A DNA stretch of 64,000 nucleotides from Nitrobacteraceae bacterium AZCC 2146 (GTDB lineage Bacteria > Pseudomonadota > Alphaproteobacteria > Rhizobiales > Xanthobacteraceae). The stretch covers positions 3,038,001-3,102,000 of the forward strand of contig JBAGRP010000001.1 in the NCBI GenBank assembly GCA_036924855.1, written 5' to 3'. A program made the translations under genes and the position numbers. Within the stretch, counting starts at the first letter, position 1. Each line of letters starts with the position of its first letter. Below are positions 1-64,000 of the stretch, piece after piece. The notes below the pieces were generated by a model that did not search any database, had not been told where the DNA came from, and was given only the letters and a program-made list of their open reading frames with translations.

Positions 1-121
1 AGAAGCCGGCCAGATTCATCAGGTCGATGTTCTGCACGTCGGTGCGATTGCGCAAATGTTCAACCAGACGGCGGAAAACCGCGGCTTCCAACTCGGTCTG
101 GGTCCTGTCGTCAATCGCCAT
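1..121 (-). CDS. DUF1244 family protein, N-terminal fragment
   Basis: The reverse strand reads from an ATG at 121 down to the window edge and gives 40 residues beginning MAIDDRTQTELEAAVFRRLV and ending in NIDLMNLAGF. This is the start of the short DUF1244 family found across Alphaproteobacteria, whose function is unknown. The rest of the gene, including the cysteine-bearing C-terminus of the family, lies outside the window. A weak purine-rich GAGAG precedes the start. It is divergent from the DUF1036 gene at 290, so 122-289 is a shared promoter region. Family assignment rests on recalled N-terminal similarity. Confidence 0.75.
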   Translation of the reverse strand, partial: MAIDDRTQTELEAAVFRRLVEHLRNRTDVQNIDLMNLAGF

Positions 122-289
122 GCTCGCTCTCGCTGTTGCGCCCGGATATGGGTCTAACATGGGCGCTGTCACAGATTTTGCCACATTGCAGCGCAAACCG
201 GGTCACGTCAGCGCAAATTAGGTTCCGCGGCCGTTGACAGTTCCGACGGGTGACGCGAAATCATCAATGAATTGATATAGCTTCGCCCG

Positions 290-889
290 ATGACCACAGC
301 AGATTCTTGCCGCCGCCCCCTATTGAGACGCAGCCTCGCCGCCGGCCTGTTGCCGGCGCTGGCGCTTGCCTGGATGTGCCTGTGGACGAGCCCCGCCGCG
401 GCGGATTTCCGCCTCTGCAACAACACCTCGAGCCGGGTCGGCATCGCGCTGGGCTACAAGGACGCCGAGGGCTGGACCACCGAGGGCTGGTGGAACGTGT
501 CGTCGCGGGCCTGCGAGACCCTGCTGCGCGGTACGCTGGTGGCGCGGTTCTATTACATCTACGCGCTCGATTATGACCGCGGCGGCGAATGGTCCGGCCA
601 GGCCTTCATGTGCTCGCGCGACAAGGAATTCACCATCAAGGGCACCGAGAACTGCCTGGCGCGCGGCTTCGATCGCACCGGGTTCTTCGAGGTCGATACC
701 GGCGAGCAGCGGGCCTGGACGGTGCAGCTGACCGAGACCAACGAGCAGCCGCCACCGCGCCTGCCCGGCGTTCCCGGACCGGTCGGGCCGCCCGGCCAGG
801 GATTCCCGGGAATACCGAATACCCCAGGTGGAACACCGCCCGGCGGGGCTGGCCTGCCGCCAGCCGTCACGCCGGGAGGCAAGCCATGA
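290..889 (+). CDS. DUF1036 secreted protein with Gly-Pro-rich tail
   Basis: A 199-residue protein with an N-terminal signal peptide (hydrophobic stretch about residues 15-36, ending SPAAA) followed by a DUF1036 domain (about 38-150) containing CNNTSSRVGIALGYKD and GWWNV, and four or more cysteines likely to pair in the periplasm. After residue 150 the sequence becomes a low-complexity collagen-like run of Gly-Pro triplets (PGVPGPVGPPG and so on) to the C-terminus. The function of DUF1036 is unknown. Its stop codon overlaps the pyk start (ATGA at 886-889), and the pyk ribosome binding site GGGAGG (874-879) lies inside its last codons, so the two are translationally coupled. Confidence 0.85.
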   Translation: MTTADSCRRPLLRRSLAAGLLPALALAWMCLWTSPAAADFRLCNNTSSRVGIALGYKDAEGWTTEGWWNVSSRACETLLRGTLVARFYYIYALDYDRGGEWSGQAFMCSRDKEFTIKGTENCLARGFDRTGFFEVDTGEQRAWTVQLTETNEQPPPRLPGVPGPVGPPGQGFPGIPNTPGGTPPGGAGLPPAVTPGGKP

Positions 890-2322
890 GACGCCAGCGC
901 CGCATCAAGATTCTCGCCACGCTGGGCCCCGCCTCTTCCGACAGTGCGATGATCCGCAAACTGTTCGAGGCCGGCGCCGACGTGTTCCGCATCAATATGA
1001 GCCACACCTCGCACGACAAGATGCGCGAGCTGGTGAAGACGATCCGCAACGTCGAGAGCAGCTATGGCCGGCCGATCGGCATCCTGGTCGACCTGCAAGG
1101 CCCGAAGCTGCGCGTCGGCGCCTTTGCCGACGGTGGCGTGCAGCTCAAGAACGGCGAGACCTTCACACTGGATTCCAGCCCGGCGCCTGGCGACAACACC
1201 CGCGTGCAGCTGCCACATCCGGAAATTCTGATGGCGCTCCGTCCCGGCCACGCCTTGCTGATCGACGACGGCAAACTGCGGCTGATCGCCGAGGAAACCT
1301 CATCGGACCGCGCCGTCACCCGCGTGGTGATCGGCGGGCGGATATCGGATCGCAAGGGCGTCAGCCTGCCCGACACCGACTTGCCCGTATCGGCAATGAC
1401 ACCGAAGGACCGGTTGGACCTCGAAGCAGCATTGGAGACCGGCATCGACTGGGTGGCGCTGTCCTTCGTGCAGCGCGCCGAAGACGTCATCGAGGCCAAG
1501 CGGCTGGTGCGCGGCCGCGCCTCGATCATGTCGAAGATCGAAAAGCCTCAGGCGATTGATCGTCTTGGTGACATCCTCGAAGCCTCCGACGCGCTGATGG
1601 TGGCACGCGGCGATCTCGGCGTCGAGCTGCCGCTGGAGCGGGTGCCGAGCCTGCAAAAGCGAATGACGCGCATGGCGCGTCGCGCCGGCAAGCCGGTGGT
1701 CGTGGCGACGCAGATGCTGGAATCGATGATCCTGAGCCCGGTGCCGACCCGCGCCGAAGTTTCCGACGTCGCGACCGCGATCTATGAAGGCGCCGACGCC
1801 GTCATGCTGTCGGCCGAATCCGCCGCCGGCAAATTCCCGGTCGAGGCCGTCGCCACCATGGACCGGATCGGCGAGGAGGTGGAGCGCGATCCGACCTATC
1901 GCACCGTGCTAACCGCGCAGCGCCCCGACCCCGAACCCACTGCCGGCGACGCCATCGCCGACGCCGCGCGGCAAATCGCCGAGACGCTGGATCTATCCGC
2001 CATCATCTGCTGGACCAGTTCGGGATCGACCGCGGTGCGCGTCGCGCGCGAACGGCCGAAGCCGCCGGTGGTGGCGATCACGCCGAACCTCGCCACGGGA
2101 CGCAAGCTGTCGCTGGTGTGGGGTGTGCATTGCGTGGTGGCGGAAGACGCCCAGGACCAGGACGACATGGTGGATCGCGCCGGCCGCATCGCGTTTCGCG
2201 ACGGTTTTGCCAAGGCCGGCCAGCGCGTCATCATCGTCGCCGGCTTCCCGCTCGGCACCCCCGGCACCACCAACATGGTGCGAATCGCTTTTGTCGGCTC
2301 CGGCAGCGACGCGGATATGTAG
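886..2322 (+). CDS. pyk: Pyruvate kinase
   Basis: A 478-residue cytoplasmic pyruvate kinase, converting phosphoenolpyruvate and ADP to pyruvate and ATP at the end of glycolysis. Visible signatures are the N-terminal KILATLGPAS and RINMSHTSH strands of the TIM barrel, the active-site segment IMSKIEKPQAI with the catalytic lysine, VARGDLGVELP for metal and substrate binding, and TQMLESM. Length is normal for the family. The open frame extends upstream to 589, but the ATG at 886 has a good GGGAGG site and begins where homology begins; the upstream part overlaps DUF1036 in another frame. The gene is coupled to DUF1036 by a 4-base overlap. Confidence 0.97.
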   Translation: MRRQRRIKILATLGPASSDSAMIRKLFEAGADVFRINMSHTSHDKMRELVKTIRNVESSYGRPIGILVDLQGPKLRVGAFADGGVQLKNGETFTLDSSPAPGDNTRVQLPHPEILMALRPGHALLIDDGKLRLIAEETSSDRAVTRVVIGGRISDRKGVSLPDTDLPVSAMTPKDRLDLEAALETGIDWVALSFVQRAEDVIEAKRLVRGRASIMSKIEKPQAIDRLGDILEASDALMVARGDLGVELPLERVPSLQKRMTRMARRAGKPVVVATQMLESMILSPVPTRAEVSDVATAIYEGADAVMLSAESAAGKFPVEAVATMDRIGEEVERDPTYRTVLTAQRPDPEPTAGDAIADAARQIAETLDLSAIICWTSSGSTAVRVARERPKPPVVAITPNLATGRKLSLVWGVHCVVAEDAQDQDDMVDRAGRIAFRDGFAKAGQRVIIVAGFPLGTPGTTNMVRIAFVGSGSDADM

Positions 2323-2340
2323 TTCGCTATTTCAAGCGAC

Positions 2341-2490
2341 CGTCATTCCCCGGCGCGCCAATTGGCGCGCCTGAGGGCGCGAGCAGCGACAGCTGCGAGC
2401 GAACCCGGAATCCAGAGATGACTAAACACCTCGGGATTCCGGGTCTACGCCCTCAGCGCCGCTGGCGCGAAGGGCGCATCCCGGAGTGAC
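2341..2490. repeat. Palindromic intergenic repeat, family A, copy 1
   Basis: The element opens CGTCATTCC and closes with the complementary CCCGGAGTGAC, with internal inverted segments (CCCGGAATCC / GGATTCCGGG type). It carries a perfect 20-bp palindrome at 2352-2371 (GGCGCGCCAATTGGCGCGCC). Related copies lie at 20046-20187, 47848-47975 and 55206-55279. It sits between convergent pyk and osmC, where it could form a large RNA hairpin. Confidence 0.8.
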
Positions 2491-2507
2491 AACAGCAGGT
2501 TTCGATA

Positions 2508-2933
2508 TTAAAGCAGCGTCGCATCCAGCGTGATCTTGGCATTCAGCACCTTCGACACCGGGCAGCCAGCCTTGGCCATCGCGGTCAGTTCTTCGAACTT
2601 GGCCTGGTCGGCGCCGGGGATCTTGGCCGACAGCGTCAGGTGCACCGTGGTGATGGCAAAACCGTCACCCACTTTCTCCAGCGTGACGTCGGCCTTGGTC
2701 TCCATGTGCTCGGCGGTGAGCTTGGCTTCGCCGAGGATCAGCGACAGCGCCATGGTGAAACAGGCGGCATGGGCGGCGCCGATCAGCTCTTCGGGGTTGG
2801 AACCCGGCTTGCCTTCGAAGCGGCTGGCGAAGCCATAGGGATAATCCGCGAGCGCGCCGCTCTTGGTCGAAATCGCCCCTTTGCCGTCCTTGATGCCGCC
2901 CTGCCATTTGGCCGATCCGAAAGTCGTGGTCAT
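2508..2933 (-). CDS. osmC: OsmC family peroxiredoxin
   Basis: A 141-residue OsmC/Ohr-type protein, a thiol-dependent hydroperoxide reductase of the cytoplasm. The two family cysteines are seen at C58 (AAHAACFTMALS) and C124 (KAGCPVSKVLNA), the spacing expected for the peroxidatic and resolving residues. The region GSNPEELIGAAHAACF is characteristic of the OsmC branch rather than Ohr. Length is typical. It is a single gene convergent with pyk and separated from it by a palindromic repeat. The choice between osmC and related subfamilies is from memory of motifs only. Confidence 0.92.
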   Translation of the reverse strand: MTTTFGSAKWQGGIKDGKGAISTKSGALADYPYGFASRFEGKPGSNPEELIGAAHAACFTMALSLILGEAKLTAEHMETKADVTLEKVGDGFAITTVHLTLSAKIPGADQAKFEELTAMAKAGCPVSKVLNAKITLDATLL

Positions 2934-2984
2934 GCAAATCTCCTGATTTGGTTGGAGGCCGATCGAGAATGCACGTTAGCGCGA

Positions 2985-3149
2985 CGCCGCCTGCGGTTTT
3001 ATGTCAGCGGCCGCGATCATGTTTTCGATCTCATCGATAATAAGATCTGGCGCGGCATTTTGCACCATGTGGAGGCGGCGCCGTGGATCATCACGGTCGG
3101 CGGACCCACGGCATCGCGTGTCGGCACGATCAGCGCGGTCACCGCATAG
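2985..3149 (+). other. Possible coding remnant upstream of osmC
   Basis: The roughly 300 bases between osmC (ends 2933) and the DUF3750 gene hold no complete gene. From about 2985 to a TAG at 3147-3149 the plus strand is open with GC-rich third positions and reads as a plausible protein end (FYVSGRDHVFDLIDNKIWRG followed by VEAAPWIITVGGP). There is no start codon or ribosome site in place. It could be the tail of a decayed gene; I do not recognise a family. The segment must also contain the osmC promoter. Confidence 0.25.
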
Positions 3150-3234
3150 ACAGATATCATCGCAAGTATCCGGGGAATTCTATGCACACTTCAGCTGCGC
3201 AGCCGCGACGGATCGGTTCCGCGGCTACCGGCAC

Positions 3235-3969
3235 TCAGGTGCCAAAGCCGAGCCGTCCGAGGCCCGGCAGCTTGACGGCGGGGCGCCGGATGTCGAGGCC
3301 GAACACCGCGCCGAGGACATTGATTTCAAGACCTTCGACCCAGCCGATGGTGAGGCCGAGATAGCCGCCCAGCGTGGCACGGACGCCGGTGCCTGAGGGC
3401 GTCAGGCCAAAAAATTCGCCGCTATAGGGGAAATCCTTGCCGATGGCGGTCGGCGGCAGCGCGATCCGCAATTCCGGCACCGACGACAGCACCGCGGCGA
3501 CGAAGGTGTTGGAATTCGGTCCCGGCCAGGCCCGGTAGTCGCCATAGGCGCGCAGGCTGTAGCCTTCGATGGCAGCCTGGATTTTCGGGATCATCCTTGC
3601 CGCGGCCTCGCCATCAGCGGAGGCGATGGTTTCCGGCGTGCCGCCGAACCAGCGGCCGTCGGCGGCAAAGCCGTTGACGCGGATCGGCACGCCCCAGGCG
3701 GTGTAGTCATAGCGGGTGTAGCGCTGTGCGTTCTGCTCCTTGACCACCAGCCAGGTGTGGACCGCAAAGATGCCGCGCCAGCGCACGGTGCGGGCGGCAT
3801 AGACGCGTACCAAAGCCTCTGGATGCACCGCCGGCTGCGGCAACAGCCCGGCGCTGGATCGGTCCGCGCTCTGCCAATCGACAGAGCGATCGCCGAGCCA
3901 GTATTTCACCGCCGACACGCAGATCGGGGCCACGAGCAGGGCCAGCAGAACGATCACGAATTTTCTCAC
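3235..3969 (-). CDS. DUF3750 domain-containing protein
   Basis: A 244-residue protein with an N-terminal membrane anchor or signal (MRKFVIVLLALLVAPICVSAV) followed by a DUF3750 domain, recognised by segments such as RWRGIFAVHTWLVVKEQNA, YDYTAWGVPIRVN and GPNSNTFVAAVLSSVPEL. The domain is found in proteobacterial envelope proteins of unknown role; the HTW and N-S-N-T-F elements recall papain-like or NlpC-type folds, but I cannot assign a catalytic triad with confidence. It stands alone, minus strand, with a short intergenic region on each side. Confidence 0.8.
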   Translation of the reverse strand: MRKFVIVLLALLVAPICVSAVKYWLGDRSVDWQSADRSSAGLLPQPAVHPEALVRVYAARTVRWRGIFAVHTWLVVKEQNAQRYTRYDYTAWGVPIRVNGFAADGRWFGGTPETIASADGEAAARMIPKIQAAIEGYSLRAYGDYRAWPGPNSNTFVAAVLSSVPELRIALPPTAIGKDFPYSGEFFGLTPSGTGVRATLGGYLGLTIGWVEGLEINVLGAVFGLDIRRPAVKLPGLGRLGFGT

Positions 3970-4162
3970 CGAAAGGGATTCATATGAAGCACCAAGCTCA
4001 TATAGGCGTCACGACCGGCTTTGCCACGGCGGCGCCGGCGCCCGCCGTGCAAGGCCAGCCGGAATTGTCCACGCTATCCACAGGAACGCAACGACGGCGG
4101 CCGCATTCTCTCCTGATTGTAATTGGAAAAATATTCTGCTTGAAACCGGAGAATATTCGACA

Positions 4163-4342
4163 ATGCCCAAGCCCAGCGAAACCGCGATCGATGAAATCAT
4201 CGCCACCTGCAATGGTGATCTGCGCGGCGCGGTGAAGGCGCTGCTGCTGGTCAATGAGCAACTCGAAACCGAATTGCAGCAGCTCTATGCAGCCGCGGCC
4301 CATGGCGGCCAGATCCGTCCGGGCAACAGCGTGCTGCACTAG
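4163..4342 (+). CDS. Small conserved hypothetical protein (59 aa)
   Basis: ATG at 4163 opens a 59-residue frame (MPKPSETAIDEIIATCNGDL... ending GNSVLH) closed by TAG at 4340-4342. It is helical in character: residues 5-45 are rich in Ala, Leu, Glu and Gln, with the segment AVKALLLVNEQLETELQQLY suggesting an amphipathic helix or short coiled coil. GGAGAAT about 10 bases upstream can serve as ribosome site. It resembles short conserved proteins I recall from Bradyrhizobium, of unknown function. The 3970-4162 gap before it contains AT-rich sequence suitable for a promoter. Confidence 0.65.
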   Translation: MPKPSETAIDEIIATCNGDLRGAVKALLLVNEQLETELQQLYAAAAHGGQIRPGNSVLH

Positions 4343-4430
4343 CAGCGCGACGCCGATTATTCGGCTGGCGCCTTTTCAGGAAGTTTCTCGTCCCCCCTTC
4401 GGACATCGGCTGATGGACCAAACCGACTGA

Positions 4431-6776
4431 TTAGGCTCTCCCCGCAGCCAATCGCCGCGTCGGTTTCCCAACTTCGGCGTCGGTATCATCCGGAGCTTCG
4501 GAGCCAGACGTCGGCACCTGCATCAGGATGGTCTGCCCAGCGCTGGCGATCTCGATACCCTCCTGCTGGAAACGCAGCTTCATGCGGCGGTTGAACTCGC
4601 GCTGCACCGGCCAGCGGCCGGAATCGGTACAGCGAATCTGGCCGACGATCGAGGCCATGGAGCCATCGACCTTATCGACGCCCCACAATTCCAGATCGCT
4701 GCGGATCAACGACTTGAAGGCCGGCTCGCTCCGCATCTCCGCAACGATGTCCTTGAGCACCTGCCCGGCGCGGTCGGTGTCTTCCTTGTAGGCAACGCTG
4801 ACGCTGACGGCGGCATTGCCGGCGCCGCGGCTGGCGTTGGTGATCGTCGTCACCGCGCTGAACGGCACGATATGCACGGCGCCGTCGCCGGCGCGCAGCC
4901 GGATGGTACGGATCGAAACGTTCTCGACGACGCCCGACAGGCCGGACACGGTGACGTTATCGCCGACCTGCACGGTGTTCTCCAAAAGCAGGAACAGCCC
5001 GGTGATGACGTCCTGCACCAGCTTCTGCGAACCGAAGCCGATGGCGATGCCGACGATGCCGGCGCCGGCCAGCAAGGGCGCAACGTTGACGCCGATCTCG
5101 CTCAGCGCCGTCAGCGCCACCACCGTGACGATCACGCAGAGCAAGGTCGTGCGCAGCATCGGCTGAAACGTGCGCAGCCGCGCGGCGCGGGCGAAATGCG
5201 AGTCGCGCGTCAGCACCGCCAATTGGCGATCCATCAGCGCATTGCTGCCTTCCCACAACGCTGCCGCAGCCAGCGCAGCGATCCCAACGGTAACCACCGC
5301 GGAGACCATGCGGCTGCCGATTTGTCCGCCGTAGAACCAGACGAAGGCGTTGACACCCCAGACCTCCAGCAGCGCGATGAAGCCGATCACGGCGATGACC
5401 GCGGAGACGATCCGGCGCAGCAGCGGCAGATAGCGGTTGGCGCGGGTCTCCAGCCCGGGAAAGCGCTGCAGTATCTCGGGCCGGATCCGAAAACCGCGAT
5501 CGATCAGGCTGAGCGCCACGATCGACACCAGCCGCGTCACAAGCGCGACGATGATCGTACCGACGAAGTATTGCAGCAGCAGCGTATAGCCGTTCTGGAT
5601 GTTCAGCGCCCAGACGCCCCACAGCGCCAGCACCACGGCAATCGCCAGCACATGCCACAGGCCGGCGAAGCGGTTGCGCAGCATGCCCATGACGCCGGTG
5701 GCACCGGGCGGCGCGTGGATCGCCTGCGCCACCGGGCGGCGGCATTGCAGGATGATCACGACAACGAACAGATGCACCACCAGCATCACCAGCCGAAGCA
5801 GCGCGGCATAACCGCCACGCTGCAGGCCGAGCAGCAGCGCGACATTGGCAAACGCAATGCCGGAGGCACCGACCGCGACGATACGCCGGGTCCAGATCTC
5901 GATATAGGCGGCGGTTTCCTCGCGCACCGTGAACAGGCTGAGCGGACCGAACAGCGCCCGCGTCAGGCAGATAATGCCGCGCGCCAGCACATACGCATTC
6001 ACAGTCGCCAGAATCGCCAGCCGTGTCACGCCGGCGTCGCCGATGTCAGTACCGAGCAGCAGCGCCACGACGCCGGCGAACACCACGACGGGCAGCAATT
6101 CCAGTGCCAGCCGACCCAGCACGAAGGGCAGCCGCACCAGCGATTGCCAAACGCGGGTCAGGCTGCGATGCCGCCGGTGCAGATCCGGCACCTCGGTGAT
6201 ATCAGCCGTCGAGGATGGCGGATCGATCTGGTCGAGCACGCGCGCCGGGGTGCGGGCGGCGTAGGGAATCCGGGCTTCGAGCAAATTCAACGGCCGCCGC
6301 AGCAGCCGGCTCATCAACCATTCCGCCGTCAGCGCGCTGCCGAACACCAGCGCCAGCTTCCAGGCGATATCGAACAGCAATTGATAGGTCGAAGGATCGT
6401 TGGCGGTGCGCTGCAGCCAGAACCACAGCGCCGGGAATCGCGTGACCGAACGCGCCGCGGCGGAGATCTCGCGCACGGTCTCGCCGACCTGTTCCGAAAC
6501 GGTCAGCAGCAGTTGCGCGCCGAGACTGTCGGCGGTGAGCGGGATCGCCGGCTTCGCTTCAGGCTTCGCGGGAGTGGCCTGCGCGATAGCGCGCAGCGTC
6601 TCGATCATCTGGTTGCGCTTGCCGTCGTCCTGCAAGGTCTCCAGCGCACGATTGGCCTGCTCCGGCGTCAACGCGTTGGCAACCGGCGCCGGCGCCGCAT
6701 CGGTCTTCTGCGCGTGCGCGGGACCAGCGATCAACAGGCATAGCAGGGCGAAAAGCGGCAGGAATTTTGGCGCCAA
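4431..6776 (-). CDS. Mechanosensitive ion channel, MscS/MscK-like
   Basis: A large MscS-family channel (781 residues from the chosen start). It has a cleavable signal peptide (APKFLPLFALLCLLIAGPAHA), a periplasmic N-terminal part, about ten membrane segments between residues ~110 and ~560, then the conserved MscS core: a pore helix (APLLAGAGIVGIAIGFGSQ), KLVQDVITGLFLLLENTVQVGD and the beta domain with VSIRTIRLR. It would open on membrane tension during osmotic downshift. The frame runs open to 6881, but the TTG at 6776 follows AAGGGA and places the signal peptide at the N-terminus, so I use it; the longer form would bury the signal behind 35 charged residues. Confidence 0.88.
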   Translation of the reverse strand: MAPKFLPLFALLCLLIAGPAHAQKTDAAPAPVANALTPEQANRALETLQDDGKRNQMIETLRAIAQATPAKPEAKPAIPLTADSLGAQLLLTVSEQVGETVREISAAARSVTRFPALWFWLQRTANDPSTYQLLFDIAWKLALVFGSALTAEWLMSRLLRRPLNLLEARIPYAARTPARVLDQIDPPSSTADITEVPDLHRRHRSLTRVWQSLVRLPFVLGRLALELLPVVVFAGVVALLLGTDIGDAGVTRLAILATVNAYVLARGIICLTRALFGPLSLFTVREETAAYIEIWTRRIVAVGASGIAFANVALLLGLQRGGYAALLRLVMLVVHLFVVVIILQCRRPVAQAIHAPPGATGVMGMLRNRFAGLWHVLAIAVVLALWGVWALNIQNGYTLLLQYFVGTIIVALVTRLVSIVALSLIDRGFRIRPEILQRFPGLETRANRYLPLLRRIVSAVIAVIGFIALLEVWGVNAFVWFYGGQIGSRMVSAVVTVGIAALAAAALWEGSNALMDRQLAVLTRDSHFARAARLRTFQPMLRTTLLCVIVTVVALTALSEIGVNVAPLLAGAGIVGIAIGFGSQKLVQDVITGLFLLLENTVQVGDNVTVSGLSGVVENVSIRTIRLRAGDGAVHIVPFSAVTTITNASRGAGNAAVSVSVAYKEDTDRAGQVLKDIVAEMRSEPAFKSLIRSDLELWGVDKVDGSMASIVGQIRCTDSGRWPVQREFNRRMKLRFQQEGIEIASAGQTILMQVPTSGSEAPDDTDAEVGKPTRRLAAGRA

Positions 6777-6905
6777 AAGAGCTTCCCTTCTCGGGGTATC
6801 GGGATGGCTCTCTTTTCGCCTTTTTGATGTGTCGGAAGTTTGCTTCCAAGGCGACGATGTCTTGGCATTTCGGCTTGGCATTCACGATGCAACAGAACCG
6901 TCTCA

Positions 6906-6957
6906 GGTCTTGGCAAGGGTCTTGGCAAGGGTCTTGGCGAGGCTGCTCTTGGCAAGG
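6906..6957. repeat. 12-bp tandem repeat upstream of mscS-like gene
   Basis: Three consecutive 12-bp units GGTCTTGGCAAG / GGTCTTGGCAAG / GGTCTTGGCGAG occupy 6906-6941, and a further partial unit CTCTTGGCAAGG follows near 6946-6957. The array lies in the spacer between the TPR gene and the channel gene, both on the minus strand, about 130 bases upstream of the channel start. Confidence 0.8.
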
Positions 6958-6997
6958 CTCTCGCCATGTCCCGCGAGCGCATAAAATTCCAGCAATT

Positions 6998-7639
6998 TCA
7001 GATGTCGCGGCCTTCGACCTTTTCGGTCAGGGTCTTGACCAGTTCCGGCACCTTTTCCAAGTGCGGATTGATCGCCAGCGCCTTGCGGAAGGCGTCCAGC
7101 GCGCGCTTTTCATCACCGAGTTCCTGCATGATCATGCCGAGCCCGGCAAGCGCGCCGAAATGCCGGGGCTCGCGCACCAGCACCTGCTCGATATCCTCGA
7201 GCGAATGCGTGTAGTCATTCTGCAGGTAATACAGCGTGGCGCGCCGGTTCCAGCCTTCGATGTAATCCGGCCGCAGCTTGACCACGGCGGTGAGGAGCTT
7301 CAGCGCCACGTCGACCTGCTTGGCGTCCAGCGCAGTCTTGGCGCGCGTCATCAGCAGCGCCGTGGTGTCGCTGGAGGTCTGGCTCCACAGCGCCCAAATC
7401 CGTGCCTCGACATGCTTGGCGCTGTCGTCGTCCGGAGCGACTTTCAGCGCACCGAACAGGAAATCCAGCCCGCGCGTCTTGTCGGCGCCGACTTTCGGCA
7501 ATTTGGCTGGGGGCTCGGGGAGTTTCTTCTGCGCATCCGGCGGCGGGATGCGCCGTTCCTTGACCTGTGCGTGGCCAGGCGCTGCGGCGAAAAGCGCGAT
7601 CAGCAGAATTCCAAAACCTGCGGCTGGGAATCTAACCAT
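6998..7639 (-). CDS. Secreted tetratricopeptide-repeat protein
   Basis: A 213-residue exported protein. The signal peptide is MVRFPAAGFGILLIALFAAAPGHAQ, followed by a proline-rich linker and at least three tandem TPR units from about residue 100 (DVALKLLTAVVKLRPDYIEGWNRRATLYYLQNDYTHSLEDIEQ; HFGALAGLGMIMQELGDEKRALDAFRKALAINP). TPRs are protein-binding helical repeats; the partner is unknown. The frame can be extended to a TTG at 7690, but the ATG at 7639 places the signal sequence correctly, although no strong ribosome site precedes either. It is co-directional with the MscS-like gene downstream. Confidence 0.85.
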   Translation of the reverse strand: MVRFPAAGFGILLIALFAAAPGHAQVKERRIPPPDAQKKLPEPPAKLPKVGADKTRGLDFLFGALKVAPDDDSAKHVEARIWALWSQTSSDTTALLMTRAKTALDAKQVDVALKLLTAVVKLRPDYIEGWNRRATLYYLQNDYTHSLEDIEQVLVREPRHFGALAGLGMIMQELGDEKRALDAFRKALAINPHLEKVPELVKTLTEKVEGRDI

Positions 7640-7755
7640 GCCGCAAGTGTAGACACCAAAAAACGCGCTGCAAAGCAGCAAACGCGTCAAACAGCTGTGA
7701 TGTCGGAAATTTTCGTGCGGCCCAAAGGGCCGATCAAACCGGAATCAGACGCGGA

Positions 7756-7881
7756 TCAACCCTGACGGGCCTTGAAACGACGCTGAACCTTGTTGATCAC
7801 GTACACCCGGCCCTTGCGGCGGACCAGACGGTTGTCACGATGGCGCGCACGCAGCGATTTCAACGAGTTACGGACTTTCAT
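7756..7881 (-). CDS. rpmJ: 50S ribosomal protein L36
   Basis: A 41-residue reading frame from ATG at 7881 to TGA at 7756: [20 protein letters not shown]..., then [21 protein letters not shown]. This is the alphaproteobacterial L36, the smallest protein of the large ribosomal subunit. It is the form without the CxxC...CxxxxH zinc ligands: none of the four zinc-binding residues is present, as is usual for the C-minus paralogue. It is monocistronic. The start is preceded by AGGATTTGACCC, a fair ribosome site. Confidence 0.93.
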
Positions 7882-8088
7882 GGGTCAAATCCTGATAGCT
7901 TGAAAGGCCGTTCGCGACAGGCCGAAAGTGGCAAAATGGGCTTTACCCCGCTGGCGACAAAGTCGCCCGGGACCCGCGGTTTCTAAGCCATCGGGCGCCG
8001 GACTGTCAATCCGATCCGCACCTCCGGCAGCGCCGTCCGGGCGATATTTGCAGGTATTTTGGCGTGCCGGCAGCAAAACTGACCAGGA

Positions 8089-9051
8089 TCACTCCAGCGG
8101 CACGTTGGCGGTCCGCACCACCCCGTTCCACTTCCTGATCTCCGAATCGACAAACGCGGTGAACTCCGCGCCGGTCAGCTTGCCCGGCTCAACGCCCTGG
8201 GTGGCGAATTTCTCGCGGGTCGCCGGCGCCGCCAGGATGTCCTTCATCGCCGTCACCAGCTTTGTATAGGCCGGGTTGCCATCCGCCTTGGGCATATAGA
8301 GGCCGAACCAGGCGGTGGCCTCGAAGCCCTTCACCCCCGCCTCGTCCAGCGTCGGCACGTCCGGCAGCGACGCCGCCCGGGTGAGGCTGGTGACGGCCAG
8401 CACCCGGATGGTGCCGCCTTCGGCTGCGGGAAGAACGGTCGGAAGGGTGTCGAACATGATCGGGATGTGGCCGCCTATCAGGTCGTTCATCGCCGGCGCC
8501 GCGCCCTTGTAGGGAATGTGCTCGATATTGATGCCGGCCATCTGCTTGAACAACTCGCCCGACAGGTGGTTGGCGCCGCCGATTCCGCTCGAGCCGAACG
8601 ACAATTTGCCCGGCTCCTTCCTGGCCATCGCGATCAGGTCGGCGACATTCTTTGCCGGAAAATCTTTCGATACCACCAGCGCATTCGGCGCGCTGGCGAC
8701 CACCGCGATCGGCGAAAAGTCCTTTTGCGTATCGTAAGGCAGGTTGCGACGCAGGCTTGGATTGATGGCGTGATGGGTCGCGGTCAGCAGCAGCACGCTG
8801 CCATCCGCCGGCGACTTCGCCACCATCTCCGAGCCGATGGTGCCGGATGCGCCGGCGCGGTTTTCCACCAGCGTGGTGACGCCGAGCTTGTCGCCGAGAT
8901 ACTGCGCGACGAAGCGCGCCAGGATATCGGTGGTGCCGCCGGCCGGGAACGGCACGATGATCCGGATCGAACTGACCGGAAAGTTCTCCTGCGCGTTGGC
9001 GACCGATGCAAGGAGCAGACACGATAGCGCCAGCCTCGTGAACTTTTTCAT
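8089..9051 (-). CDS. Tripartite tricarboxylate transporter (Bug) receptor
   Basis: A 320-residue periplasmic solute receptor of the TctC/Bug family. The signal peptide (MKKFTRLALSCLLLASVANA) is followed by the family signatures IRIIVPFPAGGTTDILARFVAQYL, VENRAGASGTIGSEMVAKSPADG and SFGSSGIGGANHLSGELF. These proteins bind carboxylates, often aromatic or nicotinate-like acids, and deliver them to TctAB permeases, but many in this group of bacteria are orphans. No tctA/tctB is adjacent here. It lies 44 bases downstream of two maoC genes on the same strand, which suggests a shared catabolic operon and an acyl-CoA-forming substrate. Confidence 0.93.
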   Translation of the reverse strand: MKKFTRLALSCLLLASVANAQENFPVSSIRIIVPFPAGGTTDILARFVAQYLGDKLGVTTLVENRAGASGTIGSEMVAKSPADGSVLLLTATHHAINPSLRRNLPYDTQKDFSPIAVVASAPNALVVSKDFPAKNVADLIAMARKEPGKLSFGSSGIGGANHLSGELFKQMAGINIEHIPYKGAAPAMNDLIGGHIPIMFDTLPTVLPAAEGGTIRVLAVTSLTRAASLPDVPTLDEAGVKGFEATAWFGLYMPKADGNPAYTKLVTAMKDILAAPATREKFATQGVEPGKLTGAEFTAFVDSEIRKWNGVVRTANVPLE

Positions 9052-9095
9052 TTCGATCCCCCTGTGTTTTTTTCAGACGTGCGGCTGTGCCGCCG

Positions 9096-9551
9096 CTACG
9101 CCGTCAGTGGAAATTCCACCATCGCTTCGCCGGTGGCGACCTTTTCGTCGTTCTGGTTGCGCACCAGCACGTCGATCAGCACCCAGCGCGAGCGCTCGGT
9201 GGTCTGCTTCGCCTTGATGATGCCGACCGGCTGGATGGTATCGCCGGGCTTCACCGGCTTGACCCAGCGCGTTTCGAGCCGGCGGTGCACCGCGCCGGCG
9301 GGATAGGCCCAGTCGGTGATCATGCGGGTGATCAGGCCGAAGTTGTTCATGCCGTGCATGATGATGCCGCCGAAATTGGTCTTGCCGAAATCGTTCTTCA
9401 TGTAGTCGTCGTCGAGATGCAGCGGATTGTAGTCGAGCGAGCCGTCGCAGAAGAGCCGGATCGACTCCCGCGACACTGGAAACTTGGGGCCGTCGATGGT
9501 GTCGCCGGTGGCGAGATTTTCAAACGTGGTTTTTTCAAACGTCGTGGTCAT
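9096..9551 (-). CDS. MaoC-like acyl-CoA hydratase/dehydratase (second of pair)
   Basis: A 151-residue single hot-dog domain protein of the MaoC family. Visible elements are FENLATGDTIDGPKFPVSRESIRLF and the hydratase-2-like DYNPLHLDDDYMKNDFGKTNFGGIIMHGMNNFGLITRMI, in which the D-x4-H pair (DYNPLH) matches the catalytic Asp/His of R-specific enoyl-CoA hydratases. The open frame continues upstream, but ATG at 9551 has a strong GAGGGGAT ribosome site and matches the family start. It is 16 bases from the upstream MaoC gene, so the two probably act together, perhaps as a heteromer equivalent to a two-domain hydratase. Confidence 0.88.
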   Translation of the reverse strand: MTTTFEKTTFENLATGDTIDGPKFPVSRESIRLFCDGSLDYNPLHLDDDYMKNDFGKTNFGGIIMHGMNNFGLITRMITDWAYPAGAVHRRLETRWVKPVKPGDTIQPVGIIKAKQTTERSRWVLIDVLVRNQNDEKVATGEAMVEFPLTA

Positions 9552-9567
9552 GATCAGATCCCCTCGC

Positions 9568-10044
9568 TCACATCGGCCGGATGGTGTGGCCGCGGCCGGA
9601 ACAGATGACGTCGCCATGCTGGTTGAAGAACACGTTGTCGTGGACCACGAACAGCCGCTCGCGCTTGATGAACTTGTCGAGTGCGCGGGCCTGCAGCGTG
9701 ATGGTGTCGCCGGGGCGCGCCGGCTTGTTGTAGCTCCAGGACTGGCCGGCATTGACCGTGCCCGGCGTCCGCATCCAGTCATCCGCCGGCGTGCAGGAGA
9801 ACATCAGCAGGATATGGATCGACGGCGGCGCAATCAGGCCGCCATAGGGCGTGGTCCTGGCATAGGCCTCATCGAAATACAGCGGATGGGTTTCGCCGAC
9901 CGAGCGGCAATACAGCTCGATGGCTTCTTTCGTCAGGACGTAGGGAATGGTCTTGCGCGGCTCGCCGGGGACGATGTCGTCCCAGACCTTTCGCAAGTTG
10001 GCGTCCTTCCAGAAATCGGTTTCGAAAGCTTTCGCTTGCGCCAT
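9568..10044 (-). CDS. MaoC/FAS1-like dehydratase (first of pair)
   Basis: A 158-residue MaoC/FAS1-type hot-dog protein (KVWDDIVPGEPRKTIPYVLTKEAIELYCRSVGETHPLYFDEAYARTTPYGGLIAPPSIHILLMF). The order 'catalytic-like THPLYF, then GGLIAPP' is that of the N-terminal half in fused dehydratases. It begins an operon with the second maoC (9096) and the Bug receptor (8089). The promoter region upstream holds a three-repeat element (10058-10102) shared with the divergent IclR regulator gene, so this operon is probably controlled by that protein. The substrate is unknown; hydration of an enoyl-CoA made from an aromatic acid side chain is my inference. Confidence 0.88.
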   Translation of the reverse strand: MAQAKAFETDFWKDANLRKVWDDIVPGEPRKTIPYVLTKEAIELYCRSVGETHPLYFDEAYARTTPYGGLIAPPSIHILLMFSCTPADDWMRTPGTVNAGQSWSYNKPARPGDTITLQARALDKFIKRERLFVVHDNVFFNQHGDVICSGRGHTIRPM

Positions 10045-10057
10045 CGCGCCCTCTCCA

Positions 10058-10102
10058 ATATTGTTCGCCAGACGAACTTTATAGTCGCCTTACGAACAAT
10101 AT
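10058..10102. promoter_or_regulatory. Three-repeat operator between maoC operon and IclR gene
   Basis: Three 10-bp repeats are visible: ATATTGTTCG (10058-10067, inverted), CGAACTTTAT (10073-10082, 8 of 10 identical) and CGAACAATAT (10093-10102, perfect inverse of the first). The first two form a palindrome and the third is a direct copy of the second after a 10-bp gap. That layout is the one known for the IclR-family regulators PcaU and PobR. It lies between the divergent maoC gene (start 10044) and the regulator (start 10151). Confidence 0.75.
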
Positions 10103-10150
10103 AGACGCGGTATTCAGAGACTGACAAGTCCGGATTTGAGAGACAACACG

Positions 10151-10915
10151 ATGGTCAAGGAAAGCGACGGTTTTGTCCGGGCGATTGCCCGCGGATTTGC
10201 GGCGGTCGAGGCGCTGGGCCGGCCGCCCGGGAGGCATACGCTATCGGAGGTGGCCGCCGCCGCAGGCCTCACCCGTGCCACCGCCCGGCGGATGCTGGCA
10301 ACGCTGGTGGCGCTGAAATATTGCGAGGCCGATGGACGCTATTTCAGCCTGCGGCCGCGCGCGCTCAGGCTCGGCCTGTCTTATCTTAATGCGCTGCCCT
10401 ATTGGGGCTATGCGCAGCGTGCGCTGGAAGACCTGCGCGACGAGATCGGCGAATCCTGCGCGCTGGCGGTGCTCGACGAAACCGACATCGTCTATGCGCT
10501 GCGGCTGCCGGCGCGACGGATTCTTTCGGCCAATCTCGGCGTCGGCAGCCGCCTGCCCGCTTATGTGGTGTCGCTCGGCCGCGTGCTGCTGGCCGCACTG
10601 CCGGCCGAACAACGCGCACATTACCTCGCCACCACCGACTTCAAGCCGATCACCCCGCGCACGACGATCGATCCCGACGCGCTGGCGGAACAGCTGCAGC
10701 GCGCCGATGCACAGGGCTATGCCTGGATCGATGGCGAACTCGATCCGGCGATCTGCGGCATTGCGGTGCCTGTACGCGACCAGGGCGGCCGGGTGGTCGC
10801 GGCTGTCAGCATCAACACCATTTCCGGCACCATCGACGAGGCCGCGGCGAAGGCAAAATTCCTGGTCGCGCTACGGCGCACCGCTCAGGACATCCGGACC
10901 CAGACGGCCGGCTAG
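10151..10915 (+). CDS. IclR-family transcriptional regulator (PcaR/PobR-like)
   Basis: A 254-residue IclR-type regulator. The winged helix-turn-helix is at about residues 12-65 (HTLSEVAAAAGLTRATARRMLATLVALKYCEADGRYFSLRPRALRLG), and the effector-binding domain covers about 80-250 (PARRILSANLGVGSRLPAYVVSLGRVLLAALP, and GYAWIDGELDPAICGIAVPVRD). It most resembles the Pca/Pob branch that responds to aromatic acids. The frame begins at a TTG (10136), but ATG at 10151 after GAGAG fits homologues better. It is divergent from the maoC operon and shares the operator at 10058-10102; the amidohydrolase gene follows downstream. Confidence 0.92.
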   Translation: MVKESDGFVRAIARGFAAVEALGRPPGRHTLSEVAAAAGLTRATARRMLATLVALKYCEADGRYFSLRPRALRLGLSYLNALPYWGYAQRALEDLRDEIGESCALAVLDETDIVYALRLPARRILSANLGVGSRLPAYVVSLGRVLLAALPAEQRAHYLATTDFKPITPRTTIDPDALAEQLQRADAQGYAWIDGELDPAICGIAVPVRDQGGRVVAAVSINTISGTIDEAAAKAKFLVALRRTAQDIRTQTAG

Positions 10916-10985
10916 CAGGTCCGGCTGGTTCGCCGCCTGCCTTTCAATCGACCGGCCTTTTTGTTAAGGCAACGCACCCACCAAG

Positions 10986-11891
10986 ATGAACTCGCCAGTC
11001 ACGGGAGCCGCCGCCATGAAACTGCTCGATCCGGATGAACTGGTCGCCATCGACATCCATACCCATGCGGAAGAGCCCTGCGGCACCCATGGCGACGACG
11101 GCTATGACGATTTCCAGGCGCAGATGGCGGAATATTTCAAATCACCGCACAAGCATCCGCCCACCGTGCCGGAGACCGCCGCCTATTATCGCGCCAAGAA
11201 GATCGCCGCGGTGATTTTTCCCGTCGATGCCGAGCGCGAAACCGGTTTCCGTCGCTACAGCAATTATGAAATGCTGGAGATCGCCGCGGAGAACGCCGAC
11301 GTGCTGATCCCGTTCGCATCGATCGATCCGCACAAGGGCAAGCTCGGCGCGCGCGAGGCGCGCAAGCTGATCGAGGAATACGGCGTCAAGGGCTTCAAAT
11401 TCCATCCGACCATGCAGGGCTTCTATGCCAACGATCGCATGGCCTATCCGCTCTACGAGGCGATCAACGAAGGCGGCGCCATCGCGCTGTTTCACACCGG
11501 GCAGACCGGCGTCGGCTCCGGCATGCCGGGCGGCATGGGCATGCGGCTGAAATATTCCAACCCGATGTACATGGATGACGTCGCGGTGGATTTTCCCGAC
11601 CTGAAAATCATTCTGGCGCACCCCTCCTTCCCCTGGCAGGAAGAAGCGCTGTCGGTGGCCACCCACAAGCCGAACGTCTATATCGACCTCTCCGGCTGGT
11701 CGCCGAAATATTTCCCGCCGATCCTGGTGCGCTACACCAACAGCATTCTGCAGGACAAGATGCTGTTCGGATCGGACTGGCCGGTGATCTCGCCGGACCG
11801 CTGGATGGCGGATTTCGCCAAACTCGAAATCCGCGACGAGATCCGGCCCAAGGTGCTGAAGAACAACGCCCGCAAACTGCTCGGCATATGA
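10986..11891 (+). CDS. Amidohydrolase family protein, possibly beta-ketoacyl-CoA hydrolase-like
   Basis: A 301-residue amidohydrolase-2 TIM barrel. The metal site is suggested by IDIHTHAEE near the N-terminus, HTGQTG, ILAHPSFPWQEEA and the late aspartate in LFGSDWPV. Proteins of this subgroup include CouO-type hydrolases that cleave 4-hydroxyphenyl-beta-ketoacyl-CoA in phenylpropanoid breakdown; that would fit the MaoC genes and IclR regulator next door but is an inference. An alternative ATG at 11016 has a better ribosome site (GGGAG) and would remove ten residues. The stop overlaps the next gene as ATGA, so the O-antigen ligase may be co-translated. Confidence 0.85.
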   Translation: MNSPVTGAAAMKLLDPDELVAIDIHTHAEEPCGTHGDDGYDDFQAQMAEYFKSPHKHPPTVPETAAYYRAKKIAAVIFPVDAERETGFRRYSNYEMLEIAAENADVLIPFASIDPHKGKLGAREARKLIEEYGVKGFKFHPTMQGFYANDRMAYPLYEAINEGGAIALFHTGQTGVGSGMPGGMGMRLKYSNPMYMDDVAVDFPDLKIILAHPSFPWQEEALSVATHKPNVYIDLSGWSPKYFPPILVRYTNSILQDKMLFGSDWPVISPDRWMADFAKLEIRDEIRPKVLKNNARKLLGI

Positions 11892-13123
11892 CGAAGGCCG
11901 ATCTGCCGCGCAACCTTGCGGCCGCGCGACAGATCGCTGCGATCACCACCGCCTTCACACTGCCGCTCTCCACCAGCGGCCAGGCGATTGCGGTGTCGAT
12001 CTTCGCGCTGCTGGCGCTGCTGACGCTGGACCGCGCGCGGTTCAACGCGACATTGCGGACTCCAGCGGCCTGGCTTCCGGTGGCACTGTTCGCGCTGATC
12101 CTGATCGGCGTACTGTGGTCGATGCAGCCGTATGGCGCCGCGCTGAAATGGGTCGGGCCTTACGCCAAATTGCTGCTGATCCCGCTGGTGTTGGCGACCG
12201 CGTTCACACCAAAGCAGGCGCTGCAGATCGGCTATGGTTTTCTCGCCGCCTGCACGATCCTTCTCGCGCTGTCATGGGCCTCGTTCCTGTGGCCGAGCGG
12301 GCCGTGGGGCTGGTTCAAACTTCCCGGCGTTCCCTTCAAGGACAATGCGGTGCAGAGCGGGTGCTTTGCGCTATGCGCCTTTGGGCTGGCGATCGGCGCG
12401 GTGCGGATCCGGAGCGCAGGCGACAGGCGCCGCGTCATCGCCATGACGATCCTGGCATTGCTGTTTCTTGCCGACATTTTCCTGATCTATGTCTCGAAGA
12501 CCGGCGCGATCATGGCCGCCGCGCTGCTCGGCCTGTTCCTGCTGCAGGTCGAAGGCTGGCGCCGCGTGCTGCTGATCGCCGTGCCGGCGGTGATCGTGAT
12601 CGCCGTGGCGCTGTGGGCCTCGGCGCCGGCACAGCGGAAGCTCGCGGAGATTTCCTCCGACATCGACGCCGGCAAGGGCAGCGGCGTCCAGGAGACCGTC
12701 TCCACCGCGGCGCGGCTGGATTTCTGGGGCAAGGCCGTCGGCTTTGTGAAGGACGCGCCTGTCCTCGGCCACGGCACCGGCAGCATCAAGCCGCTGTATC
12801 AAAGTATGGAAGCGACAAAACCCTCGCCCTATGGCGAGGCGACGCCGGATCCGCACAATCAGTTCCTGCACATTACGCTGCAGGTCGGCCTGCTCGGGGG
12901 CGTGCTGCTGCTGGCGATGTGGATTGCGCACGCCCGGCTGTTTCTCGGCCGCGACTTCGCCAGCGTCATGGGTCAGGCGATCGTGCTGCAGAACGTGATC
13001 GGCTCGCTGTTCAACAGCCACATCTCGGCGGTGACGCAGGGCATGCTGTATTGCCTCGCTGTCGGGCTGCTGGGGGCAGTGGTGCGCTCAACCGCAACTA
13101 CCAAACCTGCTTCGTCATCCTGA
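11888..13123 (+). CDS. O-antigen ligase family membrane protein
   Basis: A 411-residue integral membrane protein of the WaaL/Wzy_C family with roughly ten to twelve membrane segments. The conserved periplasmic loop lies at about residues 255-330, containing ARLDFWGKAVGFVKDAPVLGHGTGS and DPHNQFLHITLQVGLLG, whose His and Arg are the residues expected for transfer of undecaprenyl-linked glycans to lipid A core. It overlaps the amidohydrolase by four bases, an unlikely functional partner, so the coupling is probably accidental. The GT25 gene follows in opposite orientation, and the pair may be a small surface-polysaccharide locus. Confidence 0.85.
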   Translation: MTKADLPRNLAAARQIAAITTAFTLPLSTSGQAIAVSIFALLALLTLDRARFNATLRTPAAWLPVALFALILIGVLWSMQPYGAALKWVGPYAKLLLIPLVLATAFTPKQALQIGYGFLAACTILLALSWASFLWPSGPWGWFKLPGVPFKDNAVQSGCFALCAFGLAIGAVRIRSAGDRRRVIAMTILALLFLADIFLIYVSKTGAIMAAALLGLFLLQVEGWRRVLLIAVPAVIVIAVALWASAPAQRKLAEISSDIDAGKGSGVQETVSTAARLDFWGKAVGFVKDAPVLGHGTGSIKPLYQSMEATKPSPYGEATPDPHNQFLHITLQVGLLGGVLLLAMWIAHARLFLGRDFASVMGQAIVLQNVIGSLFNSHISAVTQGMLYCLAVGLLGAVVRSTATTKPASSS

Positions 13124-13183
13124 CGCGTTCGCCGCCTTCGGCGAGCCGCGAAGGATGCAACCCTCTCCTGAATGAAGCCAAGC

Positions 13184-13900
13184 CTACCCCAGCTTCAGCC
13201 ACCGCTTCAAATAGCGCCTGCGAAACTTCTGCACCGCGAACTGCACCCGCAGCCGGAGCTGCCCGTGGCCCTTGCGGTCGAGCGAGCTCTTGAACACACC
13301 ATTGAGGCTGCCCTGCTCCGCCAGCGGCGGCTCCGGCCACAGGAACGGGATGCCCATCGCGGGATCCCCGGCGTTGAAGGCGATGTCGATCGGCTCATGC
13401 ATCGGATGCCGCGAGATCCACTCGAGCCGCGCCTGCGCTTCCTCCGCCCCCAGCACATAGGCTTCCATGTTGCGGACGCGGTTGCCGGGATAGACGATCT
13501 GCCCCGGCCGCATTTGCGCCGCCGGCGTGTAGAAATTGGTGGCGGCGCCGAGATGCAGGATGCGCGGCCGCGGCCAATGCTCCGCTTCATCGAGCACGCG
13601 TTTCAGCTGCGCGCAAAAATCCGGGACCAGTTGCGCGTCGTCCTCGAAGATCAGCGCCAGGTCCTGGCCGCGCTCGCGAATCCGCTGCATGGCGACGATG
13701 TGTTTCAGTGCGCAGGATTTCTGCCGCAGCGTCAGATCGGCGCCCTCGGCGAAATAGGCCTTGTCGACTTCCGACGTGATCTCGTCGGCGTCGAAATCCA
13801 GCACCCATTCGAACGCAATGCCGGCGCGGTCGAGCTCACGCTGGATGTGGTCCGTGCGCTCGGGCAGCGATTTGGCATGGATCACATAGGCCGGCAGCAT
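13184..13900 (-). CDS. Glycosyltransferase family 25 (LPS-type)
   Basis: A 238-residue GT25 protein of the Lex2B/LpsA type. It starts MLPAYVIHAKSLPERTDHIQ, typical of the family opening (nucleotide-sugar binding strand followed by R-x2-H), and has the acidic metal-binding motif LIFEDDAQLVPDF and the later RNMEAYVLGAEEAQ. These enzymes add hexoses to lipooligosaccharide. The frame is open to 13945, but the ATG at 13900 with GGAG upstream matches family starts. It converges with the O-antigen ligase. The C-terminus is basic (KFRRRYLKRWLKLG), which could contact the membrane. Confidence 0.88.
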   Translation of the reverse strand: MLPAYVIHAKSLPERTDHIQRELDRAGIAFEWVLDFDADEITSEVDKAYFAEGADLTLRQKSCALKHIVAMQRIRERGQDLALIFEDDAQLVPDFCAQLKRVLDEAEHWPRPRILHLGAATNFYTPAAQMRPGQIVYPGNRVRNMEAYVLGAEEAQARLEWISRHPMHEPIDIAFNAGDPAMGIPFLWPEPPLAEQGSLNGVFKSSLDRKGHGQLRLRVQFAVQKFRRRYLKRWLKLG

Positions 13901-14069
13901 CGACACGTTTCTCCGCAGTATTCCGTGGTGGTGGCTCTCCGCCATCGGCTCATGATGAACCTGCCGGCAGATCGCAGCCCAATTCGATCTCTGTCTTTAT
14001 ATCAAGATCGGATCGTGGCAATGGCAGGCGCGCGGTATTCCGCCGCTCCTTTGCCAGAGACAAACAGCC

Positions 14070-14567
14070 ATGAGCCTTGAATCCGTCCGCGCGTTTTTTG
14101 CCGAGAAAGCCCCCGACATCACGGTGATCGAATCTTCGATGAGTTCGGCGACGGTGGCGTTGGCGGCGGAAGCCTTTGGCGTGGCGCCGGAACGGATTGC
14201 CAAGACGCTGTCGCTGCGAACAGGCGACCGCGTGGTGCTGGTGGTCACCAAGGGTACCGCACGGCTCGACAACAAGAAGGCCAAAGCGGTGTTCGGCGGC
14301 AAGCCGCGGATGCTCGATGCCGATGAGGTGGTGGCGCTGACCGGCCACCCGGTCGGCGGGGTCTGCCCGTTCGGGCTGGCGACACCGCTGCAGGTCTATT
14401 GCGACGTCTCGCTGCAGGAATTCAACGAGGTGGTACCGGCGGCAGGCTCGATCCACAGCGCGGTGCGGATCTCGCCACAGCGGATGGCCGAACTGGTCGA
14501 CGCCGAATGGGTCGATGTCTGCCAGCCGCCGCAGGCGGTTCAGGAGCCGATGTCTGCGCCGGGATGA
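14070..14567 (+). CDS. YbaK/EbsC-type aminoacyl-tRNA deacylase
   Basis: A 165-residue YbaK/ProX-like protein of the cytoplasm, which hydrolyses mischarged aminoacyl-tRNAs. Family features are the strand DRVVLVVTKGTARLDNKKAKAVFGGKPRMLDADEVVALTGHPVGGVCPFGLA with the conserved lysine of the catalytic pocket (NKKAK) and the GHPVGGVCPFGL loop, and a final AVRISPQRMAELVDAEWVDV. Length is normal. It is a single gene, start ATG at 14070 preceded by AGAGACA. Substrate specificity (Cys-tRNAPro or Ala-tRNAPro) cannot be read from the sequence. Confidence 0.92.
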   Translation: MSLESVRAFFAEKAPDITVIESSMSSATVALAAEAFGVAPERIAKTLSLRTGDRVVLVVTKGTARLDNKKAKAVFGGKPRMLDADEVVALTGHPVGGVCPFGLATPLQVYCDVSLQEFNEVVPAAGSIHSAVRISPQRMAELVDAEWVDVCQPPQAVQEPMSAPG

Positions 14568-14716
14568 CCTGGAATTTCTTACTGCCCGCGGCCATCGAAA
14601 GAGAACAAGCGCATCGCCATTTACGCCGCGAAAGCACGCCTGTCGCTATTTTCGCCGAGGGCTCGACAGCGCCACTGCGACGCATGATTTTCCGGTTGTC
14701 GTCTGTAAGGACACAG

Positions 14717-14737
14717 GCAGCGCAGTGGATGCGCTGC
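14717..14737. promoter_or_regulatory. Hairpin ahead of small ORF (GCAGCGCA/TGCGCTGC)
   Basis: A perfect 8-bp inverted repeat, GCAGCGCA (14717-14724) and TGCGCTGC (14730-14737), with a 5-base loop, lies 18 bases before the ATG at 14756. The right arm continues as CGCTGCGTAACTG, nearly the same as a hairpin at 28570-28587 before the sulfonate-type receptor gene. The rest of the 14568-15050 interval apart from the short ORF shows nothing I can name. Confidence 0.45.
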
Positions 14738-14755
14738 GTAACTGGACCTGAGATC

Positions 14756-14863
14756 ATGAGACGGAAAAGCCCCGCGCCGCGTTCGCCACTCGCCAAAACC
14801 TGGCGGCTGCTGGCGTCGATCGTCGCCGTCGCGGCAACCGGCCTGCATTCGGCCGGCGCGTAA
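14756..14863 (+). CDS. Possible 35-residue exported peptide
   Basis: ATG at 14756 to TAA at 14861-14863 encodes MRRKSPAPRSPLAKTWRLLA followed by a short hydrophobic stretch and HSAGA. The basic start and alanine/valine-rich core look like a signal peptide or small membrane peptide with little after it. It sits just after a hairpin and has only a weak ribosome site (GACCTGAG). It could be a leader peptide or a chance frame; I do not recognise it. Confidence 0.3.
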   Translation: MRRKSPAPRSPLAKTWRLLASIVAVAATGLHSAGA

Positions 14864-15050
14864 GCGCCCCGCGTCTCCCGACTTCAGCTGCCCGAAATAT
14901 CCCCCCAAATCCCCGGGTCTGATCGGTCGCAATGTCCCCGCGTGCTGGCGCGTGGCAGATTAGCGGCGATGCGGCCGTTATCTTTATATTGAAGGTATGT
15001 CTCTACGGTCACGTCGGATCGATTGCGAATCCGGTTCGGGAGGCTTGGAC

Positions 15051-15569
15051 ATGCGGCTTATGCCGATCAGCGACGCCGACAGGTCGTGGGCCTCGCTCAA
15101 GGGCCAATGGCGCAAGGCGGCCGAAGCCATCGAAGAGGATTTTTCCACCTTCGCGCTCGGACCGTTCGCAGCGCTCGATCAGCTGATGCAGCAGGGCGGC
15201 AAGGCAGGCCTGTACGGCCTCTATGACGGCACGGTCCCGCATGCCTTCTGTCAGGTTAACAAGCTCCTGATGGCCAAGTTCGAAGGCCCGGTGTTACGAG
15301 CCCGTTTCATGACGGTGTCGCCGGTCTATGATTTCGGCAACAAGGACCTTGCTTCCTATGGTCAGTTGCTCGTCGAGCTGTTTTCCGGGATGGTCTGGCT
15401 GTCGCACAACACGCTCAGCGCCAGCCACGTGCTGTTTCATTTGCGCAGCCCAGCCGATGCGCAATTTTTAGCGCCGCTGCAGACTGCAGGGCCGAACTCG
15501 CCGTTCGCAAGATTCGCCATCAAGGGCGCCTGGGTCGAATGCGACCTCAAGATCCGCGATCCCGCGTAA
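15051..15569 (+). CDS. Conserved hypothetical protein (172 aa)
   Basis: A 172-residue cytoplasmic protein with no signal peptide. From the ATG at 15051 it reads MRLMPISDADRSWASLKGQW, then mixed helix and strand with segments GGKAGLYGLYDGTVPHAFCQVN and ARFMTVSPVYDFGNKDLASYGQLLVELFSG. The alternation and the VSPVYDFG / GQLLVELF pattern are vaguely acetyltransferase-like, but no acetyl-CoA motif is clear. The frame opens at 14997, but GGGAGG seven bases before 15051 decides the start. I know similar unnamed proteins in Bradyrhizobium. Its neighbours give no functional hint. Confidence 0.7.
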   Translation: MRLMPISDADRSWASLKGQWRKAAEAIEEDFSTFALGPFAALDQLMQQGGKAGLYGLYDGTVPHAFCQVNKLLMAKFEGPVLRARFMTVSPVYDFGNKDLASYGQLLVELFSGMVWLSHNTLSASHVLFHLRSPADAQFLAPLQTAGPNSPFARFAIKGAWVECDLKIRDPA

Positions 15570-15600
15570 CCACCCTGTCCCAAGGGGCAGGAAGCAAAAC

Positions 15601-15762
15601 TCAGCTCTTCTTCACACCCTTATCGAAGGCTGCATCGACTTCGCCTTGGTTGATGCGCGCGTCGGGCTTGCCCTTCTGATTGAGGTTCTGCTCCTCGGTA
15701 CCGTCGCCCATCATGCCGGGATGTTTCTCGGCGGGCGTCTTGGGATCGGATTTCTTGGTCAT
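15601..15762 (-). CDS. Small hydrophilic conserved protein (53 aa)
   Basis: The reverse strand from ATG at 15762 to TGA at 15601 encodes 53 residues, starting MTKKSDPKTPAEKHPGMMGD and ending DAAFDKGVKKS. It is very polar, rich in Lys, Asp, Glu, Gly and Pro, with no hydrophobic core, so probably intrinsically disordered. GGAGAGAA lies six bases upstream, a strong ribosome site, and the codon use is that of the neighbours. Similar small lysine-rich proteins are common but unnamed in rhizobia. No function can be assigned. Confidence 0.65.
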   Translation of the reverse strand: MTKKSDPKTPAEKHPGMMGDGTEEQNLNQKGKPDARINQGEVDAAFDKGVKKS

Positions 15763-15905
15763 GGGAATTCTCTCCGGGCACGAATGTGCGGGTGTCCAAC
15801 ACCATCGATCCCATCCTGTTCCATCACGAGTTGTTTGAGACAGAACCCTTGCATTTGCCTATTTTGGAGCAACGCGCTTGCGCCCTCCCCCGCGCAATGT
15901 TAGCC

Positions 15906-15927
15906 AAGTTGTACGATGACCGTACAA
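15906..15927. promoter_or_regulatory. Putative GntR-family operator over the regulator start
   Basis: TTGTAC (15909-15914) and GTACAA (15922-15927) form an inverted repeat that spans the start codon of the GntR-type regulator (ATG at 15916). The left 16 bases, AAGTTGTACGATGACC (15906-15921), recur exactly at 19915-19930 upstream of the TRAP transporter operon. The position over the start suggests autorepression. Confidence 0.55.
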
Positions 15928-16701
15928 GACAAGCCCAAATCGGCTGGCAAAAAGGCCAACGGTGCGGCCGGGCCTGCGCTGCTGCGTCCGCTCAAACCGG
16001 TGCGCCGGCGCACAGAGGAAGTGGTCGAGCGTATCGCTGCGCAAATCGCCGAAGGCCAGCTACCCGCCGGCGCGCGGCTGCCGACCGAACAGGCGATGAT
16101 GGCGGCGATGGGCGTCAGCCGCACCGTGGTGCGCGAGGCGATCTCGGCGCTGCGTGCGCGCGGCCTGGTGATGACGCGGCAGGGCGCCGGCGCCTTCGTC
16201 AATGCAGACCCGAACCAGCAGCCCTACGCGATCGATCCCGACGGATTGGGCTCGCTCGGCAGCGTGATCGAAATCCTCGAACTGCGCACCGCGGTGGAAA
16301 TGGAGGCGGCGGCGATCGCCAGCGAGCGCGCCACCGTGACGCAGCTCAAGGCCATCGCCAAGGCAGCAGCGATCTTCAGCCGCGCCATCGCCAATGGCGA
16401 CCGCGCGGTGAAGGAGGATTTTGATTTTCACTTTGCGATTGCCATCGCCACGCAGAATTCGCGCTTCGTCGGCTTCCTGGAATTTCTCGGCGGCCTGATC
16501 ATTCCGCGCCAGAGCATCCGCACCTTTGAAGGCAAGGCCGAGTTGCAAAAGCGCTATCTCGAAAGCGTGGAACGCGAGCATCAGGTCATCCTCGATGCCA
16601 TCGCCGCGCATTCGCCGCGCAGGGCCCGCGACGCCATGCGCCGGCATCTGTTGAACGGCAAGGAGCGCTATCGGCAATTGGCCAACGAGGCGGGAATTTA
16701 G
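15916..16701 (+). CDS. FadR-subfamily GntR transcriptional regulator
   Basis: A 261-residue regulator. After a 30-residue basic leader the GntR winged helix spans about 32-95 (EEVVERIAAQIAEGQLPAGARLPTEQAMMAAMGVSRTVVREAISALRARGLVMTRQGAGAFV), and the all-helical FCD effector domain covers about 115-245, with the metal-binding-type histidines in DFHFAIAIAT, HQVILDAI and MRRHL. FadR-type regulators of this kind respond to organic acids. A TRAP transporter lies just downstream on the opposite strand and a 16-bp sequence is shared between the two promoters, so this is the likely TRAP regulator. No ribosome site is obvious at the chosen start. Confidence 0.9.
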   Translation: MTVQDKPKSAGKKANGAAGPALLRPLKPVRRRTEEVVERIAAQIAEGQLPAGARLPTEQAMMAAMGVSRTVVREAISALRARGLVMTRQGAGAFVNADPNQQPYAIDPDGLGSLGSVIEILELRTAVEMEAAAIASERATVTQLKAIAKAAAIFSRAIANGDRAVKEDFDFHFAIAIATQNSRFVGFLEFLGGLIIPRQSIRTFEGKAELQKRYLESVEREHQVILDAIAAHSPRRARDAMRRHLLNGKERYRQLANEAGI

Positions 16702-16705
16702 CGTT

Positions 16706-16788
16706 CGTCATTGCGAGGAGCCCTTGCGACGAAGCAATCCAGTCTTCGCTTGCGGCCCTCTGGATTGCTTCGCTTCGCTCGCAATGAC
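16706..16788. repeat. Palindromic intergenic repeat, family B, copy 1
   Basis: An 83-bp inverted element that begins CGTCATTGCGAGGAGC and ends GCTCGCAATGAC, with inner complementary arms GAAGCAATCCAG / CTGGATTGCTTC. It separates the convergent GntR regulator and dctM. A second copy with an insertion is at 33399-33513. Confidence 0.85.
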
Positions 16789-16804
16789 ATGGAGAGGGTA
16801 TCGC

Positions 16805-18097
16805 CTATCGGAACCCGAATGCGTGCGGCAGCGCCATTGAGAACCACGGCACGTAGGTGACCAGCATCAGCACCGCGAACATCACGTAATAGAACGGCCA
16901 GATTCCGCGCATCACCTCGTCCACCGAGACCTTGCCGATGGCGCAGCCGACGAACAGCGTGGTGCCGACCGGCGGGGTCAACAGGCCGATGCCGAGATTG
17001 AGCAGCATGACGATGCCGAAATGCACGGGGTCGATGCCAAAGTTCTTTACTACCGGCAGCAGGATCGGGGTGCAGATCAACAGCAGCGGCGCCAAATCCA
17101 GCGCGGTGCCCAGTATCAGCAGCATGATGTTGAGCCACATCAGCAGCACGTATTTGTTCGACGAGATCGCGACGAAGAAATCCGTCATCTTCGCCGGCAT
17201 CTGCATCAAAGCGGCGACATAGCCGAAGCATGACGCGGTCGCCACCAATGTGAGCACCATCGCCACCGTCTGCAGGGTGCGATAGGTCAGCATCGGCAGT
17301 TCCGCCCATGTGTAGTCGCGGTAGATGAACATGGTGACGAAGAACGCCCAGACGCAGGCCACTGCCCCCGCCTCGATCGGCGTGAACACGCCGGTGAGGA
17401 TGCCGCCGAGCACGATCACCAACGTGACGATGCCCCAGGTGGCATCGCCGAGCATCTTCAGCGCCTGCTTGATCGGCACCGGCTCGCCCTTCGGGTGGCC
17501 GTCGCGATAGGCGAAATACAAGCACAGCAGCATGATCGAGAAACCGAGCAGCAGCCCGGGCACGATGCCGGCCAAAAAGAGACTGGTGATCGAGACCACG
17601 CCGCCGGTGGCCAGCGAATAGATCACCGCATTGTGGCTCGGCGGCACCAGGATCGCCTGCACCGACGCGCTGATGGTGACATTGGTGGCGAACACGCGGG
17701 GATAGCCCTTGGCGGCCATCTGCGGGATCATCACCGAGCCGATCGCCGAGGTGTCCGCCACCGACGAGCCGGAGATGCCGCTCATGATGGTGGTGGCGAG
17801 AATGTTGACCTGCGACAGCCCGCCGCGAATCCGCGTGAAGCCGACGACGACGGCGGCGAAATCCACCAGCCGCCGCGCCATGCCGCCTTCCGCCATGATG
17901 GCACCAGCCAGCACGAAGAACGGCACCGTCAGCATCGACACCTTGCCGACGCCACTGGAGAGCTGCTGCATCACCGCCGCCACCGGCAGGTCGATCCACA
18001 GCGCTCCGACCAGCGCCGCTAGCGCTAGCGCAAAAGCGATCGGCATGCCGACGGCAAAGAAAAGACACATGCTGAGCAGGAGAACGGCGATGTCCAT
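16805..18097 (-). CDS. dctM: TRAP transporter large permease (DctM-like)
   Basis: A 430-residue inner-membrane protein of the TRAP large-subunit family, about twelve to thirteen transmembrane helices. Typical segments are PFFVLAGAIMAEGGMARRLVDFA, TIMSGISGSSVADTSAIGSVMIPQM, ILVPPSHNAVIYSLATGGVVSI and LLTPPVGTTLFVGCAIGKVS. With DctQ and DctP it forms a sodium-driven importer of organic acids. It is the last gene of the dctPQM operon, following dctQ by 27 bases. The small gap and common strand indicate co-transcription. The substrate is not known. Confidence 0.95.
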   Translation of the reverse strand: MDIAVLLLSMCLFFAVGMPIAFALALAALVGALWIDLPVAAVMQQLSSGVGKVSMLTVPFFVLAGAIMAEGGMARRLVDFAAVVVGFTRIRGGLSQVNILATTIMSGISGSSVADTSAIGSVMIPQMAAKGYPRVFATNVTISASVQAILVPPSHNAVIYSLATGGVVSITSLFLAGIVPGLLLGFSIMLLCLYFAYRDGHPKGEPVPIKQALKMLGDATWGIVTLVIVLGGILTGVFTPIEAGAVACVWAFFVTMFIYRDYTWAELPMLTYRTLQTVAMVLTLVATASCFGYVAALMQMPAKMTDFFVAISSNKYVLLMWLNIMLLILGTALDLAPLLLICTPILLPVVKNFGIDPVHFGIVMLLNLGIGLLTPPVGTTLFVGCAIGKVSVDEVMRGIWPFYYVMFAVLMLVTYVPWFSMALPHAFGFR

Positions 18098-18124
18098 CTG
18101 GATTTTCTTTATCTTGCTTGGGAA

Positions 18125-18679
18125 CTAATCGAGCGGAACGTGGGTGTCGCTGCCATCCTGCGGCGGCGGGCCGATAGTGAGACGCTCAACCACGAACAGG
18201 AACATCATCGCACCCGCGACCGGAATCGGCATGTAGGTGATGCCGACCGAGAGCCAGGGAAATTCATCGACCGAATTACCCCATGTCGCCAGCACCAGCT
18301 TCATGCCCCAGATCATCATGAACAGCGCCATGACAGCCATCAGCAATTCGCTGATAAAAGCAGAGGCGACGCGAAACCGCGGCGACAGCAGGTTGGTGCC
18401 GACGGTCATGTTCATGTGGATGCGCTGGCGATAGCAATTTGCCGCGCCGATGAACGTCACCGCAATTGTCAGCAGCACCGCCAGCGGCTCCGGCCACGAC
18501 GCCGCGCTGTTGAGAATGTAGCGGGTGTAGACCGCCCACGGGATGATCGCGGAGATCAGCACCAGCGCCAGGCAGGAGACCACGGCCCCTGTCCAGTACA
18601 GCGCATCCATCGCGCGGCGGAACGCAGCAGCCGCGGGATTTCCGGACGTGATCGTCATTTTAGTAACGGCTTCGGACAT
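18125..18679 (-). CDS. dctQ: TRAP transporter small permease (DctQ-like)
   Basis: A 184-residue inner-membrane protein with four predicted membrane segments (ALYWTGAVVSCLALVLISAIIPWAVYTRYIL; LAVLLTIAVTFIGAANCY; ELLMAVMALFMMIWGMKLV; PIPVAGAMMFLFVVERL). The YTRYILNSAASWPEPLAVLL segment is the characteristic DctQ motif around the second helix. It pairs with DctM to form the membrane part of the TRAP transporter. It lies between dctP (88-base spacer) and dctM on the minus strand. Confidence 0.93.
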   Translation of the reverse strand: MSEAVTKMTITSGNPAAAAFRRAMDALYWTGAVVSCLALVLISAIIPWAVYTRYILNSAASWPEPLAVLLTIAVTFIGAANCYRQRIHMNMTVGTNLLSPRFRVASAFISELLMAVMALFMMIWGMKLVLATWGNSVDEFPWLSVGITYMPIPVAGAMMFLFVVERLTIGPPPQDGSDTHVPLD

Positions 18680-18767
18680 GTGACCTCAAGCAACGAAACG
18701 GAAATAGCTCATGCGTGCAACGAATGACGGGACAGCAATGCGCCGCCCGTCGCCGTTGCGGAAACTG

Positions 18768-19772
18768 CTAGTTCACCGCGGCGATGCGCTTGGTCATGTC
18801 GGCATACTTCGCGCCGTATTTGTCCCACACCGGCTTCACTGCATCGCGGAACGGCTGCTTGTCGATGGTGGTGACGATCTCGGTGCCGACTTCCTTCATC
18901 TTGTCGAGCGCGGTTTTCTCCGCCTCGTACCAGAGCACGCGCTGCTCGGCCTGCGCCTCGCGGCCAAACTTCTTCACCAGCGCCTGGTCGTCCTTCGACA
19001 GCTTGTCCCAGGACACCTTTGAGAACACCAGCAGCTCGGGGATGATCAGATGCTCGGTCATCGAGAAGTATTTCGCGACCTGGTAATGGTTCTGCGCCAC
19101 GAAGGACGGCAGGTTGTTCTCGGCACCATCGACCACGCCGGTCTGCATCGCGCTGTAGACCTGGTCGAATCCCATCGCGATGCCGTTGCCGCCGAGCGCA
19201 TTCATGGTGTCGATGAACAGCGGATTGCCGATCATCCGGATCTTCAGGCCCTTGAGATCGCCGATCGCCTTGATCGGCCGCTTGCTGTTGTAGATGTTGC
19301 GCGAACCGGCATTCATCCACCCCAGCGCCACCAGCCCGGTCTTCTCGTTGGCGGTAATCTTGTTCAGCAATTCAGCGCCGATATCGCCGTCTAGCACGGC
19401 TTCCATGTGCTTGGCGTCGCGAAACACGAACGGCATGTTGAAGACGTTGACGTCGTCGACGACAGGGCCGACGGCGCCGACCGAGATGCGGGCGATCTGC
19501 AGCGCGCCGACCTGGGCCTGCTCGATGGCTTCCTTCTCGCCACCAAGCTGCATCGAGGGAAACATCTGCACGCTGAGCCGGCCGTCAGTGGCCTTTTCCA
19601 GCTTCTTGCCCATCCGGATCACGGATTCCACCGTGGGATAGCCGAGCGGGTGCACGTCCGACGCCTTCAGCACCATCTTGGCCTGGGCCAGCGCCGGCGT
19701 CAGGCGGCCGAGGCCGGTAGCGCCGACCGCAAGCGCGGCCAGGCCGCCTTTGACGACATCTCTTCTTCTCAT
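18768..19772 (-). CDS. dctP: TRAP transporter substrate-binding protein (DctP-like)
   Basis: A 334-residue periplasmic receptor. The N-terminus MRRRDVVKGGLAALAVGATGLGRL is a twin-arginine-type signal, so it may be exported folded by Tat. The mature protein has family signatures including SVQMFPSMQLGGEKEAIEQAQVGALQIARISV, GNPLFIDTMNALGGNGIAMGFDQVYSAMQTGVVDGAENNLPSFVAQNHYQVAKYFSMTEH; the arginine of KIRMIGNPLF is the carboxylate clamp expected in this family. First gene of the dctPQM operon. The promoter region contains a copy of the GntR-regulator element (19915-19930). Confidence 0.95.
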   Translation of the reverse strand: MRRRDVVKGGLAALAVGATGLGRLTPALAQAKMVLKASDVHPLGYPTVESVIRMGKKLEKATDGRLSVQMFPSMQLGGEKEAIEQAQVGALQIARISVGAVGPVVDDVNVFNMPFVFRDAKHMEAVLDGDIGAELLNKITANEKTGLVALGWMNAGSRNIYNSKRPIKAIGDLKGLKIRMIGNPLFIDTMNALGGNGIAMGFDQVYSAMQTGVVDGAENNLPSFVAQNHYQVAKYFSMTEHLIIPELLVFSKVSWDKLSKDDQALVKKFGREAQAEQRVLWYEAEKTALDKMKEVGTEIVTTIDKQPFRDAVKPVWDKYGAKYADMTKRIAAVN

Positions 19773-19914
19773 GGACGAAATCCTCCCTGTGAATTTCCCG
19801 ATTCCGGCGCTTTGGCCGGTTATTTTGGTTCGCCCCTTTGGGGTCGACGTTGTTGGCAGTCTAGGAGCGCCCGGGCGCTTCGTCTATTCGCTTGATCGGA
19901 CCGGGCGCGCCGCA

Positions 19915-19930
19915 AAGTTGTACGATGACC
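19915..19930. promoter_or_regulatory. 16-bp element shared with the GntR promoter
   Basis: AAGTTGTACGATGACC at 19915-19930, about 143 bases before the dctP start, is identical to 15906-15921 at the start of the FadR-type regulator gene. The second half-site seen there (GTACAA) is missing here. Two exact 16-mers bordering one regulator and its presumed target are unlikely by chance. The remainder of the 19773-20218 interval holds a palindromic repeat and no gene. Confidence 0.6.
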
Positions 19931-20045
19931 CGACATCTAGCACTGTCATCAGGGGTGGGCAAGCGGCCGCGAGCGGCTGCGCGCAGGACTAAAGTTCAAC
20001 GCGGGTGCGGTGCGGCGCCAGTTTAGTGAGGCAGAAAATGTGGCT

Positions 20046-20187
20046 CGTCATTCCGGGGCGTGAGATCGGCGCCCGTTAACGCGAAGCGTTAATGGGCGCT
20101 GTCGAGCGAGCCCGGAAATCCATAACCACCCCCGGGAGTATGGATTCCGGGCCTGTGCCTCAGCGCCAATGCGCATCCCGGAATGAC
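20046..20187. repeat. Palindromic intergenic repeat, family A, copy 2
   Basis: Opens CGTCATTCCGGGGCG and closes CATCCCGGAATGAC. An inner local palindrome around GCCCGTTAACGCGAAGCGTTAATGGGC makes this copy distinct. It lies downstream of the DUF2478 gene, about 270 bases upstream of the dctP start. Confidence 0.8.
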
Positions 20188-20218
20188 CAACTTTGAGATT
20201 GAGGGAGGCTTGAGGTGC

Positions 20219-20806
20219 CTACTTCAGCACTTCGCAAACGCTGCAATGATCTTGCCGCACGCCGCTGCCGCCCGTCCGGCACGACACCGCAGCCCACCAG
20301 GCGTCGAGCGACTCGCGGGCGCAATGAAGCTTCACGCTCATGCCGTCGGCAAAGGCGATCCATTCGGCGAAGCGATGAGAGGGCACCGCGATCACCACCG
20401 GGATATCGCTGCTCAGCGCGCGCTCGATCAGGTAGGACAGACCCTTGCCTTCGCGCTCCTGCCGCCCGAAGCGGTTGATGATGACGATGTCGGCGCCTTC
20501 GTCGATCGCGCTTGCCACTTGCGTGCCGGCGTCGAGCAATTGGCCGATGTCGAGCTTGCAGCCCTTGGCGCCGGCGCCGAGATCCTGGAACAGGCGCAAC
20601 TGCTCACCGGTATGCACCAGCACCGCGGAGAGCTGCGGCGCATCGAGGCCGTGATGGCCGAGCTGCACCAGCCCGACCGCGCGGATACCCCTGCCGTTCA
20701 GATCGGCTGCGAAATCGCGCAACACCGCGTCAGGGTCCTGATCTCTATCGTAGACCAGCGCTGCGAGATCGCATTGGGAGTCAAACATCACAAAACCCTG
20801 GGTCAT
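20219..20806 (-). CDS. DUF2478 domain-containing protein
   Basis: A 195-residue protein of the DUF2478 family, seen in FDSQCDLAALVYDRDQDPDAVLRDFAADLNGRGIRAVGLVQ (a P-loop-NTPase-like first strand without a Walker A glycine loop), then IVIINRFGRQEREGKGLSYLIERALSSDIPVVIAVPSHRFAEWIAFADGM. The IINRFGRQE motif is conserved in this family, which often lies in molybdate transport loci. The start is uncertain: ATG at 20806, 20824 or 20788; none has a strong ribosome site. A ModE box and a single-domain ModE gene next to it support a molybdenum-linked role, but the biochemical function is unknown. Confidence 0.8.
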   Translation of the reverse strand: MTQGFVMFDSQCDLAALVYDRDQDPDAVLRDFAADLNGRGIRAVGLVQLGHHGLDAPQLSAVLVHTGEQLRLFQDLGAGAKGCKLDIGQLLDAGTQVASAIDEGADIVIINRFGRQEREGKGLSYLIERALSSDIPVVIAVPSHRFAEWIAFADGMSVKLHCARESLDAWWAAVSCRTGGSGVRQDHCSVCEVLK

Positions 20807-20933
20807 CGCTGCATCGATGGCCATAGGTGCAGCCCAATCGACGATCTCATTTGACCCTAATCGAAAATGACACCATTCAAAAGCCCGATCATGCGGGACA
20901 GCGCTGCGAAAACCGGGCTGGACGCCGCGCGCA

Positions 20934-20965
20934 GCTACGATATATTCAATCGGATATAACGTAGC
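20934..20965. promoter_or_regulatory. ModE-type binding site
   Basis: The arms GCTACGATATAT (20934-20945) and ATATAACGTAGC (20954-20965) are inverted repeats matching at 11 of 12 positions with an 8-base spacer. The core CG(A/T)TATAT...ATATAACG is the known ModE consensus for molybdate-dependent repression. It ends 15 bases before the ATG at 20981 and about 130 bases before the divergent DUF2478 gene, and the adjacent convergent gene encodes a ModE-like DNA-binding protein. Confidence 0.8.
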
Positions 20966-20980
20966 CGACCGGAGCGTTGC

Positions 20981-21361
20981 ATGAATATCGACAGCCAGGC
21001 CCTCACCACCTGCGAGATTTCGGCCGACGGCCAGCAAATCTCGCTCGGCTTCGTCGATGCCGCCGGCCAGCCAGCCGCGCTGAAATTGCCGGTCGAGCAG
21101 GTCGGCGCGCTGGCGATGACCTTGCCGGCACTGATCGAGCGGGCGCTGCGGATGCGCTTTGGCGACGACAGCCTGCGTTACACCTATCCGCTGGGATCCT
21201 GGAGTTTCGAGCACGCCTCGGATTCCGCCAGCAGCATCGTCACGCTGCGCACCGCCGACGGCTTCAGCGTCTGCTTCTCGATGCAACCGCGGCAGCAGGA
21301 CGAGCTCGGCGAGGCCCTCGCCGCGCATCCCGTGTCGTCAGCACCGCAACTGGCGAATTGA
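20981..21361 (+). CDS. Hypothetical protein under a ModE box (126 aa)
   Basis: A 126-residue soluble protein of unknown family, MNIDSQALTTCEISADGQQI..., with mixed beta-strand-like segments (LGFVDAAGQPAALKLPVEQVGALAMTLPALIERAL; YTYPLGSWSFEHASDSASSIVTLRTADGFSVCFSM) and two cysteines. Start at ATG 20981 with GGAG six bases upstream. The ModE site lies 15 bases before the start, so transcription is expected to depend on molybdate supply. It converges with modE-like 21363, with one base between the stop codons. I do not recognise the protein; a role in molybdenum or cofactor handling is inference from context only. Confidence 0.7.
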   Translation: MNIDSQALTTCEISADGQQISLGFVDAAGQPAALKLPVEQVGALAMTLPALIERALRMRFGDDSLRYTYPLGSWSFEHASDSASSIVTLRTADGFSVCFSMQPRQQDELGEALAAHPVSSAPQLAN

Positions 21362-21362
21362 G

Positions 21363-21743
21363 TTATTTGGCCGCCGCCTTGCGCGGCTTGCCGATGTCCG
21401 CCTTCAGCGCCATCAGTTGCTTTCGCGCAGCCGTCGTCGCGGCGCGTTCGATCTTGCGGTAGCGCTCGACCAGAGAAAGTCCGAATGGTGTCAGCATCGC
21501 GCCGCCGCCATTCTTGCCGCCGGTCTGCCGCTCCACCGCGGCCTGGCCGCAAATTGTATTGAGTTCGTCGACCAGATCCCACGCCCGCTTGTAGGACATC
21601 TCCATCGCGCGCCCGGCGGCGGAGATCGAGCCGGTGGCATGGATGTTTTCCAGCAACTGGATTTTACCGGGCCCGATCCGGCCCTCGGGATTGAGGTCGA
21701 TGCGGACGCTCAGGGATGGCAGAGGTAGGGCTGATTTCGGCAT
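21363..21743 (-). CDS. Single-domain ModE-like DNA-binding protein
   Basis: A 126-residue protein matching the N-terminal winged-helix domain of ModE: IGPGKIQLLENIHATGSISAAGRAMEMSYKRAWDLVDELN (helix-turn-helix about residues 38-57), then GGKNGGGAMLTPFGLSLVERYRKIE, the characteristic wing. Full ModE has two further Mop/TOBE molybdate-binding domains; here the sequence ends with a basic tail (KADIGKPRKAAAK) and no TOBE motifs, so molybdate would have to be sensed by a partner or not at all. It is next to a ModE-type box (20934-20965), the best candidate target. DUF2478 and the 126-residue protein complete the cluster. Confidence 0.9.
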   Translation of the reverse strand: MPKSALPLPSLSVRIDLNPEGRIGPGKIQLLENIHATGSISAAGRAMEMSYKRAWDLVDELNTICGQAAVERQTGGKNGGGAMLTPFGLSLVERYRKIERAATTAARKQLMALKADIGKPRKAAAK

Positions 21744-21782
21744 CCGCAGACTTTACGCCGGGAAGCCACCGCGTTCCAGCAA

Positions 21783-21914
21783 TTACGCCTGTCGGCACTC
21801 CGGGCAGCGATATTCGCCCCTCGTGACGCGATGCAGGCCACGGCACATCCACTTTCGCGCGATCGCGTGGACCGGGCGCCGTGCCAGCTGATAGATGAAA
21901 TACATGTCGAGCAT
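21783..21914 (-). CDS. Small cysteine-containing protein (43 aa)
   Basis: From ATG at 21914: MLDMYFIYQLARRPVHAIAR, then KWMCRGLHRV and TRGEYRCPECRQA to the stop. The final CPEC and a further Cys and His give a possible single zinc site, and the rest is basic, suggesting nucleic acid or protein binding. A weak AGGATC precedes the start. I recall similar short proteins in Bradyrhizobium but cannot name a family. The frame extends to 21989, with no better start. Confidence 0.45.
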   Translation of the reverse strand: MLDMYFIYQLARRPVHAIARKWMCRGLHRVTRGEYRCPECRQA

Positions 21915-21981
21915 AATACGATCCTGAATCCTTAACGTAGATAGGGCGGCGTCCTGCAATGAGAACGCCGCCCCAAACGCA

Positions 21982-22581
21982 TCAGCCATGCAGTTTTTTC
22001 GCGGTTTCCGCGATCACCTTGCCCTGATAACGCGCACCGGCGAGTTCGTTCGCGCTGGGCTGGCGGCTGCCGTCGCCGCCGGTGATCGTGGTCGCGCCAT
22101 AGGGCGAGCCGCCGGTGACTTCATCGAGCTTCATCTGGCCCGCAAAACCGTAGTTCAGGCCAACCACCGTCATGCCGAAGTGCAGGAGGTTGGTGATGAT
22201 CGAGAACAAGGTGGTCTCCTGGCCGCCATGCTGGGTCGCGGTCGAGGTGAAGGCACCGCCGACCTTGCCGTGCAGCGCGCCCTTCATCCATAGCCCGCCG
22301 GCCTGATCGAGGAAGTTGGCCATCTGCGAGGCCATACGGCCGAAGCGGGTGCCGGTGCCGACGATGATGGCATCGTACTTGGTGAGATCGTCGATGGTGG
22401 CGATCGGGGCGGCCTGGTCGACCTTGTAGTACGAGGCCTTGGCGACTTCGGCGGGCACCAGTTCGGGCACGCGCTTGATATCGACGGTGGCGCCAGCCTC
22501 CCGCGCGCCTTCGGCGACGGCATTGGCCATGGCTTCGATGTGGCCGTAAGCGGAATAATACAGAACGAGTACTTTGGTCAT
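21982..22581 (-). CDS. wrbA: NAD(P)H:quinone oxidoreductase, WrbA type
   Basis: A 199-residue flavodoxin-fold protein, the WrbA/type IV NQO family, which binds FMN and reduces quinones by two electrons. It shows the FMN phosphate loop ([26 protein letters not shown]), the [26 protein letters not shown] segment and the [25 protein letters not shown] loop typical of WrbA. Cytoplasmic and soluble. Start at ATG 22581 preceded by AGGAGACTG. Followed by an unrelated small protein; the repeat 22626-22706 lies upstream. Confidence 0.96.
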
Positions 22582-22625
22582 GGTCAGTCTCCTGTTGGAT
22601 ATTTTGATAGGTGAGAGTTAGGGCT

Positions 22626-22706
22626 CGTCATGGCCGGGCTTGTCCCGGCCATCCACGTGTTGAACTCCGAAGGTCTTGGATGCCCGGCACAAGGCCGGGC
22701 ATGACG
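22626..22706. repeat. Palindromic intergenic repeat, family C
   Basis: About 80 bp that start CGTCATGGCCGGGCTTGTCCCGGCCATCC and end with TGCCCGGCACAAGGCCGGGCATGACG. The two ends are complementary, forming a strong hairpin. It lies between the pirin and wrbA genes, both minus strand. Confidence 0.8.
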
Positions 22707-22711
22707 GCCGT

Positions 22712-23410
22712 TCAGGCCGCGTCCACCAGCACCAGCTCGGAATCTTCCAGCGCGGTGATGGTCACGTTCGCCTCGTTGCGGATCGCGACGCCGTCGCGGG
22801 CGTTGACGCGGATGCCGTTGATCTCGATCGCACCCGCCGCTGGCACCAGATAGCCGTTGCGCGCTACGCCGAGCGGATACTTCGCGCTTTCGCCGGCCTT
22901 CAGCGACGTCGCCAGCACCCGGGCGTCAGCGCGGATCGGCAATGCATCGGTGTCCGCCTTGAAGCCGCTGGCGATGGTGACAAAGCTGCCGGAACGATCC
23001 GACTTCGGAAACGGTTTTGCGCCCCAGCACGGCTGGCCGCCGGCCTGCGTCGGCTCAAGCCAGATCTGGAAGATCTTCGTCGTCGACGGCTCCAGATTGT
23101 ATTCGGAGTGGCGGATGCCGGAGCCCGCGCTCATCACCTGGACGTCGCCGGCCTCGGTGCGGCCCTTGTTGCCCAGGCTGTCCTGATGGGTGATGGCACC
23201 CTCGCGGACATAGGTGATGATTTCCATGTTGGCGTGCGGGTGCGCCGGGAAGCCGGTGTTCGGAGCGATCTCGTCGTCATTCCAGACCCGCAAAGCCCCA
23301 TGGCCCATATTGTTCGGATCGTAATGGCTGCCGAACGAGAAGTGGTGCTTGGCCTTCAGCCAACCATGGTCGGCGCTGCCGAGCTTGTTGAAGGGACGAA
23401 GTTCGATCAT
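22712..23410 (-). CDS. Pirin family protein
   Basis: A 232-residue bicupin of the pirin family. The metal site is seen in the first cupin as GFPAHPHANMEIITYVREGAITHQDSLGNKG and SAGSGIRHSEYN, giving the three histidines and glutamate that hold Fe. Some bacterial pirins are quercetin dioxygenases and others modulate metabolism; I cannot distinguish. The frame opens at 23491, but ATG at 23410 has a GGAGG site seven bases upstream and matches pirin starts. The LysR gene at 23506 is divergent with only 95 bases between, so it probably controls this gene and perhaps wrbA. Confidence 0.93.
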   Translation of the reverse strand: MIELRPFNKLGSADHGWLKAKHHFSFGSHYDPNNMGHGALRVWNDDEIAPNTGFPAHPHANMEIITYVREGAITHQDSLGNKGRTEAGDVQVMSAGSGIRHSEYNLEPSTTKIFQIWLEPTQAGGQPCWGAKPFPKSDRSGSFVTIASGFKADTDALPIRADARVLATSLKAGESAKYPLGVARNGYLVPAAGAIEINGIRVNARDGVAIRNEANVTITALEDSELVLVDAA

Positions 23411-23505
23411 GACGAAACCTCCGGGGTTGATCTGCTGGCATCTGGATAGGCTCTCCCGAATGGTGCATAAATAGAAATGGTTGAAACTCATCGTTTAGGA
23501 ATTTT

Positions 23506-24435
23506 ATGTCAAAACTTCCGGACTTCGAGGCGCTGGCGATTTTTGCCAAGGTGGTGGAACTGCGCTCCTTCGCCGCCACAGCCACCGAACTGACCCTGTC
23601 CACGGCCACCGTCTCCAAGGCCGTCAGCCGGCTGGAGGAGCGCCTGGGTGCCCGGCTGTTCAACCGCACCTCGCGGCGGATCGCGCTCACCGACGCCGGG
23701 CGCACGCTGGCGGTGCGTGCGGCGCAACTGCTGGCCGATGGCGAGCTGGCGGAGAGCGAGGCACTGGCGCAATCGGCAACGCCGCGCGGGCTGGTGCGCC
23801 TGGCGGTGCCGATGACCTACGGCACCAACACGCTGGCGCCACTGCTGCCGGAATTTCTCGACGCATACCCCGAAGTCTCGATCGACCTCAGCCTCAGCGA
23901 CGCCACCGTTGATTTGATTGGCGAAGGCTTTGACGCCGCCATCCGCATCGCGTCATTGCCGGACTCTTCGCTGATCGCGCGGCGGCTGTGCAGCATGCCG
24001 CGCTATATCGTGGCCTCGCCGGCCTACTTTGCGAAGCACGGCCGCCCGACCCATCCGATGCACCTCGCCCAGCACCAATGCCTCGGCTACACCTATCTCT
24101 CGACTCCCGGCGTCTGGCACTTCACCAACGCCGCCGGCGAGCAGGCCAGTGTCCGCCCGGCCGGCCCCTTGCGCGTCAACAATGGCGAGGCGCTGCTGCC
24201 GGCGCTGATCGCCGGACTGGGGATCGGCGACCTGCCGGATTTCATCGTCGGCGAGGCGCTGGCGAGCGGACAGCTTGAGGCGGTGCTGCAGGACTGGTCG
24301 CAATCCATAAGCGGCGTCTACCTCGTCACTCCACCCGGCGGCCCCCGCCCCGCGCGCGTCGAAGTGTTGCTTGAGTTCCTGGCGACGCGGCTTTCTGCTG
24401 CCGGCAAGCGCGAGAGGAAAGGCTCGAAGACGTAG
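23506..24435 (+). CDS. LysR-family transcriptional regulator
   Basis: A 309-residue LysR regulator. The N-terminal winged helix (residues 1-60, FEALAIFAKVVELRSFAATATELTLSTATVSKAVSRLEERLGARLFNRTSRR) is followed by the substrate-binding domain (about 90-295). It is divergent from the pirin gene with about 95 bases between them, the usual arrangement of a LysR regulator and its target. Closest types are LysR proteins adjacent to quinone reductases and pirins. Start ATG 23506 near ATTTT. The inducer is unknown. Confidence 0.93.
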   Translation: MSKLPDFEALAIFAKVVELRSFAATATELTLSTATVSKAVSRLEERLGARLFNRTSRRIALTDAGRTLAVRAAQLLADGELAESEALAQSATPRGLVRLAVPMTYGTNTLAPLLPEFLDAYPEVSIDLSLSDATVDLIGEGFDAAIRIASLPDSSLIARRLCSMPRYIVASPAYFAKHGRPTHPMHLAQHQCLGYTYLSTPGVWHFTNAAGEQASVRPAGPLRVNNGEALLPALIAGLGIGDLPDFIVGEALASGQLEAVLQDWSQSISGVYLVTPPGGPRPARVEVLLEFLATRLSAAGKRERKGSKT

Positions 24436-24476
24436 CGGCCGTGGCGCCGAACCGGAAGACTGTCCTCAACAGCGTG

Positions 24477-25577
24477 CTAGACCACCTTCATCATCTGGCC
24501 GTAGATGGCGAAATACTGGTCGCGCATGGCGGCGATATCGAATTCGGTGACAAAACGCTGCGCCGTTTTGGCGATACAGGCGGCGATATCAGGACGTCCT
24601 GCAAGGGCTGCAATTTTATCGGCGAGATCCTCTGCCGAGCCGACCTGGAATTTGATGCCGTTTGAGCCATCGATGAGAAGCTCCGCCGGCCCGTCGATGT
24701 CGGCGGCGATCACCGGCACACCCGCCGCCATGGCTTCGAGCAGCACCAGCCCGAAGCCCTCGTAGCGCGACGGCAGCACGAAAATGTCGGCGTCCTCGAG
24801 CAGAGCCCGAACGTCGGTCCGGTTGCAGAGGAAACGGATGCGATCCGACACCCCCTCATCGACGGCGAGTTGCTGCAGGAACGCCATCGTCTTCTGGTCG
24901 CCTTCCGGCGGATTGCCGACGAAATCGCAGCGAACGTCGAGCCCGCGAGCCCGGCAGATGCCTACGGCCCTGATCAGGATATCCTGGCCCTTCTGGCGGG
25001 GGTAAAGGCGGGCGATGTTGATGAGGCGAAGCGGCGTGCCGAAGCTCCGCGATCGATCGACGGCGGAGAAGGATGCGAGCGGGATACCGTTATGAACCTT
25101 GAAGATGCGCGACAGTTTGGCGGCCCGGCATTCGCGCTCGACAGCCGCCGAAATGGCGATGTTCCAGTCGACGAACTGCCGGTGCAGCCGCAGCCTGACA
25201 CTATCCCATGAAGCGACGATGCCGGTATTGTGGATCGTATAACCAACACTCATCGATCGATAGAGCTTGCTCAGCATGGCGAAATGCTTCGCTCCGCTGT
25301 CGTGCGCGTGGATCAGGCGAATGTCGTGCCGGCGCATGATGTTGAGCAGGGTCAGAATGATGCGCGGGTTGCGCTCGCCGGGCGTGCGTTTCAGGAAATA
25401 AGTCGGGTGGCCGCTCGCCGCGAGTTCGGCGGCAAATTCTGCATTGACCTTGTCGTTGATAACAACAAAGACCTGCGGCAGGCTGGAGCTTTGGGCGCTA
25501 CTTGCCGCGAAATTAATGAGCAGCCGCTCGGAGCCGCCAACAGTCAATGACGAGATAAGCTGAAGTACAGACGCCAC
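24477..25577 (-). CDS. GT4-type glycosyltransferase
   Basis: A 366-residue GT-B fold glycosyltransferase of family 4. It has the N-terminal acceptor region (LQLISSLTVGGSERLLINFA, the GG loop) and the donor-binding region LINIARLYPRQKGQDILIRA, then the E-x7-E motif in PSRYEGFGLVLLEAMAAGVPVIAADIDGPAELL. It would act on surface polysaccharide assembly in the cytoplasm. The start is GTG at 25577, weak ribosome site. Codon use appears lower in GC than the neighbours, which with the adjacent IS hints at acquired DNA; I did not compute this. Confidence 0.88.
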   Translation of the reverse strand: MASVLQLISSLTVGGSERLLINFAASSAQSSSLPQVFVVINDKVNAEFAAELAASGHPTYFLKRTPGERNPRIILTLLNIMRRHDIRLIHAHDSGAKHFAMLSKLYRSMSVGYTIHNTGIVASWDSVRLRLHRQFVDWNIAISAAVERECRAAKLSRIFKVHNGIPLASFSAVDRSRSFGTPLRLINIARLYPRQKGQDILIRAVGICRARGLDVRCDFVGNPPEGDQKTMAFLQQLAVDEGVSDRIRFLCNRTDVRALLEDADIFVLPSRYEGFGLVLLEAMAAGVPVIAADIDGPAELLIDGSNGIKFQVGSAEDLADKIAALAGRPDIAACIAKTAQRFVTEFDIAAMRDQYFAIYGQMMKVV

Positions 25578-25903
25578 GATGAGCTTGACCCCCGGCCCGA
25601 ATGCCCGGGCGCTCCTATAATATTAATATCAGTAGACCCGCCCTTGCAGCCGGGCCGCCCGTCGCCAGGACAGCGCGGGCAACAATGAACGATCCTGAAC
25701 GCTACGGAACAGGCTATTCCGGAACGGAGCCTGGCCGACGGCCGCGGCTATTCTGGGGCGAAAGAGTGCTCCTGAGACCGAACCCAATACCTCCGGAATA
25801 AATTCAGCAGACCAGCTAGTGCGAGCGCGCTGATGCCGCGCGCACCGAATTTCTTCGATTGAAAGACAGATGCGCTGTTCCTGATCGAGGTACTACGCTC
25901 TAG
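25578..25903. other. Intergenic region with possible small ORF broken by the IS
   Basis: This 326-base stretch has no confident gene. On the minus strand a frame ends at TAG 25748-25750 (FGARGISALALAGLLNLFRR then YWVRSQEHSFAPE). If the IS and one CTAG copy are removed, the frame runs back to an ATG at 27386, giving 59 codons (start MICFYGCSLERSTSIRN). No ribosome site precedes that ATG. It may be a real small gene split by the IS or a chance frame. Confidence 0.3.
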
Positions 25904-27358
25904 CACTACTTTGGCAGATTTTTGCGATTGATGGGCGCAACTGGATTCCCGAATCAGATTTTCAATGATTCATAGGTGGTCGGCTTTTGGAGGGCCGATC
26001 ATGGTGGACACGAGGTCGAAGTGGGAAGACGAGCTTGGACGCTGGCTCAAACCATTCCTGGATCGCTTAGGTCACAAGGCCCGGCGGCGGATGTGTCCGC
26101 TGTATGTTTCGGGACTGATTGGACCGGGCGATCGCAAGAGCGTCCAGCCGATGGCGGCGCGGCTGGCACCGAACGACTATGATCAGTTGCACCATTTCAT
26201 CGCTGATGGCGTCTGGGATGCAGCGCCATTGGAGTCAGAATTGCTTGTTCAGGCCGATCGCCTCGTCGGCGGCAAAGATGCAGTGCTGGTCATCGACGAC
26301 ACAGCGATGCCGAAGAAGGGCGATCGTTCGGTTGGTGTCGCTCCGCAATATGCCTCGTCTCTCGGCAAGACGGCCAATTGCCAAACATTGGTGTCGCTGA
26401 CGCTTGCGCGGGGTGAAGTGCCGGTAATGGTGGCATTACGTCTCTTCATTCCGGAGAGTTGGACGAGCAACCCGGTGCGTTTGAAGCGTGCGGGCGTTCC
26501 AGTCGAGCACCGCGCAGCACGGACCAAGCCAGAGATCGCCTTGGCGGAGATCGATCGCGTGATGGCAGCCGGTACGCGCTTCGGCTGTGTGCTGGCGGAT
26601 GCCGGTTACGGCCTCAGCGCGCCGTTCCGTCAGGGGCTCACGACACGCGGCCTGGCCTGGGCCGTCGGGATCCCTCGTCACCTGAAGGTGTATCCGGTCG
26701 GGGTTAAACTGATCTGGCCGGTTGCCGGTCGGGGCCGTCCCCGCAAGCGGCACATTCCGGATATCCTATCGAGGGCGGCCGAAGAGATGCTGGCCAATGC
26801 CAAGTGGCAAAATGTAAGTTGGCGAAACGGTACCAAGGGTCGGCTGGAAGCTCGCTTCGCCGGTGTTCGCGTGCGGATCGCCGATGGGCCACCACAGCGG
26901 ATCAAGGACATGGGCCAGCAGCATCTTCCGGGGGACGAAGCCTGGCTCATCGGCGAACACAGGACGTCGGGAGAGAAGAAATATTATCTCGCCAATCTGC
27001 CGGCCAAGACGAAGCTGCGCACGTTAGCTGCCACGATCAAAGCCCGATGGATTTGCGAACAGGCCCATCAGCAGTTGAAAGAGGAACTCGGGCTTGATCA
27101 CTTCGAGGGAAGATCCTGGCAAGGCCTCCATCGTCACGCGCTCATGACCATGATCGCCTACGCATTCCTCCAGCATCGCCGTCTCGCACAAGCGGGGCGG
27201 AAAAAAAAGAATCAACGGTCCACCGCCTCAGCCGAGCCTGCCGGCCGTACGCCAAGCCATCGTCGATCTCATCGTTCAACCACGCCCTCACCGATGCCCG
27301 TACTGCAGAAGACAAATCGGAAAAAAGCAGCTGCGTGAATAAATCTGCCAAAGTAGTG
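25904..27358 (+). mobile_element. IS701-family insertion sequence
   Basis: A 1455-bp element bounded by perfect 18-bp terminal inverted repeats (CACTACTTTGGCAGATTT at 25904-25921 and its complement at 27341-27358) and by a 4-bp CTAG target duplication (25900-25903 and 27359-27362), the target type used by IS701. It contains one transposase gene on the plus strand, which carries a frameshift near its end. It has inserted 39 bases before the Bug receptor gene at 27402. Intact ends and target duplication show that it moved here by simple transposition. Confidence 0.95.
26001..27338 (+). CDS. IS701-family transposase, frameshifted near the C-terminus
   Basis: A DDE-type transposase (DDE_5 domain). 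The catalytic acids are visible in VLVIDDTAMPKKGDRSVGVAPQY, CVLADAGYGLS and WICEQAHQQLKEELGLDHFEGRSW. Start ATG at 26001 with GGAGG seven bases before; the upstream ATG 25965 is weaker. At an A8 run (27201-27208) the frame changes: the current frame ends in a serine-rich tail, whereas skipping one A gives the expected IS701 ending, including a zinc-ribbon-like CPYCRRQIGKKQLRE, ending at TAA 27340-27342 inside the right inverted repeat. So it is either inactive, corrected by slippage, or a sequence error. Confidence 0.9.
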   Translation: MVDTRSKWEDELGRWLKPFLDRLGHKARRRMCPLYVSGLIGPGDRKSVQPMAARLAPNDYDQLHHFIADGVWDAAPLESELLVQADRLVGGKDAVLVIDDTAMPKKGDRSVGVAPQYASSLGKTANCQTLVSLTLARGEVPVMVALRLFIPESWTSNPVRLKRAGVPVEHRAARTKPEIALAEIDRVMAAGTRFGCVLADAGYGLSAPFRQGLTTRGLAWAVGIPRHLKVYPVGVKLIWPVAGRGRPRKRHIPDILSRAAEEMLANAKWQNVSWRNGTKGRLEARFAGVRVRIADGPPQRIKDMGQQHLPGDEAWLIGEHRTSGEKKYYLANLPAKTKLRTLAATIKARWICEQAHQQLKEELGLDHFEGRSWQGLHRHALMTMIAYAFLQHRRLAQAGRKKKNQRSTASAEPAGRTPSHRRSHRSTTPSPMPVLQKTNRKKAAA

Positions 27359-27401
27359 CTAGGCTGCATCCATAAAAACAAATCATGGGGGGACGTGACT
27401 G

Positions 27402-28400
27402 ATGAATCGACGCGATATCTTGAAAGCCGTGGCGGCGCTGCCGCTGACGCAGAGTGCACTGCAGACACTGACATCTCAGGCGCTCGCCCAGGCCGCATGG
27501 CCGTCGCGCAACATCACCATGATCGTGCCGTTCCCCGCCGGCGGCCAGGCCGATCTCGCGGCGCGACCAGTGGCGCTGGCGCTGGAACGGATCCTCGGCA
27601 AGCCTGTCATCGTCGACAACCGCGCCGGCGGTGGCGGCGGCTCGGTCGGCAACGCCGCGGCGGCGCGCGCCGAGCCGGACGGCTACACGCTGCTGATGAC
27701 GCTGTCGTCGCTGGCGGTGCTGCCGGAAGCGGACCGGCTGTTCGATCGCCCGGTGTCCTATGAGGTGTCGCAATTCGCGCCGATCGCGCGCGTGCTCGCC
27801 GATCCCACGCTGCTCGCGGTGCCGGCTTCCGCACCGTGGAAAACGCTGCAGGATTTTGTCGACGACGCCAAGAAACGGCCGGGCCAGATTCCCTATGGCT
27901 CGTCCGGTCCCTACGGCACGCTGCATGTAGCGATGGAGATGTTTGCGTCGAGCGCCGGCATCAAGCTGCTGCACGTGCCGTTTCGCGGCGCCGGTCCGGC
28001 GCTGACCGCGCTGCTATCAGGCACCGTGCAGGCGCTGGCCTCGGCGCCGGGCACGCTGAAGCAGCAGGTCGACGACGGCAAGATGCGGGTGCTGGCGAAC
28101 TGGGGCGCGCAGCGGGTGCCGAGCTTTCCCGATCTGCCGACCTTCAAGGAGCTCGGCTACAAGGATGTCGAGTTCTACATCTGGGCCGGGCTGTTCGCGC
28201 AGTCGGCCCTGCCCGCACCGATCATGACGCGCTTGCGCGAGGCGATGGCACAGGCGGTGACCGCGCCGGAAGTGACGAAGACATTCGAGGCCGCCGGCAG
28301 CCCGGTCGCCTATCTCGACGCGCCGGCGTTCGCCAAATTCGTCGAAGCCGACAGCGCCCGACTGATTGCCGCGGTGAAGAAGATCGGCAAGGTGGAGTAG
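27402..28400 (+). CDS. Bug-family (TctC-like) solute receptor
   Basis: A 332-residue periplasmic receptor. It starts with a Tat-like signal (MNRRDILKAVAALPLTQSAL...QALAQA), followed by the Bug signatures ITMIVPFPAGGQADLAARPVALALERILGKPVIVDNRAGGGG and YGSSGPYGTLHVAMEMFA. The ligand is an unknown carboxylate. No TctAB genes are adjacent. The GGGGGGAC ribosome site lies within the 39 bases between the IS end and the ATG, so the native promoter was probably displaced by the IS insertion. It is the second Bug gene of the window, not a close copy of the one at 8089. Confidence 0.92.
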   Translation: MNRRDILKAVAALPLTQSALQTLTSQALAQAAWPSRNITMIVPFPAGGQADLAARPVALALERILGKPVIVDNRAGGGGGSVGNAAAARAEPDGYTLLMTLSSLAVLPEADRLFDRPVSYEVSQFAPIARVLADPTLLAVPASAPWKTLQDFVDDAKKRPGQIPYGSSGPYGTLHVAMEMFASSAGIKLLHVPFRGAGPALTALLSGTVQALASAPGTLKQQVDDGKMRVLANWGAQRVPSFPDLPTFKELGYKDVEFYIWAGLFAQSALPAPIMTRLREAMAQAVTAPEVTKTFEAAGSPVAYLDAPAFAKFVEADSARLIAAVKKIGKVE

Positions 28401-28411
28401 GCACAGTAGCC

Positions 28412-28446
28412 GTGGCCCGGATGGAGCGAAGCGAGATCCGGGCTAC
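28412..28446 (+). terminator. Probable terminator hairpin after Bug receptor
   Basis: GTGGCCCGGAT (28412-28422) pairs with ATCCGGGCTAC (28436-28446) around a GGAGCGAAGCGAG loop. This type of hairpin is a common intergenic repeat in this group. No T-tract follows, so termination strength is uncertain. Confidence 0.45.
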
Positions 28447-28569
28447 AGAAAACGCAAAACTTCTACGCTGCCCGCAACCGCGACACGTTCGTTGTTCGCC
28501 CGGATGCTTATTCAGTTAGCCATTTCATTGACTGGCGGGGCTTTGTTCGTAGCTTTGATGTGACCCATC

Positions 28570-28587
28570 GCAGCGTGCAAACGCTGC
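28570..28587. promoter_or_regulatory. Hairpin before sulfonate-type receptor gene
   Basis: GCAGCGT (28570-28576) and ACGCTGC (28581-28587) form a perfect 7-bp stem with a GCAA loop, 25 bases before the ATG at 28613. The sequence CGCTGCGTAATTG following it is nearly that of 14732-14744, before another short ORF. It could be an operator or an RNA element. Confidence 0.4.
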
Positions 28588-28612
28588 GTAATTGCAAGTC
28601 GCAGCAGAGAGA

Positions 28613-29605
28613 ATGTCCATGACCACCACCCTTCGCCTCGCCCCGCGCGCAAGCCTGCGCCGTTTTGCGTCAACGCTGCTCGCGGCCACCTTCAGCGCCG
28701 CGCTCGCAACGGCAGCCTTCGCCGCCGATCCCGTGACGCTGCGCGTCGGCGACCAGAAGGGCGGCAACCGTTCGCTGCTGGAGATTTCCGGCTTTGCCAA
28801 GGACCTGCCCTATAAGATCCAGTGGTCGGAATTTCCCGCAGCCGCACCGATCCTCGAAGCCCTGAACGCCGGCGCGCTTGATGTCGGCCACACCGGCGAC
28901 CTCGCCTTTCTCTCGATCTATGCGGCGGGCTCGCCGATCAAGACCATCGGCGGCATCCGCGCCAATGCCGATACGCAGGCGATCCTGGTGCGCAACGATT
29001 CCCCGATCAAGACCGCGGCCGACCTGAAGGGCAAGCGCCTCGCTGGCACCCGCGGCGGCTGGGGCCAGTTCCTGATCGACGCCACGCTGGAGAAGGCGGG
29101 CTACAAAACGACTGACGCGACCTTCGCTGCGCTCGGCCCGGTCGATGCCAAGATCGCTCTGGTCGCCGGCTCGATCGACGGCTGGGCGGTGTGGGAGCCC
29201 TACGTGTCCTATGCGGTGCTGAAGGACAACGCCCGCGTCGTCGCCGACGGCAAGGGCCTGACGCCGACGCTCACCTTCATCATCGCCTCCGACCAGGCCA
29301 TCGCCACCAAGCGCGAAGCGATCGCGGACCTGCTGCAACGGCTCAACAAGGCGCGCCTGTGGGCGCGCGATCATGTCGATGAGTATGCCAGGAATACTGC
29401 CGAACTGACCAAGCTGCCGGAGGACGTGCTGGCCCGCGCCTACAAGGCGCAGGACAACCGGCCGATCGCCATCGACGACGGCGTGATCAAGGAATTCCAG
29501 GAAGCCTCCGACCGCGCCACGCGCTACGGGATCCTGCCGAAGCAGGTCGATGTCAGCAAGGCGGTGGATCGCAGCTTTACGACCGCCGCGCCGGCGTCGA
29601 ACTGA
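28613..29605 (+). CDS. ABC-type aliphatic sulfonate-like substrate-binding protein
   Basis: A 330-residue periplasmic receptor of the NMT1/SsuA-type (pfam NMT1). Signal peptide to about residue 36 (LLAATFSAALATAAFA), then DPVTLRVGDQKGGNRSLLEISGFAKDLPYKIQWSEFPAAAPILEALNAGALDVGHTGDLAFLSIYAAGSPIKTIGGIRAN, the family core. These bind sulfonates, taurine or related compounds. No ABC permease or ATPase genes adjoin it, so it is an orphan receptor. Start ATG 28613 with GAGAGA upstream; a second ATG at 28619 is possible. A hairpin lies just upstream. Confidence 0.9.
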   Translation: MSMTTTLRLAPRASLRRFASTLLAATFSAALATAAFAADPVTLRVGDQKGGNRSLLEISGFAKDLPYKIQWSEFPAAAPILEALNAGALDVGHTGDLAFLSIYAAGSPIKTIGGIRANADTQAILVRNDSPIKTAADLKGKRLAGTRGGWGQFLIDATLEKAGYKTTDATFAALGPVDAKIALVAGSIDGWAVWEPYVSYAVLKDNARVVADGKGLTPTLTFIIASDQAIATKREAIADLLQRLNKARLWARDHVDEYARNTAELTKLPEDVLARAYKAQDNRPIAIDDGVIKEFQEASDRATRYGILPKQVDVSKAVDRSFTTAAPASN

Positions 29606-29623
29606 TCGCGGGGCTCACCTCCC

Positions 29624-30520
29624 CTAAAACAGCTTCGCCACGCTCGTGCCATCGCCTGGCAAAATCTCCACCGTCGCGGTGCGTCCCGCCACCAGCGTCG
29701 CGCCGGCAGGGATGTTGTCGAGCGCGATGCGCACCGGGACGCGCTGGGCGAGACGAACCCAGCTGAAGGTCGGTGTCACGTTGGCGAGCAGGTTGCTGCC
29801 TTCGGCGCGGTCGCGGTCCTCGATGCCCGCGGCAATACTCTCGACATGGCCGGTGAGTTTCGCGGAATCGCCCATCAGGTGAACCGAGACGGCGTCGCCG
29901 ACGCGGATTCGCGGCAGCTTCGTCTCCTCGAAATAGCCGTCGACATGCAGGCTGTCGGTATCGACCAGCGCCATGATGCCCTTGCCGGCTGACACGTAGG
30001 TGCCCGGCCGCAGATCCATGTTCGAAATGCTGCCATTGACCGGCGCATGTACTTCGCTGCGATCGAGATTGAGCTGTGCCACCGCCCGGTCGGCGATGCC
30101 CTGATCGTAGGATGCCTTGGCCTGCAGCTGTGTGGCTACCACCTGCTCCAGCTTCTGCTGCGAGACCACGTTGGCGGTGAGCTCGCGGTAGCGTTTCAGG
30201 TCGGCGTCGGCCTGATCGAGCATGGCGTGACGGCCGGCGACCACCGCCTCTGCCTGCTGCAGCGCCAGCGCGAAGCGTGCGCGATCGATCCGAAAGATCA
30301 CGTCGCCGCGTTTCACCTTCTGATTGTCCTTGACCAGAATCTCGGTGACGAAGCCGGAGACATCCGGCGCGACGGTGACGACGTCGGCGCGCACCCGGCC
30401 GTCGCGGGTCCATGGCGCGTCCATGTAATAGACCCACAGATAGCGGCCGACGGCGAGCGCGGCGACGACCGCCAGCGCGGTGACGGCGAAACGGCGAACG
30501 AACGAAACAGTGTTTTTCAT
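29624..30520 (-). CDS. aaeA: HlyD-family membrane fusion protein (AaeA-like)
   Basis: A 298-residue periplasmic adaptor with a single N-terminal membrane anchor (FAVTALAVVAALAVGRYLWVYYM). Visible elements: DAPWTRDGRVRADVVTVAPDVSGFVTEILVKDNQKVKRGDVIFRID (biotinyl-lipoyl half), a helical hairpin about residues 80-150, and the second half ANVVSQQKLEQVV...SEVHAPVNGSISNMDLRPGTYVSAGKGIMALVD. In E. coli AaeA with AaeB exports p-hydroxybenzoate and related aromatic acids. It ends an aaeX-aaeB operon with the MarR gene upstream. Four bases overlap with the DUF1656 gene. Confidence 0.9.
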   Translation of the reverse strand: MKNTVSFVRRFAVTALAVVAALAVGRYLWVYYMDAPWTRDGRVRADVVTVAPDVSGFVTEILVKDNQKVKRGDVIFRIDRARFALALQQAEAVVAGRHAMLDQADADLKRYRELTANVVSQQKLEQVVATQLQAKASYDQGIADRAVAQLNLDRSEVHAPVNGSISNMDLRPGTYVSAGKGIMALVDTDSLHVDGYFEETKLPRIRVGDAVSVHLMGDSAKLTGHVESIAAGIEDRDRAEGSNLLANVTPTFSWVRLAQRVPVRIALDNIPAGATLVAGRTATVEILPGDGTSVAKLF

Positions 30521-30726
30521 GACAGCAATCCGGAGGAGAGATAGACCACGCCGCCCAGCAGGCAGACGTACAAAGCGAGGTCGAACAGCGCGCGGTGCCA
30601 GACGAAGCGGTAGAGGCCGGAGCGTTCAAGCAAGGGACGCAGCAGCGCACCGAGTACGTAGGTGATGACCAGCCACAGCAGCAGCGCCGGCACGAGGATG
30701 CCGAACAGATCGATTTCGTATCTCAT
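30517..30726 (-). CDS. aaeX: DUF1656 membrane protein (AaeX-like)
   Basis: A 69-residue membrane protein with two helices (FGILVPALLLWLVITYVLGALL and LFDLALYVCLLGGVVYLSSGLLS). DUF1656/AaeX is a short partner of AaeAB efflux pumps. It overlaps both neighbours (30723 and 30520), giving a tight operon aaeB-aaeX-aaeA on the minus strand, so the three are translated together. Confidence 0.9.
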   Translation of the reverse strand: MRYEIDLFGILVPALLLWLVITYVLGALLRPLLERSGLYRFVWHRALFDLALYVCLLGGVVYLSSGLLS

Positions 30727-32789
30727 GCCGCGACACTCCCCGGTAAGCGCTCCGACGCCTCCGGCTGGTAGGCCGGCGCCTCCGGAAACAGGCCGCGGCG
30801 AATCTCGACCAGGCCGATCAGCGCATCGCCCCGCACCTCGTCGCCGGTCTCGGTCATGGCCTCGGCCAGCGCATGATCGATATCAGCCAGCAGCTCGGGC
30901 GGCATCGCACCGCCCTCATAGCTGCGGAAATCCGCCGCGAGTTCGTCCAGCATCGCATCCATCGCCCGCAATGAGCGCGGCGACATTCCGTGGCGGGCGC
31001 GGCGCAGGTCGACGATATTGAGGCCGACGCGCAACTCGCGAAGATTGTCGACGTTGCGCAAGTCGCTATCCGGCAGCGCGGCGAGGCGCGGCGCCAGCAG
31101 CCCGATGCGGTAGATCATCAGCCCGGCAAAGGCCGCGCGATCGCGATTACCGCGCCGTTCGGCGGCGAGCGCCAGCGCCGTCCAGCCCTTGCGCATCAGT
31201 CGGCGCACGCTCCACTCGGCGCCGACGGACCGTGCCAGCAGGATGGTGAGCGCCGAGATTTCGGTGCCGACGAAGAAGGCGATGCTGGAATTGGCAAAGG
31301 CAGAAAAATCGGCGCTATAGGTCGACTGGATGGCCATCAGGCTCGCCGTGTTGGCGGCCAGCAGCATGCCGATGAAGAAGGTCGCCGGACGCGCGATCAG
31401 AAAACCGAACAGCAGGAACGCCGGCGCCAGCACCACCAGCAGCATTTCGATATTGGTAATGCCCGGCAGGATCGCGAACAGATACGCGGCAACGATGATC
31501 ATGCTGACCAGCGACCATTTGGCGAAGCCGCGCAGGCCGACCGCGGGATCATCCATCGTCGCGAAGAACGAACAGCCGACCGCCGCCATCATCGGCGCCG
31601 AGGCGCCGTCGACCCAGCCGCTTGCGATCCAGAACGCGCAGCACAGCAGGATCGCCAGCACCGCACCGGCGGCGGACCACAGCGCCATGCCATGGTCCAC
31701 ATGCCGCACCGGCGCGACACCGGCTTCGGGATGAAACGCCAGCTTCGCGCCGGGCGGACGACCTCCGGCAGCGATGGCTTGATTGAGCACGCGGCAGTCC
31801 TGCGAGATGTCCACCAGCTCGCGCATCCGCATCAGCAGGCTGACCACCATGATCTGCTCCCACGACGAAGCGGCGTGCAGCTTCGGCAACTGCGCGGCAA
31901 TCGCGGCGCGCAGCTGATCCGGCGGCTCGCGCTCGGTGTCGTCGCCGGCGACCCAGCGCGAGAGATCGTCAACCAGGCTCATCAGTTTTGGCTGGGTCGC
32001 GCACACATCGGCGCCGAGCGCATCGATGCGGTCGCCGATCGAGGACAACAGCGGCAGCAACATCAGCATGCGCAGCCGCAGCGCGCGCAGCCAGCGCGCG
32101 GCCTCGCGATCGACCGTGCGGTCATAGGCCAGATGATCCGACAGCGTGTCGATCTCGACGGCGTCGGCGGCAAGGCGCAGCCGCTGCTCGCGCGTCGCCT
32201 TGTCGGCGCCATGGCCGGCGAGCACGCTTTGGCTCAGCTTCCGGGCGCTGGCGAGCCAGCTGTCGACCCGCGACGCGACAGCGGGCCCGACGCCGCGCGG
32301 CAGTACGATGGTGGAAACGATGCTGGCGCAGAGGATGCCCAGGATGATCTCCTCGCTGCGCGCCAGAACGGTGTCGAAGATCGCCGCCGGCTCCGATACC
32401 GATGGAAACCCGATCAGCGCCACAGTGTAGCCGGCCAGCATGAACATGTAGCCGCGCGGCGTGCGGTCGAGCAGCGAGAGATACAGGCAAAGCCCGACCC
32501 ATAGTGCGATGCCCAGGCTGAGCAATTCCGGCGCGTTGACCAGGTTCGGCACCAGCGCGACGCTGGCAGCAGCGCCGATCAGCGTGCCGGCGACGCGGAA
32601 GAATGCTTTCGAACGCGTCGCGCCAGCCAGCGGCTGCGAGGCGATGTAGACCGTCGCCAACGCCCAGTACGGCCGCGGCAGATCCATCGCCAGCGCGATC
32701 AAAAGCGCCATCACGGCGGCGGCGAAGGTTTTCAGGGAGAAGATGATGTCGGCGTGACGAACCAGAAAGGGCGGGCGAACGGAGGTCAT
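30723..32789 (-). CDS. aaeB: FUSC-family efflux protein (AaeB-like)
   Basis: A 688-residue inner-membrane protein of the fusaric-acid resistance/AaeB family. It has two repeats, each of about six membrane helices (residues ~10-160 and ~370-520), separated by a cytoplasmic helical domain of about 200 residues and followed by a further cytoplasmic C-terminus. The FUSC opening HADIIFSLKTFAAAVMALLIALAMDLPRPYWALATVYIASQPL is recognisable. It would extrude hydroxylated aromatic acids with AaeA. Overlaps MarR by four bases and aaeX by four. Confidence 0.92.
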   Translation of the reverse strand: MTSVRPPFLVRHADIIFSLKTFAAAVMALLIALAMDLPRPYWALATVYIASQPLAGATRSKAFFRVAGTLIGAAASVALVPNLVNAPELLSLGIALWVGLCLYLSLLDRTPRGYMFMLAGYTVALIGFPSVSEPAAIFDTVLARSEEIILGILCASIVSTIVLPRGVGPAVASRVDSWLASARKLSQSVLAGHGADKATREQRLRLAADAVEIDTLSDHLAYDRTVDREAARWLRALRLRMLMLLPLLSSIGDRIDALGADVCATQPKLMSLVDDLSRWVAGDDTEREPPDQLRAAIAAQLPKLHAASSWEQIMVVSLLMRMRELVDISQDCRVLNQAIAAGGRPPGAKLAFHPEAGVAPVRHVDHGMALWSAAGAVLAILLCCAFWIASGWVDGASAPMMAAVGCSFFATMDDPAVGLRGFAKWSLVSMIIVAAYLFAILPGITNIEMLLVVLAPAFLLFGFLIARPATFFIGMLLAANTASLMAIQSTYSADFSAFANSSIAFFVGTEISALTILLARSVGAEWSVRRLMRKGWTALALAAERRGNRDRAAFAGLMIYRIGLLAPRLAALPDSDLRNVDNLRELRVGLNIVDLRRARHGMSPRSLRAMDAMLDELAADFRSYEGGAMPPELLADIDHALAEAMTETGDEVRGDALIGLVEIRRGLFPEAPAYQPEASERLPGSVAA

Positions 32790-33262
32790 GACAGCGCGTC
32801 CGCCTCCTCGGCGGTCTCGAGCGAACGAATGGCGGAGAGCTCGATCTTGCGCAGCACCTCGAAGGTGACGGCGAGCTCGTCGGCGCTGACGCCCTTCATC
32901 AGGTCGGCACGGACGCGACGCATCACCCGCTTGATCTCCTCGGCCTTGGCTTCGCCGAGCGCGGTGAGATGCAGCATCTTGGCGCGACGGTCGGTCGGGT
33001 CTTCGCGGCGCTCCACTAGCCCTTCAGCCGCGAGCAGATCGATCAGCCGCACCACCGAGGGCCCTTCGAGGCCCATCTCGTCGGCGAGCACGCCCTGGCG
33101 GACGTGCTTGCCGCCGCGCGACAGGATCAGCAGCGGATGCGCGGTGGCCTCCGACAACCCATGCGCCGACAGCGCCTGATCCGCCTTGCGCCGCCAGACG
33201 CGGGCCAGCCGCGCGACCAGGAGGCCGAGTTCGGCCTGAATGAGGGATTGGGTAAGTGCCAT
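32786..33262 (-). CDS. MarR-family regulator of the efflux operon
   Basis: A 158-residue MarR protein. The winged helix is in GLSEATAHPLLILSRGGKHVRQGVLADEMGLEGPSVVRLIDLLAAEGLVERREDPTDRRAKMLHLTALGEAKAEE. The DRRAK wing is canonical. It is the first gene of the operon, upstream of aaeB with a 4-base overlap, so autoregulated co-expression is expected. An imperfect palindrome (33272-33285, GATAG-GATA-CTATC) lies just before the start and is the obvious operator candidate. The inducer is probably an aromatic acid exported by the pump. Confidence 0.93.
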   Translation of the reverse strand: MALTQSLIQAELGLLVARLARVWRRKADQALSAHGLSEATAHPLLILSRGGKHVRQGVLADEMGLEGPSVVRLIDLLAAEGLVERREDPTDRRAKMLHLTALGEAKAEEIKRVMRRVRADLMKGVSADELAVTFEVLRKIELSAIRSLETAEEADALS

Positions 33263-33271
33263 GCCCGATTA

Positions 33272-33285
33272 GATAGGATACTATC
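33272..33285. promoter_or_regulatory. Putative MarR operator
   Basis: GATAG (33272-33276), GATA spacer, CTATC (33281-33285) lies ten bases upstream of the MarR start. Two ATCGAT sequences (33283-33288 and 33298-33303) lie beside it. The location and length suit a MarR dimer site and would overlap the operon's promoter. Confidence 0.5.
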
Positions 33286-33398
33286 GATTAGGCTGCAATC
33301 GATTTAGGGGAAGGACGGCTTCACGGTGTGGTGAGGCGACGATCGTCGTGAATGCGAGGTAAAGGAGGCGTGGATCGCCAATCGACGTCGGCTTCCTT

Positions 33399-33513
33399 CG
33401 TCATTGCGAGGAGCCCTTGCGACGAGGCAATCCAGTCTTCGCTTGCAGCCTTCTGGATTGCTTCGCTCAGGACAAAGTTGGCAAGGCCAACTTTGTCCTG
33501 AGCTCGCAATGAC
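33399..33513. repeat. Palindromic intergenic repeat, family B, copy 2 with nested palindrome
   Basis: Shares CGTCATTGCGAGGAGC, the GCAATCCAG/CTGGATTGC arms and the CTCGCAATGACG end with the copy at 16706. Between TGCTTCGCT and GCTCGCAATGAC it has an extra 33-34 bases that form a perfect 15-bp inverted repeat: CAGGACAAAGTTGGC (33468-33482), AAG, GCCAACTTTGTCCTG (33486-33500). Confidence 0.85.
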
Positions 33514-33525
33514 GGCGCGCTGCTC

Positions 33526-34719
33526 TCAACCGAGTTCCCCGGCGCGCTTCAGGCTGGCGATCATCGACACTCGCTGCAGGTAAGTTCTACGCGCCTCGGG
33601 ATCGGCGGCGATGCCGCGCAGGCGCTCGCGGAACGCGGCCTGATCTGCCTCGTCCTTGGCTTCGAGATCGCGCTTGTTCTGGATGGTCTGGGTCTGGACG
33701 CTTTCCAGCGTCACCAGCCGGCGTTGCAGGTCGTAGCGATCAAGGTCGCTGTCATGGGCCATGCCATGGTGCACGTCGGCCAGCCGCGCCGTCAGGTTGA
33801 CGGAATCATGGATGCCGCCATTCATGCCCATGCCGCCGAGGGGATTGTTGATATGCGCGGCATCGCCGACCAGAAACGAACGGCCGACGCGGAACTGCTT
33901 CGCGACGCGCTGATGCACGCGGTACAGCGTGGTATGCGCGATATGGAATGTGCCGCCGGCCACCACGCGCGACAGCATCGCCTGCCCGAACTCCGGCGAC
34001 GTCGCAGCCTCGTCGCTGACCTCCTGCGGCACCGGAAACATCACCCGCCACATGCCGGGAATCCGCAGCAGGAACTGCCAGCAATCGGGATCGGCGACGT
34101 AGTTCACTGAGACCAGATCGGGAATCGCGGCATCGAAATCGAACGGCGTGCTCAGCACCAGAAAGCGCTCGGGCCAGGTAAATCCCTCGAACTCGACACC
34201 GAGCGCACGGCGCACCTCGCTGCGCGCGCCGTCGGCACCGATCAGCCATTTGCCGGTACGAACGCTTTGCGCGTCGTTGCCGCGCACCGAAACGCGGACG
34301 CCGTCGTCGTCCTGCTGCACATCTTCAACGCGGGCGCCGAATTCGATCCGGAAAAGGTTCTCGTCGCGAAGCTTTGCGAGCAGCAGGCGCGTCAGCTTGA
34401 ACTGCTCGCTCTGCACGCGGTAGGGATGGCCGGTCTTGTCGGCTATCTCGCCGAAGTCGAACTGTGCGATGACGCCGTCCTTCTTTGAGCGGTATTGCAG
34501 CATCGGCGCCTTCAGGCCTTCCGCGATCAGATCATCCGCGACGCCGAGTTCGTGCAGCATGTCCAGGGTCGGCGGATGAAATGTCGAGGCCCGGGATTCC
34601 GACCCGAGTTCATTGCCAGCTTCCAGCACGGTGACAGCAATGCCCTGCTTCACCAGCTGCGCCGCCGCGACGAGGCCAACCGGGCCGGCGCCGGCAATCA
34701 ATACGCGATCTTCGATCAT
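33526..34719 (-). CDS. FAD-dependent aromatic monooxygenase (PheA/TfdB type)
   Basis: A 397-residue flavoprotein hydroxylase of the PHBH/TfdB type. The FAD motifs are VLIAGAGPVGLVAAAQLVKQGIAVTVLEAG (GxGxxG) and GRSFLVGDAAHINNPLGGMGMNGGIHDSVNLTARLADV (GD motif), and the DG motif is seen in WLIGADGARSEVRRALG. It would use NAD(P)H and oxygen to hydroxylate an aromatic compound. It follows an ABC importer (ATPase, permease, receptor) on the same strand, which suggests that the importer brings in its substrate. It lacks the long C-terminal thioredoxin-like domain of phenol hydroxylases. Confidence 0.9.
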   Translation of the reverse strand: MIEDRVLIAGAGPVGLVAAAQLVKQGIAVTVLEAGNELGSESRASTFHPPTLDMLHELGVADDLIAEGLKAPMLQYRSKKDGVIAQFDFGEIADKTGHPYRVQSEQFKLTRLLLAKLRDENLFRIEFGARVEDVQQDDDGVRVSVRGNDAQSVRTGKWLIGADGARSEVRRALGVEFEGFTWPERFLVLSTPFDFDAAIPDLVSVNYVADPDCWQFLLRIPGMWRVMFPVPQEVSDEAATSPEFGQAMLSRVVAGGTFHIAHTTLYRVHQRVAKQFRVGRSFLVGDAAHINNPLGGMGMNGGIHDSVNLTARLADVHHGMAHDSDLDRYDLQRRLVTLESVQTQTIQNKRDLEAKDEADQAAFRERLRGIAADPEARRTYLQRVSMIASLKRAGELG

Positions 34720-34753
34720 GTTCTATCTCGACGTTGGTTAGCCATGTGCCGGG

Positions 34754-35542
34754 TCAGTGACGACGCGCGCCGGCAACAATGAGAGAGCGGATTTCGGTCT
34801 TGATGCGGTCGGACAGTTCGCGATCCTCGAAAGCCTGCGGCGGCACGGTGATTTCCGCCATCAGCCGCGCCGGAGCGCCGAACACCAGTATCCGGTTCGC
34901 CAGGAAGATCGCTTCGTCGATGCTGTGGGTGACGATCAGGAAGGTGGTGCGTTGCGATTGCGCCAGCGTCTTGAAATCCTGCCGCAGCCGCGACGCGGTG
35001 ACGTCGTCCAGCGCGCTGAAGGCTTCGTCCAGCAACACCAGTTCCGGATTCGGCGCAAACGCACGCGCGATGTTGACGCGCTGTCGCATGCCGCCGGACA
35101 ATTCGCGCGGCAGCGCTCCCTTGAACGCCGACAGCCCGACCGCATCGAGCCAGGTCGCGGCACGTTCACGCCGCTCGGCCTCGGCGACGCCCTGAATCTG
35201 CAGCCCGAACGCCGCGTTGTCGGTGGCCGACAGCCATGGCAGCAGGCGATCTTCCTGGAAAATGCGGGTGATATGCCCCTTCTTGTCGCGGACGAAATTC
35301 TCGACCGGCAGGCCATCGATCCGGATCTGGCCGGCATCGAGATGCTTCAGCCCGAGCAGGCAATCCAGCAGCACGGATTTTCCTGCACCGGTCGGCCCGA
35401 CGATGGCGACATATTCGCCTGATTTCACCGAGAAGCTGAGATCGGCGATCGCCGTGGTCTCAAAGCCGTTGTTCTGGCGAAAACTCTTCCGGGCGCGATC
35501 GACGACGAGTTTCGGCGACGTGTTCAAGATATCGGATGCCAT
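34754..35542 (-). CDS. ABC transporter ATP-binding protein (SsuB/TauB-type)
   Basis: A 262-residue ABC ATPase. Walker A GPTGAGKS, Q-loop RIFQEDRLLPW, signature LSGGMRQR, Walker B LVLLDEAFSALD and the switch histidine in VTHSIDEA are all present, so it should hydrolyse ATP. The type is that of nitrate/sulfonate/taurine importers. The open frame goes to 35596, but ATG 35542 is preferred because it sits after a GGCGAGG site and the permease gene ends at 35544. The gene is followed by the monooxygenase with a 34-base gap. Confidence 0.92.
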   Translation of the reverse strand: MASDILNTSPKLVVDRARKSFRQNNGFETTAIADLSFSVKSGEYVAIVGPTGAGKSVLLDCLLGLKHLDAGQIRIDGLPVENFVRDKKGHITRIFQEDRLLPWLSATDNAAFGLQIQGVAEAERRERAATWLDAVGLSAFKGALPRELSGGMRQRVNIARAFAPNPELVLLDEAFSALDDVTASRLRQDFKTLAQSQRTTFLIVTHSIDEAIFLANRILVFGAPARLMAEITVPPQAFEDRELSDRIKTEIRSLIVAGARRH

Positions 35543-35543
35543 G

Positions 35544-36398
35544 TCAGCCTCGCCCATGGCTCTCGCCGCGCCAGCGCAGCACACGCTGCTCGGCATATTC
35601 GATGCCTCGCGTCATGATCAAGGCCATCAGCACCAGGAACAGCGTCCAGGCCAGAACCGTCGGCATATCGAAAACATTCTTCGCCAGATCGAGCTCCTTG
35701 CCGATGCCGAGCGGCGCACCGACAAGTTCGGCAACGATGACGGTACGGACGGCGTTGCCGATATTGAGCTTGGCCGCGGTGAAAGCGGACGCCTGCACAT
35801 AAGGCCACAGCAGCAGACGGATATGCTGGATTGGATTGGCCCCGAACGACAGCACCATGTCGGTCAGCTTGCGGTCGATCGAGCGCACGCCATCATAGAT
35901 GCAGAACACGGTCACCGGCGTGCACAAAGCGATCAGCACGAAGCCGATGCGCAGTTCGGTGGTTGAGAACCAGATGATGACGATGATCACCCAGTTCAGC
36001 GCGGGAACGCCCATGATGAACTTGACGACCGGGCGGAGGAATTCATCTGCCGTTGGCGACAGTCCCATCGCCAGCCCGATCGGAATGCCGATCACCAGCG
36101 AAGCGGCCACCGCGAACAGCAGCCGCGCCCACGTCACCAGCCCCTGGGAAATCAGGTCCCAGGTCGTCAGGATCGTCCAGAAACTTTTCGCGATCGCGCC
36201 GAGACCCGGGAACAGATAGGGCTTGCTGAAAAACGACGCGGTCTGCCACAGCCCGGCGATTACCAGAAACGGAAGGATCGCCCTGAATGTGCGCGACAAC
36301 GCACTGCGCTGGTTCGGAAAGCTCGCACCGGCCTCGGAAGGCACGTGCGCTATCGCCGTATCGTCGAGAGCCCCGCTGTCGTCGGCGACCCCGCTCAA
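35544..36398 (-). CDS. ABC transporter permease (nitrate/sulfonate type)
   Basis: A 284-residue inner-membrane permease with about six helices and the EAA-type loop motif LSFGANPIQHIRLLLWPYV. Start is a TTG at 36398 overlapping the receptor gene stop (TTGA), the only position compatible with the reading; the longer open frame to 36641 overlaps the receptor in another frame. The N-terminal 45 residues are polar. It pairs with the receptor at 36395 and ATPase at 34754 to form one importer. Confidence 0.88.
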   Translation of the reverse strand: MSGVADDSGALDDTAIAHVPSEAGASFPNQRSALSRTFRAILPFLVIAGLWQTASFFSKPYLFPGLGAIAKSFWTILTTWDLISQGLVTWARLLFAVAASLVIGIPIGLAMGLSPTADEFLRPVVKFIMGVPALNWVIIVIIWFSTTELRIGFVLIALCTPVTVFCIYDGVRSIDRKLTDMVLSFGANPIQHIRLLLWPYVQASAFTAAKLNIGNAVRTVIVAELVGAPLGIGKELDLAKNVFDMPTVLAWTLFLVLMALIMTRGIEYAEQRVLRWRGESHGRG

Positions 36399-37396
36399 GA
36401 TTTCGTCCAGGGGTAGTAGACGCCGGCGTCCGGTACGTCGGTCAGGAAGCCGACTTCCTTGAAGCCCGCGAACAGCGCATCGAGATTCTTCTTCTCGCTG
36501 ATGGCCGGCTCCACCAGGAATTTCGTGATCTGCAGCTTGCGGCTCAGCGCCAGGGCCTCGACGGACACCTTGGTGAAGTCCGAAATGATCTTGTCCGCTT
36601 CCGCCGCGTTGCCGTTGTAGAACGCGGCGGCCTCCTGCCACATCTTCAACGTGGCCGCGACGCGCTTGGGATCGCTGTCGATCCAGTCCTTGCGTCCGTA
36701 GCAGCCGAGATACCAGACGTTGGCATCGTCTTGCATCTTCAATTCCTGGCGGATGCCAGCGTTCATGTCGCCGACCAGATGATAGCCCTGCGACAGCATG
36801 TTCGACAAAGCGGGATCGAACAGCAGGCCGGCATCGACCTTCTCGGCCAACAGCTGCGTCTGCACCGACGACGGCGGTGAATTGAGGATATTGAGATTCT
36901 TGCGGGGATCGAGTCCATTCTGTTTCAGGAACAGCACCGCCATGCCGTAGAAGCCGGAGCTTGTCGTCGCCGCGACCGACTTGTCCTTCAGGTCGGCGGC
37001 CGTCTTGATGGCCGGGTTCTTCGAAACAAAGGCATGGTTGGCAGTCGAGATGGTGAACAGCAGTTCGACCGGCACGCCGCGCACATAGAAATTGGCGCAG
37101 TTGTAGATCGCGCCGAAGATATGGCTGGAGCGGCCGGAGGCCAGATCCGAATAGAGAATGCTGGGATCGCTGTAGAGATTGATATCGAAGTCGAGGCCGT
37201 TCTTCTTGTCGAGTTCGAGCTTGCGGATGATTGGAACCAGGAACGACCCGTTCGATGGCGGCGCGAGGCCGCCCGCACCGGACTTGGTGGTCTGCGCAAA
37301 GGCACCACCGCTGCCGAGAACGCCGGACGCAAGCGCCGCTCCCGCGCCCAAACCCCGAACAACCGAGCGTCGCGACAACGTTCCAGAATTCATCAT
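36395..37396 (-). CDS. ABC transporter substrate-binding protein (NMT1/SsuA type)
   Basis: A 333-residue receptor with a twin-arginine signal (SRRSVVRGLGAGAALASGVLGSGGAFA) and an NMT1-type domain (NGSFLVPIIRKLELDKKNGLDFDINLYSDPSILYSDLASGRSSHIFGAIYNCANFYVRGVPVELLFTISTANHAFVSKNPAIKTAADLKDKSVAATTSSGFYG). It binds an organic nutrient in the periplasm. Start ATG at 37396 or 37393; the nearby AGAGGA fits both. It is the first gene of the receptor-permease-ATPase-monooxygenase cluster; its promoter lies in 37397-37582. Confidence 0.9.
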   Translation of the reverse strand: MMNSGTLSRRSVVRGLGAGAALASGVLGSGGAFAQTTKSGAGGLAPPSNGSFLVPIIRKLELDKKNGLDFDINLYSDPSILYSDLASGRSSHIFGAIYNCANFYVRGVPVELLFTISTANHAFVSKNPAIKTAADLKDKSVAATTSSGFYGMAVLFLKQNGLDPRKNLNILNSPPSSVQTQLLAEKVDAGLLFDPALSNMLSQGYHLVGDMNAGIRQELKMQDDANVWYLGCYGRKDWIDSDPKRVAATLKMWQEAAAFYNGNAAEADKIISDFTKVSVEALALSRKLQITKFLVEPAISEKKNLDALFAGFKEVGFLTDVPDAGVYYPWTKS

Positions 37397-37582
37397 GCGT
37401 CCTCTATCCGGTCCCCCATCGTGGAATACATAGACCATCAAAGCCGCACAAGGCGATATAATCGGCGAAAATTGCTTAATGACAAAGCAATTATCCAAAA
37501 CTAAATAGGCGTATTGCCACCGTGGCTCGACGCAAGCGCGAACCGGCGTCGATCACCGGTGTAGCGCGCACACAAAAGCGAA

Positions 37583-37610
37583 GGCCGCCATCCCGGGGAG
37601 GATGACGGCC
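37583..37610 (-). terminator. Probable terminator downstream of the secreted protein gene
   Basis: On the minus strand GGCCGTCATCC pairs with GGATGGCGGCC around CTCCCCG (with one mismatch), followed by TTCGCTTTTG. It lies 24 bases after the stop of the 37634 gene. Confidence 0.55.
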
Positions 37611-37633
37611 CCATATGCAGAAATGTTTCGGAA

Positions 37634-38257
37634 TCAATCCGTCGAGCGGCGCAGTTCGGAAGCGCCTTCGGCTTTCGCCGGATCGGACTTCGCGGCTTCG
37701 GACTTGATCGATCCGGTGCTGACCGATTCGATCTTGCCGATCTCGACGCGCGGGGTGGCGACGCGGGTGGCGACTTCGGTGTTCGCCGCCGCCGCGTCCG
37801 CGGAGCGGGTCTGCTCCGGCGCGCGCAGCGAGCGCGGCCGCGAGATCGCACGCGCCATCAGCATCTGACCGCGGCCCTGGTGATGGAAGTCGCAATAGGC
37901 GAAGCCCATGCCGGAGACGGAACCACGAAAGCTGCGTTCGTCATTCTTGTTGAGGTTGAAGCAGGGCTCGAACGGGATGCCCTTGATCGAGGCGCAGATC
38001 GCCTGGCCCCTTACCTGCAGCGTATTACCGGGCAGCCGCATGTTGCGCGCCGGGCCGGAACCGGAGAACTGCACCGCGCCCGCCGCCCCGCCATCATCGA
38101 ATACGCGGCCGGCGCCACGGGTGCCGTCGAAACAGGTAAAAGAGAACACCTTGCCGGCGACGAATTTGCGGGCCTCATCGGCCGTCATCGAGCCAGCCAT
38201 CGCAGGCACCGCCACCGAAGCTGCGAAAGCGGCTCCCAATACAAAACGCGCAACCAT
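37634..38257 (-). CDS. Secreted conserved hypothetical protein (207 aa)
   Basis: A 207-residue exported protein. The signal peptide MVARFVLGAAFAASVAVPAMAG is followed by a domain with ARKFVAGKVFSFTCFDGTRGAGRVFDDGGAAGAVQFSGSGPARNMRLPGNTLQVRGQAICASIKGIPFEPCFNLNKND (three cysteines before C-terminal disorder). The last 70 residues are low-complexity Ala/Ser/Arg/Thr (RSADAAAANTEVATRVATPRV). I know this layout as a conserved Bradyrhizobium protein of unknown function. No operon partners; a hairpin terminator follows. Confidence 0.75.
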   Translation of the reverse strand: MVARFVLGAAFAASVAVPAMAGSMTADEARKFVAGKVFSFTCFDGTRGAGRVFDDGGAAGAVQFSGSGPARNMRLPGNTLQVRGQAICASIKGIPFEPCFNLNKNDERSFRGSVSGMGFAYCDFHHQGRGQMLMARAISRPRSLRAPEQTRSADAAAANTEVATRVATPRVEIGKIESVSTGSIKSEAAKSDPAKAEGASELRRSTD

Positions 38258-38368
38258 AGGATACTCCGACCAACTGAGCGCGGATGACCGCCAGATGCCT
38301 TTACCCGCTGCTTACCATACCAACCGTGGCAACATTGGAGCAGGTTGGTTGGTAAAGTCTGAACATCG

Positions 38369-39349
38369 TTAGAGAATTTTTACCACGATTCGACCGCGGA
38401 CCTGCCCCGCCAGCACCCGGGCGCCGGCGTCGATGACTCCATCCAAACTAATTTCGTGAGTGATTTCAGCAAGTTTAGCCGAATCCAGGTCGGTCGCCAG
38501 CCGCGCCCAAGCCTGCTTGCGCAGCTCAATGGGGCACATCACGGAGTCGATGCCGAGAAGACACACGCCGCGCAAAATGAACGGCGCCACCGAGGACGGC
38601 AGGTCCATACCGGCGGCGAGGCCGCAGGCGGCGATGGCACCGCGGTATTTCGTCATCGACAGCAGATTCGCCAAAGTGGTGGAACCGACGCTGTCGATGC
38701 CGCCGGCCCAGCGCTCTTTCGCCAGCGGTTTTGCCGGGCCGGAGAGTTCGTTGCGGTCGATTATCTCGGAAGCGCCGAGGCCCTTGAGGTAGTCCTCCTC
38801 CGAGGTCCGGCCCGTGGAGGCGATGACGTGATAACCGAGCTTCGACAGCAGCGAGATCGCCACCGAGCCGACGCCTCCTGCCGCCCCGGTGACCACCACC
38901 GGGCCGTCCTTCGGCGTCAGCCCATGCTTCTCCAGCGCCAGCACGCTCAGCATCGCGGTATAGCCGGCGGTGCCGATCGCCATCGCGTCCCGCGTGGTCA
39001 TGCCCTCGGGCAGCCGCACCAGCCAGTCGCTCTTGACCCGCGCCTTCTCCGCATAGGCGCCGAGATGGGTTTCCCCCATGCCCCAGCCGTTGCAGATCAC
39101 CTTGTCGCCGGTCTTCCAGTCCGGATGCGACGACTGCTCGACGGTGCCGGCAAGGTCGATGCCGGCGATCATAGGAAACCGCCGCACCACCGGTGCCTTG
39201 CCGGTAACGGCGAGGCCGTCCTTGTAATTCACCGTGGACCACTCGACCCGCACGGTGACGTCGCCCTCCATCAGTTCGGCTTCGTCGAACTGGGTCAGCG
39301 CTACCGTGGTGCCTTTTTCCGCCTTGTCGATCCGGACCGCCTTGAACAT
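38369..39349 (-). CDS. acuI: Acrylyl-CoA reductase-like MDR oxidoreductase (AcuI/YhdH)
   Basis: A 326-residue zinc-independent MDR-family enzyme of the AcuI/YhdH type, which reduces acryloyl-CoA to propionyl-CoA with NADPH. Visible motifs are [31 protein letters not shown] and the Rossmann [31 protein letters not shown], with the family-specific [24 protein letters not shown] start at ATG 39349 ([12 protein letters not shown]); a GTG at 39358 with GGGAG nearer is possible. It lies downstream of an MFS carrier, with 52 bases between. Confidence 0.9.
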
Positions 39350-39400
39350 GCCCAACACGTCACTCCCTGAATTTTGTTTTCTGATTTTACGTTGAACAGA

Positions 39401-40645
39401 TCACGCCGGCTGCGCAAGCGGCCGTGCGACGGGCTCTTCGACGATCGGCAGGTTGATCAGCGCGGAAAGCACGCCGAACAGCACCGACAGCCACCACACC
39501 GGCGTGTAGGAGCCGAATTTCTCGTAGACGATGCCGCCGAGCAGCGCGCCCAGGAATCCGCCGACCTGATGGCTGAAGAACGCGAAGCCATACAGGGTCG
39601 CCAGCCAGCGGGTGCCGAACATCAGCGCCACCAGGCTCGAGGTCGGCGGCACCGTGGAGAGCCAGGTCAGGCCGCTGATCACGCCGAAGGCCAGCGCCGA
39701 GAACGTCGTCATCGGCAGCAGGATGAAGGCCACCGTCGCCATCGCGCGGGTGAAATAGATGAAGGACAGGATGTAGCGCTTCGGAAACTTGTTCGAGGCA
39801 TAGCCGACGCTGAGCGAGCCGACGATGTTGAACAGGCCGATGACGGCGATCACCCAGCCGCCGGTAGAGGCCGGCATGCCCCGGTCCACCAGATAGGCCG
39901 GCAGATGCATGGTGATGAAGGCGAGCTGGAAGCCGCAGGTGAAGAAGCCGAGCACCAGGAAGACGTAGGAGCGATGGCCGAACGCTTCCGCCAGCGCATG
40001 CCTAAACGACTGCCGCTGCGCCACGGGCACATCGGCGGGCGCCGCGGTCGGCGTGGCCAGGGCCATCGACAGCGGAATCACCAGCAGCATCAGCACGGCA
40101 AACACGGTCAGCGTTGGCTGCCAGCCGGCATTGTCGATCATCGCTACCGTGAACGGCGCGAACACGAATTGCCCGAACGATCCCGCCGCGGTGCCGGCGC
40201 CGAGCGCGATGCCGCGCCACTCCGGCGGCATCAGCTTGCCGAACGCCGACAGCACCAGGTTGAACGAGCAGCCAGACAGGCCGAAGCCGATCAGCAACCC
40301 GGCACCGAGATTGAGTTCAAGCGGCGTGCTGGAATAGCGCATCACCAGCAGGCCGATCGCATAGAGCAAAGCGCCGACGCAGATCACGCGCACGCTGCCG
40401 AACTTGTCGGCGATCGCGCCGGCGAACGGCTGCCCGATGCCCCAGAGCAAATTCTGCACGGCGAAGGCGAGCGCGAAGACATCGCGGCCCCAGGTGAATT
40501 GCTGGCTCATCGGCTGCATGAAGAAGCCGACGCTGGAACGCGGGCCGAAGGTCAGCATGCCGATCAGCGATCCGCAGATCACGATCACCAGCGGCGTCCG
40601 CCAACCAAAACCCGCCGGGCGCGAAACGCTTTCGATTGCCGCCAT
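39401..40645 (-). CDS. MFS transporter (OFA-like)
   Basis: A 414-residue twelve-helix MFS carrier. Signatures include GPRSSVGFFMQPMSQQFTWGRDVFALAFAVQNLLWGIGQPFAGAIADKFGSVRVI and SFIYFTRAMATVAFILLPMTTFSALAFGVISGLTWLSTVPPTSSLVALMFGTRWL. This belongs to the oxalate/formate-like or monocarboxylate antiporter branch. ATG at 40645 is preferred over an upstream TTG at 40675 because GGGCGGGAAACG precedes it. It may import or export an organic acid; the neighbour AcuI-like reductase hints at C3 metabolism. Confidence 0.88.
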   Translation of the reverse strand: MAAIESVSRPAGFGWRTPLVIVICGSLIGMLTFGPRSSVGFFMQPMSQQFTWGRDVFALAFAVQNLLWGIGQPFAGAIADKFGSVRVICVGALLYAIGLLVMRYSSTPLELNLGAGLLIGFGLSGCSFNLVLSAFGKLMPPEWRGIALGAGTAAGSFGQFVFAPFTVAMIDNAGWQPTLTVFAVLMLLVIPLSMALATPTAAPADVPVAQRQSFRHALAEAFGHRSYVFLVLGFFTCGFQLAFITMHLPAYLVDRGMPASTGGWVIAVIGLFNIVGSLSVGYASNKFPKRYILSFIYFTRAMATVAFILLPMTTFSALAFGVISGLTWLSTVPPTSSLVALMFGTRWLATLYGFAFFSHQVGGFLGALLGGIVYEKFGSYTPVWWLSVLFGVLSALINLPIVEEPVARPLAQPA

Positions 40646-40746
40646 GCCGTTTCCCGCCCTTAAATCAGATGTCAAAAAATTGGGTCCGCGCCCCGATCAC
40701 AGCGAGTCGCTCGCCGCTCCCGACCGGAACGGGGGCAGGTTAATGC

Positions 40747-40760
40747 ATTTGCATGCAAAT
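40747..40760. promoter_or_regulatory. Perfect palindrome ATTTGCATGCAAAT
   Basis: A 14-bp perfect palindrome at 40747-40760, in the 270 bases between the MFS gene (start 40645) and the SleB-type gene. It lies about 100 bases upstream of the MFS start and could be an operator. No regulator gene is adjacent. Confidence 0.35.
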
Positions 40761-40918
40761 CCCAACCGGCTGGATGAAAATATCGCCCGCTGCAAGGCAG
40801 CGATGCAAATTCGGCAGCGGCTCGCCGGGGAATTTGGGCTGCCACACCCGGCACGAGCGGTGCCACAGGTTTGCCGCAAGTCCTGCCTCAGATTTGCCGC
40901 AAGGGATTTGGCGCGCCG

Positions 40919-42325
40919 TTACGGCTTGACCGCGGCCAGCTTCGCGGAAATTTCCGCGGTCTGCGCCGTCGTGCCCCAGCTCGGCGCGTCGCTGCCGTCG
41001 CCCCACGCCCGTGGCCGGTAGAACGTATGCACGCCGGTGCGGTACATCTTCTTCATCTCATGCACCCACGACGGATGCACCCAATAGGCATGGTAGTGCG
41101 TGGACTTCGCGACTTCCGGCAGCCACAGCCGGCCGTCCAGTGTCGCCTTCGCGATCTTGCGCGCGCGTTCCCACATATCCGGTTCCTTGACGACATCGCG
41201 AATGCCGTCGCAGGCGAAGGTGAACTGGCACGCCAGATGGCGATGCGAATTCTGATAGACGACGCCGCACACTGTCGTCGGATAGAAGCCGGAGAACACC
41301 CGGTTCATCACCACCTGTGCCACCGCCATCTGGCCGCGCACCGCTTCGCCGCGCGCTTCAAAATAGATCGCATCCGTCAGGCACTTCTCCTGCTTGGCGC
41401 GGACTTTCTCGTCGAGCAGGCCGAGACGCTCGGCCGGCGTCTTGACGTGAGTGGTGCTGTTGACCTCGCCCTTGCCGGCGGTGCTCTCTCCGCCCTTGAC
41501 CGGATCGGCCGATATCGCCGGCAACGGCGACATTGTCTTCAGATCGGGATCAGGCGTTACGCCGGGCATCACGATCATCGGCTCTTCGCCGGGTTGCCAA
41601 CGCTCCATGGTCTCGCTGGACGCTCCGAGCGACGAACTGCCGAAGAACAGGCTCGCGGTCTTGACCGAAAAACCATCCTTCGACGGCGCCGGCTCGATTG
41701 CGATGACGGCAGTTTCGGGCGCGGCCTTGGGATCGTTGAGCGGCTGGATTTCCAGCGACAGCGATGCGTCGTATTGCGCGAGCGGCGGCGCCTGCAGCGC
41801 TTCCACGAGTTCGGGATCGAGTGGCGCGGTCTCTTGCGAAGGCTGCGCGTCAGCGGTTTTCGCACCCATCACCGAGGCATTGGAGTCGAATGAATCTTCT
41901 TTCGCCGGCGCCTCATCGGGGGCCGGGGCTTCCGGTGAGCGTGTGGCGAGGCGATCGCCCTTCAACGTGCGATCCACTTTCGGAAAGTCGGCGGCTTCAT
42001 AGCGGCGCGGCGCCTGCGCGAACGGATTTCGCGTCAGCGCGCCGGTAATATCGCTGTCGGAACTATCGAAACTGGCGAGTTGCAAGGTCGGATTGCGCGA
42101 CGAGGTTCCGATCGGGCGGGCAAAACTGAAGGTCGCGACCTGGATCGAACTGACCGCGGAGGCGACCACGCGCTTCTGCCAGCGCTCGGCGACGCCCGGC
42201 TGGCGAGCCAGCAACGAAGCGATATCCTGGTAGCCAATCTCTGTCGGGATCAATGCGAAAATGCAAAGACCGAGGCCGAAAGACGCACCACGCGCGCCGT
42301 TCGGCCGGTTACGCATTACTGACAT
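40919..42325 (-). CDS. Cell wall hydrolase, SleB/Hydrolase_2 type
   Basis: A 468-residue protein with a hydrophobic N-terminal anchor (residues ~14-30, ASFGLGLCIFALIPTEIGY), a long disordered low-complexity region (~60-310, rich in Ser, Pro, Glu), and a C-terminal Hydrolase_2 domain (ECLTDAIYFEARGEAVRGQMAVAQVVMNRVFSGFYPTTVCGVVYQNSHRHLACQFTFACDG...HYHAYWVHPSWVHEMKKMYRTGVHTFYRP). The EARGE glutamate is the likely catalytic residue. Such proteins cleave peptidoglycan (lytic transglycosylase-like). The start at ATG 42325 is preferred over a TTG at 42340. Confidence 0.9.
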   Translation of the reverse strand: MSVMRNRPNGARGASFGLGLCIFALIPTEIGYQDIASLLARQPGVAERWQKRVVASAVSSIQVATFSFARPIGTSSRNPTLQLASFDSSDSDITGALTRNPFAQAPRRYEAADFPKVDRTLKGDRLATRSPEAPAPDEAPAKEDSFDSNASVMGAKTADAQPSQETAPLDPELVEALQAPPLAQYDASLSLEIQPLNDPKAAPETAVIAIEPAPSKDGFSVKTASLFFGSSSLGASSETMERWQPGEEPMIVMPGVTPDPDLKTMSPLPAISADPVKGGESTAGKGEVNSTTHVKTPAERLGLLDEKVRAKQEKCLTDAIYFEARGEAVRGQMAVAQVVMNRVFSGFYPTTVCGVVYQNSHRHLACQFTFACDGIRDVVKEPDMWERARKIAKATLDGRLWLPEVAKSTHYHAYWVHPSWVHEMKKMYRTGVHTFYRPRAWGDGSDAPSWGTTAQTAEISAKLAAVKP

Positions 42326-42650
42326 GATACGCCTACGCAACGCTTACACAAACTCGATCGGCCCGCACATTTCCGTACAATTCGATCTGTTTCGTTAGTA
42401 CTGAATCAAAGTTGCGAGGGAGTTAATCGGCGATGCAGGCGTGTCACAGGCAAGCGACGTTTGCGTTTGCGAAGGCCAATCGAAAAGCTTGGTAAACCGC
42501 GGCTCCATCAAAGTGGTAAACATCGCGTCAACAAAAATGATGAACGGATTTTTGGCGACAGCGAAAGTTCCCGAATTCCACTTCGAATACGCACACGCAG
42601 CGGAGTGGTGCCCTCGCACCTCAGGACGGTGGCGAGAACCAGTACGATAC

Positions 42651-42680
42651 AAAAAATGGCCGGGGAAATCCCCGGCCATT
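42651..42680 (-). terminator. Rho-independent terminator of ppdK
   Basis: On the minus strand the 11-bp stem AATGGCCGGGG / CCCCGGCCATT (42655-42680, 4-base loop) is followed by TTTTTT (42651-42656). It lies about 40 bases after the ppdK stop. The rest of the 42326-42650 interval shows no gene I can support. Confidence 0.9.
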
Positions 42681-42721
42681 CTGCGTAACTACAATTTCGA
42701 AATCGAAACTTCAGCCTGCAC

Positions 42722-45661
<2,940 letters not shown>

Positions 45662-45757
45662 GGTTTACAATCAATCCGCGAGAGGAAACGACAGAAAAGT
45701 TGCCGCCTTACACCACGTTTTGGCGGCCTGGCGCAAGCTGCGGGGGATTTTAGGCGG

Positions 45758-45916
45758 TTATGAGATGTGCAGCATGCGAAGCACGCCAAGGCCGGCCAGA
45801 CCGACGAAAATAAGGTAGATCGCGACGATCAAATTGAGCAGCCGCGGCATCAGGAGGATGAGGATGCCCGCAATAAGGGCAACGATCGGCTGGATGTGGG
45901 CTGCCGTGAGGACCAT
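45758..45916 (-). CDS. DUF3096 small membrane protein (52 aa)
   Basis: From ATG 45916 to TAA 45758: MVLTAAHIQPIVALIAGILI, then LLMPRLLNLIVAIYLIFVGLAGLGVLRMLHIS. Two closely spaced hydrophobic helices are predicted, as in DUF3096 (YqaE-like length). GGAGATATTGC upstream supplies a ribosome site. It is missed by long-ORF filters. It lies about 100 bases upstream of ppdK, on the same strand, but no functional link is apparent. Confidence 0.8.
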   Translation of the reverse strand: MVLTAAHIQPIVALIAGILILLMPRLLNLIVAIYLIFVGLAGLGVLRMLHIS

Positions 45917-46163
45917 GCAATATCTCCGCTTGGGGATCTGGGGGAATGGCGAATCGCTGCCAGGGTTTTACCTTGCGAGCGGGTTCCCACGATACAGACG
46001 CACGCGGGCCCGATGGGTTCCCATTTCGATGCGTGCAATGCATCAAATTGCAGCACGGCGGGACGAAAAATACAGGAACGATCGCAGATGCGATGCATTG
46101 GGAGGTCGGCTGGACAGCAGGCAACCCGGTGCAAGCCGGGGCGCATTCTCGAAGGAGATGACC

Positions 46164-46529
46164 ATGCGAAACAAGCTATTTGCGATCGCCGCATTCGCAG
46201 GCGCCCTGAGCGCTCCATTGGCGGCGCAGGCGCAGAGTGAAACGACCATCGGCGTTGGCCGCGCACCGGTGATCGTCAACGAGGTCGATGCCGAAGGCAT
46301 CACCGTTGAACAGCGCCCGGCGTTTCGGGAATACGTGGTCCGCGAACGCGTGCCAACCTACACCGTGCCAGGACGCGTCATCGTCGGCGGCACCTTACCC
46401 GACGTCGGCGTGACCTATTATGACGTGCCGCAAACCTACGGCTCAACGCCTTATCGCTACACGGTCGTCAACGGGCAGACCGTGCTGGTCGAACCGCGCT
46501 CGCGCCGGATCGTTCAGGTGATCGATTAA
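46164..46529 (+). CDS. DUF1236-like secreted protein (121 aa)
   Basis: A 121-residue exported protein, signal peptide MRNKLFAIAAFAGALSAPLAAQAQ, then ETTIGVGRAPVIVNEVDAEGITVEQRPAFREYVVRERVPTYTVPGRVIVGGTLPDVGVTYYDVPQTYGSTPYRYTVVNGQTVLVEPRSRRIVQVID. The last part is the DUF1236 motif common in Bradyrhizobium secreted proteins of unknown role. Start ATG 46164 with AAGGAG six bases upstream; a start at 46158 would lie on the ribosome site. A terminator follows. Confidence 0.85.
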   Translation: MRNKLFAIAAFAGALSAPLAAQAQSETTIGVGRAPVIVNEVDAEGITVEQRPAFREYVVRERVPTYTVPGRVIVGGTLPDVGVTYYDVPQTYGSTPYRYTVVNGQTVLVEPRSRRIVQVID

Positions 46530-46577
46530 CCGAAGATTCGGCCCGTTCAGGCGCAGCCATGCGACTGAATGAAGAAG

Positions 46578-46614
46578 CCCCGTCCGGACTTCCCCCGGCC
46601 GGACGGGGTTTTCT
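46578..46614 (+). terminator. Terminator between convergent genes
   Basis: CCCCGTCCGG (46578-46587) pairs with CCGGACGGGG (46599-46608) around an 11-base loop, followed by TTTTCT. It ends the DUF1236-like transcript and abuts the stop of the minus-strand gene at 46613. Confidence 0.85.
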
Positions 46615-47712
46615 ATGAATTCTTCAGCATCGACAGCAGCGACGTCGTGGTTTTGTAGCTCTGTACGGCGTTGTCGCGGAATGCAGGCGTCCAGTTCGAC
46701 GCCTGCCGCTCTTCGTCGCTCATTGCCGAATAGGTGTTGAGAATGCCGAGGCTGAGTTGGGTGGGATCGCCGCTGCTCTGGCTCTGCTTCAGGGCCTCAA
46801 GGATGCTGGCGCGGTTGCGGGAATTCAGTTCCTGCTTGGCCGCGAAGGTCTCCTGACTTGAAAACAGTCCATCCTGATTCATCGAAATGGCCGAGAGCGA
46901 GCGATTGTCGATGGCCGACAAGTCGGCGAGTTGACCGGTCTTGCGGCCGGCATCGAACACCAGTTCCTTGCCGTTGGCCGTAGCGGCGCTGGCCTGCGTA
47001 TCGAGCGCTGCGCGCGCCGCCTTGGCGACGCTGGAAAAACTCTGCGTCGGCGTGGTAGCGCCGGATGAATCCTGCGCGAGATAGGCGGCGACCGGGTCGT
47101 TGGCAATTCCGGATGGTGCGGTGGCCGGATCCTGCTGCGTGGCCTGAACGCCCTTGACCACCGCAGCGCGCTGCGCCGCCCATGATGCCGTGGCCTTTTC
47201 CTCGCCGCTGGCGCCATCGAGATAGGTCAGGGCCGCCTTGTAAATTCCGCTGAAATCGCCGGTCAGTTGCGCGGTGGATGTCGCCGGCGCCAGGGCGTTG
47301 TTGAAGCGGTTGGTGAGTTCGGTGCTCGCAACACCCTGCTCTGCGGCGGTGAACTTGCCGCCATTGTTGGTGGCCATCGCGAACAGCGAACGCCGGTCGA
47401 TCGACGACAGATCGACCGTCGGCTTGCCGTCATCGCCGACGGGTCCAGTGACCTCGCGGCGGCGTAGAGGCCGTCGAGCGCGGTTCGCGCATCGGCGGTG
47501 ACCGTTGAGAAGTCTTTCACGGCGGATGAACTGGCGAGCTGCGCCCGCGCAGCGTCCGACAGCGTCAGGTTGGTCGCCGCGTCCGATGACGACGACGACG
47601 CGCTGTCATTGCTGGCGAGCGCATTCGCCAGCGACGGCTGCGCCGCCGCCGCGCGAGCATAGGCCGATCCATAATTGGCGTAGGGATTGAGGCCGGTATT
47701 GACCGAGGTCAT
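46613..47712 (-). pseudogene. Alanine/serine-rich hypothetical protein, frameshifted
   Basis: Two overlapping reading frames on the minus strand form one protein. The N-terminal frame (from ATG 47712) begins MTSVNTGLNPYANYGSAYAR and holds a Ser-rich DSASSSSSDAATN region and TVTADARTALDGLYAAA. The C-terminal frame (to 46613) continues VTGPVGDDGKPTVDLSSIDRRSLFAMATNNGGKFTAAEQG... and DLSAIDNRSLSAIS. The second repeats the DLSSIDRRSLFAM / DLSAIDNRSLSAI motif, so the two belong together. The change of frame occurs around 47452-47466, in GCGGCGGCG; a single missing base would restore it (total about 366 residues). The protein family is unknown. Confidence 0.8.
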
Positions 47713-47847
47713 GGGCAGTCCTGTCCACGCTTGAAGCGACGGTTAAGAAACCGTTACGAGACAGGACCATTTCAAGCTGTGGTTAATGAGAAGTAAAATG
47801 TGATCCGTCATGGTGCATCCGTGGTGCTTGGCAGGTGGCCACCATCT

Positions 47848-47975
47848 CGTCATTCCGGGGCGCGTGCGCATCTTTGCGCGCGCGAACCCGGAATCTCGAC
47901 GTGGCTGAACACTTCGGGATTCCGGGTCTTCGCCACAACCGGCAAAAGCCGGTTATGGCAAATCCCGGAATGACG
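47848..47975. repeat. Palindromic intergenic repeat, family A, copy 3
   Basis: CGTCATTCCGGGGCGCGTGCG to CAAATCCCGGAATGACG, with an inner GAACCCGGAATCTCG / TCGGGATTCCGGGT pair. It lies between glyS and the frameshifted gene. Confidence 0.85.
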
Positions 47976-48009
47976 AAAGCGAACGACTGAGTTCAACCTG
48001 ATAAAGGCT

Positions 48010-50100
48010 TTAATCCTGGATCTTCGAGAAATCCGCCACCGCGCGCGTCGCCGCGCGGATTTCGTTCAGCAGCTTCAGGCGATTTTCGCGGACGGCTGCG
48101 TCGTCGTCATTGACTTTCACCTCGTCAAAGAACGCATCGACCGCCGGCCGCAGCTTGGCCATCGCGGTCATGGCGCCGGCGAAATCTTCCTTCGCGACCG
48201 CCGCGCTGGCTTCCGGACCGACCTGAGCCATCGCCTTGGCCAATGCCTTCTCTTCATCGAGCTTGAACAGCGCGGCATCCGGCGCGCCGTCATAGGCGCG
48301 CTTGTCCTTCTTCTCCTCGATGGCGAGAATGTTCGACGCCCGCTTGACGCCGGCGCGCAGATTCTTGCCGTCGTCGGTGTCGAGGAATTTTGCGAGTGCC
48401 TCGACGCGACGGACGATCATCAGGAGGTCATCCTGACCGCCGAGCGAGAACACCGCATCGACGAGATCGTGGCGTGAACCTTGATCGCGCAGCTGGCCCT
48501 TTAAGCGATCAGCGAAGAACGCGAGGAGATCGACAGGCTTGCTGTCGTCATACCCGGCCATGACGGCCGCGTGCGAAGCCGCGACGGTCCTCAAATTCAG
48601 CCGCAGGCCGTTATCAACCACCAGCCGGATCACCCCGAGCGCCGCTCTGCGCAGCGCAAACGGGTCCTTGCTCCCCGTCGGCTTCTCATCAATCGCCCAG
48701 AACCCGACCAGCGTATCGATCTTGTCCGCCAGCGCCACGGCAATGCTCACCGGATCCGTCGGCACGCGATCCGCAGGGCCTTGTGGCTTGTAGTGGTCTT
48801 CAGACGCCGCGGCGACACTCGCGTCTTCGCCCTGCGCCAACGCATAATACTTGCCCATCAGGCCTTGTAGCTCGGGAAATTCGCCGACCACTTCGGTGAC
48901 CAGATCGGCCTTCGCCAGCCGCGCCGCGCGTTTGGTTTTCTCGACATCGGCGCCGACCAGTGGTGCGATCTCGGCGGCCAAGCGCACGATGCGCGCGATG
49001 CGCTCGGCCTGGGTGCCGAGCTTTTCGTGAAACACGATGTTCTCGAATTTCGGCAGCCGGTCTTCCAGCTTCGTCTTCAGATCGGTCTCGTAGAAGAACT
49101 TTGCATCCGACAGACGCGCGCGGATGACGCGCTCGTTGCCGGCGACGATTGCAAGACCGCCATCGCTCGCCTCGATGTTGGCGGTGAGGATGAACTTGTT
49201 GGTCAGCTTGCCGGTTTTGGGATCGCTGACGACAAAGCACTTCTGGTTGTTGCGGATGGTGGCGCGGATCACCTCGCCGGGGATCGACAAAAATTCAGCG
49301 TCGAACGAGCCCATCAGCACGACCGGCCATTCGACCAGGCCGGAGACCTCGTCGAGCAGCACGGGATCCTCGACCAGCTCAAAGCCCTGCGCGAAGGCCA
49401 GCTCCTTGGCATCGGCGAGGATGATGTCCTTGCGGCGGGCGGGATCGAGCACGACTTTCGCCGCCTGCAGTTTTGCTTCGTAATCCTCGAAGCGGCGCAC
49501 CGGGATCGCCGCAGGCGCGAGGAAGCGATGACCGTACGTGGTCTGGCCGGAGGTGATACCGTTGAGCTCGAACGGCACCACCTCGGGCTCTTCGGTCTCG
49601 AGGCCGAAGGTCGCGACGATGGAATGCAGCGGACGCACCCATTGCAGCGACGTCGGCTTGGCCGAGCGCTCGCCCCAGCGCATCGATTTCGGCCAGGGGA
49701 AGGTGCGGATGATCAGCGGCAGGATCTCGGCGAGCACGTCGAGCGTCGGCTTGCCGGGCTTCTCCGTCAGCGCGATGTAGAAATCGCCCTTGGGGTCGCG
49801 CTGGATCTTGGCTTCGTCGAGCGAGGCGAGGCCGGTGGCTTTCAGAAAGCCCTGGATCGCCGCCTCCGCGCCGCCGACGCGCGGGCCCTTGCGCTCCTGC
49901 TTGAGGTCGGATTGGCGTGCGGGAATCCCGTGCACCGTCAGCGTCAGCCGCCGCGGCGTCGCAAAAGCCTTTGCGCCTTCATAGACCAGGCCTTCGGCGA
50001 CGAGCTTATCGGTCACCATGCGGCGCAGGTCTTCCGCCGCCTTCGCCTGCATCCGCGCGGGAATTTCTTCGGAGAACAGTTCGAGCAGGAGATCGGGCAT
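48010..50100 (-). CDS. glyS: Glycyl-tRNA synthetase beta subunit
   Basis: A 696-residue beta subunit of the tetrameric (alpha2beta2) bacterial glycyl-tRNA synthetase. Characteristic opening [56 protein letters not shown] and [23 protein letters not shown], and a C-terminal DALR-like anticodon-binding part. The frame is open upstream to 50280 but ATG 50100 coincides with the glyQ stop as TAATG, giving coupled translation. Length normal. Confidence 0.97.
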
Positions 50101-51068
50101 TACAGGCTCTCCCCGCGCAGGGAGGGTGAAGAATTCGCACCTCCCGCTTCTGTCCTCATCCACGCTTCGCCGCAGGCCTTGGCGAGGTCGCGGACGCGGC
50201 CGATGTAGCTCTGCCGTTCGGTGACCGAGATCACACCGCGGGCGTCGAGCAGGTTGAAGACGTGGCTGGCCTTGATGCACTGGTCATAGGCCGGCAGCGC
50301 CATCAGGTGCGCCTCGCGCTTATTGTCTTTCCAGCCGGCGTCGAGATATTTCCTGCAGGCCTCTTCCGCCATCGTGAACTGCTTGAACAGCATGTCGGCG
50401 TCGGAGTGCTCGAAATTGTGCCGCGAATATTCCTGCTCGGCCTGCAGGAAGACGTCGCCATAGGTCACCTTCTCGGCGCCTTCGCGGCCGTTGAAGTTGA
50501 GATCGTAGACGCGGTCGACGCCCTGCACATACATGGCGAGGCGCTCGAGGCCGTAAGTGAGTTCGCCGGCGACCGGCGAACATTCGACGCCCGCGACCTG
50601 CTGAAAGTAGGTGAACTGGCTGACTTCCATGCCGTCGCACCAGCATTCCCAGCCGAGCCCCCAGGCGCCCAAAGTCGGGCTCTCCCAGTCGTCCTCGACG
50701 AAGCGCACGTCATGCAGGCTTGAATCGATACCGATCGCTGCCAGCGACTTCAGATACAGATCCTGAAGGTCCGGCGGCGACGGTTTGATGATCACCTGAA
50801 ACTGATAATAATGCTGCAGCCGGTTCGGGTTCTGGCCATAGCGGCCATCCTTCGGCCGCCGCGACGGCTGCACATAGGCCGCTTTCCACGGCTTCGGCCC
50901 GAGCGCGCGCAGTGTGGTTGCCGGATGAAACGTGCCCGCGCCCATCTCCATGTCATAGGGCTGCAGGATCACGCAGCCCTGATCGGCCCAGAAGCGCTGG
51001 AGAGCGAGGATAAAGCCCTGGAACGAACGTTCCGGGCGCATGTGCGGAGGCAAGGAGTCTGCAGTCAC
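50100..51068 (-). CDS. glyQ: Glycyl-tRNA synthetase alpha subunit
   Basis: A 322-residue class II synthetase alpha chain. The family core [84 protein letters not shown] and [24 protein letters not shown] is clear. It forms the catalytic part with GlyS. The start is GTG at 51068 or ATG at 51041; neither has a strong ribosome site. First gene of glyQS, which shares the strand with upstream S49 peptidase and downstream ppdK. Confidence 0.97.
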
Positions 51069-51390
51069 GTTCTGGGTCGCAATCTGGGATTCGGGGGATC
51101 AGGGGCGCGCGGGACCGTATCGGCGGGGCCCCGGGGAATCAAGGCAATGCGGGTCCGCGCCGGGCGATAGTCCGGCTTGCGGTAACCCGGCGCTAACCAT
51201 GGCACGCGAGGCGCTGCGCCGGTCCGTGCAACGTTAGGATTTGCGTTTTATCACGACTGGATAAGACCACGATCTCCAAATCTGGACCTCCAAATCTGGA
51301 ATGCCAAAGTTTGCTCGCCGGTTTCAAGGATGGTGCCCCATCCTGAGGCCGGCGCAAACATTCGGGCGGTCTTTTGGTTCAGGAAGCCGG

Positions 51391-51603
51391 TCAGCCCGGG
51401 CGGTACGCCCCGGTGGCGGGATCCCGCCGCAGCGTGCGTATTTCGGCGGAGTCGGCCCGCTCGGTGACCCGCGCCAGACGCGCCTCTTCCAGTTCCTGAT
51501 TGATCCGTTTCGCGGTCCGGTAGGCCCAGCGGACGATGGCGGCGCTCCCGAGAGCGCCTGCAAGTGCAACCAGCGGCGGCATTGCTCGATCCTTGTCGGT
51601 CAT
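51391..51603 (-). CDS. Small membrane-anchored hypothetical protein (70 aa)
   Basis: From ATG 51603: MTDKDRAMPPLVALAGALGS, then AAIVRWAYRTAKRINQELEEARLARVTERADSAEIRTLRRDPATGAYRPG. A single hydrophobic N-terminal helix is followed by a charged coiled-coil-like region. GGGGGTTAG upstream. It is between glyQ and the S49 peptidase on the same strand; similar proteins are conserved at this place in Bradyrhizobium. Function unknown. Confidence 0.75.
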   Translation of the reverse strand: MTDKDRAMPPLVALAGALGSAAIVRWAYRTAKRINQELEEARLARVTERADSAEIRTLRRDPATGAYRPG

Positions 51604-51689
51604 AACTAACCCCCTGCCGCCAGTGTCGCGCAAGCCAAGGCGTCCCGCAATCGGCTTTTGCGGGACCAAATGGCGCGGCTGCCAACCCC

Positions 51690-52577
51690 TCAAAAGCCGT
51701 ATTTGGCCCAGATCGCCCGGGTTTCCAGCGCCGAAATCAGCTGCTCCGGCAGGCCGGACAAGCCGTCCGTTGAGATTTGCGTCCCCGCACCGGCGGATTT
51801 GCGGCCGAGCAGGCTCGAAATCATGCCGGTCGGCGGCGAAATCACCGGAGTCAGCACCTTGTCGCCATAGCGGCCGCGCAGCACGGTGCGGAGATCGCCG
51901 ATGGCATCGCTGAGGCCGAGCGCGACAGAGGTCTCGCCGGCCCAGTATTCCCCGGAGAACAGCACGTCCTCGGCACCTTTCAGCTTGGCGCCGCGGCTGC
52001 CCTTCACCAGGCCGATGAAGATGGCGTGGATCTCCCGTTGCAGGGCTTTGACCCGCGCCACATCCTCGGGGTTTTCCGGCAGGAACGGGTCCAGCATCGC
52101 CTTGTGCACGCCGGCGGTATAGAGCCGCCGCTCGACGCCGATCTTCTTGATCAGCTCCTGGAATCCGAACGTGCCGCCGACCACACCGATCGAGCCGACA
52201 ATCGAGGACGGATCGACGAAAATCTCGTCGCCGGCGCAGGCGATCATGTAGCCGCCGGATGCCGCGACGTCCTCGACGAACACCAGCACCGGCAGCTTCT
52301 TCTCGGCGGCGAGTTGCCTGATCCGCAGATAGATCTGGCGCGACTGCACCGGCGAGCCGCCCGGCGAATTGATCACGAGCGCCACCGCCTTGGCGTTCTT
52401 GGTGGCGAAGGCGCGCTCCAGCACCTTGGCGACACCAGCCAGCGACATCCCCGGCCGCAGCGGCGTCACTGCGCCGATCACGCCGGACAGCCGCACCACC
52501 GGCACCACCGCAGCGCTTCGCCGAAACCGCGTCGGGATCAGCTCCGTCAATGTCGTCATCAGACTGGATTCGCTCAT
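51690..52577 (-). CDS. S49 family peptidase (SohB/SppA-like)
   Basis: A 295-residue ClpP-crotonase-fold peptidase of family S49. The nucleophile is in VAASGGYMIACAGDEIFVDPSSIVGSIGVVGG (Ser in ASGGY) and the general base lysine in the same region after about 50 residues (GVHKAMLDPFLPENPEDVARV). Signal peptide peptidases of this type clean up cleaved signal peptides in the inner membrane. The N-terminus here (RSAAVVPVVRLSGVIG) lacks a clear membrane anchor. It is upstream of a 70-residue protein and glyQS. Confidence 0.9.
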   Translation of the reverse strand: MSESSLMTTLTELIPTRFRRSAAVVPVVRLSGVIGAVTPLRPGMSLAGVAKVLERAFATKNAKAVALVINSPGGSPVQSRQIYLRIRQLAAEKKLPVLVFVEDVAASGGYMIACAGDEIFVDPSSIVGSIGVVGGTFGFQELIKKIGVERRLYTAGVHKAMLDPFLPENPEDVARVKALQREIHAIFIGLVKGSRGAKLKGAEDVLFSGEYWAGETSVALGLSDAIGDLRTVLRGRYGDKVLTPVISPPTGMISSLLGRKSAGAGTQISTDGLSGLPEQLISALETRAIWAKYGF

Positions 52578-52686
52578 GCAAATTTCCTCAAAATTAACCG
52601 TATTTTATCACGTGGGTGTCATTGAACCCGGAGACGCTTCTGGCGTTGCGACCATAACAAGATCGAACGCTACAGCGGGAGAAGAC

Positions 52687-52785
52687 ATGAAGATCTATCT
52701 GCTGATGCTGATTATGGGCACCCTTCTGACGGCGATTCATTTTACGTCTGCGCCGCAGAAGCGCTCCGAAACGCTCCCCCAATAA
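52687..52785 (+). CDS. Small membrane peptide (32 aa)
   Basis: ATG 52687 to TAA 52783-52785 encodes MKIYLLMLIMGTLLTAIHFT followed by SAPQKRSETLPQ. One membrane helix with a short polar tail. GGGAGAAGAC precedes it as a ribosome site. It lies between divergent S49 peptidase and convergent methyltransferase genes. It may be a genuine short protein; I cannot name it. Confidence 0.5.
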   Translation: MKIYLLMLIMGTLLTAIHFTSAPQKRSETLPQ

Positions 52786-52799
52786 ACTGCGCCGATCGA

Positions 52800-53564
52800 T
52801 CAGAGCGACGCCCAAGGCAGCGCGGCTTGTCCCGACAGCACTTGCTGTATGTAGGGATCGGGCGCCCCCGCCGCATCCCGAAGCGTCAGGCCTGCGCAAA
52901 TCGCCGCAGGCGCCCGGCCGCCCTTCACCGCACGCACCAGAATCCGGATCGCAGGCTGTGCCGGATCGCCATACACCGGCACGATCGCCAGGCTGCCGAA
53001 GCCGCGATCCAGCGCCGCCAGCACCTCCGAAATTCCGTCGGCCCGCCAGATCAACGTCAGCACGCCGCCGGATTTCAGCAGCCGCCGCGCGGCATGAATC
53101 CAGCTCTCCAGTGTCGCCGCTGTTGCCACATGAGCGACCTCGCGAACCTTGTCTGGCGAGGCACGGTGCCGGACGGGATCGTTGAACGGGGGGTTCATCA
53201 ACACGGCGTCGACGCTGTCCGGCGGCAGCCCCGTCGCGACGAAGGCTTCCGCGGCAGAAGCGATATCCATCACGACGACATCGGCCTGCAGGTCATTCGC
53301 GGCGGCATTGTCGCGCGCCAGCCCTGCCAGCTGCGGATCGATCTCGACCAGCACCAGCGAAATACCGGCAACGCGCCGGGCGACCGCCAGCCCCGCCGTG
53401 CCGACGCCGGACCCAAAATCTACCACCCTGTCGCCTGATTGCGCCGACGTCGCTGCCGCGAGCAATATCGCATCGTGCCCGGCGCGGTGACCGGATGTTG
53501 GTTGCCGCAGCCGCAATTGCCCGCCAAGGAAGGCGTCGTCGGTGGTCTCGATCGCCTCAGTCAT
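52800..53564 (-). CDS. TrmN6-type adenine-N6 methyltransferase
   Basis: A 254-residue SAM-dependent methyltransferase related to TrmN6 (YfiC), which modifies A37 of tRNA-Val. SAM motif DRVVDFGSGVGTAGLAVARR, acidic ISLVLVEIDPQ and the target-base motif LMNPPFND (NPPF). Start ATG 53564 overlaps the DUF2007 stop by eight bases, so it is translated with it; the frame's 53579 ATG is also possible. Family opening LRLRQPTSGHRAGHDAILLAAAT agrees with the group. Confidence 0.9.
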   Translation of the reverse strand: MTEAIETTDDAFLGGQLRLRQPTSGHRAGHDAILLAAATSAQSGDRVVDFGSGVGTAGLAVARRVAGISLVLVEIDPQLAGLARDNAAANDLQADVVVMDIASAAEAFVATGLPPDSVDAVLMNPPFNDPVRHRASPDKVREVAHVATAATLESWIHAARRLLKSGGVLTLIWRADGISEVLAALDRGFGSLAIVPVYGDPAQPAIRILVRAVKGGRAPAAICAGLTLRDAAGAPDPYIQQVLSGQAALPWASL

Positions 53565-53784
53565 TGGCCCGCAGCTCATGGGCGAGGCCGGCGTCGGTCA
53601 GCACCTGCCGCGCTTCGGCGTTGTCGTCCTCATGCACCAGAATCCGGCGCGGAAGCACGCCCAGCGAGCCTTCAATGATGCTCATGTTCTGGTCCAGCAC
53701 CAGGTGATGGATGTTGGCGCCGTCGAGCAATGCTCCCACCGCCGACACCAGCACCACATCGTTGGTCCGCAGCAATTCGCGCAC
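53557..53784 (-). CDS. DUF2007 protein (75 aa)
   Basis: A 75-residue protein, MRELLRTNDVVLVSAVGALLDGANIHHLVLDQNMSIIEGSLGVLPRRILVHEDDNAEARQVLTDAGLAHELRAND. DUF2007 proteins are small, GlnB-like in fold and thought to be signal-transducing. It precedes and overlaps the methyltransferase gene and is divergent from the polyprenyl synthase. Confidence 0.88.
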   Translation of the reverse strand: MRELLRTNDVVLVSAVGALLDGANIHHLVLDQNMSIIEGSLGVLPRRILVHEDDNAEARQVLTDAGLAHELRAND

Positions 53785-54020
53785 TTAAGGCCGCTCCTGT
53801 GTCTGTTGCCGGGCTTATCATTGGAGGGAGTCAACGATCTGACGCCCTTGCCGCGTCCGCCGGCAGTTTCTATTGTGCGGCCCAAGACAATTCATGGGTC
53901 AGTTCAGCAGATGGGGGCATCTGTTTTCAACGTGAATTCGCCCTATCTGGACATAAGCGCATCCTCGTGCGGACCGGTTCGTGGTCCCCTGAAGACGCTC
54001 TCGCAATCGGAGACTTAAGC

Positions 54021-55031
54021 GTGGCGGTGATTGTTCCCTTCGAGAGCCACTCGACAGCATCGATAGATCAACTGGTGGGCCTTGTCGCGGCCGATATGGA
54101 GCGCGTCAACGCGACCATCCTGTCGCGCACCGGCTCGGAAGTCACCATGATCCCGGAGGTCGCCAACCACCTGATCTCGTCGGGCGGCAAGCGGCTGCGG
54201 CCAATGCTGACGCTGGCAATGGCGAACCTCACCGGCTACAGCGGCGAAGGCCATATCAAGCTCGCCGCCTCCGTCGAATTCATGCATACCGCCACCCTGC
54301 TGCATGACGACGTGGTCGATCAGAGCGAATTGCGCCGCGGCAAATTGTCCGCGCGGATGTTGTGGGGCAACGAGGCCAGCGTGCTGGTCGGCGACTTCCT
54401 GCTCGGCCAGGCATTCCGGATGATGGTCGAGGTCGGCTCGCTGCGCGCGCTCGACATCCTGTCGTCGGCCGCCGCCACCATCGCCGAGGGCGAGGTGATG
54501 CAGCTCGCCGCCGCTAAAAATACCGCCACCACCGAAGACGAATATCTCGCCGTGATCCGCGGCAAGACCGCCGAGCTGTTCGCCGCCGCCTGCGAGGTCG
54601 GCCCGGTGATCGCCAACCGCCCGAAGGCCGAACAGACCGCCTGCCGCTCGGTGGGCATGAATCTCGGCATCGCCTTCCAGCTGGTCGATGACGTGCTCGA
54701 CTACGGCGGCAAGGCCGCCAAGCTCGGCAAGAATGTCGGCGACGATTTCCGCGAGGGCAAGATCACACTGCCGGTGGTGCTGGCGTTCCGCCGCGGCAAT
54801 GACGCCGAGCGCGCGTTCTGGATCAAGGCGCTGGAGCGCGGCGAGATCGAGGACGGCGATCTCGATCACGCCATCGGCCTGATGACCAAGCACCGCGCGC
54901 TGGAAGACACCATCAACCGCGCCCAGCATTACGGCGCCATGGCCGTCGATGCGCTGGCGCTGTTTCCGTCGTCACCGATGAAGACCGCGCTCGAACAGGT
55001 CGTGGCGTTCTGCCTGGCAAGGTCGCACTAA
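54021..55031 (+). CDS. ispB: Polyprenyl diphosphate synthase (IspB-type)
   Basis: A 336-residue trans-prenyltransferase making the polyprenyl chain for ubiquinone. First aspartate-rich motif in EFMHTATLLHDDVVDQSELRRG and second in AFQLVDDVLDYGGKAAKLGKNVGDDFREGKITLP. Chain length cannot be read with certainty; alphaproteobacteria usually make decaprenyl. The start is a GTG at 54021 with GGAG eight bases before; the open frame to 53730 lies in the DUF2007 promoter region and is not coding. Divergent from the DUF2007-TrmN6-S49 group. Confidence 0.94.
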   Translation: MAVIVPFESHSTASIDQLVGLVAADMERVNATILSRTGSEVTMIPEVANHLISSGGKRLRPMLTLAMANLTGYSGEGHIKLAASVEFMHTATLLHDDVVDQSELRRGKLSARMLWGNEASVLVGDFLLGQAFRMMVEVGSLRALDILSSAAATIAEGEVMQLAAAKNTATTEDEYLAVIRGKTAELFAAACEVGPVIANRPKAEQTACRSVGMNLGIAFQLVDDVLDYGGKAAKLGKNVGDDFREGKITLPVVLAFRRGNDAERAFWIKALERGEIEDGDLDHAIGLMTKHRALEDTINRAQHYGAMAVDALALFPSSPMKTALEQVVAFCLARSH

Positions 55032-55205
55032 CAGCGCAAACAACTTCATTCCCGCGACGCCTTGGCGCCCGGGGTATGCTGCATTCCCCGCCCTCATGAA
55101 GAGGGCTGTGCGGAACGCGCGGGTGCCCGATGCACCCCATGGCCCGTGCGCAAATGGGGTAGAACAAGCGCGCCCGGGTGAATTTTTTCTTCCCGACCCC
55201 ACGCC

Positions 55206-55279
55206 TGTCATTCCCAGGCGCGCCAATTGGCGCGCCTGGGGGCGAGAGCAGCGCCAGCTGCGAGCGCGTCCGGAATGAC
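55206..55279. repeat. Palindromic intergenic repeat, family A, copy 4
   Basis: TGTCATTCCC to GTCCGGAATGAC, with the 20-bp palindrome (55217-55236) identical to copy 1 at 2352-2371. The 55032-55389 interval also has GC-rich hairpins near 55080-55175 and no gene. Confidence 0.75.
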
Positions 55280-55389
55280 AAAAGGAGAGTGCGGGGGAAT
55301 GACAATTAGAGACTGTGTCGTCGCACGAATCCCGGATTGCGCTGCGCCGCGTCCGGGACATGAGGGACATCGCGTCGCAGGGAGGGGCG

Positions 55390-56274
55390 CTAGCTCAACG
55401 CGCCCGCATGCACCCACCACAGCGGATGCGCGAGCTGGATCGTCTGCGCGGCGCGTCGGGCGTCGGCGTCATTGGCAAAGATCGCGAAGCAGGTTGCACC
55501 GGAGCCGGACATCCGCGCCAGCCGCGTGCCGGCGGCGTCGCGTAGCGCGGACAGCACCTCGCCGATCACCGGCTCGACCTTCAGCGCCGGCGCTTCCAGA
55601 TCATTGGTGCCGGCGGCGAGTGCGACGACCCAGTCGTTGATGGAGGCTCCGTTACCAGGCCACCGCGGCGCCTTCAGCACGTCGGTGACGCCAACGCGGA
55701 GTTCGCCGCTCTTCAGGCCCAATTCCTTGAACACATCCTTGGTCGCTACCGGCACCCGCGGATTGACCATCACGCAAGGCAGCCGCGGCAGGCTGAGCGG
55801 CATCAGGCTTTCGCCGATGCCGGTCATGACGCAAGCCTGTGAGGCCAGACACACCGGGACGTCGGCGCCTGTCAGGCGGGCGACTTCGATCAGGCGGGCA
55901 TCGTCAAGAGCGAGATGGTTGGCGCGCGCCAGCAGGCGCAATGCCGCGGCAGCATCGGCGGAGCCGCCGCCGATTCCCGCCGCCACCGGCAACTGCTTGT
56001 CGAGCGCAAAGCTGCCGAATGTAAGAGCTTCGACCCGCTCGCCGAGCAGGCGCGCGGCCTTGATGACGAGGTTGTCGTCGGTGTCGCCGCATTCCTGCGC
56101 GCGCGGCCCCGTGGTCGTCAAGGCAAGCCCGACGCCAGCATCTAGCGTCAGGCGGTCCGCGCAATCGGCGAACGCCACGACACTTTCGAGATCGTGATAG
56201 CCATCGACACGGCGGCCAACCACCCGAAGGGTCAGATTGACCTTGGCCCGTGCGTCTTCCCCCAGCGCCGACAT
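55390..56274 (-). CDS. ispE: 4-diphosphocytidyl-2-C-methyl-D-erythritol kinase
   Basis: A 294-residue GHMP kinase of the MEP isoprenoid pathway, which phosphorylates CDP-ME at the 2-OH. It shows the family's KVNLTLRVVGRRVDGYHDLESVVAFAD start and the ATP-binding LPVAAGIGGGSADAAAALRLLA. Length and start are normal. With IspB, ETF-QO and others nearby it marks a housekeeping region, but the TPR gene lies 31 bases upstream on the same strand and may share its transcript. Confidence 0.96.
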   Translation of the reverse strand: MSALGEDARAKVNLTLRVVGRRVDGYHDLESVVAFADCADRLTLDAGVGLALTTTGPRAQECGDTDDNLVIKAARLLGERVEALTFGSFALDKQLPVAAGIGGGSADAAAALRLLARANHLALDDARLIEVARLTGADVPVCLASQACVMTGIGESLMPLSLPRLPCVMVNPRVPVATKDVFKELGLKSGELRVGVTDVLKAPRWPGNGASINDWVVALAAGTNDLEAPALKVEPVIGEVLSALRDAAGTRLARMSGSGATCFAIFANDADARRAAQTIQLAHPLWWVHAGALS

Positions 56275-56305
56275 CGGCGAACCCTGCCCTTTCGATCAGC
56301 CGCCC

Positions 56306-58090
56306 TCAGCCGCCCTTGCCGTCTTCTTTTTTCTTGTCCGCCGAGGCGGCAGAAGAGGAGGCATCATCCGCCAAGCCGTTTTCGATCTTGGCTTCGATCT
56401 TCGGCAGCTCTTCCGCTTCCGGCTTCAGGTCGCGGGCATGCGCCCACTGGAATTTTGCTTCCAGCGTGCGGCCGACGCGCCAATAGGCATCGCCGAGATG
56501 GTCGTTGATGGTGGGATCTTCCGGCTTCAGATCGATGGCGCGCTCCAGCGTCTTCACCGCGTCCTCGTAGTTGCCGATGCGGAAATATGCCCAGCCCAGC
56601 GAATCGACGATGTAGCCGTCGTCCGGGCGCTGATCGACGGCGCGCTTGATCATCTTCATGGCGTCGTCGAGATTGATGCCTTGGTCGATCCAGGAATAGC
56701 CGAGATAGTTCAGCACATGCGGCTGCTCGGGCTGCAGTTCGAGCGCCTTGCGCATGTCGGTCTCCGCCTTGGCCCACTGCTTGGAGCGCTCCTGGCAGAT
56801 GCCGCGGAAGTAGAAATACACCCAGTTCGGCTTGTCGGACTGGGCGGCCAGCACGTCGATGCCCTGGGTGTAGGTCTGCGCGCAGTCGGCGAATTTCTTG
56901 CGGCCGCGCTCGATGTTACCGAGCGCCATGATGGCTTCGAGATCCTTCGGATCTTCCTTCACCACGCCCCTGAGGATCGTGATCGCCTCGTCGCTGCGGT
57001 CGGCGGCGTCGAGATCGGTGGCCTGCTGGATCTGCGCATTGCGCTTCAGCGCCGAATTGGCCGGCACGCGCTCATAGACCTTGATCGCCATCTGCGGCTT
57101 CTTCACCGACTCGTAGAGATCGGCGAGCGACAGCAGCGCCAGCGAATGGTTGGGCGCGAGATACAGCGACAGCTGCAGATAGACCAGCGCAAGGTCTTCG
57201 CCGCCGCGGCGAGTCAGCGAAGCACCGATGCCGTACAGCGCTTCGGCGGCACCGGTCTGCGGGCTATCCACCAGCGGCGTCAGCTTCTTGCCGGCCTGGG
57301 TCTCGCGGATACCTTCCAGCACCAGCGGATGACGCGCCAGCTTCTTGTTGAAATTCTCGTAGACGGCCAGCGCCGCTGCGTCGTCCTTGTTGCGCGACAG
57401 CCAGCGCGCATAGGCGTCGGCGACGCGCAGCGCGGAATCATCGAGCTTGTAGGCGCGCTCGAAGCGCGCGCCGGCGTCCTTCTGCTTGCCGGCGAGATCG
57501 AGCAGCATGCCGGCATGGAGATCCTTGAAGATCGGATACCATTCCGGTCCGGCCAGCTTGTCGATGTTGGAAATCGCCGTCTTGCTGTCGCCGGCGCCGT
57601 AGCTGGCCCAGCCCGACAGCAGTGTTGCGACCAGATCGGTGATCGGTCCGCGGACCGACTGATTGATGTTCTGCTGCGCGGCGGCGTATTTCTTCAGCTT
57701 GAGATCACGGACGCCGACCACGAGGCGCGCCACGCGGTTGGATTTGTCGATCAGCAGGATGCGATCGGCCAGCTTCACGGCCTCATCGATATCGCCGTCG
57801 GCGAGCGAGGAGATGAAGGCGCGGTCCAGCAGTTCGTTGTTCTTCGGATCGGTGCGCAACGCCGAGCGGTAAAACGCCGCAGCTGAGGTGGCGTCGCGTT
57901 CAACGCTGGCGTGGCGCGCGGCGAGGTAGCTGCCGGCGGTGGTCAGTGATTTCAGATCGCGGCTGCTGGGAAACTGCGCCGAACTGTCGGCGGTATGGTC
58001 GGGGGTCTGCGCGAGAAGCTGGCCCGGCATCGCAATCACCGCGAAAGCGGCGGCGGCGAGCGTCAAGCGATTGAAACGAATGGAAAACAT
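56306..58090 (-). CDS. Large secreted TPR protein
   Basis: A 594-residue protein with a signal peptide (LAAAAFAVIAMPGQLLAQ) and about ten TPR units from residue ~45 to ~560 (examples: AKHASVERDATSAAAFYRSALRTDPKNNELL, IYVRQ... and YFRIGNYEDAVKTLERAIDLKPEDPTINDHLGDAYWRVGRTLEAKFQWAHARDLKPE). Such proteins are involved in outer-membrane or envelope assembly; the specific role is unknown. The C-terminus is charged (SAASADKKKEDGKGG). Together with ispE in a possible operon. Found widely in alphaproteobacteria next to ispE and ETF-QO. Confidence 0.88.
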   Translation of the reverse strand: MFSIRFNRLTLAAAAFAVIAMPGQLLAQTPDHTADSSAQFPSSRDLKSLTTAGSYLAARHASVERDATSAAAFYRSALRTDPKNNELLDRAFISSLADGDIDEAVKLADRILLIDKSNRVARLVVGVRDLKLKKYAAAQQNINQSVRGPITDLVATLLSGWASYGAGDSKTAISNIDKLAGPEWYPIFKDLHAGMLLDLAGKQKDAGARFERAYKLDDSALRVADAYARWLSRNKDDAAALAVYENFNKKLARHPLVLEGIRETQAGKKLTPLVDSPQTGAAEALYGIGASLTRRGGEDLALVYLQLSLYLAPNHSLALLSLADLYESVKKPQMAIKVYERVPANSALKRNAQIQQATDLDAADRSDEAITILRGVVKEDPKDLEAIMALGNIERGRKKFADCAQTYTQGIDVLAAQSDKPNWVYFYFRGICQERSKQWAKAETDMRKALELQPEQPHVLNYLGYSWIDQGINLDDAMKMIKRAVDQRPDDGYIVDSLGWAYFRIGNYEDAVKTLERAIDLKPEDPTINDHLGDAYWRVGRTLEAKFQWAHARDLKPEAEELPKIEAKIENGLADDASSSAASADKKKEDGKGG

Positions 58091-58345
58091 AGCGTTCGCC
58101 TAGCTCCAGGATTTACGGGCAAGATTTCGAGACAAGCTCGGATGTGCAACCGATCCGGCAGCATCACGCCGTATGACAATGCCGCGTTTGGCGTTCAATC
58201 GCAAGGATCGGGGGCGCGGACCGGATCAGTAGCTCCATGGCGGACCCAGCCGCGATTTGCGCCAGCAACCCTGAAAACGCTTTCACTGTGGCGGTATCGT
58301 GACGTCACGCGCGCCCGGAGCGCGCGGCCGCTCACGCAATCGTGG

Positions 58346-60004
58346 TTACATCGCCTCGTAGTTCGGCCCGCCGCCGCCTTCCGGCGGAACCCAGGTGATA
58401 TTGCCGTTGGGGTCCTTCACGTCGCAGGTTTTGCAGTGGACGCAATTCTGCGCGTTGATCTGGAAGCGCGGCCCGGCGGTTTCCTCGACCCATTCATAGA
58501 CGCCCGCCGGGCAATAGCGATTCGAGGGGCCGGCATAGACGTCGAGCTCCGACGTCTTCTGCAGGTTCATGTCGGCGACCTTGAGATGGATCGGCTGATC
58601 CTCCTCGTGATTGGTATTGGAGAGGAACACCGACGACAGACGGTCGAACGTCAGCTTGCCGTCCGGCTTCGGATAGACGATCGGCTGATAGTCCTTCGCC
58701 GGCTTCAGCGTCTTGCGATCCGGCTTGGCGTGCTTGAGCGTGCCGAACAGCGAAAAGCCGAACGTGTTGCACCACATGTCGAAACCGCCCAGCGCATTGC
58801 CGAGCAGCGTGCCGAATTTCGACCACAGCGGCTTGGCGTTGCGGACCGGAAACAGGTCCTTGCCGATCGAGGACGACCGCCAGCCGTTTTCGTAATCGAC
58901 CAGTTCATCATTGGCGCGGCCGGCCTGCAGCGCGGCGTTGACGTGCTCGGCGGCCTGCATGCCGCTGGCCATGGCATTGTGGACGCCCTTGATGCGCGGC
59001 ACGTTGACGAAGCCCGCCGCGCAGCCGATCAGCGCACCGCCGGGGAAGGTCAGGCGCGGCACCGACTGATAGCCGCCTTCGGTGATCGCCCGCGATCCAT
59101 AGGCCAGACGCTTCGCGCCGGCGAAGGTGTCGCGGATCCTGGGGTGGGTCTTGAAGCGCTGGAATTCCTCGAACGGATAGAGATACGGATTTTCGTAATT
59201 CAGGTGCAGGACAAAGCCGACGGCCACCAGATTATCGTCGTAGTGATACAGGAACGAGCCGCCGCCGGTGTCGTTGTCGAGCGGCCAGCCGAACGAGTGC
59301 TGCACCGTGCCCTTCTTGTGCTTGGCCGGATCAATCTGCCAGATTTCCTTGAGCCCGATGCCGAACTTGCCCGGTTCGCAATCCTTGTCGAGCGCGAACT
59401 TGGCGATCAGCTGCTTGGTCAGACTGCCGCGCGCGCCTTCGGCGAACAGCGTGTACTTGCCGAGCAGCTCCATGCCGCGCGTGAACGAATCCTTCGGCTT
59501 GCCGTCGCGCCCGATGCCCATGTCGCCAGTGGCGATGCCGCGCACCGCGCCGTTCTCGTCGTAGAGCGTTTCGGCCGCGGCGAAGCCCGGATAGATCTCG
59601 ACGCCGAGCGCCTCGGCCTTGGCGCCGAGCCAGCGGCACACCATGCCGAGCGAGGTGATGTAGCAGTGATGGTTATTCATCAGCGGCGGCATCAGGAAGT
59701 TCGGCAGCCGGAAGCCGCCGGTCTTCGTCAGCAGGTAGAACTGATCGTCCTTGACCTGGGTCTTCAGCGGGCAATCGGCGTCGTCGCGCCAGTCCGGGAT
59801 CAATTTGTCGAGCGACACCGGATCGATCACCGCACCGGATAAGATGTGCGCGCCGACTTCAGAGCCCTTTTCGACCACCACGATCGACAGCTCCGCGTTG
59901 AGCTGCTTCAGCCGGATCGCGGCGGCCAGGCCGGACGGGCCGGCGCCGACGATGACGACATCGAATTCCATGGACTCGCGCAGCGGCAGTTCTTCAGTGC
60001 TCAT
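58346..60004 (-). CDS. Electron transfer flavoprotein-ubiquinone oxidoreductase
   Basis: A 552-residue inner-membrane-associated FAD/4Fe-4S enzyme that passes electrons from ETF to ubiquinone. FAD site VVIVGAGPSGLAAAIRLKQL, ubiquinone and membrane segment (DTGGGSFLYHYDDNLVAVGFVLHLNYENPYLYPFEEF), and C-terminal cluster ligands in RYCPAGVYEW, then NAQNCVHCKTCDVKDPNGNITWVPPEGGGGPNYEAM. It supports fatty-acid and amino-acid oxidation. A single gene; no etfAB nearby. Length typical. Confidence 0.97.
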   Translation of the reverse strand: MSTEELPLRESMEFDVVIVGAGPSGLAAAIRLKQLNAELSIVVVEKGSEVGAHILSGAVIDPVSLDKLIPDWRDDADCPLKTQVKDDQFYLLTKTGGFRLPNFLMPPLMNNHHCYITSLGMVCRWLGAKAEALGVEIYPGFAAAETLYDENGAVRGIATGDMGIGRDGKPKDSFTRGMELLGKYTLFAEGARGSLTKQLIAKFALDKDCEPGKFGIGLKEIWQIDPAKHKKGTVQHSFGWPLDNDTGGGSFLYHYDDNLVAVGFVLHLNYENPYLYPFEEFQRFKTHPRIRDTFAGAKRLAYGSRAITEGGYQSVPRLTFPGGALIGCAAGFVNVPRIKGVHNAMASGMQAAEHVNAALQAGRANDELVDYENGWRSSSIGKDLFPVRNAKPLWSKFGTLLGNALGGFDMWCNTFGFSLFGTLKHAKPDRKTLKPAKDYQPIVYPKPDGKLTFDRLSSVFLSNTNHEEDQPIHLKVADMNLQKTSELDVYAGPSNRYCPAGVYEWVEETAGPRFQINAQNCVHCKTCDVKDPNGNITWVPPEGGGGPNYEAM

Positions 60005-60161
60005 AATTATGATCTCAGACCCGTTTCCAACCCGATCAGAACGCTTCTAAGGGCTGTTGTTTCCGATTTTTGCGGCAAGAACAACCACCGAAATGCTGCC
60101 GCGGACGTTTCGCTGCAGCGCGATCCGGTCTAGATTGGCGCCATGCCCATGATATCCCGCC

Positions 60162-61004
60162 ATGACGCCTGAGCCCGCGCCCACCGTCGCCCAATTGCTG
60201 GCCTTTTATCGCGAGGCCGGAGTCGATTGCGCCCTGATGGACGAGCCGGTCAACCGGCTCTCCGACATGGATGCCGCACCGGTCCGGGAGCCGACCGAGG
60301 CCGCGCCGAAGCGGCCGATTTTGGCCTCGATGCAGCCGAACGTCCCGGCGCGGCCGATGCCCGCAGCAAAGGTCGAGCTCGCGCCGGACGTGGCGATCAA
60401 TGCCGCCCGGGAAGCCGCGCGCACGGCGCCGTCGCTGGAGGTGCTGCGCAGCCTGCTGGAGGGCTTCGACGGCTGCGCGCTGAAATCCACCGCGACGCGG
60501 CTGGTGTTCGCCGACGGCAATCCGCAGGCGCGCATCATGTTCGTCGGCGAGGCACCGGGCCGTGACGAGGATATCGAGGGCCTGCCGTTCGTCGGCCGCT
60601 CCGGCAAGCTGCTCGACCGGATGATGGCGGCGATCGGGCTCAACCGCACAAGCGCCTACATCGCCAATGTGATTCCGTGGCGGCCGCCGGGCAACCGCAC
60701 GCCGACGCCGCAGGAGACCCAGATCTGCCTGCCGTTCATCCAGCGCCAGATCGAACTGGTCAATCCGGACATCCTGGTCACGCTCGGCAATCCTTCCACC
60801 CAGACGCTGCTGCAGACCCGCGATGGCATCATGAAGTCGCGGGGACGCTGGGTCGATTACGACACCGGCACCCGGAAGATCCGCGCCATTGCCAGCTTCC
60901 ATCCGGCCTATCTGCTGCGCTCGCCCTCCTACAAGCGGATGGCGTGGCTGGATCTGCGGTCGATTGCAAAGGCGCTAGAAGCGTTGCCCGCTCGTAATCC
61001 GTAG
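60162..61004 (+). CDS. Family-4 uracil-DNA glycosylase, without full Fe-S ligand set
   Basis: A 280-residue UDG family 4 protein, removing uracil from DNA. Active-site motif VGEAPGRDED (residues 128-137), ANVIPWRPPGNR (168-179) and the HPAYLLR motif (247-253). N-terminal ~90 residues are a linker region. Compared with Thermus UDG, the four cluster cysteines correspond to C105, K108, W173 and C189: only two remain, so a 4Fe-4S cluster is doubtful. Divergent from ETF-QO. Start ATG 60162. Confidence 0.9.
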   Translation: MTPEPAPTVAQLLAFYREAGVDCALMDEPVNRLSDMDAAPVREPTEAAPKRPILASMQPNVPARPMPAAKVELAPDVAINAAREAARTAPSLEVLRSLLEGFDGCALKSTATRLVFADGNPQARIMFVGEAPGRDEDIEGLPFVGRSGKLLDRMMAAIGLNRTSAYIANVIPWRPPGNRTPTPQETQICLPFIQRQIELVNPDILVTLGNPSTQTLLQTRDGIMKSRGRWVDYDTGTRKIRAIASFHPAYLLRSPSYKRMAWLDLRSIAKALEALPARNP

Positions 61005-61015
61005 CAATTGCTGAA

Positions 61016-61156
61016 CCTCATCCTGAGGAGCGCGCACTTGCGCGCGTCTCCAGCAAATGGCGACGCCATTCGCCGGGGATGAGGCGTGTTCATCCTCATG
61101 GTGAGACGGCGCAAGCCAGCGGCGCAATTGCGCCGCATGGCCTCCTCACCATGAGG
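61016..61156. repeat. Palindromic intergenic repeat, family D
   Basis: Contains CCTCATCCTGAGG at 61016-61028 and the 12-bp inverted arms CCTCATGGTGAG (61094-61105) and CTCACCATGAGG (61145-61156), with GCGCAATTGCGC inside. It lies between the convergent UDG and GT39-type genes. Confidence 0.75.
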
Positions 61157-61160
61157 AAGG

Positions 61161-62669
61161 CTACGGCGCCTTCGGCCGCACGATGGCCCAGCCGATCCGC
61201 AATAGTGGTTGCCGGCCGTTGACGGGGCGTTCGAAGGCGCGCGGTACTTCCGGCACAAGGCCGGGAAAGCGTTTGGCGATATCGTCCGGCGGCGTGCCGA
61301 CCGTGTCCGCTGCGCGCCACACCACGACGCCGCCGGTCTCCGCGAATTTCGCTGGCGTGATCCACGGCGTCCGCGCTGGCGCGGCATCGAGCAGCACGTG
61401 TGGCCGCGATGCGCTCATGCCGATCAGCGACGCCAGTTGCGCATCGCCGGCTACGGCCTGCAGCGGCTGGTTGGTGCGGCGCTCAAAGCTGTCGCCGAAG
61501 AAACGGCCGATGTCACGCGCAGGCAGCGAGGTCGGATCCTCGGCGCCGCCGGTCCACGGCAGGATCAGCAGGCTCGCCAATGCCGCCAGCGCCGGCGCGG
61601 CGATGGCAAAGGCCCAGACCTTGCGCAGCAATCGCTGGCGCCGCAGCAGCACCAGATCGCCTGACGCGACCACCACCGCTAGACCCGACATGACAAGCGC
61701 AATGCCGGCGCCGCCGACCACGCGATCGAGGCCGTACAAGGCGGCGAACAGGCTTCCGAGAAGGCCGGGCGCAATCGCGAAAAAGTAGACGTACTCCCGC
61801 GCCAGCGGATCGACCGGCGGGCGGAAGATGATCGGCGCTTCCTCCGGCTTGCGCACCAGCCGGCCCCAGTTCATCGCGGTCAGCACGATGACCCCCGCCA
61901 TCGCCGCCAGCAGCCAGCCCAGCAAGACACCCCATTGCTGCGCCTTGCCGGCGAGATCATCGAGCAGGGGCAGCGCCGGCAACACGGTAGCGTCGGCGCG
62001 GATCACCCAGATCAGATAGGGCAGCGTCAGTACCAGAATCACCAGCAAGGCATAGAGCGGATCGAACGACATCAGATTGCGGCGGCCGCGCGCGGTGGCG
62101 AGACCGAAGGCGACCGGCAGCAGCAACAGCCAGAGTGCCGTCGAGGTTGTCAGCAACAACAGGCCGGCCTCGATCGACAGCGCGAACCAGGCGTTGCGAC
62201 GGCCCTGCCCGATCACCAGCCAGGCGTGCAGCAGCAGCATCGCCCATAGCGGCCGTGCCAGCACCAGCGGCCCGAATTCGACGCCGGGCGAACTGAAAGC
62301 GGTGACCGTCAGCGTCAGCAGCACCGCGATCACCGCCTGCGGACCGCCGACGATGTTACGGGCCAGGTAAAACAGCGCGCGAAAGGTGGCGATGAAGCAG
62401 AGCTGCGCCAGCAGATAGACGCCAAAAATGTGATTGCCGGCGAGACGGAAGGCGATGTCGGCGAGCCAGAACGCCAGCGGCGGGCCGAGATCAGTCCCGA
62501 CCTGATATTCCCTTCCATAGGCCAGCACAGTGGCGAGATCGCCGGGCGGACCGCGATACAGCAGCAGCGGCACGACCAACCAGAGCCCAGCCTGACACAG
62601 CACCACGACCCAGAATATCAGCCGTGGCCGGGCGCGGATCAGTTCGACGATCAGGGAGGTGAAACGCAT
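61161..62669 (-). CDS. GT39/ArnT-like membrane glycosyltransferase
   Basis: A 502-residue polytopic membrane protein of the dolichyl-phosphate-mannose or ArnT-like class. N-terminal about 370 residues hold ten or more helices; the first periplasmic loop carries the acidic residues needed for catalysis (region GREYQVGTDLGPPLAFWLADI, with D-L-G-P). The remaining C-terminus is a periplasmic domain. It transfers sugars from polyprenyl phosphate to a lipid or protein. Upstream of rnhB on the same strand, distance 85 bases; no clear operon. Confidence 0.8.
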   Translation of the reverse strand: MRFTSLIVELIRARPRLIFWVVVLCQAGLWLVVPLLLYRGPPGDLATVLAYGREYQVGTDLGPPLAFWLADIAFRLAGNHIFGVYLLAQLCFIATFRALFYLARNIVGGPQAVIAVLLTLTVTAFSSPGVEFGPLVLARPLWAMLLLHAWLVIGQGRRNAWFALSIEAGLLLLTTSTALWLLLLPVAFGLATARGRRNLMSFDPLYALLVILVLTLPYLIWVIRADATVLPALPLLDDLAGKAQQWGVLLGWLLAAMAGVIVLTAMNWGRLVRKPEEAPIIFRPPVDPLAREYVYFFAIAPGLLGSLFAALYGLDRVVGGAGIALVMSGLAVVVASGDLVLLRRQRLLRKVWAFAIAAPALAALASLLILPWTGGAEDPTSLPARDIGRFFGDSFERRTNQPLQAVAGDAQLASLIGMSASRPHVLLDAAPARTPWITPAKFAETGGVVVWRAADTVGTPPDDIAKRFPGLVPEVPRAFERPVNGRQPLLRIGWAIVRPKAP

Positions 62670-62753
62670 GAAACGCCTGGGCCGGCGGGCGGGAAAACGA
62701 GCTTGGTCGTGTGATAAAGCGCGCGGACGGACGAGGCAACCGAACAGCGGAGG

Positions 62754-63485
62754 CTAGGCAGAGGCCTCGAGGACGATCTCGGTCTCCATGAAGAGGTCGG
62801 CGTCCAGCACGATACCCTCGTGCTTGGCGCGGGCGGCCGCCACCGGCGCGAACAGGCGGCGATGGTGGATGCTGGGGCCGAGCTCGCTCAGCGCTGCCAG
62901 ATGCTGCGGCACGCCGTAGCCCTTGTGGACCTCGAAGCCATAGCCCGGGCAATCCTCGGCCAGTTTGCACATCAGCCGGTCGCGCGAGACTTTGGCGATG
63001 ATCGACGCCGCCGCGATCGACAGCACCAGGCCGTCGCCGCCAATCACGGCCTCGCAATCGGCTGACGTCTCGATCTTGTCGCGGCCATCGACAAAGACGT
63101 GCTTGGGCGTCTCCGGCAGCGCATGGACCGCACGCGCCAGCGCCCACAGCGACGCCCGCAGGATGTTGTCGCGGTCGATCCGGCCGGGCGAGGCATAGGC
63201 CACCGCGAAGGAGGCCGTGGCGCAGATCTCCTCGAACAGCTCCTCGCGCTTCTCCGCGGTGAGCCGCTTGGAGTCGTCTAGGCCCTTGGGAATTCGCTTG
63301 GGATCGAGCACCACGGCGGCGGCCACCACCGGACCCGCCAACGGGCCCCTGCCCGCCTCGTCGCAGCCGGCCACCGGCCAGACGCCGCTCTTGAGCAGCG
63401 CGCGCTCGCGCTTGAAGCTCGGCGGCGCCACGGCGATCACGCCTTTGCGCGGCTTCGGCGGTTGTTTGGATGGGTCGCGAATCAT
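62754..63485 (-). CDS. rnhB: Ribonuclease HII
   Basis: A 243-residue RNase HII, which removes RNA from RNA-DNA hybrids. Catalytic motif [21 protein letters not shown], then [18 protein letters not shown] and the third acidic motif in FVDGRDKI, and [12 protein letters not shown]. The frame extends to 63551 but ATG 63485 precedes a short disordered leader ([14 protein letters not shown]) and matches homologues; no strong ribosome site is seen there. Next to a GT39-type gene. Length slightly above average due to the leader. Confidence 0.95.
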
Positions 63486-63706
63486 GCCGGGATGGTGCTG
63501 ATCTAAGCCCGCGCGCGCAACCGGGAACTCGGTGCTTTGCCCGTTATTCAAGAACCGTCGGGTGAGGGAAGCCAGCGTGGCTCACTGGCTCCCCTCCACC
63601 CGCCTGCGCTGCGCAGGCACCCTCGCGATGGCGAGGGGCCAAGTCCTGGCAGCGAAACTCGTTTCTTCTCCCTCCCTCGCACTTGCGTGGGGAGGGTGGC
63701 CGGCCG

Positions 63707-64000
63707 TCAGGCTGGTCGGGTGGGGGCGTGCAACGCGTTCAGTACCACCTGCATTACCCCTTCCAGATTTTGGTCCACCTCGAAATTCCAGAACCGCAAT
63801 ACGCGAAATCCCTCGCCGCGCAGAAACGCGTCACGCCTGGCATCCAGTCGCGCGCCGTCTTCCATGCCATGCTGTCCACCATCGACCTCGATGACGATGC
63901 AATCGCGAAACGAGGCGAAATCGACAATATAGTTGCAGATCGGCGCTTGACGTCGGAAGTGATATCCCAGCGGCTTCAGTTCGCGCAGCTTGCCCCATAG
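63707..64000 (-). CDS. DUF559 endonuclease-like protein, C-terminal part
   Basis: Reverse strand from the window edge to TGA at 63707: LWGKLRELKPLGYHFRRQAP, then ICNYIVDFASFRDCIVIEVDGGQHG and RRDAFLRGEGFRVLRFWNFEV. DUF559 proteins have a PD-(D/E)xK-like core; here YIVDFA and VIEVDGGQH show it. The start lies outside the window. The 221 bases between it and rnhB contain GC-rich inverted repeats (63590-63640) and no gene. Confidence 0.8.
   Translation of the reverse strand, partial: LWGKLRELKPLGYHFRRQAPICNYIVDFASFRDCIVIEVDGGQHGMEDGARLDARRDAFLRGEGFRVLRFWNFEVDQNLEGVMQVVLNALHAPTRPA

Follow-up and report, generated by a model that had tools for sequence, protein, structure and literature searches.

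A one-domain ModE regulator, a conserved ModE box and an uncharacterised protein family: a putative molybdenum-sparing unit

One-domain ModE regulators are already known. The ModE-S of A. tumefaciens (Atu2564), in the work of Hoffmann et al. 2016, is reported to act as a repressor of modABC whose signal is Moco status, with no direct response to molybdate. The locus described here lies in a 64,000-nt stretch of the genome of Nitrobacteraceae bacterium AZCC 2146 (‘the window’) and resembles the A. tumefaciens system in that its ModE-S comprises a DNA-binding domain only and a Mo-box occupies the target promoter; it differs in having no box near modA, the presumed targets being instead the gene for an uncharacterised protein (UNK) and a divergent DUF2478 gene. 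The DNA-binding domain is shared with E. coli ModE as well, and the box consensus of E. coli ModE and of Rhodobacter MopA/MopB is of the type found here, but the Mop sensor domains of those regulators were not found in ModE-S. Sparing of metals is well documented for iron; for molybdenum the known cases mainly concern nitrogenase. Mycobacterium vaccae 10 is said (Karzanov et al. 1991) to make an alternative, Mo-free formate dehydrogenase in the absence of molybdenum. There, as may hold for the relatives considered below, a metal-free NAD-formate dehydrogenase (FDH) substitutes for a molybdenum enzyme; the M. vaccae 10 case is one of physiology, whereas in the alphaproteobacterial relatives the FDH gene is accompanied by a box, a regulator and UNK.

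Rhodobacter MopA/MopB repress anfA when molybdate is present, according to the text covered of PMC7294313, and the logic of molybdenum-repressed alternatives in that text would be shared by the present unit; the targets differ, being the alternative nitrogenase regulator for MopA/MopB, UNK and DUF2478 here, and aldehyde dehydrogenases (ALDH) and FDH in relatives. For Pseudomonas putida, the portion covered of PMC7545826 reports that furanic aldehyde oxidation depends on a molybdate transporter and proposes unspecific aldehyde dehydrogenases for the remaining traces of oxidation, while describing no ModE box control of ALDH. Among the literature matches listed, titles and abstract openings contained no link between ModE and control of aldehyde dehydrogenases, a search in which ‘ModE’ also reads as ‘mode’ and which mostly leaves subscription journals outside, and so no proof of absence.

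The box, its flanking genes and the presumed UNK promoter

A 12-bp-arm box placed 15 bases before UNK, between it and the divergent DUF2478 gene, had been proposed in the first-pass annotation, and both coordinates and spacing proved correct (Table 1): the arms (20934–20945 and 20954–20965) lie 8 nt apart, 11/12 of their pairs are complementary, and 15 bases separate the box end at 20965 from the UNK ATG at 20981. A repeat search also returned a longer imperfect repeat, 20922–20977, spanning the box. The core, CGATATATTCAATCGGATATAACG (20938–20961), matches CGWTATATN8ATATAWCG without mismatch and is the sole match in the window at ≤3 mismatches (shuffles mean 0.07). The underlying CG-TATAT-N8-ATATA-CG consensus was picked from the general form of Mo-boxes and from the window site itself, and was later supported by the reversed-pattern control. 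A weight matrix derived from 71 related boxes, among them that of the window, gives the window box 37.0 bits and the next best window site −1.7. No other site in the 7.64-Mb genome has ≤1 mismatch, and a single one has two (G000:C1:1337950). At ≤3 mismatches there are 17 sites, and the reversed control has 9; the three-mismatch sites of this genome are therefore mostly chance.

Table 1. Positions of the features of the unit within the window
Feature	Positions	Strand	Basis and remarks
DUF2478 gene	20219..20824	-	PF10649 E 3.1e-47; start codon uncertain: ATG at 20824, 20806 or 20788
-35-like TGGACG of presumed UNK promoter	20919..20924	+	promoter-like site search and conserved TGGAC
ModE box (Mo-box)	20934..20965	.	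12-nt arms; core 20938-20961 holds -10-like TATATT (20941-20946)
Likely Shine-Dalgarno GGAG of UNK	20971..20974	+	read from the sequence; putative
UNK	20981..21361	+	126 aa, acidic, predicted beta3-alpha twice, C-terminal Asn
ModE-S, one-domain ModE (DNA-binding domain only)	21363..21743	-	126 aa; TIGR00637 E 2.8e-27

The second candidate box in the genome (G000:C1:1337950–1337973, locus L019 9951–9974; two mismatches, 18.1 bits) stands just before a YqeB/XdhC-like gene (TIGR03309, below cut-off) and beside a broken ModE copy.

Profile searches bear out the earlier description of a ModE-like protein with the DNA-binding domain only, one base from the UNK stop. The two genes are convergent, with a single base between their ends. 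ModE-S scores 94.7 bits against TIGR00637, slightly below the curated cut-off of 98.5; its closest solved structure is the 135-aa chain 2ijl from A. tumefaciens (E 7.7e-29, residues 4–116), and it matches E. coli ModE 1b9m over residues 23–98 (E 2.2e-15). A TOBE/Mop sensor domain was absent in a Pfam search to E 1. Relative to two-domain ModE, then, the winged-helix DNA-binding domain is present and the C-terminal Mop/TOBE part missing; as a DNA-binding domain homologous to a solved one-domain protein, it belongs with the one-domain ModE-S form. WrbA-like and pirin-like genes (named by eye; window 21982–23491) adjoin ModE-S.

The DUF2478 protein, the sole such match in the genome, scores 160.5 bits against PF10649, above the gathering score of 22.3, with a weak NTPase_1 match besides (E 0.012). 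Its start is probably at 20788, because homologues begin MFDAQCD. A literature search on DUF2478 found a table entry only.

The sequence TGGACG-16 nt-TATATT, pointing at UNK, is the sole sigma-70-like site in 20780–21040 (shuffles mean 0.2), and computation places its -10-like element inside the ModE box. The upstream half is conserved: TGGAC starts 18–21 nt ahead of the box in 21/33 non-redundant UNK upstream regions (45/63 in all), against a mean of 0.5 and a maximum of 4/33 in 200 rounds of shuffling for TGGAC at that fixed place. Box position is similarly constrained, starting 44–47 nt ahead of the UNK ATG in 37/71 cases. Since only 19 nt separate core from ATG in the window, there is no space for a promoter further down. 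ModE-S likely regulates through this box, and because the box overlies a promoter-like -10 that is preceded by a conserved TGGAC, repression of UNK is predicted: bound at this place, a repressor would shut the promoter off, whereas an activator would find no promoter below. The core lies at least 113 nt from the DUF2478 start, which makes control of that gene here unsure; perhaps the box governs it too.

One could also suppose that box and trio form a chance arrangement, or a decaying remnant without present function. The genome holds just two candidate boxes (≤2 mismatches), the second adjoining a broken ModE copy, and UNK was not found in six genus-mates, as that account would have it; but the open reading frames are intact, the box scores 37 bits and the promoter-like motif is conserved, and we regard the idea as very improbable.

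UNK and its distribution

UNK matched 0 Pfam families, and 792 homologues were recognised among 862 candidates; it represents a genuine family of patchy occurrence in Alphaproteobacteria, with no entry in Pfam. With its own genome counted in each case, UNK was present in 22/149 genomes of the family, 9/297 of the order (two being weak partial matches) and 3/289 of the class, at most 15 candidates per genome having been scored for the order and class counts. Conservation of the box before UNK was clear: 71/77 distinct UNK upstream regions carried one within 250 nt (≤3 mismatches), 53 of them with 0–1 mismatches, compared with 72/3000 random stretches from the same loci, while in 6/77 none was found at that threshold and distance. 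Locus L067 holds two divergent UNK copies 1 kb apart (5933–6304 and 7334–7690), both lacking a box, with a recombinase-like gene (by eye) a few kb away. Within the family, boxes with ≤1 mismatch occurred in 14/22 genomes with UNK versus 30/127 without (Fisher p 0.0006), and the reversed pattern matched in 6/149 family genomes.

Lack of conservation of the three genes would have counted against the first-pass annotation. The trio does recur: DUF2478, box and UNK stand with nothing between them in 10/58 named loci, 6 of the 10 with a convergent ModE-S within 300 nt. These 58 loci are nearly all labelled Bradyrhizobium or metagenome-assembled genomes (MAGs) of Hyphomicrobiales or Xanthobacteraceae, with one Hyphomicrobium, and being mostly Bradyrhizobium they are not independent. 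Nearer to hand, UNK was absent from 6/6 sampled genus-mates. In five of these, ModE-S, box and DUF2478 are present and run in one direction; the sixth (L206) has DUF2478, with neither ModE-S nor a box in its 11 kb. In the three genus-mates with inspected reading frames (L201–L203) the WrbA, pirin and LysR neighbours are as in the window. UNK is thus dispensable, absent as it is from all six while five keep the remainder; because the convergent UNK/ModE-S order of the window is that of distant genera, loss in the genus-mates would be simpler than gain.

These distributions bear on whether UNK is the missing sensor or co-regulator, binding molybdate or Moco and switching ModE-S on and off, in what would be a feedback loop because UNK's own gene is boxed. 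ModE-S has no detected ligand domain, and of the 51 named loci in which ModE-S is matched, 49 have it downstream of and convergent with UNK (26 at ≤250 nt), as one might expect of such a pair. Against this stand the five genus-mates possessing ModE-S, box and DUF2478 but no UNK, and the occurrence of UNK in 22/149 family genomes versus boxes (≤1 mismatch) in 44. We give the sensor idea a small chance. As the sole explanation, an obligate partnership of UNK with ModE-S was rejected, UNK being absent from 6/6 genus-mates of which five keep ModE-S and box.

A structural model of UNK built from 65 diverse sequences (pLDDT 88.3) shows a beta-beta-beta-alpha unit repeated twice, an earlier one from 30 close sequences having been poor (pLDDT 53.5), and comparison of the two halves as profiles weakly supports an internal repeat (prob 35.8, 38 columns). 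The protein is acidic (pI 4.49; median pI 4.8 across 80 copies), which speaks against nucleic-acid binding. Its C-terminal residue is Asn in 64/80 and His in 13/80 full-length copies, 77/80 together and 67/70 distinct proteins (homologues in L048–L126 and L154–L159), and is kept though the preceding tail varies, hinting that the carboxyl end works. UNK is most likely a protein-binding adaptor: acidic, pseudo-dimeric and with a functional C-terminal Asn/His. Less probably, with a small chance, it might be a Mop-like molybdate or Moco binder made under scarcity, a chaperone delivering the last molybdenum. Foldseek on the model places ModG, a molybdate binder, on top (E 0.011, TM <0.3), a resemblance that serves as a lead only. 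Structure searches, with the Mop/DiMop, COMM, Pur-alpha and Whirly folds among the candidates considered, returned no significant match (best viral-library E 2.6e-3). The UNK profile against PDB sequences gave noise only (E 0.79 and 0.89), and the 10 families listed to E 10 for 65 members included no Mop/TOBE profile.

Neighbourhoods in relatives and a possible molybdenum-sparing regulon

Together the 58 named loci (1.07 Mb) contain 104 boxes with ≤2 mismatches versus 2 for the reversed pattern. In a further 23/58 an ALDH gene lies between DUF2478 and the box, and within 10 kb of UNK the 45 full-length named loci hold ALDH in 38, ModE-S in 42, DUF2478 in 29 and a fusion of ModE with a PBP_like domain in 16, figures that count gene proximity, not regulation. 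As background, four genomes of 5.4–9.1 Mb hold 13–31 ALDH matches each. Metal-free FDH was found near UNK in 0/58 named loci. A second set of 27 loci from further genomes, overlapping the named loci in part, showed ALDH in 15 of the fetched stretches, metal-free FDH in 5 and either one in 19, with neither in 8/27. Against the equivalog NF005750 (cut-off 329) the FDH proteins of L064, L157 and L155 reach 697–712 bits, and ALDH_C of L048 is accepted by the ExaC model. Associations with ALDH are also seen in other families (L156, L158, L159), as are those with FDH, in two other families (L155, L157).

Boxes also precede ALDH genes in three genomes that lack UNK (G076, G105, G004), G106 being left out of this count as its ALDH points towards the box. 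Genome G095 (9.08 Mb) has six boxes with ≤1 mismatch: three before ALDH genes, one of these interrupted by a stop, one in the UNK–ALDH gap, one in that separating ModE-S from an amidotransferase gene, and one before a pirin gene. Of the five boxes of G043, one is at a LysR gene adjoining metal-free FDH and one at a nifH-type gene; the others are at a ModA-like gene (assigned by eye), next to a YqeB-like gene, and at UNK/ALDH. In G048 and G001, both without UNK, boxes occur at modA instead.

Such neighbours raise the possibility that UNK assists the metal-free dehydrogenases as an accessory factor. ALDH or FDH is in the fetched stretch of 19/27 loci of the second set, and ALDH in 38/45 full named loci, in its favour; yet neither gene is in the window or in 8/27 of that set, and the two enzymes fall into separate Pfam families. 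We give the accessory role a slim chance.

In the genome of the window itself, modA was identified by profile and modB and modC from their open reading frames; modA is ~344 kb from the unit, and the three modA-like matches of the genome are all outside the window, in agreement with the first-pass annotation, which had seen no molybdate transporter there. No box with ≤3 mismatches occurs in 14 kb at modA, where the best site before the gene scores −8.6 bits. A modABC-type ModE regulon in this genome was rejected for want of a box at modA, and, as far as sequence can tell, the window unit does not seem to control modABC here. The genome has 28 molybdo-hydroxylase (MoCoBD_1) matches and 13 ALDH matches, the nearest of the latter 35 kb from any of the 17 sites with ≤3 mismatches; no ALDH or FDH is within 10 kb of UNK. 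With none near its UNK or sites, a molybdenum-sparing switch is inferred from relatives.

We regard it as fairly probable that ModE-S represses UNK when molybdenum is sufficient, and that UNK and DUF2478 are the part of a molybdenum-sparing regulon that has been retained here. On the pattern of A. tumefaciens, enough molybdenum would be sensed through Moco status and ModE-S would bind 20938–20961, over the -10 and start region of the presumed UNK promoter, repressing UNK and perhaps DUF2478 too; molybdenum scarcity would lift the repression. In relatives the same type of box would also release NAD aldehyde dehydrogenases and metal-free NAD-FDH, and aldehyde and formate oxidation would then need no Moco. 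Since many boxed genes are Mo-free counterparts of molybdenum enzymes, sparing is suggested as the purpose. UNK and DUF2478 themselves probably act on molybdenum or Moco use. The comparison suggests a molybdenum-sparing regulon whose retained members here are UNK, DUF2478 and ModE-S; for the window the narrower claim would be that UNK, perhaps with DUF2478, is made when molybdenum is short. That the locus might be a molybdenum-handling system of its own, as first proposed, holds in so far as the compact ModE-box unit recurs, but it is better seen as the core of a larger molybdenum-scarcity regulon. The texts covered of PMC7545826, on P. putida aldehyde oxidation, and PMC7294313, on anfA repression, suggest by analogy that such a reading is in line with other systems.

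More tentatively, and with considerable doubt, one may envisage an alphaproteobacterial molybdenum-sparing response run by one-domain ModE, in which boxed metal-free ALDH and FDH replace Mo-dependent aldehyde and formate oxidation at Moco shortage. UNK, a new family whose C-terminal Asn/His hardly varies, would be the core effector of this response, with Moco or idle molybdoenzymes as its point of action. ModE boxes ahead of genes for ALDH and metal-free FDH would bring molybdenum sparing into the everyday carbon metabolism of soil and root-nodule bacteria rich in molybdo-hydroxylases. The same reading would place UNK and DUF2478, families without an assigned function, in a context open to experiment, and would mean that control of molybdate uptake is not obligatory for a one-domain ModE.

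Several other genes accompany boxes or UNK in relatives. A ModE-type helix-turn-helix fused to a PBP_like domain (PF12727; L056 4657–5736), also present in 20/58 named loci (L091, L098, L100 and L112 among them), is often divergent from another ALDH. In G043 a box precedes a nifH-type gene (L166 5827; L055 20–1030; TIGR01287 above cut-off), and in G095 a pirin-like gene is boxed (L164 5308–6030). A second uncharacterised protein of ~170 aa is encoded near boxes and UNK at L058 5257–5790 and L068 5356–5862, the L058 copy lacking a Pfam match, and a 145-aa reading frame at L159 11847–12281, likewise without one, shares a perfect box with a divergent ALDH. A class-I glutamine amidotransferase-like gene adjoins ModE-S or the box at L049 (6764–7486), L050, L054, L157 and L162 (identified by Pfam for L049 only). 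Finally, L111 (JAUEPE010000057.1, ‘Frankia sp. RB7’) is a Bradyrhizobium-like UNK/ALDH/ModE-S locus whose label or assembly may be wrong.
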